Assembly (NCBI GenBank): GCA_003152355.1
Contig: PMAA01000205.1
Location: forward strand, 6,492 to 47,778
Direction: 5' to 3'
DNA from: Acidobacteriota bacterium
GTDB taxonomy: Bacteria; Acidobacteriota; Terriglobia; Acidiferrales; UBA7541
DNA length: 41,287 nucleotides
Below, piece after piece: positions 1-41,287 of the stretch; the stretch's first letter is position 1, and each line of letters opens with the position of its first letter. A model generated the notes under the pieces. The model had not been told where the DNA came from. It did no database searches and was given only the letters and a program-made list of their open reading frames with translations. Both the position numbers and the translations under genes were made by a program.

Positions 1-1853
1 GGCAGGCCGATGTTGTCAATGACGCTCTGGACTTCGCTGGCTGGAATTTGCTTCCGTATTGCCTGCTCCACCAGGTCGCACAGGTTGGCTGTCTCCTCAA
101 TGCGCATTCCCGTCGGAGCTCGCAGATGAAGTTTGAAACTGCCGGCGTCCACGGTGGGGAAGAAGTCCTGACCTAACCAAGGAATCAGAATTGCCAGCGA
201 ACCAAGGCAGGCCGCGAAGAACGCGACCAGGAAGGCACCCCGATGTTGGAGACACAACTGGAGCGAGCGGTGATAGGTCTGACGGAAGCTTTCGAAGCCG
301 TCTTCAAAGCGCTTCTGAATTCGTACCAGCGGATTGCGGGTAAGCGTACCTCCGGCGGCGTGATTCTCGCCTCGCAACAGATACTTCGCCATCGTCGGAA
401 CGATTGTCCGCGAAAGAAAGTAAGACGCCAACATGGCGAAAACCACAGCTTCAGCAAGCGGCACAAAGAGATACCGCGCCACGCCGGACAGCAAGAACAT
501 CGGAGCAAAAACGATGCAGATCGAAAGCGTAGCGACGAAGGCAGGTGTCGCGATTTGTGATGCACTGTCAAGAATAACCTCGTCCAATTCCTTCTCTGGT
601 TCAAGTTCGCGATTGCGATTGATGTTCTCGACTTCAACTGTCGCATCGTCAACCAAAATTCCGACAGCAAGAGCGAGTCCACCCAGCGTCATGATGTTGA
701 TCGTTTGACCGATCGCGCCGAACGCAATGATGGAGGTCAGGATCGCGAGTGGGATTGAGGTTGCGATAATCAGCGTGCTTCTCCAACTGCCCAGGAAAGT
801 GAGAATCATGAAAGCGGTCAGGCATGCGGCGATCAGTGTTTCCCGGACTACACCGCTGATCGCACCACGGACAAATATCGACTGATCGGCCAGCGGTTGT
901 ATCTGAAGTTGGGGCGGAACAGTCGTCTTGATTTGGGGTAGCAGGGTTTTGACGCCTGAGATCACGTTCAGCGTGGATGCGTCTCCCGCTTTTTGGATCG
1001 TCAGCAATACGGAGCGCTGCCCGTTGACTTTCACGATGTTGGTCTGGGGCGGGAAGCCATCGCGCACCCAAGCAACGTCCTTGATGTAAATGGTAGTGCT
1101 GCCAATTGTTTTGATCGGGATGCGATTCAGATCCGCAATCGTCTGCGGCGCCGCATTCGGAATCGTGACGTCGTATTCCCGGGCGCCGATCTTGGACGTT
1201 CCGGTGGGCAGGATCAGGTTTTGCAAGCCGATGGCATTCACTACGTCCAGCGCGGAGAGACCCTTCGACTGCAACGCCGTCGGATTCAGGTCCACTTGCA
1301 CCTGGCGCTGTTTGCCGCCATACGGATAAGGAACCGAGGCGCCAGGCACCGTGATGAGCTGCGTGCGAATGAAATTCAGGCCGTAGTCATTGAGCACTTG
1401 TTCCGACATGTCTCGGCCAGAAAGTGCCAGTTGCAGGACGGGTACGCTCGATGCGCTGTATGCCAAAATGAGCGGCGGCGTGGTTCCAGGAGGTAACTGC
1501 CTGAGCTGAGTCTGAGAAACTGCGGTGATTTGTGCGATGCCCTGCTGAATATTCGCGGTTGGCTGTAGAAACACCTTGACCACAGCTGTTCCGTACAACG
1601 ACTGCGACTCGATGTGCTCGATGTTGTCAACGGTTGTGGTAAGAGCTCGTTCTGTGACGCTGACAATTCGGTCGCTCATGTCCTCGGGCACGAGGCCGGC
1701 ATAGGCCCAGACGATGCTGACGACCGGAATGTTGATGTTTGGAAAAATATCGGTTGGGGTGCGGGCGATCGAGAGTGAACCCCCGATCAGAATGAGTATG
1801 GCCATAACCACGAAGGTGTAAGGCCGCCGCAATGCAAGTCGAACAATCCACAT
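1..1853 (-). CDS. RND efflux permease (HAE1/AcrB-like), 3' end outside window
   Basis: Proton-driven inner-membrane pump subunit that moves drugs or other small molecules to an outer-membrane channel. The gene is open at the left edge, so it is missing from the ORF track. About 617 codons of a family that is usually near 1,050 residues are present. My translation starts MWIVRLALRRPYTFVVM, the usual first helix, followed by the porter motif TPTDIFPNINIPVVSIVW. The TM4 proton-relay pair is intact (VGILVDDATVEVENI). The N-terminal half is complete and the second half has just begun (GQDFFPTVDAGSFKLH). The start is supported by GAGGG about 8 bases upstream. It lies downstream of a same-strand cluster of response regulators and a sigma-54 activator, which may control it. 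No membrane-fusion or TolC partner is visible in the window on this side. The HAE1 versus metal (CzcA) assignment is inference from motif feel. Confidence 0.93.
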   Translation of the reverse strand, partial: MWIVRLALRRPYTFVVMAILILIGGSLSIARTPTDIFPNINIPVVSIVWAYAGLVPEDMSDRIVSVTERALTTTVDNIEHIESQSLYGTAVVKVFLQPTANIQQGIAQITAVSQTQLRQLPPGTTPPLILAYSASSVPVLQLALSGRDMSEQVLNDYGLNFIRTQLITVPGASVPYPYGGKQRQVQVDLNPTALQSKGLSALDVVNAIGLQNLILPTGTSKIGAREYDVTIPNAAPQTIADLNRIPIKTIGSTTIYIKDVAWVRDGFPPQTNIVKVNGQRSVLLTIQKAGDASTLNVISGVKTLLPQIKTTVPPQLQIQPLADQSIFVRGAISGVVRETLIAACLTAFMILTFLGSWRSTLIIATSIPLAILTSIIAFGAIGQTINIMTLGGLALAVGILVDDATVEVENINRNRELEPEKELDEVILDSASQIATPAFVATLSICIVFAPMFLLSGVARYLFVPLAEAVVFAMLASYFLSRTIVPTMAKYLLRGENHAAGGTLTRNPLVRIQKRFEDGFESFRQTYHRSLQLCLQHRGAFLVAFFAACLGSLAILIPWLGQDFFPTVDAGSFKLHLRAPTGMRIEETANLCDLVEQAIRKQIPASEVQSVIDNIGL

Positions 1854-2237
1854 AATTCACGCCCTCAATCTTTTTGTCCGGAATCGAATGAGCGTTAGCG
1901 TTCGTTATTTGTGTTTTCTTCTGAAGCTTGATGATGCAGCTCGTCTGCCAGGCCGATGCGCGAACGGAATTTCTAGGAAGTGATTGAAAATATTGGCGCT
2001 TAGGCCTGCGAACATGCGACCAGATGCGTAGGCCTGAAAATGGAAGTGTCCAGCGGGTTGGACGCTCGTCGGCACGTTGACACCGCCCTCTTCAGCGTGG
2101 AGATCGAGTACGCCCGAAAGAGGAAACGAATCCGAAGTGGACCCGCTTACGGCGCCGTAGGACGCACTGGACTTACCGAGTTTTATTTGTGAAAAAGTCA
2201 CGAAGCTTCGGGATAGCCATGCGTGATTGCGAATCCG
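1854..2237. other. Gap between RND permease and sigma-54 activator, possible small ORF
   Basis: A 384-base stretch with one open frame (1905..2201, minus, 98 codons, GTG start). I do not recognise the product, it has no signal peptide or membrane segment, and no Shine-Dalgarno sequence precedes its start. Codon third positions are not clearly non-coding, so a small gene in the operon cannot be excluded. It could equally be the leader or promoter region of the RND gene. I saw no convincing -24/-12 sigma-54 promoter (GG-N10-GC) here, although the upstream gene is a sigma-54 activator. Confidence 0.3.
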
Positions 2238-3242
2238 TTACGCGGGAAGGAGATCGTTATTGAGACGTGAAATGCCCAGCTTTTGCATGCGGAAGTAAAG
2301 CGTGGATCTCTTCATTCCCAGGCGCGCAGCAGCGCCACTAGGACCGGCGACAACCCAGCGGGTTTGCTTCAGAATCTTCAGAATGTGGTCCCGCTCCGCG
2401 TCTAGCAGAGTTGTTGCTCCCAGCGATTCAGCGCTGGCGGAATGTTTTAGCTCCTCGAGAGGCGGACACAGGACCGTCCCGTCGCTCAGGATGACGCTGC
2501 GCTCGATAAAATTCTGCAACTCGCGGATGTTCCCCGGCCATTGGTACGAAGTGAACGCAGACAGCGTTTCCGCAGGAACGCGTTCGATTTGCTTGCCCAT
2601 CCGGCGGCCGTAAATCTCGACAAAATGTTGCACCAGGTCCGGAATGTCTTCGCGGCGTGCGCGGAGCGGTGGCAGCGTAATAGGGAATACGTTCAAGCGA
2701 TAGTAGAGGTCGTTGCGAAATTCGCCCCGCTTCACCATGCCCGCCAGGTCTCGATTGGTCGCAGCCACGAGCCGCACGTCCACTTGTTGAGTGCGGGTGC
2801 TGCCCAAGCGCTCAAATTCCTGCTCCTGCAATACGCGCAGAAGTTTGGACTGCAGTGCCAGCGGAATATCGCCGACCTCATCCAGGAAGAGCGTGCCCTT
2901 GTCAGCCATTTCGAAACGACCGACCTTTTGCGCGATCGCGCCGGTAAAAGCGCCCCTCTCATGGCCAAAAAGCTCGCTTTCCAGCAGTTCGAACGGAATC
3001 GCAGCGCAATTCAATTTTATGTACGGGCGTCCGCAGCGCGCGCTGATATTGTGAATCGCGCGTGCGATCAGCTCCTTGCCGGTGCCCGTTTCACCCTGGA
3101 GTAGGACGGTGGAATCCGTTGGCGCCACGCGTTCGACGTGTCCGAGGACCGATTCTAGAGCAGGACTGTTGCCTATCAACTGCTCGAATCTGCGCTGATT
3201 ATGGTACTGGCCGGCAGGCCCGAACCTTTCCAAAGCTCCCAC
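2238..3242 (-). CDS. Sigma-54-dependent activator, AAA+ and Fis domains only
   Basis: Bacterial enhancer-binding protein that uses ATP hydrolysis to open sigma-54 promoters. Visible parts (numbered from the start chosen here): Walker A GETGTGKE near residues 50-57, the sigma-54 contact loop GAFTGA near 97-102, Walker B GTLFLDEVGDIP, arginine-finger region FRNDLYYRLNVFPI, and a C-terminal Fis-type helix-turn-helix (GPSGAAARLGMKRSTLYFRM). The ORF track start at 3308 overlaps the upstream gene. A GTG at 3242 has a strong AGGAGG six bases upstream and avoids the overlap, so I use it. That leaves about 334 aa with no N-terminal sensory domain, whereas relatives usually carry a receiver or GAF module. 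A separate receiver-only gene lies 40 bases upstream, suggesting a split regulator. Target promoters are unknown; the downstream RND gene is a candidate. Confidence 0.93.
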   Translation of the reverse strand: MGALERFGPAGQYHNQRRFEQLIGNSPALESVLGHVERVAPTDSTVLLQGETGTGKELIARAIHNISARCGRPYIKLNCAAIPFELLESELFGHERGAFTGAIAQKVGRFEMADKGTLFLDEVGDIPLALQSKLLRVLQEQEFERLGSTRTQQVDVRLVAATNRDLAGMVKRGEFRNDLYYRLNVFPITLPPLRARREDIPDLVQHFVEIYGRRMGKQIERVPAETLSAFTSYQWPGNIRELQNFIERSVILSDGTVLCPPLEELKHSASAESLGATTLLDAERDHILKILKQTRWVVAGPSGAAARLGMKRSTLYFRMQKLGISRLNNDLLPA

Positions 3243-3282
3243 GGAGGACCTCCTAATGTTCGCGCGTACTTCGCTGACAGGG

Positions 3283-3660
3283 TCAACTTTCCAGAGCGGC
3301 ACGAACACTTGCGAGCAGGGCTTCGTCGTCGAACGGTTTAGCCAGAAACTCCACCGCGCCTGCTCTCAATGCACGCAGCCGCATTTTTTCATCGCCATGG
3401 GCCGTGATGAAGATGATCGGAACCCTGCAACGATCCGCGTTCAGCTTCGCCTGCAGTTCGAGTCCGGAGATTCCCGGCATACGGATGTCGGCGATCACAC
3501 ATCCGGCCTCATGCTGCAGGCCGGAGTTCAGAAATTCCTCCGCCGAGGCAAATTCTCGCGCCGGCAGGCCAACCGCTTTCAGCAGGCCGAGCAATGCACC
3601 GCGCATCAAATCGTCATCATCTACAACCGCGACTGGTTTGGTCTGTCCCTGAGCAAACAT
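3283..3660 (-). CDS. Stand-alone receiver (REC) domain protein, FixJ-type
   Basis: Single-domain response regulator of about 125 aa from the ATG at 3660; the track start at 3696 adds an unlikely extension. The acidic pocket (VVDDDD), the phospho-acceptor Asp near residue 58 (CVIADIRMPG), the Thr switch (IIFITAHGD) and the Lys (FLAKPF) are all present, so it should be phosphorylatable. There is no output domain: the protein ends right after helix 5 (VRAALES). It sits between a FixJ-type regulator and a receiver-less sigma-54 activator on the same strand. It could act by protein-protein contact with that activator or serve as a phosphate sink. Partner assignment is inference from gene order. 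Confidence 0.9.
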   Translation of the reverse strand: MFAQGQTKPVAVVDDDDLMRGALLGLLKAVGLPAREFASAEEFLNSGLQHEAGCVIADIRMPGISGLELQAKLNADRCRVPIIFITAHGDEKMRLRALRAGAVEFLAKPFDDEALLASVRAALES

Positions 3661-3839
3661 GCGAAGAAAATAGCAAGGGCGCCCAAAGCGGCGCAATTAT
3701 ACGTTGGTATAAGAAATCGAATATTGACCTGAGCGAAGAGGTAGCCCCAAGATTTAGCGGACGTCCCAGAGAAACCGGCAGTTAAACGAGGAAGTAGACG
3801 AACTGGCAAACCGTTTAGCATGAGCGGTGTAACAGTCGG

Positions 3840-4463
3840 CTACTTCTTGGGAACCCCGAGCTTTTCCGCCATTCTCACCAATTCTGCCAGCGATTGAGCC
3901 TGCATCTTGCGCATAACGTGGCCCCGATGCACCTTCACGGTGATTTCACTGGTCCCGAGTTCGGACGCTATTTGCTTATTCAACATCCCCGAAACCACCA
4001 GGCTCATCACTTCGCGTTCACGTGCCGTTAGCGTCTCATGATTTTTTCGCAGCTTGGCAAGCCCACTCTGCTGCTGCCGCCTCTCTCGGTCGCGGTCCAA
4101 TGCCTGCTGGATCGCATCCAGCAAATCCTGATCGTGGAACGGCTTGGTTAGAAACTCCACGGCGCCGGACTTCATGGCCTTCACCGTCATCGGAATATCT
4201 CCATGACCAGTGATAAAGATGATGGGAATCTGCACGCCCGCGTCAGTCAACTCGTGTTGAAAGTCCAGACCATTGATTCCCGGAAGACTTACATCAAGCA
4301 CAAGGCAGCTGGGCACGTCCGGGCGGTTGCTGCGGAGGAACCCTTCCGCCGTGCCGAAGGACTCCGACCGCAAGCCCGCCGATTTCAGCAGGCCTTCGAT
4401 AGACGCGCGCACACCCGCATCGTCATCAACGACGAAGACGGTGGGAGCGCCTGCGGGCGTCAT
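3840..4463 (-). CDS. FixJ/NarL-family response regulator (REC + LuxR HTH)
   Basis: DNA-binding response regulator of 207 aa. The receiver domain (residues about 8-125) has the acidic triad VVDDD, phospho-acceptor Asp57 in VLDVSLPG, Thr in IIFITGHGD and Lys107 in LTKPF. A short linker leads to a LuxR-type helix-turn-helix ([43 protein letters not shown]). The order and motifs are typical of FixJ. Its ATG overlaps the stop of the upstream kinase remnant by four bases (ATGA), a coupled kinase-regulator arrangement. Because that kinase has lost its catalytic core, the phosphate donor must be elsewhere or the protein may use small-molecule donors. The downstream receiver-only gene is on the same strand about 180 bases away. 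Confidence 0.95.
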
Positions 4464-4747
4464 TCATGCGCCTCGATTTTAGTTGGCAAAGTAAAGTGAA
4501 ACCTTGTGCCGCGCGCACTTCTTCGAGATTTGGTGTGTCGTCCGCCGGTCGCGAGCAGTCCCGGGCCGACTCCACCTAACCATGCACTAATCAAGACGGC
4601 GCAAAGAAACAGCAACGCCGGAGCCGTTTCCAAATGAAACGCCAACCACCGCGAAATGAACACCGCTGCCGTAACCGATAGGACCGCAATCCCATGACCC
4701 CAAATTGCGGGCGGCTTGCGCCACGGAAGTGGATTGGATCTGAACAT
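4460..4747 (-). CDS. Sensor histidine kinase remnant: DUF4118-like membrane part fused to kinase C-terminus
   Basis: About 95 aa from the ATG at 4747, which has GGAG eight bases upstream; the track start at 4801 is less likely. The first two thirds hold two or more hydrophobic helices typical of the KdpD-like DUF4118 sensor ([27 protein letters not shown]). After a short basic stretch the protein ends [11 protein letters not shown], which looks like the last beta-strand of a HATPase_c domain (usual form GTTFTFTLP). The HisKA box, H-box, N, G1 and F boxes are all absent. The simplest reading is an in-frame internal deletion of the kinase core. The retained 3' end keeps the ATGA overlap with the FixJ gene, so translation coupling survives. 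It cannot be an active kinase. The domain identification is recalled, not searched. Confidence 0.72.
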
Positions 4748-5188
4748 ACTTCTGCTCCAGTTTAGTTCTACTTCGGTTATGCGAAGACTCGCTTGATGCA
4801 ATTACCCGTGCGGACGATGAGAATTCTCTGACGCTGCCGGGGCACTTTGCAACATGTTTAGTTCTCTGCTCCGTTCGCTTGGGGCGACAGAAAATCTTCC
4901 GGGTTCAGTTTCGATGCTCCCGCTCTCGCTCTCGTTTCTGTTGCTGATCCTTTCAGTTTTCGTTCCTGCGAAGATAGCGGCGCTTGCCCCGTTCAAGAGA
5001 ATGGACACGATGCCGGCATTCCGACAGATATTCGCTCGGATTCCGATTGCAAAGACTCCTGTGACTTTGCACATCCCCCGTCGTGCCAGTAACTTCCGCT
5101 TCATCTTCGTCATGTACAGGATTTGGCTCCGCTATTGCTCCTTCGACGATTGGCTATTGCTTAAGCAAAGCCGAGGAGATACGGAATT
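4748..5188. other. Divergent region between kinase remnant and ECF sigma gene
   Basis: A 441-base region between divergent genes. The minus frame 4802..5113 (103 codons) and the overlapping plus frame 4854..5207 are open, but neither has a Shine-Dalgarno sequence or a recognisable domain. The minus one has a basic start and a weak hydrophobic stretch, then a low-complexity E/S/N part. I treat neither as a supported gene. The region must hold the promoters of both divergent units. A 12-base palindrome lies close to the sigma gene (separate entry). Confidence 0.35.
5157..5168. promoter_or_regulatory. 12-bp perfect palindrome upstream of ECF sigma gene
   Basis: TTGCTTAAGCAA is a perfect inverted repeat ending about 20 bases before the sigma-factor ATG and just before its Shine-Dalgarno sequence. 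It could be an operator for a small dimeric repressor or a minor RNA hairpin near the ribosome site. Function is not shown by sequence. Confidence 0.3.
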
Positions 5189-5794
5189 ATGGAAACGTCT
5201 CTCGTAATTGATCTCGAAAAATATCCGGATCACGCGCTGGTAACTGCCGCTAAACGCGGAGACACTCACGCGTTCGAAAAACTGATGTCGCGTCACCAGC
5301 GGAAAGTCCTTGCGATTGCGCTCAGGATAACGAAAAACTGGGAAGATGCCGAAGACGTGGTGCAGGAAAGTTTTCAAAAGGCTTTCTTCCACCTTGTCCG
5401 CTTTCAGCAAGCGTCACAGTTCTCTACCTGGCTGACCCGCATCGCCTTGAATGAATCCTACATGGTGCTGCGCCGAAGACGGAGAGGTCTGGAAGTGCTG
5501 CCCGCGACCTCTGAAGATGGCGTGAACTTCGTCCCGGAGGCATTTGTTGACCACAATCCCAATCCAGAAGAATCGTGCCGGCGGCGGGAGCATTCTGAAC
5601 TCTTGACCAACGCGATCAATCGGTTAGGCTCGAAGATCCGAAAAACGATCTGGCTTCGCATGGTCGAAGAGCGCTCTGTCGAAGAAACGGCTCAGATGCT
5701 GGACACTTCCGTTTCCGCCGTGAAATCACGCGTTTTTCGAGGTCGCCGGGATTTAACTGTAAATCGTGCGCTCTTATACGCGTCGTTGGCCTAG
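5189..5794 (+). CDS. ECF-type RNA polymerase sigma factor
   Basis: Alternative sigma factor of the sigma-70 ECF family, 201 aa. Region 2 spans about residues 25-95 with the -10-binding/core motif (DAEDVVQESFQKAFFHL, then FSTWLTRIALNE). Region 4 lies at about 140-190 with the -35-binding helix-turn-helix (EERSVEETAQMLDTSVSAVKSRVFRGR). Regions 1.1 and 3 are absent, as expected. The start has GAGGAG at good spacing. No anti-sigma factor gene follows, which is unusual but common in Acidobacteriota ECF groups regulated by other means. The next locus is a decayed reductase. Target promoters are unknown. Confidence 0.95.
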   Translation: METSLVIDLEKYPDHALVTAAKRGDTHAFEKLMSRHQRKVLAIALRITKNWEDAEDVVQESFQKAFFHLVRFQQASQFSTWLTRIALNESYMVLRRRRRGLEVLPATSEDGVNFVPEAFVDHNPNPEESCRRREHSELLTNAINRLGSKIRKTIWLRMVEERSVEETAQMLDTSVSAVKSRVFRGRRDLTVNRALLYASLA

Positions 5795-5925
5795 GTGCGC
5801 ACGAACACATTGGGAATCGGAGTCAACGTGTTTTCCGATGTAGGGGGCAGTTCAGCAGTCGAAGCTCCGCCGCGAAGGTGAACCGGATATTTGGAAATTT
5901 CATTTCACACGAAAGGATAAAGCAG

Positions 5926-6390
5926 ATGGAATACACAGTAATCTCCGGCACGGAAATGAATGTTTCGCGAATTGCTGCAAGGTACGTGGGCTATCGGCGG
6001 TTGGATGTGGTGAGGCACCGACGAAAGAGAATCGATTCGCGCGATTGACGCCGCCCTCGATAAAGGGATCAATCTGATTGATACGGCGCCGGTTTACGGT
6101 TTTGGAGTTTCCGAAGAAATCGTCGGAAAGGCAATTGAGAAGAGAGGACACCGGGAAAAGGTGTTCATCGCGACCAAGGTTGGACTGGAGTGGCGGACCA
6201 GCCTGGAATCACCGCAGCGCTATGGGGCGCGCGCCATCCCGCAGAACTGGAAGCTGTGGCAGGCGCCCTCGACTGGAAGCTCGACGCGGATGCGCTCGCG
6301 GCGATCGATCAGATTCTGCGGCAGACGATCGCTAATCCGATTGGTCCCGAATTCATGGCGCCGGCGGCAAGAAACAGCGTCGCTGCCTAG
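5926..6390 (+). pseudogene. Aldo/keto reductase pseudogene (frameshift, stop, internal deletion)
   Basis: Remnant of an NADPH-dependent aldo/keto reductase that still has a Shine-Dalgarno sequence (AAAGGA) and an ATG. The normal N-terminus reads MEYTVISGTEMNVSRIA. An extra A near 5979 then shifts the frame. In the shifted frame the family sequence continues GTWAIGGWMW, followed by an in-frame TGA at 6011-6013 where the family has Gly, then TDERESIRAIDAALDKG and DTAPVYGFGVSEEIVGKA. After VFIATKVGLEW the text jumps to the family C-terminus (QPGITAALWGAR ... IGPEFMAPAAR) in another frame, so well over 100 residues of the barrel are deleted. The catalytic Tyr (in VYGFG) remains, but Lys and His regions and most of the NADP site are gone. 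Three independent lesions make this a clear pseudogene. Confidence 0.88.
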
Positions 6391-6504
6391 GACAAATGGT
6401 TCCGGTGTCCGAATTGAGTTTTCGAATAACGGAAGCCAAAGGCCGGCTACAAGCTGCGCGAGAAGGCCACTTGTGAAGATTCTCGAACAGGGGAGAGCAA
6501 AGCG

Positions 6505-7080
6505 ATGAGCAAAATAAAACGAGTGGGTTGCGCACTGGTATTGATTGGGATCACCGCCGTGATGGTGCGTTCGCAGGATACGGCAGGCGAATATGTGGCG
6601 CCGGCGAAAGCCGTTCCGACGGGCAAAGCTCCCAAGATGCAGGTGCAATTGCTGAATCCTGGAGAGCCGACGAAACAATATGCCGTCATCTTCTACCAGG
6701 GTGACGAGGCTTTTTCCGGGTTGCAAGAGTTTGCTGAGAAGTATCACGTCACGAGCGCGCATTTCACCGCGATTGGAGCGCTGAACGGAGCGACGGTGGC
6801 ATGGTTCGATCCCCAGCGCAAAATGTACAAGAAGATTCCCATCAATGGTCAGCACGAATTGATTGGGATGAGTGGCGATATCGCGCTCTATCAGGGAAGG
6901 CCCGTAGTGCATACTCACGCGGTGGTCGGGGGGCCAGACGGAACAACGCAGGGCGGTCACGTTCTCGAGGCATACGCATCACCGACGGTGGAAGTAATGG
7001 TTACAGTCGATCCGGTAACGATGCAGAAGCGTTTTGATCCGGAAACGGATCTCACGCTGATTGACCCAGCTTTGAAGTAG
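6505..7080 (+). CDS. Exported PPC/DUF296-domain protein
   Basis: A 191-aa protein with a short signal peptide (basic KIKR, then a hydrophobic stretch ending near VRSQ) and one PPC (plants and prokaryotes conserved, DUF296) domain from about residue 45 to 185. Typical family sequence is visible: a DEAFSGLQEFAEKY helix, SAHFTAIGALNGATVAWFD, and the histidine strand VVHTHAVVGGPDGTTQGGHVLEA. The conserved histidines (HTH and GGH) could bind a metal. PPC proteins are trimeric, and bacterial members have no firmly known reaction. GGGGAGAG lies about 8 bases before the ATG. The next gene is a leaderless paralogue 63 bases downstream on the same strand, probably co-transcribed. The exported location is unusual, since most members are cytosolic or DNA-associated. 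An acetolactate decarboxylase-like fold is a remote alternative. Confidence 0.88.
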   Translation: MSKIKRVGCALVLIGITAVMVRSQDTAGEYVAPAKAVPTGKAPKMQVQLLNPGEPTKQYAVIFYQGDEAFSGLQEFAEKYHVTSAHFTAIGALNGATVAWFDPQRKMYKKIPINGQHELIGMSGDIALYQGRPVVHTHAVVGGPDGTTQGGHVLEAYASPTVEVMVTVDPVTMQKRFDPETDLTLIDPALK

Positions 7081-7143
7081 TAGCATCGTGGCTCTTTTCT
7101 TGTTATCTGCATATCTAAGATTGTCTGAGCGAGAGGTGTCGTC

Positions 7144-7575
7144 ATGCGCTGGAAACAGATCGAGGATGAACCGAAAACTTTTGTCCTAATCTTTGAGACC
7201 GGCGACGAGATCGCGAGCGTCCTGCAACAGTTCGCCAGGGACCAAGGTTTAGCGGGAAGCAGCTTCAAAGCCATCGGCGCTTTTTCTTACGCGAAGCTGG
7301 GTTGGTTCAACTGGGAGACGAAGAAGTACGCTCCGGCCTGCGTTCTCGATGAACAAGTGGAACTGCTTTCGCTGATTGGCGACATCGCCCTCAAGGAGGG
7401 AGAGCCGCAAGTGCATGCGCACGTGGTAATCGGACGCTCTGACGGGACCGCCCATGGCGGGCACCTTCTTGAGGCTCGCGTGCGACCGACATGCGAATTG
7501 ATTTTGACGGAGAGTCCGATTCATCTTCAGAAGAAACTCGATCCTGAATCAGGAATAGCGTTGATCCAGATCTAG
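7144..7575 (+). CDS. Cytosolic PPC/DUF296-domain protein
   Basis: A 143-aa protein that is a single PPC/DUF296 domain without a signal peptide. It matches the upstream gene part for part: GDEIASVLQQFARDQG, SSFKAIGAFSYAKLGWFNWETKKY, GDIALKEGEPQVHAHVVIGRSDG and HGGHLLEARVRPTCELIL, keeping the HAH and GGH histidines. GAGAGGTG precedes the ATG at good spacing. The pair looks like a tandem duplication in which one copy gained a leader peptide. Function is unknown; a metal-bound trimer is expected from the family. The stop codon lies inside a 15-base tandem repeat (separate entry). Confidence 0.9.
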   Translation: MRWKQIEDEPKTFVLIFETGDEIASVLQQFARDQGLAGSSFKAIGAFSYAKLGWFNWETKKYAPACVLDEQVELLSLIGDIALKEGEPQVHAHVVIGRSDGTAHGGHLLEARVRPTCELILTESPIHLQKKLDPESGIALIQI

Positions 7576-7590
7576 TTGATCCAGGTCTAA
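7561..7590 (+). repeat. 15-bp tandem duplication across the stop codon of the PPC gene
   Basis: TTGATCCAGATCTAG is followed directly by TTGATCCAGGTCTAA (one internal mismatch plus the last base). Each unit ends in an in-frame stop (TAG, then TAA), so the duplication copied the last four codons and the terminator without changing the protein. A local slippage event is the likely origin. Confidence 0.75.
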
Positions 7591-7843
7591 TGGATGGCCC
7601 GGAGAAAATTGCGGCGCAGTGGCACGGCAAATAGTAAAGGATGAGGTGGAACAACCATGGCTGAGAAGAACGCTCCGCATTCGGTCTTCATGGCCTGTTG
7701 CCGCCGCAAATCGAATCGCTGGATGAGCAGAGTAGCCCCACCTGATGGAGACAAGCCCCAGTCCTGACGCAAGACTCGGAAGGCGATTACGCACCGCGCA
7801 AATACTCTTGCATTCCAAAACCACAAGATGATAGGGACTCCGA
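7576..7843. other. Intergenic region before formate-THF ligase
   Basis: A 268-base gap. It holds a 36-codon plus-strand ORF (ATG at 7657, stop TGA at 7765-7767) preceded by a purine-rich GAGGTGG. The product (MAEKNAPHSVFMACCRRK...) is unknown, and it could be a leader peptide or noise. I saw no clear riboswitch or terminator hairpin. Confidence 0.3.
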
Positions 7844-9742
7844 ATGCCACATAAACTTACGAACATACTTGCCTTAGTTCCCAGCGATATTGTGATCGCG
7901 CAAGCCGCGACTCCCATCCCAATCAGCCGAATCGCCAGCGACGCAGGAATCCTTTCAGAAGAACTGGAGCCGTATGGGAGCACCAAGGCCAAAGTGCACC
8001 TCTCAGTTCGCGATCGCTTAAAGCACGTCACAAACGGCAAATACATTGTGGTGACCGCAATCACTCCCACCCCTTTGGGTGAAGGCAAGACAACCACCAC
8101 CGTCGGCCTGAGCCAAGCCATCGGGGCACACTTAGGCAAGCGCGTATTTACGTGCATCCGTCAACCCAGTCAGGGACCGACGTTTGGGATCAAGGGTGGA
8201 GCAGCCGGCGGCGGCTACAGTCAGATTATTCCGATGGAAGAATTTAATCTCCATCTTACGGGAGACATCCACGCCATCACGGCTGCGAATAACCTGCTGG
8301 CTGCCGCGATTGACGCACGTATTTTTCATGAAAATTCGCAAAAAGACGAAGCGCTCTTCGAGCGGCTATGCCCGCCGAACAAGTACGGCAATCGCACCTT
8401 TTCCCCGGTAATGTTGCGCCGGCTACATAAGCTCGGAATCGCGAAGTCTGATCCGAATGAATTGACATCCGAGGAACGTAGCCGCTTCGCGCGCTTGGAC
8501 ATCGACCCGGAGAGCATCGCCTGGCGGCGCGTGATCGACACCAACGACCGCATGCTGCGCCAGATCACGATTGGGCAGGGCGCTGAAGAAAAGGGATTCA
8601 CGCGCTCGACTGGGTTCGACATAACTGTTGCCAGCGAAGTAATGGCAATTCTCGCGCTAACCACCGGGTTGAACGATATGCGCGAACGCCTTGGGCGCAT
8701 GATGGTCGCGATCAGCAGGGCTGGTGAGCCGGTCACGGCCGACGATGTCGGAGTCGGTGGCGCTCTGACAGTCTTGATGAAAGACGCCATCATGCCAAAT
8801 CTCATGCAAACGCTCGAGGGAACGCCTGCGTTTGTCCACGCAGGACCCTTTGCAAACATCGCTCACGGTAATTCATCGATCGTGGCGGACCAAATTGCCT
8901 TGAAGCTCGTCGGGCCGGATGGCTACGTCCTAACCGAAGCAGGCTTCGGCGCGGACATAGGGATGGAGAAGTTTTTCAACATCAAGTGCCGTTATAGCGG
9001 GCTGATTCCGAGCTGCGTCGTTTTAGTTGCGACAATTCGAGCTTTGAAGATGCATGGCGGTGGCCCTAAGGTCACAGCTGGCCAGCCACTGGCCACCGAG
9101 TATTCGCAGGAGAATCTGGATTTGCTAGAGAAGGGCTGCGCCAATCTTGTAAAGATGATCCAGAACGCCCAGGCGTTCGGAATCCCTGTCGTCGCGGCGG
9201 TGAATCGCTTTAAGGACGACACGGCAGCCGAAATCGACCTTGTGCGTCGCATCGGCGTGAATGCAGGGGCCGAAGACGCGGTCATGAGCGATCACTGGGC
9301 GCAGGGCGGAGCCGGAGCGATTGAGTTGGGCAAGGCCGTGATCGCGGCCTGCGAGAAACCAAGAGATTTTCAATTTCTCTACCCGCTCGACATGAGTATC
9401 AAAGGAAAAATCGAAACGATCGTTCGCGAGATGTACGGCGGTGCGAGAGTCGAATACTCGCGGGAGGCGGAGAAGAAGATTGACCTGTACACGCGTCTTG
9501 GATTCGACAAATTGCCGGTCTGCATGGCCAAGACCCATTTGAGCTTAAGCCACGATCCCAGCCTCAAAGGAGCTCCGACTGGATTCACGGTGCCCGTACG
9601 AGATGTTCGAGCGAGCGCCGGAGCGGGGTTTGTTTATCCGCTACTCGGTGCGATGAGCACGATGCCGGGACTTCCGACACGACCGGCATATTACGATGTG
9701 GATCTGGACCCGCAAACTGGCCGCGTTGTCGGGCTCTCCTAA
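7844..9742 (+). CDS. fhs: Formate-tetrahydrofolate ligase, long C1-THF-synthase-like form
   Basis: Cytosolic enzyme that joins formate to tetrahydrofolate using ATP, giving 10-formyl-THF for purine and one-carbon metabolism (EC 6.3.4.3). The 632-aa chain shows the P-loop [16 protein letters not shown], the folate/ATP region [34 protein letters not shown], and the closing [15 protein letters not shown] and [11 protein letters not shown]. It is longer than the ~556-aa bacterial enzyme because of an insertion after [18 protein letters not shown] (with [13 protein letters not shown] and [16 protein letters not shown]). I recall that insertion and the flanking text as nearly the same as the ligase domain of eukaryotic C1-THF synthase. 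AGGGA precedes the ATG. No folD or other folate gene is adjacent. It faces the Mo-hydroxylase operon tail to tail. Confidence 0.97.
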
Positions 9743-9836
9743 ATCCGATCGATCGGAGTTGGAACAAGAAACCGCTAGCCAGAGAAGGATCGCATGATCG
9801 TATTCAGGGCAACTCTGCCAAGAACTGGGCAACGCT

Positions 9837-10259
9837 TCACTTCCGCACTGATTCGGCCGAAGCACGAACGTTCATCCTAAAAATATCACTCAAGAGAAAC
9901 AGGTCCGTGAGCAGGGCGCGGAGATGAATCGATGCGTTGAGATTGTCGATTAATTGAGAGCTGATGGACGGTTGGGCCAGCACCAGCTCAATGGCCGCCA
10001 GAGAGTCCCGGGCGTCCCGGTCGACCACGGCGACGAACGCCTCATAGCGTTCGCTCGGTTCAAGACTCTGTCGCTTTACCGCCATCGCGCAACATTCTGA
10101 GAGGCCAGAGATCGCGTTCACGGCACGATTTAGGAACTCGCGGATCCGCGCGCCCGATGCGCTTCCTCCTTCAGCAGGTAGTCCTTGCGCGGCGTAAGCC
10201 AGCATGAACTCGTAGCATTCTTCGATCGTGTTGCAGCGCTCCGAGATATCAGCCGGCAT
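9837..10259 (-). CDS. Small helical protein, last gene of the Mo-hydroxylase operon
   Basis: A 140-aa protein I do not recognise. It is predicted to be almost all alpha-helix (IEECYEFMLAYAAQG, RIREFLNRAVNAISGLSECC, DRDARDSLAAIELVLAQ, LRALLTDLFLLSDIFRM), has no signal peptide or membrane span, and is acidic overall. Its ATG overlaps the end of the cytochrome b gene by 11 bases, with GAGGGG upstream, so it is translationally coupled to the operon. In related three-subunit molybdenum hydroxylase loci this position is often taken by an XdhC/PaoD-type maturation factor. This protein lacks the XdhC Rossmann motif, but a dedicated assembly or chaperone role is a reasonable inference from position. 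A four-helix-bundle regulator is another option. Confidence 0.8.
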   Translation of the reverse strand: MPADISERCNTIEECYEFMLAYAAQGLPAEGGSASGARIREFLNRAVNAISGLSECCAMAVKRQSLEPSERYEAFVAVVDRDARDSLAAIELVLAQPSISSQLIDNLNASIHLRALLTDLFLLSDIFRMNVRASAESVRK

Positions 10260-11121
10260 CGGTTAACCCCTCGGTGTCCGCTCCTCGGGATCTCGCAGGC
10301 GACTCGGAAGGCTCGACAGGCCATCGCGCTGGATCGTGTTCTTCAAGATAAAAGTCACGGCTCATCCAACCGAAGATCATGGATTTGGTAATAGCTCGCT
10401 TTTCCGGACGAAGCCCAAAGTAGACGTGCACCATGATTAACGCGATCAATCCGACGCCCGCCAGCCCGTGCAGGACGTACATCATGCCCCAGGTCATGTC
10501 GGAGAACAGATACGGATTGCGGGGAAAAAAGATCGTACGCACGCGAGACATCATGAACACGCCCGTGATGATCACGGAAAGACCAGCGGCGATGATGGCG
10601 CCGTGGTAGAGCTTGTTCTCCAGGGGATACTTGGCGAATCTATCCGGCGGCGGCGCGGCCTTGCCAACAGAGCGCAGCATTCTTCTCCGCGCGTCCCGCA
10701 GGTCAATCCTATCCGGCCAGATCGACCAGAAATCCATAAAGAATGAGGCGTGGATAATGTGAAAGAGGATGGAGGCGGTAAGAACGGCACCCGCGATCCA
10801 ATGATAGGTGACCCAGTTGAACTGAAAACCCACCTTCGGCAGAAAGGCAGTAAATAGCAACGTGAACATGGCAGCTGCCATAACCCAGTGGAACAGTCGC
10901 GCCGTCAGCGAGTGTCTGGGCACATGTTCTGGTATGCGCGCCACGAGCAGCGGTGAATTGCTGCCCGCAAACTCTCTGGCTTTGGCGAAGTATCGCAAGT
11001 ACGTGGCGTGAACGATAAAGAACAGCAACCCGGCAATCACCGCCACCCATATCAAGAACCAAGCGATATGAATCGGGACGCGCTGCCCCCACGGACTAGT
11101 GGCCCACTCTAGGAAGCCCAT
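10249..11121 (-). CDS. Membrane cytochrome b subunit (FdnI/NiFe-hydrogenase type)
   Basis: Di-heme b-type cytochrome in the inner membrane, about 290 aa, passing electrons to quinone. The ATG at 11121 follows a GGAGGAGTGGAGGAGG tract and overlaps the FAD-subunit gene by 13 bases; the track start at 11397 is an out-of-frame read-through of that gene and is rejected. Hydrophobic helices: WFLIWVAVIAGLLFFIV, WVMAAAMFTLLFTAF, WIAGAVLTASILFHIIHA, AIIAAGLSVIITGVF and LHGLAGVGLIALIMVHVY. Candidate heme ligands are His in RLFHW, TYHW/LFHIIH, KLYHG, YVLHG and MVHVYFG, the layout of the formate dehydrogenase gamma/hydrogenase cytochrome b family. Its place between the FAD subunit and a helical protein says it is the electron exit of the Mo-hydroxylase. 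Such a partner is uncommon for xanthine-dehydrogenase-type enzymes. Confidence 0.92.
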   Translation of the reverse strand: MGFLEWATSPWGQRVPIHIAWFLIWVAVIAGLLFFIVHATYLRYFAKAREFAGSNSPLLVARIPEHVPRHSLTARLFHWVMAAAMFTLLFTAFLPKVGFQFNWVTYHWIAGAVLTASILFHIIHASFFMDFWSIWPDRIDLRDARRRMLRSVGKAAPPPDRFAKYPLENKLYHGAIIAAGLSVIITGVFMMSRVRTIFFPRNPYLFSDMTWGMMYVLHGLAGVGLIALIMVHVYFGLRPEKRAITKSMIFGWMSRDFYLEEHDPARWPVEPSESPARSRGADTEGLTDAG

Positions 11122-12122
11122 GTCGCCTCCTCCACTCCTCCAATAGCGCGCTTTACCAGATTCCTCATCAGTGGGATCTTGTACGCGTTGAACTGCAAGG
11201 GGATGGCTCCCTGCACTGCCAGTTTCCCCGCCATTTCTCCGGTTGCTGCGTTCGGTGGTTTGCCGCGGACCGCGTCTTCGACAACCTTCAAGCGCAGAGG
11301 ACGAGCGGCCGCGCCATTCACCGCTATGCGCATCCGCTCGATGGTGCCATTCGATACGGCCATCGCGGAGGCTACGTTCAACAGGGGAAAGTCCCACACA
11401 TTCCGGTCTCGCACTTTCTCAAAATAGAATTGCGCGCCGGCCCACGAGGTTGGAATACGAATCGCCGTCAGAAGGTCCCCAGGCTTCAAGATGTGCAAGC
11501 GGGTGATATCGATTTCAGGTCCGATGAAGTAGTCTTCGGCGTCCACCACGCGCTCACCCTTGGAAGTGCGAATCACGAATTTGGCATCGAGTGCAATAAG
11601 CGCGGGAGCAGTGTCGGAAGGATTCACCGCCACGCAGCGGTCCGCATGCAGAATTGCGTGCTCGCGATTGCGTCCCTCCGGCGTGTCGGCATAGCAGATG
11701 TTTCCGCCTGCGCGATAGCAAGGCCATCCGGCGCGATAATACCAACAGCGGGTGTCCTGCGACACATTGCCGCCAATCGTGCCTTGGTTCCGGATCTGCG
11801 GTGAAGCCACCAATTCCGCGCTCTCCGCCAACAGGTTGTACTTCTCTCTGATGACAGGATGCTGGACTACTTCCGTTAGCGTGGTCATCGCTCCGATTTC
11901 GACGCCGTCAGACGTTGTACGAATTCCTTTAAGTTCCGCGATCCCGCTCAGGTCGACCACCACCTTGGGTTTCTTGATGCGATCTTTAAGCCAGTCGAAG
12001 CTGTCCATGCCTCCGGCCAACACCCATGCATCGCCCTGCTCCTCGAGCAACTTTTGCGCGTCAGCAATGGAATTCGGCTGAAGCAGTTCAAAAGCCGGCA
12101 TGACGTCTCGGATTACAGCCAT
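11109..12122 (-). CDS. FAD subunit of molybdenum hydroxylase with Cys4 (4Fe-4S-type) insertion
   Basis: Medium subunit (337 aa) of a xanthine-dehydrogenase-family enzyme. The FAD-binding PCMH-like N-terminal part contains LAGGMDSFDWLKDRI and the second flavin motif RNQGTIGGNV at about 111-120. CO-dehydrogenase flavoprotein C-terminal sequence follows (FYFEKVRDRNVWDFPLLNVA ... ERMRIAVNGAAARPLR). Right after the flavin motif come Cys126, Cys135, Cys143 and Cys163, within TRCWYYRAGWPCYRAGGNIC and ILHADRC. The same spacing style occurs in PaoB and in 4-hydroxybenzoyl-CoA reductase beta, where it holds a 4Fe-4S cluster, so an extra cluster is likely here. AAGGAG lies about five bases before the ATG. 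It follows the Mo-cofactor gene by 22 bases and overlaps the cytochrome b start. No leader peptide; export would rely on the Tat-tagged partner. Confidence 0.95.
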   Translation of the reverse strand: MAVIRDVMPAFELLQPNSIADAQKLLEEQGDAWVLAGGMDSFDWLKDRIKKPKVVVDLSGIAELKGIRTTSDGVEIGAMTTLTEVVQHPVIREKYNLLAESAELVASPQIRNQGTIGGNVSQDTRCWYYRAGWPCYRAGGNICYADTPEGRNREHAILHADRCVAVNPSDTAPALIALDAKFVIRTSKGERVVDAEDYFIGPEIDITRLHILKPGDLLTAIRIPTSWAGAQFYFEKVRDRNVWDFPLLNVASAMAVSNGTIERMRIAVNGAAARPLRLKVVEDAVRGKPPNAATGEMAGKLAVQGAIPLQFNAYKIPLMRNLVKRAIGGVEEATWAS

Positions 12123-12144
12123 GGGCTCTCCTTTCGGGTCTCCA

Positions 12145-14691
12145 CTAAATGTGCGCCATTAAGGGATGTTGCATGGGCCGTCCTGCTTCAAGGGACGTGA
12201 GAATAGTGTCTGCATTGACGGGCGCTCGCCGAAAAATTTCATCACCAAGAGCGTCCGAGAGCGCGTTCAGGATGGAGGCACACCCGCCGCCAACCGGCGG
12301 CTCGCCTACACCGCGAGCGCCAACCGGCGTCTCCGGATCTGGAATATCGAGCGCCGCCCATTGCATGTCGACGGGTATATCCAGAATCGTTGGCGGCTTG
12401 CTCTGACTGAATCGCGTCGAAAGCATTGCACCATAGTGAGGATCGAAGACCCATTTCTGGCCAATCGCATGCCCGATGCCCAAAGTAGACCGGCCCAGGA
12501 TTTGACCTCCAAGCGCGCGAGGATGAATTACCGAGCCGACATCTGCATAGGCGAGGAAATCCACGATGTAATACTTGCCGGTTTCGACGTCGACCTCGAC
12601 TTCGGCAAAGCTGGCAACGTAGGAAAATGTCGCGCCATCGCGAGGGTAATTGTCCTTCGCGGCCGCCACCAAGCCTTGGCCTGCCAGCGCTGCCAACGAC
12701 GCCTTCGTTACTTTGTTCAGGTCTGGGGACGCTTCGTGGCCATCGTAGATGCCACCCAGTTGAATGGCGTACTTTGCAGCCTGCGCCAGGGTCATGCCGG
12801 CGCCACTGCCCTTCCGAAATACACGCTCGTTGGCAACGTCGTAATTTTCTGGTTTGCCGCCGAGTTTCTTCGCTGCAATCTCCTGGAGTTTTTTCCGCGC
12901 ATCCATCGCGGTCGCGTATGCCGCACGTGTCATTGCGTGGGTCGTCTGGCTCCCGCCGGAAACACAGGTAAAGGGAAGGTTCTTCGACGAGTCGCCCCAT
13001 GTGATGTCGCACTTCTCCCACGGCACTCCCAAAATCTCGGCAGCCACCCGGTGCACATCGATCACGGACTCTGTTCCGAGGTTGCCGATACCGGACAGGA
13101 TGGATAATCGCCCGTCGGGCTTGATGATCAGGATCCCATCGAAGCCTATCGTGCCGCCAACGTAACAACTGAGCGACACGCCTACACCACGCACCTTTGT
13201 ACCGATTCGCTTCGGAGTGCGCGCAACCCTTTCGCTCCATTTGAACTGTTCCGCTCCACGGTCGAGCGCTTCCTTCAAGAATGCACTCGTTGCATAAGGC
13301 CTTTTGCCCTGCACCGCTGGCCCGAATGGCGCTTTGCCCTCGGGACAGTTGATTCGGCGTATAGCCACCTGATCGATCCCCAGTTTGCGCGCAGCTTTCG
13401 CGATCACCGGTTCGATAATCGCGATCCCCTGCATACCGCCAGGAGAACTTTGCGCGCTTCTTGGCGGCGTGTTTGTCAGTATGGTGGCTCCGCGCCAGCG
13501 CATGGCTTGCGGTTGATACAAGAGAGACACGATACGGCCCGACGAGGGGACATCGCCCCCTGCATCATAGGGACCGTTATTGCAGATGACGAACATATCC
13601 AGTGCGATGATCCGGCCGTCGCTGGAAAAGCCTGCTTTCATCCGCCCCAACAGGCTGGGCCGCGCACGGCCAATGAAGGTCTCCTCCTCGCGGCTGATTC
13701 GCATCATCACCGGTGCATTGGCCTTCTTCGACAAAAGCGCGGGAATAATCAGCGAAATTCCCGCTGTGACCTTGCTGCCGAAGCCGCCTCCAGTGTATTC
13801 GCTGATGAGAACCACTTTGCTCACGTCGATGTTCAGCCATCTCGCGATGGCGGGCACGGTTTGAGCGGTGCTCTGCGTGCCGGTATAAACGTAGACTTTC
13901 CCGTTCTGCCAGTAAGCCATCGCGCTGCGGGTCTCCAGCGTCTGGTGGCTCGTGTCTGGTGTCACGAACGTTTCATCGAGGACCAGCGCCGCGTTCCGGA
14001 AGCCCGCTTCCACGTCGCCGTATGACCATTCGTCAGGTGTCTTTCCGAGGGGCAGACGCCCTTGCTTTGCCTCTTCGAAGTCAGCCTCGGTCCACTTCAG
14101 TTCTCCGATCGTGGGAGGTGGCGGAGGCGGTGGCGGAGATCCCGCCACGGCCGCCGGCGCCGGAGGCCGCACCCAGATGTTTCCGTCCGTTCTTGGGTTC
14201 GGCCCACCGGGTCGCAATGATTCAAGAGGATCGATGACGAACGGAAGCGGCTCAAGATCTATCCGAATCTTTTCAATCGCTTCTGCGGCGGTCAGCTCAT
14301 CGACCGCGGCCACGGCTAGAATCGGTTCACCTTGGTAGAGCGGCTCCATCGTGAGCGCACGCTCGCTCTTCGGGTTGGCCCGAATCACCGTGCCATTGTC
14401 TGTCAGGGAATCGGCCGGAGGCGGAAGCTCGCCGGCCATCAGAATCGCTTTCACTCCAGGCATTGCAAGCGCTTGACGCACGTCGAGGTGCTTCACGCGC
14501 GCGTGCGGCAGAGGACTGAGCAGCAGCTTGCAAAACAGCATACCCTCGGCGTGATAATCCTCAGCGTACTTTGCCTGCCCCGTGACTTTCGCATAGAGGT
14601 CTGGGGTTTCGTAATCCTTGCCGATCAGTTTGTGTCCGGCCCCGTACACGCGCCCACTTGCTCCGCTAGGCTCAACATCGCTCTTAGGCAC
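12145..14691 (-). CDS. Molybdopterin-binding catalytic subunit, xanthine dehydrogenase family
   Basis: Catalytic subunit (848 aa) carrying the molybdopterin cytosine dinucleotide site of an aldehyde-oxidase/xanthine-dehydrogenase-type hydroxylase. The first domain starts KDYETPDLYAKVTGQAKYAED; the second has EYTGGGFGSKV, RRINCPEGKAPFG and, near the C-terminus, the active-site loop VGARGVGEPPVGGG with the catalytic Glu of the family. The GTG start at 14691 overlaps the 2Fe-2S gene by eight bases and has GAGGAGGG upstream. Between the two domains is a run of eight prolines (AGSPPPPPPPPTIG), an unusual linker and a likely EF-P-dependent translation site. Substrate cannot be read from sequence; the PaoC-like context favours aldehydes, and N-heterocycles remain possible. 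It presumably folds in the cytosol and crosses the membrane with the Tat-tagged small subunit. Confidence 0.96.
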   Translation of the reverse strand: MPKSDVEPSGASGRVYGAGHKLIGKDYETPDLYAKVTGQAKYAEDYHAEGMLFCKLLLSPLPHARVKHLDVRQALAMPGVKAILMAGELPPPADSLTDNGTVIRANPKSERALTMEPLYQGEPILAVAAVDELTAAEAIEKIRIDLEPLPFVIDPLESLRPGGPNPRTDGNIWVRPPAPAAVAGSPPPPPPPPTIGELKWTEADFEEAKQGRLPLGKTPDEWSYGDVEAGFRNAALVLDETFVTPDTSHQTLETRSAMAYWQNGKVYVYTGTQSTAQTVPAIARWLNIDVSKVVLISEYTGGGFGSKVTAGISLIIPALLSKKANAPVMMRISREEETFIGRARPSLLGRMKAGFSSDGRIIALDMFVICNNGPYDAGGDVPSSGRIVSLLYQPQAMRWRGATILTNTPPRSAQSSPGGMQGIAIIEPVIAKAARKLGIDQVAIRRINCPEGKAPFGPAVQGKRPYATSAFLKEALDRGAEQFKWSERVARTPKRIGTKVRGVGVSLSCYVGGTIGFDGILIIKPDGRLSILSGIGNLGTESVIDVHRVAAEILGVPWEKCDITWGDSSKNLPFTCVSGGSQTTHAMTRAAYATAMDARKKLQEIAAKKLGGKPENYDVANERVFRKGSGAGMTLAQAAKYAIQLGGIYDGHEASPDLNKVTKASLAALAGQGLVAAAKDNYPRDGATFSYVASFAEVEVDVETGKYYIVDFLAYADVGSVIHPRALGGQILGRSTLGIGHAIGQKWVFDPHYGAMLSTRFSQSKPPTILDIPVDMQWAALDIPDPETPVGARGVGEPPVGGGCASILNALSDALGDEIFRRAPVNADTILTSLEAGRPMQHPLMAHI

Positions 14692-15328
14692 GGCTCGCCC
14701 TCCTCATGTTTTCCGCGCCGCGCATCATCGCGGTCAGAATCTTGTCGTAATCCTGGCACCGGCACAGATTTCCGGAAAGGCCGTGCGCCAGTTCGCTCCG
14801 CGTGGGATTGGGATTCGTCTTTAGGAATGCCACCGATGCCATGATGAAGCCAGGCATGCAGAACGCGCACTGAAAGCCTTGTTCGTCGATGACGCCCTGC
14901 TGGACCGGGTGCAGCGTTCCATCGGGGCTCGCCAGCCCTTCGATCGTCAGGATTTTTCGATCGCGCACCGTGTGTGTCAGCACCGAGCAGGCGTAATGAG
15001 GAACGCCGTCAATGAGCACGGTGCAAGAGCCACATTCGGCTCGGTCGCAGCCGAGCTTCGTGCCGGTGAGCCCCAATTTGTGGCGCAGCGTCCAGGCCAA
15101 CGTTTCTTGTTTCATGACGTCGACTCGCCGCTGCTGCCCGTTCACATTGATGGTAAGGAGCCTTTCACCCGTGCCCGGAGCAGACTGGCCCAATAGAGTG
15201 GAGGCGCGGAAAAGATAGCTTGCGGAGGAAACTGCCACACCGCCTACAATCACACCCTTTATCAAGTCGCGTCTTGAGAGCTTATTTGGCAGCGGTTCAA
15301 TAAACTCGTTACCGTCGATGTCGCTCAT
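14684..15328 (-). CDS. 2Fe-2S subunit of molybdenum hydroxylase with Tat leader
   Basis: Small electron-transfer subunit (214 aa) and the first gene of the five-gene operon. The N-terminus has a twin-arginine signal (LSRRDLIKG, then VIVGGVAVSSASYLF). A plant-type ferredoxin domain follows with Cys94, 99, 102 and 114 (LGCDRAECGSC ... HYAC). The helical second domain holds the other cluster with Cys154, 157, 189 and 191 (FQCAFCMPG, NLCRCQDY). Length is above the usual ~160 because of the leader. AGGAGG precedes the ATG. By analogy with PaoA, this leader probably carries the whole folded complex to the periplasm. There the complex can dock with the cytochrome b encoded two genes further down the operon. 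Its 3' end overlaps the catalytic-subunit start. Confidence 0.96.
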   Translation of the reverse strand: MSDIDGNEFIEPLPNKLSRRDLIKGVIVGGVAVSSASYLFRASTLLGQSAPGTGERLLTINVNGQQRRVDVMKQETLAWTLRHKLGLTGTKLGCDRAECGSCTVLIDGVPHYACSVLTHTVRDRKILTIEGLASPDGTLHPVQQGVIDEQGFQCAFCMPGFIMASVAFLKTNPNPTRSELAHGLSGNLCRCQDYDKILTAMMRGAENMRRASRA

Positions 15329-15527
15329 CGCATGATTCCTCCTCGACCATCCACGTGGGTTTCGCAGCCAACAGCTACCACAAAAATCTCATGCTCGAAA
15401 AATTCGCTTCGTTGCTCAAAGATACGTCTGGAACTACTGCCCAGGCCAGTGTGGCCATTTCGTTTGACGCTGCGCCGAATCAAAATGGGTACTGCCGGGC
15501 CGCATTTTGCACGGAGGGTCTACTAAC

Positions 15528-17021
15528 CTACGGTGAAGGACCAGATACAACCTCGAGCGTGCTTTCTGTAGCAAGAGAAGCATCTACCTTAACAGCGCCC
15601 TCGGGCCCGTTGTAGATGTATTTGGCGGAGGCCACAAGATCGCTCGGGATGCCTACATCCTTGCCAGCTCCAATCGTCTTGAAGACGCTGTGTCCGGCAG
15701 GAACTATAAACGCGATCGACACAGTATTGAGCTTCGAGCTCGGAACCGGAGTAACGATGAGCACGCCGGGAACATCGTGATCGGAAGCGTTGGTGAAGCT
15801 ATAGGATTCCTTGGGGCGTTGAATCTTCTGGTTTGTATCCACGACAAAAACCTTGAAGTTGCTGAAAGAGTGGCGGCGATAGTAGCGGCGTCCGTGGCGT
15901 TCCCAGTACAGTTCGGCGGTTGCGGGCAACCAAAGCCTCAGAGCGCGCGAGTGAAATTGGACCTCGCCGTACTCGATCGAAAGACGCTCGTACGTTAAAT
16001 CAATCTGGCTGACTGGCCGGATCAAATCAGTTTCCAATCGCAATATCTGGTAAGTACCGGCGTCGATCCACGCGCGACCCTTCAGCGCAACGGGATAGTA
16101 ATTGCCTTGAATTTTATAATAGCGGATCCGATTCGGACGATCCTGCCGCTGCTCGAAGCGGATCTGCCAAGCCGGACCTCCTGCCCACCGGCCCAGTCCC
16201 TCGCAAGAGAAATTGAATTCGGACATCATTAAAGGATGAAAAATCAGGGCCATAGCCGGCAATGCGTTCGTCGCGATTCCGGCTGGAAATTGGCTCGGAT
16301 CCGTACTTCCATTACGAAATTCGTCTAATTGAAATCCCTGGACAGGATTCTGCGAGACTAGAACGAGGTACTCAAATGATCGAGTCTCGCGGGAATGAAG
16401 CATGCCTTTCTTATCAACACCGTAGTGCTCGATGTGTTCCGTGGCGCTAAATTTCTCGAGATTGCTCACGAGTTGAGTCATTCGCTCGCCAACGCCGCGC
16501 AAAACAGCGGGTAGATCACATGACACGCCGGGCCAAACCTTTGGCACAACCTCATCAACGCCCGGCGGGGTATGGAAAGCTGCAGTTTCATTTGCGCCAC
16601 CGAAGGATGCAATGGAGTGACTATCGGGAAAAGCATCTGGCCTCATGACCAAGTACAGTATCTCGAGGCCATGCCCCGGCTTGATTTCAACAGTCTGCTT
16701 CACTGAAACGAAGCCCGGCGCGCTTGCTTCGACGGAATAGGTTCCGCCTACGAGATTGGGAAGAATCGCCTCACCTTCGGAATCGGTGGGCTTTCCTGGC
16801 AATTCCGACCCTTGGGGGCTAACGACGTGAAGACTCGCCAAACCGCTAAATGGGGAGTCGTCTGAAAGTCGTAGGCAAATTTTCAGAGAGGGCGTGTTTG
16901 AATTAGAAGAATGCTGGCCAGCGGAGTTTTCTTTCGAGCCTTGGTGAGCTGAAAGCGTACCGAATATCAAAAACGTAAACAGCGCAAATCTCAGCCGGGA
17001 AACGATCAGGGCACGATGCAT
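15528..17021 (-). CDS. Secreted protein with carboxypeptidase-regulatory-like domain
   Basis: Hypothetical exported protein, about 497 aa from the ATG at 17021, which has GGAGG seven bases upstream; the track start at 17093 lacks support. A signal peptide (LRFALFTFLIFGTLSAHQG) is followed by a carboxypeptidase-regulatory-like beta-sandwich at about residues 50-130 (SDSEGEAILPNLVGGTYSVEASAPGF style). The remaining ~360 residues are beta-rich (WQIRFEQRQDRPNRIRYYKI, YQILRLETDLIRPVSQIDLTYERLSIEYGEVQF). They resemble acidobacterial outer-surface proteins with a lipoprotein-carrier-like sheet, but I cannot name the domain. No catalytic motif is visible. It is monocistronic and divergent from poxB. 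A structural or cell-surface role is a guess. Confidence 0.85.
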   Translation of the reverse strand: MHRALIVSRLRFALFTFLIFGTLSAHQGSKENSAGQHSSNSNTPSLKICLRLSDDSPFSGLASLHVVSPQGSELPGKPTDSEGEAILPNLVGGTYSVEASAPGFVSVKQTVEIKPGHGLEILYLVMRPDAFPDSHSIASFGGANETAAFHTPPGVDEVVPKVWPGVSCDLPAVLRGVGERMTQLVSNLEKFSATEHIEHYGVDKKGMLHSRETRSFEYLVLVSQNPVQGFQLDEFRNGSTDPSQFPAGIATNALPAMALIFHPLMMSEFNFSCEGLGRWAGGPAWQIRFEQRQDRPNRIRYYKIQGNYYPVALKGRAWIDAGTYQILRLETDLIRPVSQIDLTYERLSIEYGEVQFHSRALRLWLPATAELYWERHGRRYYRRHSFSNFKVFVVDTNQKIQRPKESYSFTNASDHDVPGVLIVTPVPSSKLNTVSIAFIVPAGHSVFKTIGAGKDVGIPSDLVASAKYIYNGPEGAVKVDASLATESTLEVVSGPSP

Positions 17022-17574
17022 ATCAGCCTCCGGACCAGAGCTCCGTCCAGGATGTTCAAGACCCGGCTGCCCTAGCACCGATCGAGAACTCAAAACTAAA
17101 CGTTAGGAGGGAATTCTCATACAAGTCGCACAAAGATTCAATCAATCGGAAATATCCGATTTGAACCCTCTGCTACGCGCATCGTGTTCTTCTCGCGGGT
17201 CGACTCAATTGAATTTGACTTCAGAGCACGCTCCATGGAGGACGCAGGGTTCCGGCAGATCATTTTTACCATCCGACCACCCAGTTGCTATGGCGGATTC
17301 CTCAGAGACTGCTCCGACTTTCCTCACTCGGCCCCCAGATTTTGCGACGACAATCGGAATACTACGTGCTCGGCCCATGCAATTCGCCTCGTAAGTGATT
17401 GACCGTCGCGCCTTAAACACGCCAATTTTCATGCCTACAAACACTGATTCCGTCGAATGCGGCGACGTAGATCTGCGAACGATGTGACATGAGCAGGAAA
17501 GGCAATCTGACTTGGCGTATGATGTGCCGAATCCGGAGCCCAGAATTAGAGTTTCCGCTTGGGAGGTGCGTTCC
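17022..17574. other. Divergent intergenic region before poxB
   Basis: A 553-base region between divergent genes. Several frames are open (17161..17394 plus, 17205..17630 minus), but none has a Shine-Dalgarno sequence, a domain I know, or a signal peptide. A TTGACC at 17399 has no good -10 partner at normal spacing. It may hold decayed coding sequence, but I could not identify any family. Confidence 0.3.
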
Positions 17575-19308
17575 ATGTCGCGAAAAGTTGCGGACGTGTT
17601 GTGGGAAATGCTCGCTAACGCCGGTGTCAAGCGCTGCTATGGGATTGTTGGGGACGCTCTCAATCCTGTCATTGACGCGCTGCGCCGCAACGGCAAGATC
17701 GAGTTCGTCCACGTGCGCCATGAGGAATACGGTGTTTTTGCCGCCGTCGCCGAGGCCTACTTAACGGACAACCCAGTTGTGGTGTGTGGGACGGCCGGCC
17801 CCGGTGTCGTCCATCTGTTCAATGGGCTGATGGACGCGCGCAAGGAGGGAGCTCCGATTATCGCCATTGCAGGCGATGTGGAGACGAAGCTCATCGACAC
17901 GGAGGCGCTCGAAGAGATCAATCCTTACAAGTTTTTCGAGACCGCATCTCTTTACACGGGGCGCCTCGTCAATCCTGAGCAGGCGCGAGCAATCATCAAT
18001 ACCGCGATTCTCACCGCCGTCATGCAAAAGGGACCGACTGTAATCTCAATTCCGGGCGATGTCGCTTCGGCTGATGCGGCCGACCAGTCCTCCGAAATCA
18101 GAATCCCCGCCGCACCGATCGTCCGGCCTTCGGATGCGGACCTCAGTCAGCTCGCGAAAATGATAAACGATGCGAAAAAAGTGGCAATTTTCGGCGGCGA
18201 TGGCTGCAGGGATGCACGCGATGAGGTGCTCCAACTGGCAGAAAGATTGAAGGCGCCAGTCGGCTATTCATTCCGCGGCAAGCAGTGGTTGGAACATGAC
18301 AATCCAAATGCAGTTGGCATGACCGGCCTGCTCGGTTACGGCGGAGCCTATGGTGCAATTCATGACGCCGACCTCCTGCTGATGCTGGGCACCGACTTCC
18401 CGTTCCCGGAGTTTCTCCCTGGCGATAGCGTGAAGAAAGTTCAGATTGACAAAAATCCGAAACACATTGGACGCCGGACGGCCGTTGATCTTGGCCTCGT
18501 CGGTGACATCAAGGCGACCGTCACCGCGGTGCTGAAGAGTGTGAGTGATAAGAACGACGCCCGCTTTCTCGACAAGCACGTCGCGGACACGAAATCCTTC
18601 GACGAGCTTCTGCAGCATTACGTCGTGAAGGGGCCTGGGATGAAGCCCATTCGTCCGGAATTCCTGGCTGCGACGCTGAGCGATCTCGCCGCTGAAGATG
18701 CCATGTTTTTTGCCGACACGGGCACGGCATGCATGTGGTTATCAAGACATATTAAAGGCGGCAGAAACCGCAGGCTGTTCGGTTCGTTTACATGGGCATC
18801 CATGGCCAATGCCGCGCCCAACGCGTTCGGCGCGCAATTGGCATATCCTGGCCGGCAAACGATCGCATTGTGCGGCGACGGCGGATTCACTATGCTCGCG
18901 CTGGGCGACTTGTTGACGCAGGTCGAACGAAAAGCTCCTGTCGTTCAGATCATTCTCAATAACGGATCCCTCGACTTCGTCAATATCGAGATGCAAGAGG
19001 CCGGCATTGTTCCCTTCGGCGTCCAATTCAAGAACCCCGATTTCGCCAAGGTCGCCGAAGCGATGGGCGCGAAGGGAATCCGAATCGAAGAGCCCAGCGA
19101 CGTTCGGGATGGACTTGCTGCGGCACTGGCGCATAAGGGTGGCCCGGTCGTCGTTGACGCAGTCGTCGATCCGTTCGCTCTTTCGCTGCCGTCGCACGTT
19201 CCTTTGCACGCGGCCGCTGGCTTCACGCTTAGCCTTGCCAAACAGGTATGGAACGGCAAGATGGACGAAGTGATCAAGACGATCGAACGAAACGTCAGAT
19301 TGATATGA
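17575..19308 (+). CDS. poxB: Pyruvate:quinone oxidoreductase (pyruvate oxidase, PoxB-type)
   Basis: Thiamine-diphosphate and FAD enzyme that converts pyruvate to acetate and CO2 and gives electrons to quinone at the membrane. It is 577 aa from the ATG at 17575, which has GGGAGG upstream; the track start at 17512 adds an unlikely extension. Three domains are visible: Pyr domain with catalytic Glu in RHEEYGVFAAVAEA; central FAD domain from about residue 190 (KVAIFGGDGC, GMTGLLGYGGAY); PP domain with the ThDP motif GDGGFTMLALGDLLTQ ending in ILNN. The C-terminal segment (AAGFTLSLAKQVWNGKMDEVIKTI) resembles the E. coli PoxB membrane-binding tail region. A different ThDP enzyme such as acetolactate synthase is less likely because of this tail and the overall PoxB pattern. 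Confidence 0.92.
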   Translation: MSRKVADVLWEMLANAGVKRCYGIVGDALNPVIDALRRNGKIEFVHVRHEEYGVFAAVAEAYLTDNPVVVCGTAGPGVVHLFNGLMDARKEGAPIIAIAGDVETKLIDTEALEEINPYKFFETASLYTGRLVNPEQARAIINTAILTAVMQKGPTVISIPGDVASADAADQSSEIRIPAAPIVRPSDADLSQLAKMINDAKKVAIFGGDGCRDARDEVLQLAERLKAPVGYSFRGKQWLEHDNPNAVGMTGLLGYGGAYGAIHDADLLLMLGTDFPFPEFLPGDSVKKVQIDKNPKHIGRRTAVDLGLVGDIKATVTAVLKSVSDKNDARFLDKHVADTKSFDELLQHYVVKGPGMKPIRPEFLAATLSDLAAEDAMFFADTGTACMWLSRHIKGGRNRRLFGSFTWASMANAAPNAFGAQLAYPGRQTIALCGDGGFTMLALGDLLTQVERKAPVVQIILNNGSLDFVNIEMQEAGIVPFGVQFKNPDFAKVAEAMGAKGIRIEEPSDVRDGLAAALAHKGGPVVVDAVVDPFALSLPSHVPLHAAAGFTLSLAKQVWNGKMDEVIKTIERNVRLI

Positions 19309-19360
19309 AATCGCAGCCGAAGGGGATGCGCGTTCGCATATCGACTGGTTGAATCTACTT

Positions 19361-20377
19361 ATGGCTTTCCTGCGGTCCCAAGTCATGCGCCCCCAATTGT
19401 GGATGGTCGTTATCTTCCTGTTGGGAGGTAGCCTTGAAAACAGAGGCTACCTGGCATCCTCGCAATTTTCAGGTGTCTCACCGCCGGTCGCCATCGCGCA
19501 GGGCGTGCGAACGGCGCCGCGTAAAGTCGCTGAAAATCCTTGGACAAAAAAAGAATGCGCGCAAGGAGTAGAACTGCGTCTGAGTTCGATGGAGCCAACT
19601 CAGGGCAGCTTGCAGTTCGTCGAAATCCGGAGTGCGAACCAACTGGCACAAGTTGAAGGTCAATGGGACGGCAACGAGATTCCATTCTGGCGCTCGGATA
19701 ACGGCAGTGAGAGCGATTTCGATGTGCATAGAGCATTGCTCGGAATTGACCTCGAGCATGCAAGCGGAATGGCAGACTTCGTAGTTTCCACCAAGGCCGT
19801 TGAAGGCGAATCCTTCGCGTGCACCCTGAGTTTGGACGTGAAAGCGGGCCGGTTTGCCACTGAAAAGCTAAAGGTAGCGCCGCAGTTCGTAGAACCCAAT
19901 CCGGAGCAGATTGCCCGTGCGGATGCGGAGCGCAAGCGCCTGCGTGAGATTTTTGCAACTGTGACGCCGGAAAAGTTGTGGAACGGGAAGTTTCGTATAC
20001 CAATCGCAGGAGCAACCACGGGCGGCAATTTCGGAAAACGGAGAGTGCTAAATGGGCAGCCTTCCTCACCCCACTCCGGCGTAGATTTCGCGGCGCCTGC
20101 GGGTACGCCAGTGCATGCGGCACAAAGCGGCCGCGTAGTCCTCGCCGAACCGCTATATTTTTCTGGAAATACCGTGATCGTGGATCACGGCTTGGGCGTC
20201 TACACTTTCTACGGACATCTTCGTTCGTTCGACGTAAAGGCGGGTGATGCCATCAGTGTTGGCGGCCTTCTGGGAAAAGTGGGCGCCACCGGGCGAGCCA
20301 CTGGGCCGCACTTGCATTGGGGATTGACAGTTAATCGCGCGCGGGTAAATTCGCTCGATATTGTAAAGTTGCTATGA
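19361..20377 (+). CDS. M23-family (LytM-type) metallopeptidase, exported
   Basis: Cell-wall peptidase or amidase activator, about 338 aa. The track begins at a TTG (19349); the ATG at 19361 is preferred, though no clear Shine-Dalgarno is seen for either. A hydrophobic N-terminal stretch (LWMVVIFLLGG) is a signal peptide or anchor. A middle domain of unknown type spans about 60-190. The C-terminal LytM domain carries the zinc ligands in HSGVDFAAPAGTPV and HLHWG, plus VIVDHGLGVYTFYGHL, so the catalytic set looks complete. It acts on peptidoglycan peptides in the periplasm by family knowledge. It lies about 50 bases after poxB on the same strand; a functional link is not obvious. Confidence 0.92.
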   Translation: MAFLRSQVMRPQLWMVVIFLLGGSLENRGYLASSQFSGVSPPVAIAQGVRTAPRKVAENPWTKKECAQGVELRLSSMEPTQGSLQFVEIRSANQLAQVEGQWDGNEIPFWRSDNGSESDFDVHRALLGIDLEHASGMADFVVSTKAVEGESFACTLSLDVKAGRFATEKLKVAPQFVEPNPEQIARADAERKRLREIFATVTPEKLWNGKFRIPIAGATTGGNFGKRRVLNGQPSSPHSGVDFAAPAGTPVHAAQSGRVVLAEPLYFSGNTVIVDHGLGVYTFYGHLRSFDVKAGDAISVGGLLGKVGATGRATGPHLHWGLTVNRARVNSLDIVKLL

Positions 20378-20400
20378 TTCGTAGGCCGCTCCTCAGCCGC

Positions 20401-20525
20401 GCAATCGACTTCGCCGTCCTGAAACCCTCCCTGTTTTTCAAGTTCATGGATAAGATTTTCGTAAAGTGCGAACTGGAATTCGGCAGGCAACTTGATTTCG
20501 CCGGATCGATCATCTCGACTTGAAG
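20401..20525 (-). pseudogene. Short DUF4410-like coding remnant
   Basis: On the minus strand a frame reads IKLPAEFQFALYENLIHEL, then EKQGGFQDG, before turning into unrelated sequence. I recall this text as the conserved core of a secreted acidobacterial/proteobacterial family (DUF4410-like). There is no start codon, leader or C-terminal half, so it is a fragment of a once longer gene. The identification rests on memory of the motif only. The rest of the 20378-20662 gap holds nothing else I can name, apart from the Shine-Dalgarno of the tolC-like gene. Confidence 0.4.
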
Positions 20526-20662
20526 TGCTGCCGCCTTGATTCTCAGCCTGCCTGTGATGCCTGGTTAGTCGACAGATACCGGTTGCCCAGAATAAGCGGC
20601 CGGACTAGGATTGCCCCTCTCGCCATCGTCGCGGCAGGAATTCGCGGCGAAGGAGGTTTCCT

Positions 20663-22111
20663 TTGACACTCACTTGCGGTGCCGGCCGCACGCTCCTGCT
20701 GGCCGCAGTCTTCTTGTGCGGAACAGGCACATCCCTTGCGCAAACCGAGAGAACTTCCAGTTCAAGCACTCCAGGCCAAGCCATACCTGGAACCGTTGGA
20801 GTGAGCCCGTTCGCGGGCAGTGTGCCGGCAAAGCTGGTTCCGGGGGTGATTCCGCTTTCGTTGCAGGACGCCATCGACCGCGGATTGAAGCAAAATCTCG
20901 GGCTGCTGCTTTCGAATGCAGATATCCGTTCGGCCAGCGGCCAGCGCTGGGAGCAATTGAGCGCTCTCTTGCCGCACGTGAATGCGGAGCCCTATGTCGA
21001 GGAATCGGAGATCAATCTCGCCGAGCTCGGTCTCAAAAGCCTCGGCGGAATCCAAATTCCGCCATCCGTCGGCCCCTTTTCATTTTTTGATGCCCGTGCA
21101 ACCGTGACTCAGTCTTTGTTTGATTGGAAGTCCATTAACGCCACTCGTGCGGCCAGCCAGAGCCTGAAGTCCGCTGAATATACCAATAAAGATGCGCGCG
21201 ATCTCGTTGTGCTTGCTGTGGGCTATACCTATTTGCAGGCCATCGCCGACGAAGCCCGCATCGAAACAGCGGAAGCGCAAGTCAAGACCGCGCAGGCACT
21301 CCACAATCAAGCAGCGGACCAGTTGAACGCAGGCACGTCGCCGGAAATCGATGAGCTGCGCGCCAAGGTCGAGCTCCAGACCCGCCAGCAGCAATTGATT
21401 CAAGCGAAAAACGACTTCGCCATACAAAAACTGACTGTAGCACGCGTGATCGGCCTGGCTCCCGGGCAGGAATTCGAATTAACCGACAAGTCGCCCTATC
21501 AGCCGTTCGAGGGAATCACCGTTGATGACGCTCTGAAACGCGCATACGCTTTTCGTTCCGATTACCAGGCGGCTATGACCGACATCCGCGCAGCCGAATT
21601 CCTTCGCAAGGCCGCTCTGGCCGGCTATCTCCCTTCGCTTGCATTCAACGCGGACTATGGCACGGCGGGAGCGCATCCTTCCACAGCAACGCAAGTTTCG
21701 GACGTGCGCGGAACTTTGACGATTCCCATCTTTCAAGGGGGCAGCGTTCACGGTGACGTGTTGCAGGCTGATGCAAAACTCGAGCAGAGCCGCGAACGCC
21801 TCGAAAATCTCCGCGCGCAGATCGACTCAGACGTCCGCGCGGCTCTGTTTAATCTGCAATCGTCGGCCGAACAAGTCAACGTGGCCCGCAGCAACATTGA
21901 TTTGGCGGAAGAGACTCTGACCCGGTCGCGGAATCGTTTCAGTGCGGGCGTTACCGATACCGTGGAGGTGGTGCAATCGCAAGAGGCGGTCGCTAGCGCC
22001 CATGAACAATACATCTCGAGTCTCTACAGCTATAATTTTGCAAAAATTTCCTTGGCTCGCGCTCTAGGGGTTGCTGAAGAGAGCGTCAAGGATTATTTCA
22101 AAGGAAAATGA
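20663..22111 (+). CDS. TolC-family outer-membrane efflux protein
   Basis: Outer-membrane channel of a tripartite pump, 482 aa. It starts at a TTG: a perfect AAGGAGG lies six bases upstream and no ATG fits. The signal peptide (LLLAAVFLCGTGTSLAQ) is followed by two outer-membrane-efflux repeats. These show the usual helical text LSLQDAIDRGLKQNLGLLLS, LVVLAVGYTYLQAIADEARIETAEAQV and, in the second half, VRAALFNLQSSAEQVNVARSNIDLAEETLTRSRNRFSAGVTDTVEVVQSQEAV. The gene ends inside the start of an EmrA-type adaptor (ATGA overlap), so channel, adaptor and pump are one operon. Substrate is unknown. Confidence 0.95.
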   Translation: MTLTCGAGRTLLLAAVFLCGTGTSLAQTERTSSSSTPGQAIPGTVGVSPFAGSVPAKLVPGVIPLSLQDAIDRGLKQNLGLLLSNADIRSASGQRWEQLSALLPHVNAEPYVEESEINLAELGLKSLGGIQIPPSVGPFSFFDARATVTQSLFDWKSINATRAASQSLKSAEYTNKDARDLVVLAVGYTYLQAIADEARIETAEAQVKTAQALHNQAADQLNAGTSPEIDELRAKVELQTRQQQLIQAKNDFAIQKLTVARVIGLAPGQEFELTDKSPYQPFEGITVDDALKRAYAFRSDYQAAMTDIRAAEFLRKAALAGYLPSLAFNADYGTAGAHPSTATQVSDVRGTLTIPIFQGGSVHGDVLQADAKLEQSRERLENLRAQIDSDVRAALFNLQSSAEQVNVARSNIDLAEETLTRSRNRFSAGVTDTVEVVQSQEAVASAHEQYISSLYSYNFAKISLARALGVAEESVKDYFKGK

Positions 22112-23379
22112 ATATGGCGGACGAGACCTCATCGCGCTCGGTGCCTGACGCAGGTAAAAAATCCCCGATCGAGCCGTCGCCCTTGAAGGGCGCTGCGTAC
22201 GCGTCGCCCGTGTCCAATAGCACCCGGCGCCGAAGATACATCTTGATTCTGATCGGCGTACTCGTGCTGATTGTTGGCGGCGTATTTTTGTGGCGCTACC
22301 TCAGCAGCTATGAATCGACCGACGACGCTGCGGCGGATGTTCATCTGTATCCGGTCAGCGCGCGTGTTTCCGGATACGTGGTGAAAGTCAACGTCGAGGA
22401 CAATCAGTGGGTGCAGCAGGGCGCCGTTCTGGTTGAGATCGACCCGAAGGACTATGAGGTTGCGGTCGCTGAGGCGCAAGCCAATCTGGACAGCGCCGTA
22501 GCGACAGCCGAATCGCTGAATATCACCGTCCCCATTACTTCGGTGAACACCTCGAGCCAACTGAAGTCCGCTACGTCGGACATCGACAATGCCGATGCCG
22601 GAGTCATCGCCGCCGAAAGGCAAGTCACGGCCGCCCATGCCCAACTCGAAGCGGCGGAAGCGAACGATGTGAGAGCGCAAGACGATCTCCATCGCTACAA
22701 GCTTTTAGTCGACACTCGAGACGTGTCCCAGCAGATTTACGATCAAGCGTTGGCCACGGCGAAATCCACTGCCGCGTCGGTCGCGGCAGCCCGTGCCAAC
22801 GAATCCGCCGCGCAACAATTCGTGCAACAAGCCAAAAGCCGCCTGGTGCAGGCAGATGCAAATCACCAATCCGCGGAGACCGGTCCGCAGCAGGTGTCGT
22901 CCACCCGGGCTCGCGTGCGCGCGGCGATCGCCGATGTGGAGCAACGACGCGCGCTCCTCGAGCAAGCTGAGTTGAATTTGCAATACACCAAAATCTTTGC
23001 GCCAGTTACGGGCGAAGTGAATAAAACAGTTGTCGTCGGGTTGAACGTTCAACCTGGGCAGCAACTCCTGACCGTTGTGCCCCTAAATGACGTGTGGGTC
23101 ACCGCCAATTTCAAAGAGACGCAGCTGAAGCACATGCGAGTCGGACAGAAAGCGGAAATCCACGTGGATTCGAGCGGCCGAAAATTAAAAGGCCACGTAG
23201 ACAGCATCGCGGGGGCAACGGGCCCCCTGTTCAGTTTGCTTCCGCCGGAGAATGCTACCGGCAACTACGTGAAAATTGTGCAAAGGATTCCGGTAAAGAT
23301 CGTCCTCGAGCCGGGCCAGAACCAAGATCGTCACCTCCGTCCAGGAATGAATGTGGTGCCGGACGTGTACCTCCAATGA
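22108..23379 (+). CDS. HlyD/EmrA-family membrane-fusion adaptor
   Basis: Periplasmic adaptor that links an inner-membrane MFS pump to TolC, 423 aa. A cytosolic tail is followed by one membrane helix (YILILIGVLVLIVGGVFLW). Next come the half lipoyl domain (HLYPVSARVSGYVVKVNVEDNQWVQQGAVLVEIDP), long alpha-hairpin coiled coils rich in A/Q (about 85-250), the second lipoyl half (IFAPVTGEVNKTVVVGLNVQPGQ), and a beta-barrel (VTANFKETQLKHMRVGQKAEIHVD). This order is that of EmrA. Both ends overlap neighbours by four bases (ATGA), giving tight translational coupling. Confidence 0.95.
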   Translation: MNMADETSSRSVPDAGKKSPIEPSPLKGAAYASPVSNSTRRRRYILILIGVLVLIVGGVFLWRYLSSYESTDDAAADVHLYPVSARVSGYVVKVNVEDNQWVQQGAVLVEIDPKDYEVAVAEAQANLDSAVATAESLNITVPITSVNTSSQLKSATSDIDNADAGVIAAERQVTAAHAQLEAAEANDVRAQDDLHRYKLLVDTRDVSQQIYDQALATAKSTAASVAAARANESAAQQFVQQAKSRLVQADANHQSAETGPQQVSSTRARVRAAIADVEQRRALLEQAELNLQYTKIFAPVTGEVNKTVVVGLNVQPGQQLLTVVPLNDVWVTANFKETQLKHMRVGQKAEIHVDSSGRKLKGHVDSIAGATGPLFSLLPPENATGNYVKIVQRIPVKIVLEPGQNQDRHLRPGMNVVPDVYLQ

Positions 23380-24971
23380 GTTCCGCTGCTCCGACAATCG
23401 ATCAGGACGCCTGGCGGCCCAAATACAATCCTTGGCTGATTGCTGTTGTCGTGGCGCTGGCAGCCTTCATGGAGGTCCTCGACACCAGCATCGCCAACGT
23501 GGCCCTGCCGTACATGGCCGGGAACCTGGGAGCGAGCAACGATCAAAGTACGTGGGTGTTGACGTCTTATCTCGTCTCGAATGCCATCATCCTGCCAATT
23601 AGCGGCTGGCTCGCGGGCGCCTTGGGACGGAAGCGCTTCTTCATGGGCTGTTTGGGTATATTCACTGTGAGTTCTTTGCTTTGCGGAATAGCGCCGAGTC
23701 TCGGGCTGCTTCTTCTCTTCCGCGTGTTGCAAGGCGCGGGCGGCGGAGGGCTGCAGCCGATGGCTCAGGCCATTCTCGCAGACACTTTTCCGCCGCATCA
23801 GCGAGGTTTGGCGTTTGCGTTGTATGGAATCACGGCGGTCACCGCGCCCACGATCGGACCAACCTTAGGCGGGTGGATCACCTTCAACTATTCCTGGCGG
23901 TGGATTTTTTTTATTAATCTGCCGGTCGGGCTCGCTACATGGTTTCTTGTGCGGCGGTTTGTCGAAGATCCGCCGTATCTAAAACGGCTCAAAACGGCCG
24001 GCGTTAAGCTGGACTACATTGGCATCGCTCTTCTGACTCTGGGTATCGGGGCGTTGCAAGTACTGCTCGACAAGGGGCAGGAAGATGATTGGTTTGGGTC
24101 GCACTTCATTACGACATTGGTTGTCGTGGCCACCGTATGTCTGATCTCGCTGGTTGTTTGGGAGTGGTTTCAAAAGGCGCCGATCATTGACGTCCGCATG
24201 TTCAAGAGTTTTAACTTCGCCAGTGCGAGTTTGATGATGTTCATACTGGGAATCTTGTTGTTCAGCAGCCTGGTCCTGATGCCGCAGTTCCTCCAGACTC
24301 TTTTGGGCTACACGTCCCAACTGGCCGGGCTAGCGCTTTCGGCTGGAGGCCTTGTTTTGCTGTTTGAGATGCCAATCATGGGCAAACTCACAACGATGTT
24401 TCAGGCACGCTACCTGATCGCCTTCGGCTGGCTATCATTATCTATCGCCATGTTCTATTCCACGAAGCGGATTGACTTACTGATTAGCTTCGGCGCCGCC
24501 ACTTGGTTGCGCATCACCCAGGTAATTGGTTTGGGGTTTCTGTTCGTGCCTATTACGCTAGTGGCTTACATCGGAATTTCGCCGGAGAAGAACAATGCGG
24601 TCGCGGGAATCGTCAATTTCATGCGCAATATTGGCAGCAGCGTCGGAACCTCTCTGGTCACCACATTGGTCGCGCGGCGCTCGCAGTTCCATCAAGAGAT
24701 CTTGGGGGATTACGTTCGCGCCGGAAGCTCGAATCTGCAAAACGCCGTCAGCGGCTTGACCCAACGCTTGGCGAATTCCGGTCTAAGCACGCATGATGCT
24801 CAGATACAGGCGTTTGCCAGGATCTATCAAGAGGTCCAAGCGCAGGCCGCGAGCATGGCATACATTGATACCTTCATGGTCCTTGCCATCGGAGCAGCGA
24901 TCATGTTCTGTCTTAGTTTTGCTTTGAAGAAGAATGATCCCGGCGGTGGCGCGGCAGTCGAAGCGGGTTAA
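23376..24971 (+). CDS. DHA2-family MFS drug transporter (EmrB-type)
   Basis: Inner-membrane proton antiporter with about 14 helices, 531 aa from the ATG at 23376; the track start at 23094 runs back into the adaptor gene in another frame. Motifs: FMEVLDTSIANVALPYM (DHA2 motif D1), the A motif WLAGALGRKRFFMGCLGIF, FRVLQGAGGGGLQPMAQAI, and motif C around GITAVTAPTIGPTLGGWI. With TolC and EmrA proteins encoded directly upstream it should form a three-part exporter across both membranes. Drug, fatty-acid or aromatic-acid export are all possible. The ATGA overlap with the adaptor shows coupling. Confidence 0.95.
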   Translation: MSSAAPTIDQDAWRPKYNPWLIAVVVALAAFMEVLDTSIANVALPYMAGNLGASNDQSTWVLTSYLVSNAIILPISGWLAGALGRKRFFMGCLGIFTVSSLLCGIAPSLGLLLLFRVLQGAGGGGLQPMAQAILADTFPPHQRGLAFALYGITAVTAPTIGPTLGGWITFNYSWRWIFFINLPVGLATWFLVRRFVEDPPYLKRLKTAGVKLDYIGIALLTLGIGALQVLLDKGQEDDWFGSHFITTLVVVATVCLISLVVWEWFQKAPIIDVRMFKSFNFASASLMMFILGILLFSSLVLMPQFLQTLLGYTSQLAGLALSAGGLVLLFEMPIMGKLTTMFQARYLIAFGWLSLSIAMFYSTKRIDLLISFGAATWLRITQVIGLGFLFVPITLVAYIGISPEKNNAVAGIVNFMRNIGSSVGTSLVTTLVARRSQFHQEILGDYVRAGSSNLQNAVSGLTQRLANSGLSTHDAQIQAFARIYQEVQAQAASMAYIDTFMVLAIGAAIMFCLSFALKKNDPGGGAAVEAG

Positions 24972-24991
24972 GCGGCGTAAACTGATATGCA

Positions 24992-25660
24992 ATGGAGGAC
25001 GTGCAGCGAATCGTTGGCGTCGAGCCTTCCATGATCAAAATCGTCACAATTGAACGGGAGTACGGATGCGGTGGAGGCGAGATCGCTCATTCGCTCGCGA
25101 TGCAGTTGGGCTGGAAGCTGTGGGATCAGTTGCTGACCGAGGAGATCGCCAGGCTTGCGAATTGCCCCAAAGCCGTCGTTGAAGTTCGAGAGGAACGCAC
25201 CGATCCGCTCTACTATCGGCTCTTCAAATCCTTTTTGCGCGGAAGCTATGAAGGCAGCCTCAATGCGCACAAGCTCAACGTAGTTGACAGCGAAAGCATT
25301 TTGAAAATTACGGAACGAGTCGTTCAGCACGCCGCTAAGACCGGAGACTCTGTCATCGTCGGACGCGGTTCACAGCATTTTCTCAGGAATCGCCCGGACA
25401 CGCTGCGTGTATTTCTTTACGCTCCGAGAGAAAATAAAGTGCGGCGCCTCCTGGCTCGCGGCAAGAGTGAGCACGAAGCCCAGCAGCTCGTTGATACCGT
25501 TGACGGCGAGCGCCACGATTTCATCCAGAAATATTTCCACGTCGAATGGCCTGACCGCGCCGTTTACCACGCCATGATCAATACCGCGATCGGTGATGAA
25601 GCCGTCGTTCACATGATTCTGGATTTCATGAAAACCATCGACGTAAGAGTCACAGACTGA
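24992..25660 (+). CDS. Cytidylate-kinase-like family protein
   Basis: A 222-aa P-loop protein of the cytidylate-kinase-like family (PF13189 type). The start of the core is MIKIVTIEREYGCGGGEIA, where the family has a glycine-rich loop (EYGSGGG) in place of a classic Walker A. Later come VIVGRGSQHFLRNRPDTLRVFLYAPRENKVRRLL and a DRAVYHAMINTAIGDEAVV tail, all family-like. The reaction is not established for this family; it is often found beside transport or membrane genes. Two starts are possible: ATG 24992 (used) or ATG 25031, which gives the more family-like N-terminus; neither has a strong Shine-Dalgarno. It follows the EmrB gene by 20 bases and is probably in that operon. Confidence 0.87.
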   Translation: MEDVQRIVGVEPSMIKIVTIEREYGCGGGEIAHSLAMQLGWKLWDQLLTEEIARLANCPKAVVEVREERTDPLYYRLFKSFLRGSYEGSLNAHKLNVVDSESILKITERVVQHAAKTGDSVIVGRGSQHFLRNRPDTLRVFLYAPRENKVRRLLARGKSEHEAQQLVDTVDGERHDFIQKYFHVEWPDRAVYHAMINTAIGDEAVVHMILDFMKTIDVRVTD

Positions 25661-25993
25661 CTCCAGAATCGAGAGCGAGGCGTGCCATACCTACCTGAAG
25701 AGCATCCATTTGACGAAGACGGGGCTGGCAGTTCCCGTTTTGAATGAGCTCGCGACAATACCTCTAGACCTGCGGGATCGCCGGCATGGTTGCGACAAAC
25801 TGCAAATCAACCTGCTGCGCACCTGACCAGGCAAACTGGAATAGAGCGGGCCCTTTGATGCAAATCGCACAGAAAGTCCTATCACCTAAGTACCTGTCTG
25901 TAGTCACACGATAGTACTGGTTGTTTGAACCAGATGGGCTCTTTCATGTGTTCATTGCATCTCGTACGCTCTAGATAAGAGAGGTAACGGGCT
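25661..25993. other. Intergenic region after efflux operon
   Basis: A 333-base gap without a supported gene. It holds a small inverted repeat, CTGGTT-GTTTG-AACCAG (25917-25933), without a T-run. Just upstream is a direct repeat ACCT-AAGT-ACCT inside ATCACCTAAGTACCTGTCTG, which could be a binding site for the downstream small gene. These are observations only. Confidence 0.3.
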
Positions 25994-26506
25994 ATGATTC
26001 TCGCGGCTGTAGTGATGCTGTTCCAAATGCAAGCGACATCCCCTAAGGCAGAAGCGAACCGGTCAGAGGCCGTCTGGTATGCCGAGAATATTTCCACGCC
26101 TGCACCTTTCGGCGCGTTCGCCCCAGTCGTTCCGTCGTCCGGAACGCCGAGCGCTCGACTCGCGGAAGATGGCATCCATTTCGTGAACCTTCCCGACAAC
26201 GACGGAACAAAGCCGACACCGAAGGCGACGCCCGTTTTCCCCGACGCGAAAACTCAGTTTCTTTCCGGAGTTTACATCCCGGATCACTTCGAGCCGCTGC
26301 CGCCGCTTCCCGACAAACATTACGACGCCGTGAAATCCGGCGGGTACAAGCGGCTCTACCTCGGCATCGCGCAATCGAGCACGGGGAAGTTCAATCGAGC
26401 ACGACGACGTTTGAAGCTTGGACGGCCAACCGAGGAAACGGCCGCAGGAAGCCCGGAGCGCGATGCCCCGAGTTCGCCTGGCCAAATCACCGTCGCGTCT
26501 GAATAG
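25994..26506 (+). CDS. Hypothetical protein
   Basis: A 170-aa protein I do not recognise. A short hydrophobic start (MILAAVVMLFQMQA) might act as a weak signal peptide or anchor, but it lacks basic residues. The rest is rich in Pro, Ala and Ser and looks partly disordered (PAPFGAFAPVVPSSGTPSARL, HFEPLPPLPDKHYDAVKSGG). The C-terminus is basic, then low complexity. GAGG lies about nine bases upstream of the ATG. No neighbour suggests a role; it stands alone, facing the GH3 gene. It could be a fast-evolving small secreted protein or a non-coding frame. Confidence 0.5.
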   Translation: MILAAVVMLFQMQATSPKAEANRSEAVWYAENISTPAPFGAFAPVVPSSGTPSARLAEDGIHFVNLPDNDGTKPTPKATPVFPDAKTQFLSGVYIPDHFEPLPPLPDKHYDAVKSGGYKRLYLGIAQSSTGKFNRARRRLKLGRPTEETAAGSPERDAPSSPGQITVASE

Positions 26507-26722
26507 AGTCCTAAGAGAATCAATCGCAAAATGGGCACGTCCTCAGATTCCATGCCGCCTCGATAAATCCGTTCATGCGGAGTTTTTCATAGTTCAAGCC
26601 CGCCGCCAATTCAGGGAATTCTGCAACCTGCGGAAGAGAGGCATGAGGCGCGCCGTTCCGAATCGCTGGTGAGGGGTGCTCGGTTCACCTATTCGATCTG
26701 GGTGAACGGAGCGTGATGGCAG

Positions 26723-28960
26723 CTATTGCACTTGGAGCGTCGCGTTCAAAGGAGTTTCGCTGGAGGATGGACCGGCAAAGATCTTGTAGGCGCCTGGAAA
26801 TAGATTCCAAGCATTTGTTCGCTCATCGAAGACGGATATCATCTGCGGATCGACGGCAACTGTTACGGTCTTGGACTCGCCCGGGGCAAGCTTGATCCGC
26901 TGCCATCCCACGAGACGCTTGAACGGTTCACCGGCAGCCTCCGGAAGTGTCGCGTACACCTCCGCGATTTCGGTGCCGGCACGCTTGCCGAGGTTCTTCA
27001 CAGCAAAACTTACGGTCCGCTGTGCATTGTCGGTCTTCAGGTCGGAGTAGGTATAGGTTGTGTAGGACAGCCCGAACCCGAATGGAAACAGCACTTCCTT
27101 GTGCTCGGACTCGTACCACTTGTAGCCGACCTTGAGGCCCTCGTCGTAGTGCACAGTGTAGTTGGATTCGATGTGCGTGCTTCCATTCACCGCGCCGGTG
27201 CCTTGCCCCAAGTCTTCTGAAGAAAGTGGCGGGATGGCCGGATGCGGCAAATCGGCATCGCTCGTTGGGAAGGTTATTGCGAGTTTGGCGGAAGGGTTCA
27301 CGTCTCCGGCCAGCACGTTGGCAAGAGCCTTATGACCTCTGCTACCCGCGTACCATGCTTCCACGATGCCGCTAACCTTTCCGATCCAAGGCATCGTCAC
27401 TGCCGTGCCAGTTTCAAGAACAACAATTGTGTGTGGATTCGCTGCCGCCACTTGCTCGATCAACGCATCCTGTTTGTCGGGAAGTGAAAGGGTGGTCACG
27501 TCCATGCCTTCCGACAACCATTGGTACGCAAAAACGATAGCGATATCGGCGCGTTTAGCCAGAGCTGCGGCGGCCATTGGGTCTTGGCCCGAGTCGAACT
27601 CTATTTTCGCATTCGGAATCTTTTCCTGCAGAGCCTTGAGCGGCGACGTGGGGAACCATATGTGATCCTGCCAGTGAGTAGCACCCTTCCCTGGAGGCGC
27701 AATCGCATTGCCGCCGGGCGGGTCTACTTGTGCTGAACCGCCTCCAGAAATCATTCCCACGTCAGCGTGTCCGCCGATTACCGCGATGCTCTCGGTCGTA
27801 GTCGAGTCTAACGGCAGGATCGCTTTCTCGTTCTTGAGAAGCACGATGCTGTTTTCTTCCAGATGCTGGGCGATTTCCAGCCCGCCTTCCACATCGATGA
27901 CGCCCTTCTCGATGGGATTGTCCACAATGCCGGAAAGGAACTCGGCATACAGAACTCGGCGCGCATGGTCATCGATATCAGCCATGGGCACCTTGCCCGC
28001 CTTGACTGCCTTCGCTAGCTCCGACCCAAAGTAATCGGCCATGGGTTGTTCCTGGTCCAAGCCCGCTGCTGAAGCCTTCTCGGTGCTGTGTGTACCGCCC
28101 CAATCGGAGATGACGAAACCCTTATATCCCCATTCCGTCTTAAGAACTTCGTGCAGCGTGTAGGCGTTCTCACATGCGTAGTCGCCGTTAATGCGGTTAT
28201 AGGAGCACATTACCGCGCCTGGGTTCGCGATCTTGATACCGATATGGAAGGCGAGAAGATCGCTCTCCTGCATGGCGCGTTTGGAGATGATCGAATTCAC
28301 GATATTTCGACCGGTCTCCTGGTCGTTGACGGCGTAATGCTTAATGTCGCCAATGACGTGCTGCGCCTGCTCGCACTTCATGAGATTTCCAACCATTGTT
28401 CCGCCGAGCAGCGGATCTTCTCCGGCGTACTCGAACGTGCGCCCATTGCGCGGCTCCCGCGTTATATTTACGCCTCCGCCCAACGTCATATTGAACCCCT
28501 GGGCTCGCAGCTCGCGACCGATCATCGCCCCGTACTCGCAGGCGCCCTGCGGATCCCAACTCGAAGCGGCCGCAAGAGTGGATGGAAGTGCCGTCGAGTA
28601 GCGGCCATTCTTTCCGCTGTCGCGAATCCCATAAGCGGCGTCGGAAATGAAGATTGGGGGGATGCCTAACCGCTCCACTCCTTCAACGTAGCCTGCGCCT
28701 CCGTTCGCCAGATGAGTCAAAGGCATCTGCCATTGAGAAGCATGTGCCATACCGTTGCCGTGCAAGAGCGCAATTTTCTCTTCCAAGGTCATCTGCTTCA
28801 GAACCATCTCGGCCCGCTCTTCGGGAGAGAGGTTGGAGTGCATCCAGGGCTGCTTGGTGTCCTGAGCGATGCCGGAACGTGCGCCCCCGATAAAACACAT
28901 CGTTCCTGCGAGTACACAGACCGCCCGCAACTGGGCTCGCCTAAAATTCTGAACCTGCAT
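26723..28960 (-). CDS. GH3 beta-glucosidase, secreted
   Basis: Glycoside hydrolase family 3 enzyme that releases glucose or xylose from the ends of beta-linked sugars, about 745 aa. The ATG at 28960 has AGGAG six bases upstream. The signal peptide is LRAVCVLAGTMCFIGGARSGIAQD. The (alpha/beta)8 domain contains LHGNGMAH, DAAYGIRDSG, FEYAGEDPLLGG, IKHYAVNDQETGR and the nucleophile Asp in GFVISDWGGTHS. The second alpha/beta domain has IVLLKNEKAILPLD and GGGSAQVDPPGG. A C-terminal fibronectin-III-like domain (VSFAVKNLGKRAGTEIAEVYATLP ... KRLVGWQRIKLAPGES) completes the standard layout. It lies 88 bases after the transaldolase-family gene on the same strand and is likely co-transcribed with it under LacI-type control. 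Confidence 0.97.
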   Translation of the reverse strand: MQVQNFRRAQLRAVCVLAGTMCFIGGARSGIAQDTKQPWMHSNLSPEERAEMVLKQMTLEEKIALLHGNGMAHASQWQMPLTHLANGGAGYVEGVERLGIPPIFISDAAYGIRDSGKNGRYSTALPSTLAAASSWDPQGACEYGAMIGRELRAQGFNMTLGGGVNITREPRNGRTFEYAGEDPLLGGTMVGNLMKCEQAQHVIGDIKHYAVNDQETGRNIVNSIISKRAMQESDLLAFHIGIKIANPGAVMCSYNRINGDYACENAYTLHEVLKTEWGYKGFVISDWGGTHSTEKASAAGLDQEQPMADYFGSELAKAVKAGKVPMADIDDHARRVLYAEFLSGIVDNPIEKGVIDVEGGLEIAQHLEENSIVLLKNEKAILPLDSTTTESIAVIGGHADVGMISGGGSAQVDPPGGNAIAPPGKGATHWQDHIWFPTSPLKALQEKIPNAKIEFDSGQDPMAAAALAKRADIAIVFAYQWLSEGMDVTTLSLPDKQDALIEQVAAANPHTIVVLETGTAVTMPWIGKVSGIVEAWYAGSRGHKALANVLAGDVNPSAKLAITFPTSDADLPHPAIPPLSSEDLGQGTGAVNGSTHIESNYTVHYDEGLKVGYKWYESEHKEVLFPFGFGLSYTTYTYSDLKTDNAQRTVSFAVKNLGKRAGTEIAEVYATLPEAAGEPFKRLVGWQRIKLAPGESKTVTVAVDPQMISVFDERTNAWNLFPGAYKIFAGPSSSETPLNATLQVQ

Positions 28961-29048
28961 ATGTCTCCTGCTTTGCTCAACCATCTCTAAGCTGTGTGAT
29001 TTGCCCCACTAGCAAGTTCTGAACACAAGAACGCTACGCTCGCCAGTC

Positions 29049-30140
29049 TTATTTCGCGTCAGGATTCGGGATCATCCGATCACGGATGATCGCGGGGAGT
29101 TCGTGGCAGGCCGCGATGAACTGGCGAAGAGTCCGCCTGGTTGAGCCGAACGAGTCGAACTCATCCATCGAGAGACCCTCTTCCGCGTACGCGCGCTGGA
29201 AATCCGGGAATTTCAGCAAAAGCTCATCCACAATTTTTGGATCGACGGGATTGGCGATCCGAGGGATGACCTCGACATCACTCGAGTTGAAACGAACCTG
29301 CCATTTGTGCGGAGGAGAAATCACGACATCTCCGCCGATGAATTCGCTCCAGTGCATATGGTTGCGGAATGCCGCAGAGAGTAGCCGGATGCGATATCCA
29401 CGCTCACGAAAGATTTGGTAGGTCTTCTTGAAGGCGGCGACTCCAGCCCACTCGAGATATCCGGGATCGGTCGTGATTGATTCCATTTCTGCCTGAACCT
29501 TAAGCCAGTCGTCGAGTCGTCCCACCATGATCGTGCACACGGGCCCCATCGAGGAAATATCGTTGCCGGCACCTTGCCGGCGCTTTAGACCGCGCTCGAC
29601 CGCTTCCGCGACGGCGACGCACTGCGGAACTGTAAAACAAACCGTGGCATTGATGCTGATGCCCCGATAGGTGGCCTCTTCAATGGCTGCGATACCTGCT
29701 TTGGTGACAGGAATTTTTACAATCATGTTTGGCGCCAAGGCGTCGAATCTCACGGCTTGCGCCACAATCGCTTTGGCATCGCGGTGGAAGCGAGGGTCCG
29801 TCTGAATCGAGAGCCTGCCGTTGATCCCGCGGTGCTGTTCGAAGACCGGCATCAAAAGCTCCGCTGCTTTGATCGAAATTTCTTCGACCACCCTCCAGGC
29901 GATTTGGTCTTCTGTGGCGAGCGGCATCTCTTCGATGAGTTCGTCAATGCGATCCTTCCAGAGATGCATTTCCTTCTTCAATATTTCACAGACGATAACT
30001 GGATTGCAGGTGGCTCCAACCGCGCCATGATCGAGCGCATAGTTTAATTCCTGGAGAGAGGCGGAATCGTTCCAGAGGCAGGTGGGGGTCGTCTGGGTCA
30101 TTTCGAAGAGCGGGCTCTTGAATTTTACGAGTTGTTTCAT
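29049..30140 (-). CDS. Transaldolase-family protein
   Basis: A 363-aa protein from the ATG at 30140 (the track start is a GTG four codons earlier). It has the transaldolase barrel features: CLWNDSASLQELNYALDHGAVGATCNP near the N-terminus, the Schiff-base Lys in NMIVKIPVTKAGIAAIEEA, and the following GISINATVCFTVPQ. It is longer and more divergent than classical Tal (about 315-335 aa), so the substrate may be a sugar phosphate other than sedoheptulose-7-phosphate. It is the first gene of a unit with the GH3 glucosidase and is divergent from a LacI-type regulator. A promoter and LacI-type palindrome lie upstream (separate entries). Confidence 0.88.
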   Translation of the reverse strand: MKQLVKFKSPLFEMTQTTPTCLWNDSASLQELNYALDHGAVGATCNPVIVCEILKKEMHLWKDRIDELIEEMPLATEDQIAWRVVEEISIKAAELLMPVFEQHRGINGRLSIQTDPRFHRDAKAIVAQAVRFDALAPNMIVKIPVTKAGIAAIEEATYRGISINATVCFTVPQCVAVAEAVERGLKRRQGAGNDISSMGPVCTIMVGRLDDWLKVQAEMESITTDPGYLEWAGVAAFKKTYQIFRERGYRIRLLSAAFRNHMHWSEFIGGDVVISPPHKWQVRFNSSDVEVIPRIANPVDPKIVDELLLKFPDFQRAYAEEGLSMDEFDSFGSTRRTLRQFIAACHELPAIIRDRMIPNPDAK

Positions 30141-30254
30141 CGGATCCACCACCCGCTGCCCGATCGCAGCTGCTGCGGCGCCGAATCACGGGAAGCAGCG
30201 GCCCTCTGTGAACAAGAAATCGAATCGGCGTCCAGATTCCTGCGCGCCACCGAA

Positions 30255-30282
30255 AGTATACATCCAATACTTTGCAAGACAA
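30255..30282 (-). promoter_or_regulatory. Predicted sigma-70 promoter of the transaldolase/GH3 unit
   Basis: Minus-strand TTGTCT, 16-base spacer, TATACT. The -10 has one mismatch to TATAAT. It lies about 115 bases upstream of the transaldolase ATG, with a LacI-type palindrome eight bases upstream of the -35. Confidence 0.5.
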
Positions 30283-30289
30283 TGATTTC

Positions 30290-30303
30290 CCGAAACGTTT
30301 TGG
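30290..30303. promoter_or_regulatory. LacI-type operator between transaldolase and lacI-family genes
   Basis: CCGAAACGTTTTGG, an inverted repeat with one mismatch around a central CG, the form bound by LacI/GalR proteins. It lies between divergent promoters, beside the gene for a LacI-type protein, so autoregulation plus control of the sugar genes is the natural reading. Confidence 0.62.
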
Positions 30304-30350
30304 TTTTGGCTTTATGGCGGTTTCTAGTAAGCTCCTGATTTACAAACCTA

Positions 30351-31433
30351 ATGACTCCGTCTCTGAAGGGCGCGACGAGGAAAACTGGGTTGAGGTCAAA
30401 AGCGAATCGCGTAAAACGCCACGTTACAATTCGCGAAGTGGCCAAGGCGGCGGGCGCTTCCGTCTCCACAATCTCCGCAGCACTGAACAATTCAGACTAT
30501 GTCAGCACGGACATGCGCAGCCGAATTGATGAAGCGATCAAGACGCTGCGATATTTCCCGAATGATCTCGCACGAGGCCTTCGCCTTCAGAAAACACACT
30601 CCATTGCAATCGTCGTCCCCGATCTGTCAAACAACTTTTATATCGAGCTTGTGCGTGGTGCGAAAGACTACTCGGCTTCAGCGAATTTTACCGTCCTGAT
30701 CGGAGATTCCCGAGAAAGTTGGGAAGAAGAGCGCAATTACCTTGAGTCGTTTCACCGGCGTCGCGTTGACGGCATCGTGCGTGTCCCCGCCATTAACGCA
30801 GTCGGCGGGAAAGCCAAATCGTTCCTCGGAAATCTTCCGGTGGTTTACGCGGACCGCTACCCGCTTGTCCGCGATCCATACATCGGAAGAGTGGGCGTGG
30901 ACAATACCGGGGCAGCCGAAAGTGCCACACGCTACTTGCTGAGCCTTGGCCACCGGGATATCGGAATCATCGCAGGAGATGCTTCGAGCGGAACTTCGGT
31001 GGACAGGCTGCAGGGATTTTTGAGCGCGATTCGTAGTGCGAAAATCCGTCAGGACCGCTCGATGATTCATGCCGGGCACAACGATATGGAAAGCGGCCAT
31101 TTTCACGCGATGCAGCTATTGACGCGCGGCCAGCGCCCAACGGCAATTTTCTGCACCAACAACATGATGGCATTGGGCGCGCTGGCAGCCATACAGGAGA
31201 TCGGTCTCGCGTGCCCCGACGAGGTCAGCCTGCTGGGATTCGACGATTTTTATTGGGCGACGCTGCTACGGCCGAGGCTCACCGTGGTGCGCCAACCCGC
31301 GAGAGAAATAGGAATGATTGCCGCGAGACTCTTGATCGATCATATCGAAGGACGAGTGAGCGTTCCCACTCCAGCCGTACTCAAGACACAACTGATAGTG
31401 CGAGATTCCTGCTGTCCCCCGAGAAAAATATAA
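30351..31433 (+). CDS. LacI/GalR-family transcription regulator
   Basis: DNA-binding sugar-responsive regulator, 360 aa. The LacI helix-turn-helix and hinge lie at about residues 25-75 (HVTIREVAKAAGASVSTISAALNN ... YFPNDLARGLRLQKT). The periplasmic-binding-like effector domain follows (IAIVVPDLSNNFYIELVRGAK, DNTGAAESATRYLLSLGHRDIGIIAG, RPTAIFCTNNMMALGALAAIQE, LLGFDDFYWATLLRPRLTVVRQP). The ATG at 30351 has no Shine-Dalgarno; a TTG at 30390 has GAGGA eight bases upstream and would still keep the whole helix-turn-helix, so it may be the true start. It is divergent from the transaldolase/GH3 unit with an operator between them, and convergent with the permease. Similar operators occur near other genes in the window (see findings). 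Confidence 0.95.
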   Translation: MTPSLKGATRKTGLRSKANRVKRHVTIREVAKAAGASVSTISAALNNSDYVSTDMRSRIDEAIKTLRYFPNDLARGLRLQKTHSIAIVVPDLSNNFYIELVRGAKDYSASANFTVLIGDSRESWEEERNYLESFHRRRVDGIVRVPAINAVGGKAKSFLGNLPVVYADRYPLVRDPYIGRVGVDNTGAAESATRYLLSLGHRDIGIIAGDASSGTSVDRLQGFLSAIRSAKIRQDRSMIHAGHNDMESGHFHAMQLLTRGQRPTAIFCTNNMMALGALAAIQEIGLACPDEVSLLGFDDFYWATLLRPRLTVVRQPAREIGMIAARLLIDHIEGRVSVPTPAVLKTQLIVRDSCCPPRKI

Positions 31434-31462
31434 GCGCGGAGGCTATGCTCTTTTTCGGAGTG

Positions 31463-32890
31463 CTAGCCATTTGGCGCAGAGCGGCCGTGGGCTTGGTCGA
31501 GCGGCCATGTTTTGACGGCCCGCGCCCGAAGAAAATACGCGCCCAATCCCAATACTAAAAGAATGCCAGCAGTGCCGAGATTCTGGCGTTGTTCCGGCGC
31601 GCTCGCGACAAAGATCCACCCTACAAGTGCAATGAGCGCCGGCACGGGATAAAGCCACATGCCATAGGGACGCTGGATTTCTGTGCGATATTTGCGCATG
31701 GCGAACACGGCGAATATCTGAGGGATGAACTGAAACACAATCTGAATGATCATTAAAGCTGAGAGCAGCCGCTCCAGCGAAAACCAGCAGAGTGGAATGG
31801 CCATCGCATTGATGGCGATAAGTGAAACGGTTGGAAAGCGGCCCGTGGAATGGACGCGGCCGAACATCTTAAAAAAGTTTCCCTCCGCGCCGGCGGCATA
31901 GAGGATTCGAGTGAGACCCAGGCTCAAGCTGAAAATCCCCCCGAGAGTCGCGACCAGAATGAGGCATGTCATCACCGAGGCCGCGCGTGAGCCGTACAAC
32001 TTTCCGATGAAATCCGACACCACCGCGTGAGAGACGGCGGCTTCGCGCCATGGAATCGTTCCGATAATCACCTCGCTCATTAACAGGTAAAGGACAGCGA
32101 TGATCAGAACCGAGAACACAATGGCTCTGGGAATATTCTTCGCGGGATTTTTGACTTCGCCTCCGAGGTAGGTGATGTTGTTGTACCCGCCATAGTTATA
32201 CATCGCGAATAAGGTGGCCCCCGCCAAACCGTAGAAAAACGATTTGGAGAGATGAAACGCGCCAGGCGGAAAATCAAATACCATCTTCGTGTTGATGTGT
32301 ATTACGCCGGAAACGATTACCCAAAACATCGCGACCAACACCACGCCCAACATGACAACCGAGTAACGTCCCACCGATTTGATGGGACGATACAAAAGGA
32401 ATGTGACGAGCACACAAATGGATGCGGCGATGGCGCCGACGCCAACGTGACTTAATCCAGGAAAGAAATAATGGGTATATTCGGCGAAGCCGACGCAGGC
32501 CCCCGAAATGGATAGTGGACCGACAAAAATTGTTTCCCATAGGAAGAGGAAAGAGAATAATTGGCCCCAGGCGCGGGAGTTGAAGGCCTCGCGAAAATAT
32601 ATATACGCCCCGCCGGCCCCGGGCATCGCGGCGCCCAGTTCGGCGTAAACCATCCCATCGCAGACGGAAAACAATGCTCCGAGAAACCATCCGAGCACAG
32701 CCTGCGGCCCGCCCATCGCGGAAAGTATCACTCCGATGGTGATGAAAGGGCCGATGCCAATCATCTCCAGCATGTTTACGGCGGTGGACTGGACCAAGCC
32801 CATGCCGCGAACAAGTTTTTCGGAAGGTCCCGCGATGTCGGCGGGAAGATGCGGTGCAGGGTTTTCGGTCACGTCACGCGTCCTGGACAC
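31463..32890 (-). CDS. APC-superfamily amino acid permease
   Basis: Inner-membrane transporter of the amino acid/polyamine/organocation superfamily, 475 aa with about 12 helices. The first helix has the unwound substrate-binding stretch NMLEMIGIGPFITIGVILSAMGG. It continues LGALFSVCDGMVYAELGAAMPGAGGAYIYFREAF, the conserved family core, and YNYGGYNNITYLGGEVKNPAKNIPRAI in the middle. The substrate is probably an amino acid, but the family also has members for other small organic ions. It ends 29 bases from the LacI gene, convergently. A LacI-type palindrome lies about 75 bases upstream of its start, so it may belong to the same regulon although no sugar-transport motif is visible. Confidence 0.93.
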   Translation of the reverse strand: MSRTRDVTENPAPHLPADIAGPSEKLVRGMGLVQSTAVNMLEMIGIGPFITIGVILSAMGGPQAVLGWFLGALFSVCDGMVYAELGAAMPGAGGAYIYFREAFNSRAWGQLFSFLFLWETIFVGPLSISGACVGFAEYTHYFFPGLSHVGVGAIAASICVLVTFLLYRPIKSVGRYSVVMLGVVLVAMFWVIVSGVIHINTKMVFDFPPGAFHLSKSFFYGLAGATLFAMYNYGGYNNITYLGGEVKNPAKNIPRAIVFSVLIIAVLYLLMSEVIIGTIPWREAAVSHAVVSDFIGKLYGSRAASVMTCLILVATLGGIFSLSLGLTRILYAAGAEGNFFKMFGRVHSTGRFPTVSLIAINAMAIPLCWFSLERLLSALMIIQIVFQFIPQIFAVFAMRKYRTEIQRPYGMWLYPVPALIALVGWIFVASAPEQRQNLGTAGILLVLGLGAYFLRARAVKTWPLDQAHGRSAPNG

Positions 32891-32915
32891 ACGCTGTATC
32901 GATTATCGAGCGCGC

Positions 32916-32944
32916 ACTATAGCAGCGTGATTCGGCACGGACAA
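32916..32944 (-). promoter_or_regulatory. Predicted sigma-70 promoter of the APC permease gene
   Basis: Minus-strand TTGTCC, 17-base spacer, TATAGT. The -10 has one mismatch. It lies about 26 bases upstream of the permease ATG, with a LacI-type palindrome 19 bases upstream of the -35. Confidence 0.5.
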
Positions 32945-32963
32945 GGAGAGAAGTGCCAATGTA

Positions 32964-32977
32964 CTGAAACGTTTCGG
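32964..32977. promoter_or_regulatory. LacI-type operator upstream of the APC permease
   Basis: CTGAAACGTTTCGG, containing the perfect 10-base palindrome GAAACGTTTC. It matches the operator beside the LacI-family gene in all but two positions and sits just upstream of a predicted promoter. Confidence 0.6.
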
Positions 32978-33044
32978 CATTAATCCGCCTCGGGACGTTT
33001 GACGGGTGGGAGAAAACACAAACGATCTCGCTAAGAAATTGGGA

Positions 33045-33235
33045 GTGGACAAGCCGCGGGAAATTACGTTAGCGTTCGAGCGATTTTTGTAAAACGAGGG
33101 CATATGGTGCAGCTCACGAGAAGGGATCTAGTGCTGTCAGGGTTGGCGCTCCCCGGGATCGCGGCCACATTTTACAGAGGCGCTCCGAGCGACGACGCTC
33201 ACCTAAAGCCGAAACGATTCGAGGAAACCGCCGGA
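33045..33235 (+). repeat. Diverged direct repeat, copy 1 (creatininase 5' end)
   Basis: Begins GTGGACAAGCCGCG and runs through a ribosome site, start codon, Tat-like leader and the KRFEETAG codons. It aligns over its whole length with 35059-35242 at clearly more than chance identity. The two copies flank the heptaheme cytochrome gene in the same orientation. Similarity also continues about 40-50 bases upstream of the boundary given. Confidence 0.65.
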
Positions 33236-33325
33236 TTTGAAATAGCCGATGTTGTGGCCACTCATCCCCTGGCGATTTTGCCGCTGGGAAGCCTGGAATT
33301 CCACGGCTCCTCGACAATTGGTTGA
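33104..33325 (+). pseudogene. Truncated creatininase-family gene (5' fragment)
   Basis: A 73-codon open frame with a Tat-like leader (LTRRDLVLSGLALPGIAA) followed by KRFEETAGFEIADVVATHPLAILPLGSLEFHG. The last part matches the start of the creatininase/amidohydrolase family, where the metal-binding E-x-HG motif sits about 40 residues into the domain. After EFHG the frame ends quickly in unrelated residues, so about 200 residues of the enzyme are missing. GAGGGC precedes the ATG. Such a peptide cannot be an active enzyme. The same 5' end recurs in degraded form at 35059 (see repeats). Confidence 0.7.
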
Positions 33326-33477
33326 AGCACGATGAAGTGCCCGGGAGTTGGTAGACGTAGCGGAATCTAGAAGCGTCTGTTTCGCGGAAGGCGGAGATTC
33401 GTTACTCCGTTCGTCTCTGATCTTCTCATCCTGCGACGTCCGGCCACTCCGACCGGCCCGCAATCCAGCTTCCTACG

Positions 33478-34713
33478 TCAGGGATTTTGCCCCGTGGCAT
33501 AAACCTTAACCCAGTGGTTCCGTATCCGCGCCTTGATCTGTTTTCCCTTCAAGTCGGCGACGATCAGATCGGAATCCTGCAAGGGCATGTGGCAATCAAT
33601 GCAGTTCTCCCGAATTTTCGCACCCAACTTCGCAAATTCGCCGCATTCCCGATCCTTGTGGCACTGCAAGCATTTTGCCGAATATGACGCCGCAGCGCGT
33701 TCTGGTGCATGCACGTCATGGCATGTCGTACACGTCATCTGCGAGTTTTGGTAGCAGCGGCTTTTTTGCGTTAGCGCCACTTGATTTCCGTGCACGTCAA
33801 CGCGGGCATCCGCATTGGGGTGCGGCAGTCTGAAGTAATTGTCCAGTTGCTGTCCCGGAACGTATGAAAACGCGGGCACAATGAGTTGCCCGATCCCGCC
33901 ATGACATTGCGCGCACACCTCGATTTGCCGATCGCGTGGCAGGCTCGCCGGGTTGACGATGGAATGAGTGCCCGAAAAAACCGCAGTAGGGTTCAATCGC
34001 TCGTTCTCCGCATGCTCTCGACCCGGCCCGTGGCATCTCTCACACGAAATGCCGAGCACAAAGTCCGTCTTTCTATAATAGTTTTCGGCATTCTCTGATG
34101 GAAGCGACTCAAAATACGTGGCGTGGCACTGTAGGCATTCCGGAACAATCGGCCTGTCGAAATTCGCGATCCCATCAGTGTATCCCGGGCTATTTGTCCA
34201 CCCTTTCAACTCGCTCCAATAAGATACGGGCAATTGAAAAAGCTGATTCCCCTTCCAATACAAATAGGTCTGACCTTTTTCTCCCGACCCCGTAACGATA
34301 TCGATTCGCTCCGTTCGAGTTTTCTCGTCCGGCGGCTGCCAGAATACGGCCGTCTCGTAAAACCCACTTTCTTTCTCATCCATGCGGAAATGCAGATCTG
34401 GATCGCTGGTCCTGAGAATATTCGCGCCATCTGTAAATTTGCCCAAGATGGAATCCTTGGTGGGCAGCTGGGATGTTAGATGGTGCCCGGTGCGCGCATA
34501 CGTATCACCGATCTCTTGGTGGCACCCCCGGCAAGCCGCGTCTCCCAAAAAGTTAGTGCGAGCGGCCGATTCTCCATCGTTAACCTGTGCAATGGCACGG
34601 CCGGGACTGGAAGGTTTAGTCTGCTGAGGTCTCGCAGCTGTCCTGCTTGCGAAGGTGAGAGCAGCTACGCAAGCCACCGCCATCAGCATGCCGATCAGCC
34701 TTCGTGTCGCCAT
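33478..34713 (-). CDS. Heptaheme c-type cytochrome, exported
   Basis: Periplasmic electron-transfer protein, about 411 aa from the ATG at 34713, which has GGGAG nine bases upstream and opens a good signal peptide (RRLIGMLMAVACVAALTFASRTA). The track start at 34812 is unlikely. Seven CXXCH heme motifs are visible: CRGCH, CLQCH, CERCH, CAQCH, CTTCH, CLQCH and CIDCH. The layout resembles the cytochrome c554/doubled-CXXCH families common in Acidobacteriota, with no obvious catalytic domain. It is divergent from a secreted TPR protein, with which such cytochromes often travel, and is flanked by two fragments of a creatininase-type gene. Redox partners cannot be read from the sequence. Confidence 0.93.
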   Translation of the reverse strand: MATRRLIGMLMAVACVAALTFASRTAARPQQTKPSSPGRAIAQVNDGESAARTNFLGDAACRGCHQEIGDTYARTGHHLTSQLPTKDSILGKFTDGANILRTSDPDLHFRMDEKESGFYETAVFWQPPDEKTRTERIDIVTGSGEKGQTYLYWKGNQLFQLPVSYWSELKGWTNSPGYTDGIANFDRPIVPECLQCHATYFESLPSENAENYYRKTDFVLGISCERCHGPGREHAENERLNPTAVFSGTHSIVNPASLPRDRQIEVCAQCHGGIGQLIVPAFSYVPGQQLDNYFRLPHPNADARVDVHGNQVALTQKSRCYQNSQMTCTTCHDVHAPERAAASYSAKCLQCHKDRECGEFAKLGAKIRENCIDCHMPLQDSDLIVADLKGKQIKARIRNHWVKVYATGQNP

Positions 34714-35293
34714 CGAGATTCGCTCCCGCGCCATTACGTTAACTGATTTCGCATTCGCTCTCAATCCGAACACAGAGGGGCTGCTCCGCGGCGCGTGGCA
34801 TCCGCCATACAATCAACACGGAGAAAAAATTATCGGTTCGACGGCTGAGAAGAGGCGGACTAGTCGGGAATTTCCTTTTCCGGGAGTATCCCGGACGAAA
34901 TCTCCAACGGACGATTCAAGATCCGTTCCCAAGAACGTGGATTTCGCGAATAGAATACAAGAGTCTCTCGGATCGAAAAACCGTCGCCGGTTGTTCGGTG
35001 CAAACAGAGACGTTTGGGAGGTAGGGAGATGTACCACGGACTCGCGAAGTAGTTCGGCGTGGACAAGCCGCGAGGTCTTACGCTAACGTGCCAGCGGTTT
35101 TGTGGATCAGGACATGTGGTGAAGCCTGCAAGTAGGGATATCCTGGTGGGAGGGCTCGCTCTCCCCTGGATCGTTGCATACTACCAAGACACTCCCAGAG
35201 ACGACACTTCAGAGCGGGAACGATTCGAAGAGACTGCGGGTACGAAGGAGAGATCCGATTCGCTGGCTGAGGGAGCAGACACAAGCGATAACC
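34714..35293. other. Divergent region between cytochrome and TPR genes
   Basis: A 580-base region. Its right half holds the second degraded creatininase 5' copy. The rest has no recognisable gene; open frames 34655..35086 (plus) and 34813..35037 (minus) lack support. The promoters of the divergent cytochrome and TPR genes must lie here, but no convincing -35/-10 pair stood out. Confidence 0.35.
35059..35242 (+). repeat. Diverged direct repeat, copy 2 (degraded creatininase 5' end)
   Basis: Begins GTGGACAAGCCGCG and translates (GTG start) to VVKPASRDILVGGLALPWIVAYYQ, then ERERFEETAG, paralogous to copy 1. After this the frame continues into non-homologous residues. It overlaps the 5' extension of the TPR ORF given in the track, which argues that the TPR gene starts further downstream. 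Confidence 0.65.
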
Positions 35294-37165
35294 GTGACGA
35301 CGAGCGAGATCTTATGGCGACCGGCCTTGTACGCAGGCGTCTTCTTGCTCTGCTGTTTCACGCTTGCTCTTGGTGCGCAACAGAGCCAATCCTCGCAGCA
35401 AACACACTCACCTCAATCTTCTGAGACGCTTGCTGAGGCGCGATCGTATCTCTCTCAGGGAGATACGCAAGACGCAATACGGATTCTCTCCAGTTATCTC
35501 CAAACTCGGCCTAAGGATGCTGCCGCACGGATTTTGCTCGGCCAAGCGTACGCCAGCGTTGGGCAGAACGACCGCGCCGAGAAAGAGTTCCAAACCGTTT
35601 TGCAATCCGCGCCTGAAAATTACGTCGCGTCGGCGGCACTCGGCGAGATCTATGAACTCGGGGGCCAGCCGGAAAAGGCTGAGGCAATGCTGGCGCGCGC
35701 GGCGAGGGACAGTCACGGTGACCCACGGATTCGCATAGAGTGGGCGGTCGTTCTGTCGCGCCTGCATAAATACAAAGAGGCTCAAAGCGCGTTGGCAGGC
35801 GTTTCGTCACCAAGTGCCCCCGAAGAACGCATCAGATACCACCGTCTGAAAGCGTCCGTCGCTCTGGGACTTGGAGACCCGCAAGTCGCTGCTTCGGAAA
35901 TGGAAAAGGCTCTGGCTCTAGATCCAACGAATCCCGGCCTGGTCATAGCGACAGCCGTAGCAGACGTTCAATCGGAAAACTGGCAACGCGCAGCAAGCCT
36001 GACAGAGCCACTATTCTCCAGTACGCACGATCCGCAAGTCGGCCTGGTTTTCCTGGAAGCACAATTGGGCATGCATGCCGAATTTCATCCCACCCTCGAA
36101 CTGCTTCGCTCGACGCAACTGTCTACCGAAGCGGAGTTGATTTTTCGGCAGCGTTTGGCGGAACTCCTGATCTCTCACGGAGAATTTTCCGATGCTATTG
36201 ACGAGCTTAGGGTGGCGGCCGACCTCGATCCAGGACGCCCTGAAGCGCGTTTCAACCTGGCTCTCGCGCAGTATAAGGCGGGCCGTCTGGATGACGCATT
36301 GGCGAGCACGGAAAAGTGCAAGGAACTCGGCGACAACGCCGATCTCGAAGACTTGCTCGGAGACATTCAAGAGGCCCGCGGAGACAACTTGGCTGCGGTA
36401 AAAAGTTATCAGGCTGCCGTGGCGCTGGCTCCGAACGAGGAAAAATATCGGCTCTCGCTCGCAGTGGAATTGATCCGCCACGGTAACTTCGACGCTGCCA
36501 GGATCGTTCTCAAACAGGCGGAAGATTTCGAGCCCAAGTCGTGGCGAATACAACTCGCACTCGGCATGGTTGAATATTTCTCAGGAACAGACGAAGAAGC
36601 GACCCGGTATCTCCTGCATGCGGCCGAACTGGCTCGCGATCCCGAGCCCGCGTTGCGCTATTTGGGAGACATTCAGATGGTCCGGGCATCCACCCCCGAT
36701 CCCGAGGCGATTGCAAAACTATGTGACTATGCAGACCACCAACCAAAGGACGGCCACATGCAGTTCTACTGTGGCGGCGTGCTTTTTCGGCGGGACTCCG
36801 TCTCTGGCGACAAAACGCACTCTAGCGAAATTCTACGGCACCTTCACGCTTCGGCTGGTCTTCTCCCAAAAGACGCCTCGCCGCATTGCCAACTGGGCAA
36901 AGCTTATCGATGGTTGGACCAATGGCAAGAGGCACTTGGCGAATCCGAAATCTGCGCACGCATGGACCCGGACTCCGCGGACGCGCATTATCGTTTGGCT
37001 CAAATTTATGAGCACGTGGGACAACGGGAGCTAAAGAACAAGGAAATAAAACTCTACGAGGCCGCCTCAACGCGCGTCGCCGACGAGAACGCGCGGCGCG
37101 ATGCGACAATGAAAACATTTCTCTTCACCATTCAGAATCAAAAGGAGACACCGGACCATAAGTAA
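35294..37165 (+). CDS. Secreted tetratricopeptide-repeat protein
   Basis: Periplasmic or surface TPR protein. The track start at 35174 lies inside a degraded repeat of another gene. A GTG at 35294 gives a compact signal peptide (ILWRPALYAGVFLLCCFTLALG|AQQ) and about 623 aa, so I use it, although the purine-rich GAGGGAG is rather far upstream. At least nine TPR-like helix pairs follow, for example AEARSYLSQGDTQDAIRILSSYLQTRP, AEKEFQTVLQSAPENYVASAALGEIYELGGQPEKAE and GEFSDAIDELRVAADLDPGRPEARFNLALAQYKAGRLDDA. No enzymatic domain is seen. It probably acts as a scaffold, perhaps for the divergent multiheme cytochrome; this pairing is recalled from other Acidobacteriota. Confidence 0.88.
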   Translation: MTTSEILWRPALYAGVFLLCCFTLALGAQQSQSSQQTHSPQSSETLAEARSYLSQGDTQDAIRILSSYLQTRPKDAAARILLGQAYASVGQNDRAEKEFQTVLQSAPENYVASAALGEIYELGGQPEKAEAMLARAARDSHGDPRIRIEWAVVLSRLHKYKEAQSALAGVSSPSAPEERIRYHRLKASVALGLGDPQVAASEMEKALALDPTNPGLVIATAVADVQSENWQRAASLTEPLFSSTHDPQVGLVFLEAQLGMHAEFHPTLELLRSTQLSTEAELIFRQRLAELLISHGEFSDAIDELRVAADLDPGRPEARFNLALAQYKAGRLDDALASTEKCKELGDNADLEDLLGDIQEARGDNLAAVKSYQAAVALAPNEEKYRLSLAVELIRHGNFDAARIVLKQAEDFEPKSWRIQLALGMVEYFSGTDEEATRYLLHAAELARDPEPALRYLGDIQMVRASTPDPEAIAKLCDYADHQPKDGHMQFYCGGVLFRRDSVSGDKTHSSEILRHLHASAGLLPKDASPHCQLGKAYRWLDQWQEALGESEICARMDPDSADAHYRLAQIYEHVGQRELKNKEIKLYEAASTRVADENARRDATMKTFLFTIQNQKETPDHK

Positions 37166-37212
37166 GTAAATATGTTCCGGCGTCAAACCAATTCGCACTC
37201 TTCGCAGCTCAG

Positions 37213-40086
37213 TCATCGACCGGAGCTTATCGCTGCGGTGGTGGTATTTGCGGGCCGAGATTGAGAACTCATCAGCTGAGGATTCTTCCCAAGACTAACC
37301 ATGTTGGCGAAAAGGCGATATGCGCCGGGCACACCCTCTGGCAACTGGCGGTAAAAGGCGTAGGCATTGTAGATATACACACCCTTCCCGTGTTTCGCAT
37401 AAAGGAGGCCGCCTTTTTGGGGAGCTTGGCCAGGGTCGTGGGTTTCTAGTAACGGCAGATAGGCTGAGTCCCAACTCTCAAGGAATTTCGAGCCGCGCTC
37501 TTCCACCCAATTTTCAAAGTCCTTACTGGTGATCTTGTTGGGCCAAGTGAAAATGGGATTTGTCGGCGCCAAGATTTCCACCTTGGAATTTTCGTCGGTA
37601 ACTTCCTCCGGGTTGTTGCCCATTTTATAGGGATATGGTCCGTAGTTGTGATCGTACTCCGGCGTATTGTATTGCACGATCACCACGCCGCCGTTCTTCA
37701 CATACTCGAGGATGCGCCCATTATTGATCTTGAGATCCTCGCGCGCGGCATAAGTGCGCACTCCAAGAATGATGGCGTCAAATTTTGAAAGATTGCCGCT
37801 GACGAGGTCTTCCGGGGAGAGGAAATGAACGTTGATGCCTAAGTTCTCGAGAGACTGAGGAACGTCGTCGCCGGCGCCCACAATGTATCCCACATTCAGA
37901 TCCGGCGCGACCTTCACGTCAACTCCGGAAGTCCGGTATGTGGAGGCGCGATAGAGATTGTAGGGACGCAATCCGGCATATCCAATCGTGTGATAGCCCT
38001 CTTTGTAATCGTGGCCGTCGTACGTCGCGACCGCCGTAATTGCATAAGGCTTTTCCATGAGCTTCATGGGCGTGACGTGGAAAGTGAGTGACTGGTCGTC
38101 CCCGTCTTTCGACGTTGAGAATTCTTCCTCGGGCGCTTTCCAGCCTTCCGGTAAGTCGAGTTTGACCGTTCCCTTTGCAGGACCTTTCACGTTGCTGTGA
38201 ATGCTCACCGTCACTTCAAAGGATTTCGCGTCCAGCGGAACAATTCCTGCCTGCGGCGAGATCGAAACCGAAATGGCCGGGCCTACGATCAGCGGTTCGA
38301 GAACGGTGCCCGGGCCTGTTACCCGCCTCACCGATTGGACCACCTGCGCCAGTTCAAAGGGCACCCCATCGAATACGAAACGCAATCTCGCGGATAGCGG
38401 ATACGGAGCTAACGGCAGGTTGAGATACTTCGGCGCCTCAATGTCGTAGTATGCCTGCTCGATGTTCGGACGCGTGAAATAGGGTCGCGTGAAGCTGGCG
38501 TTGGGCGCGGCGTGAACTGTAAATCGCAGATCCGCAGATTGATTCCCTTTGAGCGTGCTTCCTGATTGCGTCGCTGGCTCGATAGTCCATTCCTCGTTCG
38601 TCGGAGATTCCAACGCGACGTTCTGCAATTGCACGGGCAGATTGGTTGGGCTGGTTGTATGAACTTTTACCCAGAATTCTTGTCCGGGAATTGCCACCTG
38701 GAAGGTTGGTTGATTTCTGAAGAAGCGCGCAAAAGGCCCAGTCGGATCCTTCTCGGGAGCCAGTGTGGCAAGCACCGAAATACCCAGCGATTCGGCGAGG
38801 GCATTCTCGAACTGTGCCTGCTTCGCCTTTAATTCGTGGGCTACGTCGTATTTCGAATCTTCGCTCAGGTTGCTGCTGGCAACTTTTTCGATCAACTCGT
38901 TCGTCGTTTTCAAGCCTGCCGCTAGCGTCGAGGCAATCGCTTCCGGATGTTGCGCCGAAAAATCACTCATGGCTTTTTCGACCTTGGAATTGATCTGAGC
39001 TAATCCATCCTTTAGGAAGGCCGCATCGCCGCCTTGGGCCAGGCTCGCGATACCCGCGAGTGAAATGTCGATGCCGTCGAAGAAAGACGATTCTTTCTCC
39101 GAGGCGGCGATGCGAGACGCAAACCGGTGATATGGAGTCATCTCGGCTTCGGCCGGCGGCAAACCGGTTCCGCCGCTCTGCGACTTCTGGTGGCCAAGGC
39201 CCAGGCGGGCGATCTGCTGGTACGTTAACCCGATGAGTGGATCGTATTCGCCTTCCGGAATTTCGACAGAAGTGGAAAGGGCGCCCTTTATGACAGTGTC
39301 GTCCGTGTAGTTGTGAAATTCGGCCGGGTAAAATTTTCCGTCTGCATAATCAAGAATCCCCTTGTCGGTGACGGGAGAGAACGGCACGAGGGCATAATCC
39401 TTTATCGGCTTCCAGGTGTGCAGTCCTTCTTTGATCTGTTCGGGAAACATGGTCGGGTCGCCCGCCGCTTTGAAAGCCTCTTGCGCCATCTGCCCGGCAA
39501 CTTGGTGATTGCTGTGGCCGTCGGTGCGACCTCCGACAAAGACGGAAGTAATGACGAGAGGACGGGTCATTCGAACAACGCGTACTACATCCGAAAGAGT
39601 TTGATCGTGTCCCCACTTTTCGAGCGATTCTTCTTTAGTCTTGGAAAAACCAAAGTCGATCATTCGCGTCCAGAATTGTTGCACTCCATAGTAACGATCG
39701 GCAGCGAGAAGTTCTTCCGTGCGCACCAGCCCTAGCGCATCAAAATAATCCGAAGACATGACGTTGGCGCCGCCTTCTCCCCGATTGAGCGTCAACAATG
39801 CGACCCGTGCTCCTTGCCCGCGCGATTCATAGGTCAACATTCCTCCGTTTTCGTCGTCCGGGTGCGCGGTCACCATCAGTAAACTTGTGCGCGTGTGAAG
39901 TTTTAGAACACTCTGCCAGAGCGCGGCCGCGCCGCGGTCAATATCCAGCGGTTCTGCCGCCTGAATCGGATTCGAATTGACGGCGATAGGAGATTGGGCG
40001 CCAAGCGGAGCCGATCGAAATAAGAAAGGCAGTGCGCAGCCTAACATGGCAATCACTAAAATGATCTTGCTCGATCGTGATGGCAT
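37213..40086 (-). CDS. Large secreted PIG-L (LmbE) family deacetylase
   Basis: A 957-aa exported protein. The signal peptide (IILVIAMLGCALPFLFRSAPLGA) is followed by a PIG-L/LmbE zinc-hydrolase domain at about residues 65-300, with the metal motif MVTAHPDDENGG (His75, Asp77, Asp78) and DGHSNHQVAG. Such domains remove N-acetyl groups from sugars such as GlcNAc derivatives. A middle region of beta-sandwich type (about 460-720; TVSIHSNVKGPAKGTVKLDLPEGW resembles NEW3-type domains) leads to a C-terminal alpha/beta segment (LSKFDAIILGVRTYAAREDLKIN ... YVKNGGVVIVQYNTPEY) that looks glutamine-amidotransferase-like without a visible catalytic Cys. GGGGG lies just before the ATG. The upstream region carries a promoter and a perfect LacI-type palindrome. 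Confidence 0.93.
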   Translation of the reverse strand: MPSRSSKIILVIAMLGCALPFLFRSAPLGAQSPIAVNSNPIQAAEPLDIDRGAAALWQSVLKLHTRTSLLMVTAHPDDENGGMLTYESRGQGARVALLTLNRGEGGANVMSSDYFDALGLVRTEELLAADRYYGVQQFWTRMIDFGFSKTKEESLEKWGHDQTLSDVVRVVRMTRPLVITSVFVGGRTDGHSNHQVAGQMAQEAFKAAGDPTMFPEQIKEGLHTWKPIKDYALVPFSPVTDKGILDYADGKFYPAEFHNYTDDTVIKGALSTSVEIPEGEYDPLIGLTYQQIARLGLGHQKSQSGGTGLPPAEAEMTPYHRFASRIAASEKESSFFDGIDISLAGIASLAQGGDAAFLKDGLAQINSKVEKAMSDFSAQHPEAIASTLAAGLKTTNELIEKVASSNLSEDSKYDVAHELKAKQAQFENALAESLGISVLATLAPEKDPTGPFARFFRNQPTFQVAIPGQEFWVKVHTTSPTNLPVQLQNVALESPTNEEWTIEPATQSGSTLKGNQSADLRFTVHAAPNASFTRPYFTRPNIEQAYYDIEAPKYLNLPLAPYPLSARLRFVFDGVPFELAQVVQSVRRVTGPGTVLEPLIVGPAISVSISPQAGIVPLDAKSFEVTVSIHSNVKGPAKGTVKLDLPEGWKAPEEEFSTSKDGDDQSLTFHVTPMKLMEKPYAITAVATYDGHDYKEGYHTIGYAGLRPYNLYRASTYRTSGVDVKVAPDLNVGYIVGAGDDVPQSLENLGINVHFLSPEDLVSGNLSKFDAIILGVRTYAAREDLKINNGRILEYVKNGGVVIVQYNTPEYDHNYGPYPYKMGNNPEEVTDENSKVEILAPTNPIFTWPNKITSKDFENWVEERGSKFLESWDSAYLPLLETHDPGQAPQKGGLLYAKHGKGVYIYNAYAFYRQLPEGVPGAYRLFANMVSLGKNPQLMSSQSRPANTTTAAISSGR

Positions 40087-40358
40087 TCTTCCCCCTTGCC
40101 CGTTGCGAAATCTTTAGTGAAATATTTTATTATCGCCGGACTCGCCGTCACAAAACCGGCATTTGAATGGCCCCTATGCAGTTCCGCTTTGGTTGCCGAT
40201 GCTTAACAGACAGCGTTTCGTCGATGCCGAACGCACTATGGGAATTGCTACCAATGCTGCTGAGAAGATCCAGTTTGCGAAGTGCGAAGCGTTTCGAGTT
40301 CGTCGAAGTGTGGCGGCGCTCGGCATCGAGCCTCCGTTTTTTCGTTCGGAGTAACGGC

Positions 40359-40386
40359 ATTGTACGTCCGCAAGGAATGTTGTCAA
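40359..40386 (-). promoter_or_regulatory. Predicted sigma-70 promoter of the PIG-L gene
   Basis: Minus-strand TTGACA (perfect), 16-base spacer, TACAAT (one mismatch). It is the best promoter match noticed in the window. A 20-base perfect palindrome lies five bases upstream of the -35. The leader to the PIG-L ATG is about 270 bases. Confidence 0.6.
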
Positions 40387-40391
40387 CAAAA

Positions 40392-40411
40392 ATACCAAAA
40401 CGTTTTGGTAT
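40392..40411. promoter_or_regulatory. 20-bp perfect LacI-type palindrome
   Basis: ATACCAAAACGTTTTGGTAT reads the same on both strands. Its core CCAAAACGTTTTGG matches the operator next to the LacI-family gene except for one base. It sits just upstream of the -35 of the PIG-L promoter and between the divergent PIG-L and TonB-receptor genes. Confidence 0.7.
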
Positions 40412-40496
40412 CGGCTGGGATTGTCGATTCGCGATACTTGTACACTCTCAAATATGCCAAACTCGGCAGCAGAAGCGTGGTTTTCGAAAAATTGGC

Positions 40497-40525
40497 TTGA
40501 CAACGATTTTTACGAATGTTAGATG
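40497..40525 (+). promoter_or_regulatory. Possible promoter of the TonB-receptor gene
   Basis: TTGACA (perfect), 17-base spacer, TAGATG (weak). A LacI-type palindrome lies about 15 bases downstream of the -10, where a repressor would block the start of transcription. The weak -10 and long leader keep confidence modest. Confidence 0.35.
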
Positions 40526-40540
40526 TCCAGATATTCGAAA

Positions 40541-40554
40541 CCGAATCGTTTCGG
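40541..40554. promoter_or_regulatory. LacI-type operator before TonB-receptor gene
   Basis: CCGAATCGTTTCGG, an inverted repeat with one mismatch, the same type as the operator next to the LacI-family gene. It lies just downstream of the possible receptor promoter. Confidence 0.55.
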
Positions 40555-40868
40555 CACGCTTAGGGGTGAGTCTTTAGGGGACAGGGGTTGCGGCGGCTGT
40601 ACCCTTTGTTTTTACCCTCCTTTTTCGTGACGGCTTGGTTTGGAATGCGCGTGCGACAATTTGCGCATGCTGGGGGAATCGCTCGGGCGGCCGGCCATTC
40701 AGCGTGACTGGGATCGTCGGCACATCGGCTCTCCGAGACTGAGCGATGCCGGGAAACATTTGCATTTCTTTCTGGCCCTCCAGTTGAATCAGCGTGCGGA
40801 GTCGTTTTGATTTGTGCCGCATCAAAAGCTCCTTAATCGTTCGTCGAATCCGAAAAGTGGAGGCTGCC

Positions 40869-41287
40869 ATGAATCGAGGGATCGGAACTCGCAGTCTGCT
40901 TCAGTGGGCAATGGTGCTTGCAGCGTTGCTCGCGGTTTCTACTCTGCCCGCATTTGGACAAATCGATCGTGGCGCCATTGCGGGAAAGATTGTGGATCCC
41001 TCCGGTGCCGTGATACCGAAGGCAATCGTCACCATCACGAATAAGAATACTGGCGTCGTCGTGACCACCCCCGTCGACAGCGCGGGCGAATATCAGGTCC
41101 TCACATTGATCCCTGGCACGTATTCCGTGGAAGCGAGCGCCGACGGATTTGGGCCTGCTTTGCGAGACGACGTCGAAGTGCACGTGCAGGATCATCTCTC
41201 CATTGATTTCACTTTGAAGGTTGGCTCCGTAAAGCAACAAGTAGTGGTCGAGGCTGGAAAGCCAATTCTGCAGACTCAGACCGCCGA
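40869..41287 (+). CDS. Oar-like TonB-dependent receptor with carboxypeptidase-regulatory domain, 5' part
   Basis: Start of an outer-membrane receptor that runs off the right edge, so it is missing from the ORF track. About 139 residues are present. The signal peptide (LLQWAMVLAALLAVSTLPAFGQ) is followed by a carboxypeptidase-regulatory-like domain (IDRGAIAGKIVDPSGAVIPKAIVTITN, then AGEYQVLTLIPGTYSVEASADGF) and the lead into the plug (VKQQVVVEAGKPILQTQTA). This combination is the hallmark of the large (about 1,000-1,200 aa) Oar-like receptors of Acidobacteriota, thought to import plant-polymer sugars. GGAGG lies five bases before the ATG. Two LacI-type palindromes and a possible promoter lie upstream, so sugar-dependent control is likely. 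Confidence 0.9.
   Translation, partial: MNRGIGTRSLLQWAMVLAALLAVSTLPAFGQIDRGAIAGKIVDPSGAVIPKAIVTITNKNTGVVVTTPVDSAGEYQVLTLIPGTYSVEASADGFGPALRDDVEVHVQDHLSIDFTLKVGSVKQQVVVEAGKPILQTQTA

What the first reader, a model, noticed from the sequence alone, without database searches (positions are those of the whole stretch)
9837..15328. Molybdenum-hydroxylase operon with its own membrane cytochrome b and an unknown fifth protein
Five overlapping or closely spaced minus-strand genes encode a Tat-tagged 2Fe-2S subunit, Mo-cofactor subunit, FAD/Cys4 subunit, a five-helix FdnI-type cytochrome b, and a small helical protein. Xanthine-dehydrogenase-family enzymes normally pass electrons to NAD, O2, ferredoxin or soluble cytochromes. 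Here the linked cytochrome b suggests a periplasmic, membrane-docked hydroxylase that reduces quinone. This is the strongest candidate in the window for an undescribed respiratory system. Substrate is unknown.
Basis: partly seen in the sequence, partly recalled or inferred. Interest (0 to 1): 0.75.

Follow-up and report, generated by a model that had tools for sequence, protein, structure and literature searches.

The report
Molybdenum hydroxylase wired to membrane cytochrome
Soil Acidobacteriota carry a conserved five-gene operon in which a molybdenum enzyme, predicted to work outside the inner membrane, has its own membrane cytochrome b that probably feeds its electrons into the respiratory chain; enzymes of this family were not known to be wired this way.

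Summary
Five minus-strand genes (15328 to 9837) encode a Tat-tagged [2Fe-2S] subunit, a molybdopterin subunit, an FAD subunit with a PaoB-type four-Cys motif, a five-helix cytochrome b and a 140-aa helical protein (ORF5) of no known family. The order is conserved: in 80 of 80 genome-collection loci as far as contigs reach, and for 30 of 34 cytochrome b copies examined in a 297-genome phylum survey. The cytochrome b is a remote FdnI relative (only significant Foldseek hit: FDH-N gamma; hhalign 96.6%); the four FdnI heme-ligand histidines have essentially invariant counterparts. The four FAD-subunit cysteines, Tat RR and eight [2Fe-2S] cysteines are invariant. Full-length ORF5 occurs only in genomes with this cytochrome b. 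Most likely it is a periplasmic PaoABC-like hydroxylase passing electrons Mo, 2x[2Fe-2S], FAD, [4Fe-4S], heme bP, heme bC, quinone, with ORF5 as an assembly factor. Substrate is unknown; neighbours hint at aldehydes or nucleobases. Quinone-linked Mo hydroxylases exist (CODH with CoxG), so the new part is the dedicated FdnI-type cytochrome b module and ORF5. No description was found in the papers searched.

The parts
14684..15328 (-). small subunit, two [2Fe-2S] clusters, with Tat signal (SRRDLIKG)
   Evidence: Pfam Fer2 and Fer2_2; RR and eight Cys invariant in 76/76
12145..14691 (-). large molybdopterin subunit, GTG start, overlaps the preceding gene
   Evidence: Ald_Xan_dh_C, MoCoBD_1, MoCoBD_2; Glu797 (GVGE, aligned with PaoC GVGE) 76/76; nearest solved: 4-hydroxybenzoyl-CoA reductase alpha, PaoC
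11109..12122 (-). FAD subunit with C126/C135/C143/C163 motif, predicted [4Fe-4S] site as in PaoB
   Evidence: FAD_binding_5, CO_deh_flav_C; the four Cys 91/91 and aligned with PaoB
10249..11121 (-). five-helix di-heme cytochrome b (FdnI-like plus an extra N-terminal helix)
   Evidence: PF01292; Foldseek 1kqf_C E 8.6e-7; hhalign to FdnI prob 96.6, ligands H78/H107/H218/H232; conserved in 104-105 of 105
9837..10259 (-). ORF5, 140-aa soluble helical protein of unknown family; proposed assembly factor
   Evidence: 79 of 80 loci; AF2 pLDDT 90.9, all helical; no Pfam, NCBIfam or significant PDB match

Best explanation
The operon encodes a Tat-exported, PaoABC-like molybdenum hydroxylase that is anchored to the periplasmic face of the inner membrane by its own FdnI-type di-heme cytochrome b and reduces quinone. 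Shown by sequence: the subunits, Tat signal, cofactor motifs, heme ligands and conserved linkage. Inferred: the signal on the FeS subunit carries the Mo and FAD subunits along (as PaoA does for PaoB and PaoC); substrate oxidation at Mo sends electrons through two [2Fe-2S] clusters, FAD and the FAD subunit's [4Fe-4S] cluster to heme bP (H107/H218), then across the membrane to heme bC (H78/H232) and to quinone near the cytoplasmic face, which would make the reaction a proton-motive redox half-loop as in formate dehydrogenase-N. ORF5, with no signal or membrane segment, is most likely a cytoplasmic assembly or export-proofreading factor, encoded next to other maturation genes (NifU-like, XdhC, MocA) in some relatives. 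Substrate: an aldehyde or an N-heterocycle; not determined.
For: Gene order FeS-Mo-FAD-cytb-ORF5 in 80/80 loci as far as contigs reach, ORF5 in 79/80. Phylum survey: 32 of 297 genomes carry the cytochrome b; 30 of 34 examined copies lie directly behind a 61-79% identical FAD gene. Overlapping genes. Four Cys 91/91, Tat RR 76/76, heme-ligand His 104-105 of 105. FdnI is the only significant structural match, and the H218-H232 spacing (14) equals H155-H169 of FdnI. Mean K+R: inner loops 4.6/7.8/6.1, outer 0.7/0.2/2.9. Full-length ORF5 in 20 genomes, all with the cytochrome b; none in the 265 without it. Where the Mo gene is missing from the operon, a 56-57% identical copy lies elsewhere in the genome. 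PaoABC co-export: PMC4273604. NifU-like in 23, XdhC in 19 and MocA in 18 loci.
Against: No biochemistry. No complex could be modelled, so docking and cluster-to-heme distances are untested. Nine FAD copies of the same clade have no cytochrome b beside them, so the hydroxylase may have other acceptors or share a cytochrome b. Three cytochrome b copies stand without the hydroxylase, one near a PQQ dehydrogenase. ORF5 was not found in lineage f48, so it is not universal. The cytochrome b model is of moderate confidence (pLDDT 75), and the H107/H57 pairing was read by eye.
Confidence: 0.78

Rival explanations
1. The enzyme is a soluble periplasmic PaoABC-like detoxifier; the cytochrome b is only one of several acceptors, or serves other periplasmic dehydrogenases too.
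For: Nine clade members without an adjacent cytochrome b; cytochrome b without the hydroxylase in three loci, one next to a PQQ dehydrogenase; PaoABC itself has no identified acceptor (PMC3958847).
Against: Overlapping genes and near-absolute linkage in the phylum; most copies lacking a cytochrome b are second copies in genomes that also have the full operon.
Confidence: 0.12
2. The electron flow is reversed: the enzyme is a quinol-driven reductase, like the inverted flow of 4-hydroxybenzoyl-CoA reductase.
For: NCBIfam scores are highest for the three 4-hydroxybenzoyl-CoA reductase subunits, and the nearest solved Mo subunit is HcrA.
Against: All scores are far below the equivalog cut-offs. 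The FAD Cys motif follows PaoB and the 5y6q aldehyde oxidase, not the HcrB spacing. A CoA thioester is not a likely periplasmic substrate, and quinol is a weak reductant (established biochemistry).
Confidence: 0.05
3. ORF5 is a structural subunit of the mature complex rather than a maturation factor (a rival on this one part; it leaves the main explanation standing).
For: It is as tightly linked as the catalytic genes, with invariant polar residues (D105, N108, H112, R114).
Against: No export signal or membrane helix; not found in lineage f48, which keeps the other four genes.
Confidence: 0.3

Closest known systems
E. coli PaoABC periplasmic aldehyde oxidoreductase (with PaoD)
   Same: Tat-tagged 2x[2Fe-2S] subunit, FAD subunit with the same four-Cys motif, Mo subunit of the xanthine oxidase family, no signal on the other two
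   Different: No cytochrome b and no ORF5 in the pao operon; gene order differs (FeS-FAD-Mo); NCBIfam PaoA and PaoC cut-offs missed; terminal acceptor of PaoABC unidentified (PMC3958847)
Formate dehydrogenase-N gamma subunit FdnI (1kqf_C)
   Same: Fold, four heme ligands with the same 14-residue spacing in the last helix, KYxxxxK region, proposed bP to bC to quinone path
   Different: Its catalytic partner is a DMSO-reductase-family enzyme with a ferredoxin-type beta subunit; ours has an extra N-terminal helix and hairpin and five more invariant His; below the TIGR01583 cut-off (49.9 vs 115.85)
Mo-Cu CO dehydrogenase with CoxG
   Same: Xanthine-oxidase-family enzyme delivering electrons to quinone through a membrane partner (PMC13240472)
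   Different: CoxG is a quinone-binding protein, not a cytochrome; the CoxM-type FAD subunit lacks the four-Cys insert; CoxL cut-offs missed
Membrane-bound aldehyde dehydrogenase of acetic acid bacteria (8gy3)
   Same: Mo hydroxylase feeding electrons into the respiratory chain from the periplasm (own knowledge)
   Different: Uses a multi-heme cytochrome c subunit, not an integral di-heme cytochrome b (own knowledge); large subunit only distantly similar (57.8 bits)
4-Hydroxybenzoyl-CoA reductase HcrABC
   Same: Three subunits, extra [4Fe-4S] in the FAD subunit, best NCBIfam scores
   Different: Cytoplasmic, ferredoxin-linked, inverted flow (own knowledge); Cys spacing differs; far below cut-offs

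Membership tests
Xanthine oxidase family (molybdenum hydroxylases) | Ald_Xan_dh_C, MoCoBD_1/2, Fer2/Fer2_2 and FAD_binding_5 domains over their cut-offs | tested here: met
Xanthine oxidase family (molybdenum hydroxylases) | Catalytic glutamate in the GVGE motif | tested here: met
   E797 in 76/76, aligned with PaoC GVGE
PaoABC-type periplasmic aldehyde oxidoreductase | Tat signal on the [2Fe-2S] subunit | tested here: met
   RR 76/76; the PaoA model matches residues 16-206, signal included; Pfam TAT_signal only weak (13.3 vs 22.7 bits)
PaoABC-type periplasmic aldehyde oxidoreductase | Four-Cys [4Fe-4S] motif in the FAD subunit | tested here: met
   91/91, aligned with PaoB
PaoABC-type periplasmic aldehyde oxidoreductase | Equivalog scores for PaoA and PaoC | tested here: not met
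   140.2 vs 322 and 255.5 vs 1180
PaoABC-type periplasmic aldehyde oxidoreductase | Aldehyde oxidation | not testable with these tools
   no assay
FdnI-type cytochrome b | FdnI fold | tested here: met
   Foldseek 1kqf_C E 8.6e-7, TM 0.67 by target length
FdnI-type cytochrome b | Four axial heme histidines | tested here: met
   H78, H218, H232 by alignment; H107/H57 placed by eye from HWIAG/HPFFG
FdnI-type cytochrome b | TIGR01583 formate dehydrogenase gamma equivalog score | tested here: not met
   49.9 vs 115.85: remote relative, not an FDH gamma
4-Hydroxybenzoyl-CoA reductase | TIGR03193/03194/03195 equivalog scores | tested here: not met
   157.7/257.8, 331.9/994.55, 194.4/404.55
Aerobic CO dehydrogenase | CoxL equivalog score | tested here: not met
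   163.7 vs 991.15 and 216.8 vs 950

The most novel reading that the evidence does not exclude
A new class of respiratory complex: a xanthine-oxidase-family hydroxylase joined to an FdnI-type di-heme cytochrome b so that oxidation of an organic substrate in the periplasm drives a proton-motive redox loop, with ORF5 as a new kind of dedicated assembly factor and extra conserved histidines (H38, H70, H121, H124, H173) forming a quinone site or a further heme site.
Probability: 0.5. Interest if true: 0.75.

Novelty: new variant of a known kind. Interest (0 to 1): 0.6.

Why it matters
Molybdenum hydroxylases are usually drawn as soluble enzymes, and the acceptor of the best-studied periplasmic one, PaoABC, was unidentified (PMC3958847). 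This operon supplies a concrete, testable acceptor: a dedicated membrane cytochrome b with several hundred relatives in public genomes, the closest from soil and peat. It would add a respiratory electron input to the energy budget of Acidobacteriota, an abundant and poorly cultured soil phylum, and it defines an unknown, co-occurring protein family (ORF5) to study.

Tried and rejected
Upstream GTG 11397 as cytochrome b start: rejected (inside the FAD gene; a ribosome-binding-like stretch precedes ATG 11121, and relatives start there). Formate-THF ligase (7844-9742) and the PoxB-like TPP enzyme (17512-19308) as operon partners: not conserved beside relatives; the TPP gene of lineage f48 is a different, benzoylformate-decarboxylase-like enzyme. 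Superoxide-oxidase type cytochrome b561: structural match far worse (5oc0 E 0.65 vs 1kqf_C 8.6e-7). ORF5 against Pfam, NCBIfam, PDB sequences and PDB folds: only generic helical noise. Cytochrome b profile against PDB sequences: nothing significant. Plasmids: no match. Literature searches found no description of this arrangement.

Full report
What is there. Window 15328-9837, minus strand, holds five tightly packed genes. Their products are a 214-aa protein with a Tat motif and two [2Fe-2S] domains; an 848-aa molybdopterin subunit; a 337-aa FAD subunit; a 290-aa membrane cytochrome b; and a 140-aa helical protein, ORF5. FeS/Mo, FAD/cytochrome b and cytochrome b/ORF5 overlap by a few codons; Mo and FAD are 22 nt apart. 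The cytochrome b begins at ATG 11121.

Conservation. A search of 297 genomes of the phylum found the cytochrome b in 32. Of the 35 copies, 34 were examined: 30 lie directly behind an FAD gene 61-79% identical to this one, one is a distant variant with a different order (L067), and three stand apart (L061, L065, L066). In three genomes (G277, G253, G041) the operon lacks Mo, but a 56-57% identical Mo gene lies elsewhere. A scan of 84,980 species genomes found 526 relatives of the cytochrome b; the best 80, nearly all named as Acidobacteriota from soil and peat, show the order FeS-Mo-FAD-cytb-ORF5 in every case as far as the contig reaches, with ORF5 in 79. The other 446 were not read. Two Binataceae-labelled bins and one Deltaproteobacteria-labelled bin carry it too; transfer or mis-binning was not resolved.

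Cofactor motifs. In the FAD subunit C126, C135, C143 and C163 are invariant in 91 sequences and align with the four cysteines of E. coli PaoB; the spacing is that of PaoB and of the aldehyde oxidase 5y6q, not of HcrB. The Tat arginines and eight [2Fe-2S] cysteines are invariant in 76 sequences, and Glu797 of the Mo subunit in 76. [quoted passage not shown]

Cytochrome b. The family profile aligns with FdnI (hhalign probability 96.6): H78 with H18, H218 with H155, H232 with H169; H107 lies in HWIAG opposite H57 in HPFFG (the automatic alignment placed a gap there, so this pair is read by eye; the FdnI ligand assignment is established knowledge of 1KQF). The AlphaFold model (pLDDT 75, five long helices) has one significant match in the PDB, the FDH-N gamma subunit (E 8.6e-7). 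Charges favour an outer N-terminus and inner loops after helices 1, 3 and 5, which puts H107/H218 near the periplasm and H78/H232 near the cytoplasm as in FdnI. Five further histidines (H38, H70, H121, H124, H173) are invariant in 105 sequences and lie towards the predicted cytoplasmic side; their role is unknown.

ORF5. It has no evident signal or membrane segment, and no known family. AlphaFold gives a confident all-helical fold (pLDDT 90.9) with no significant PDB relative. Full-length ORF5 occurs in 20 of the 32 genomes with the cytochrome b and in none of the other 265; one further genome has only a 39-residue match. Its absence from lineage f48, which keeps the other four genes, argues for an accessory role.

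Evolution. The FAD clade (at least 60% identity) is sharply separated from other full-length homologues (at most 44%). In the tree, copies without an adjacent cytochrome b are scattered among copies that have one, which suggests an old link with later duplication or loss; the root of that tree is not reliable.

Substrate. Not determined. In 23 loci a NifU-like gene lies nearby, with XdhC in 19 and MocA in 18, which fits a maturation set for this kind of enzyme. In five Acidobacteriaceae loci (L111, L117, L123, L124, L125) these are followed by dihydropyrimidine dehydrogenase PreTA and dihydropyrimidinase, which points to nucleobases; in lineage f48 a benzoylformate-decarboxylase-like gene precedes FeS, which points to an aromatic aldehyde. 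The window itself has neither.

Comparison. It works like a cross between PaoABC and formate dehydrogenase-N. It is a member of the xanthine oxidase family, but not an ortholog of PaoABC, HcrABC or CO dehydrogenase by curated cut-offs, and the cytochrome b is a remote FdnI relative, not an FDH gamma. Mo-CODH also feeds quinone, through CoxG (PMC13240472), so quinone coupling as such is known; the dedicated di-heme cytochrome b and ORF5 are, as far as the papers searched show, new.

Noticed in passing
L111, L117, L123, L124, L125, downstream of ORF5: Operon followed by maturation genes (NifU-like, MocA, XdhC in most) and a pyrimidine-degradation set (PreT, PreA, dihydropyrimidinase, in two loci an NCS1 nucleobase transporter): a substrate hint.
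   Followed up: partly
L062 14642-16342 and the same place in L059, L060, L063, L064: Benzoylformate-decarboxylase-like TPP gene upstream of the FeS gene, same strand in the locus scored (L062); ORF5 was not found in this lineage.
   Followed up: partly
L065 9011-9841; L066 9111-10495; L061 9876-10781: Cytochrome b of the same family without the hydroxylase: once next to a PQQ dehydrogenase, once with ORF5 beside a pyridine-nucleotide-disulphide oxidoreductase.
   Followed up: partly
L220, L222, L225, L227: Second copies of the hydroxylase without cytochrome b; L222 and L225 have a similar small lipoprotein-like gene after FAD, and L220 has two Mo genes flanking FAD.
   Followed up: no
window 6505-7575: Two adjacent genes for PCC (DUF296) domain proteins, one with a signal-like N-terminus.
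   Followed up: no
L226 (G084:C25:26000-39000), match at contig 32583-32699: 39-residue match to the most conserved part of ORF5 with an in-frame TGA, in a genome without the cytochrome b: possible remnant.
   Followed up: no
L131, L140: Operon in two bins labelled Candidatus Binataceae, a well-supported pair inside the acidobacterial tree: transfer or mis-binning.
   Followed up: no
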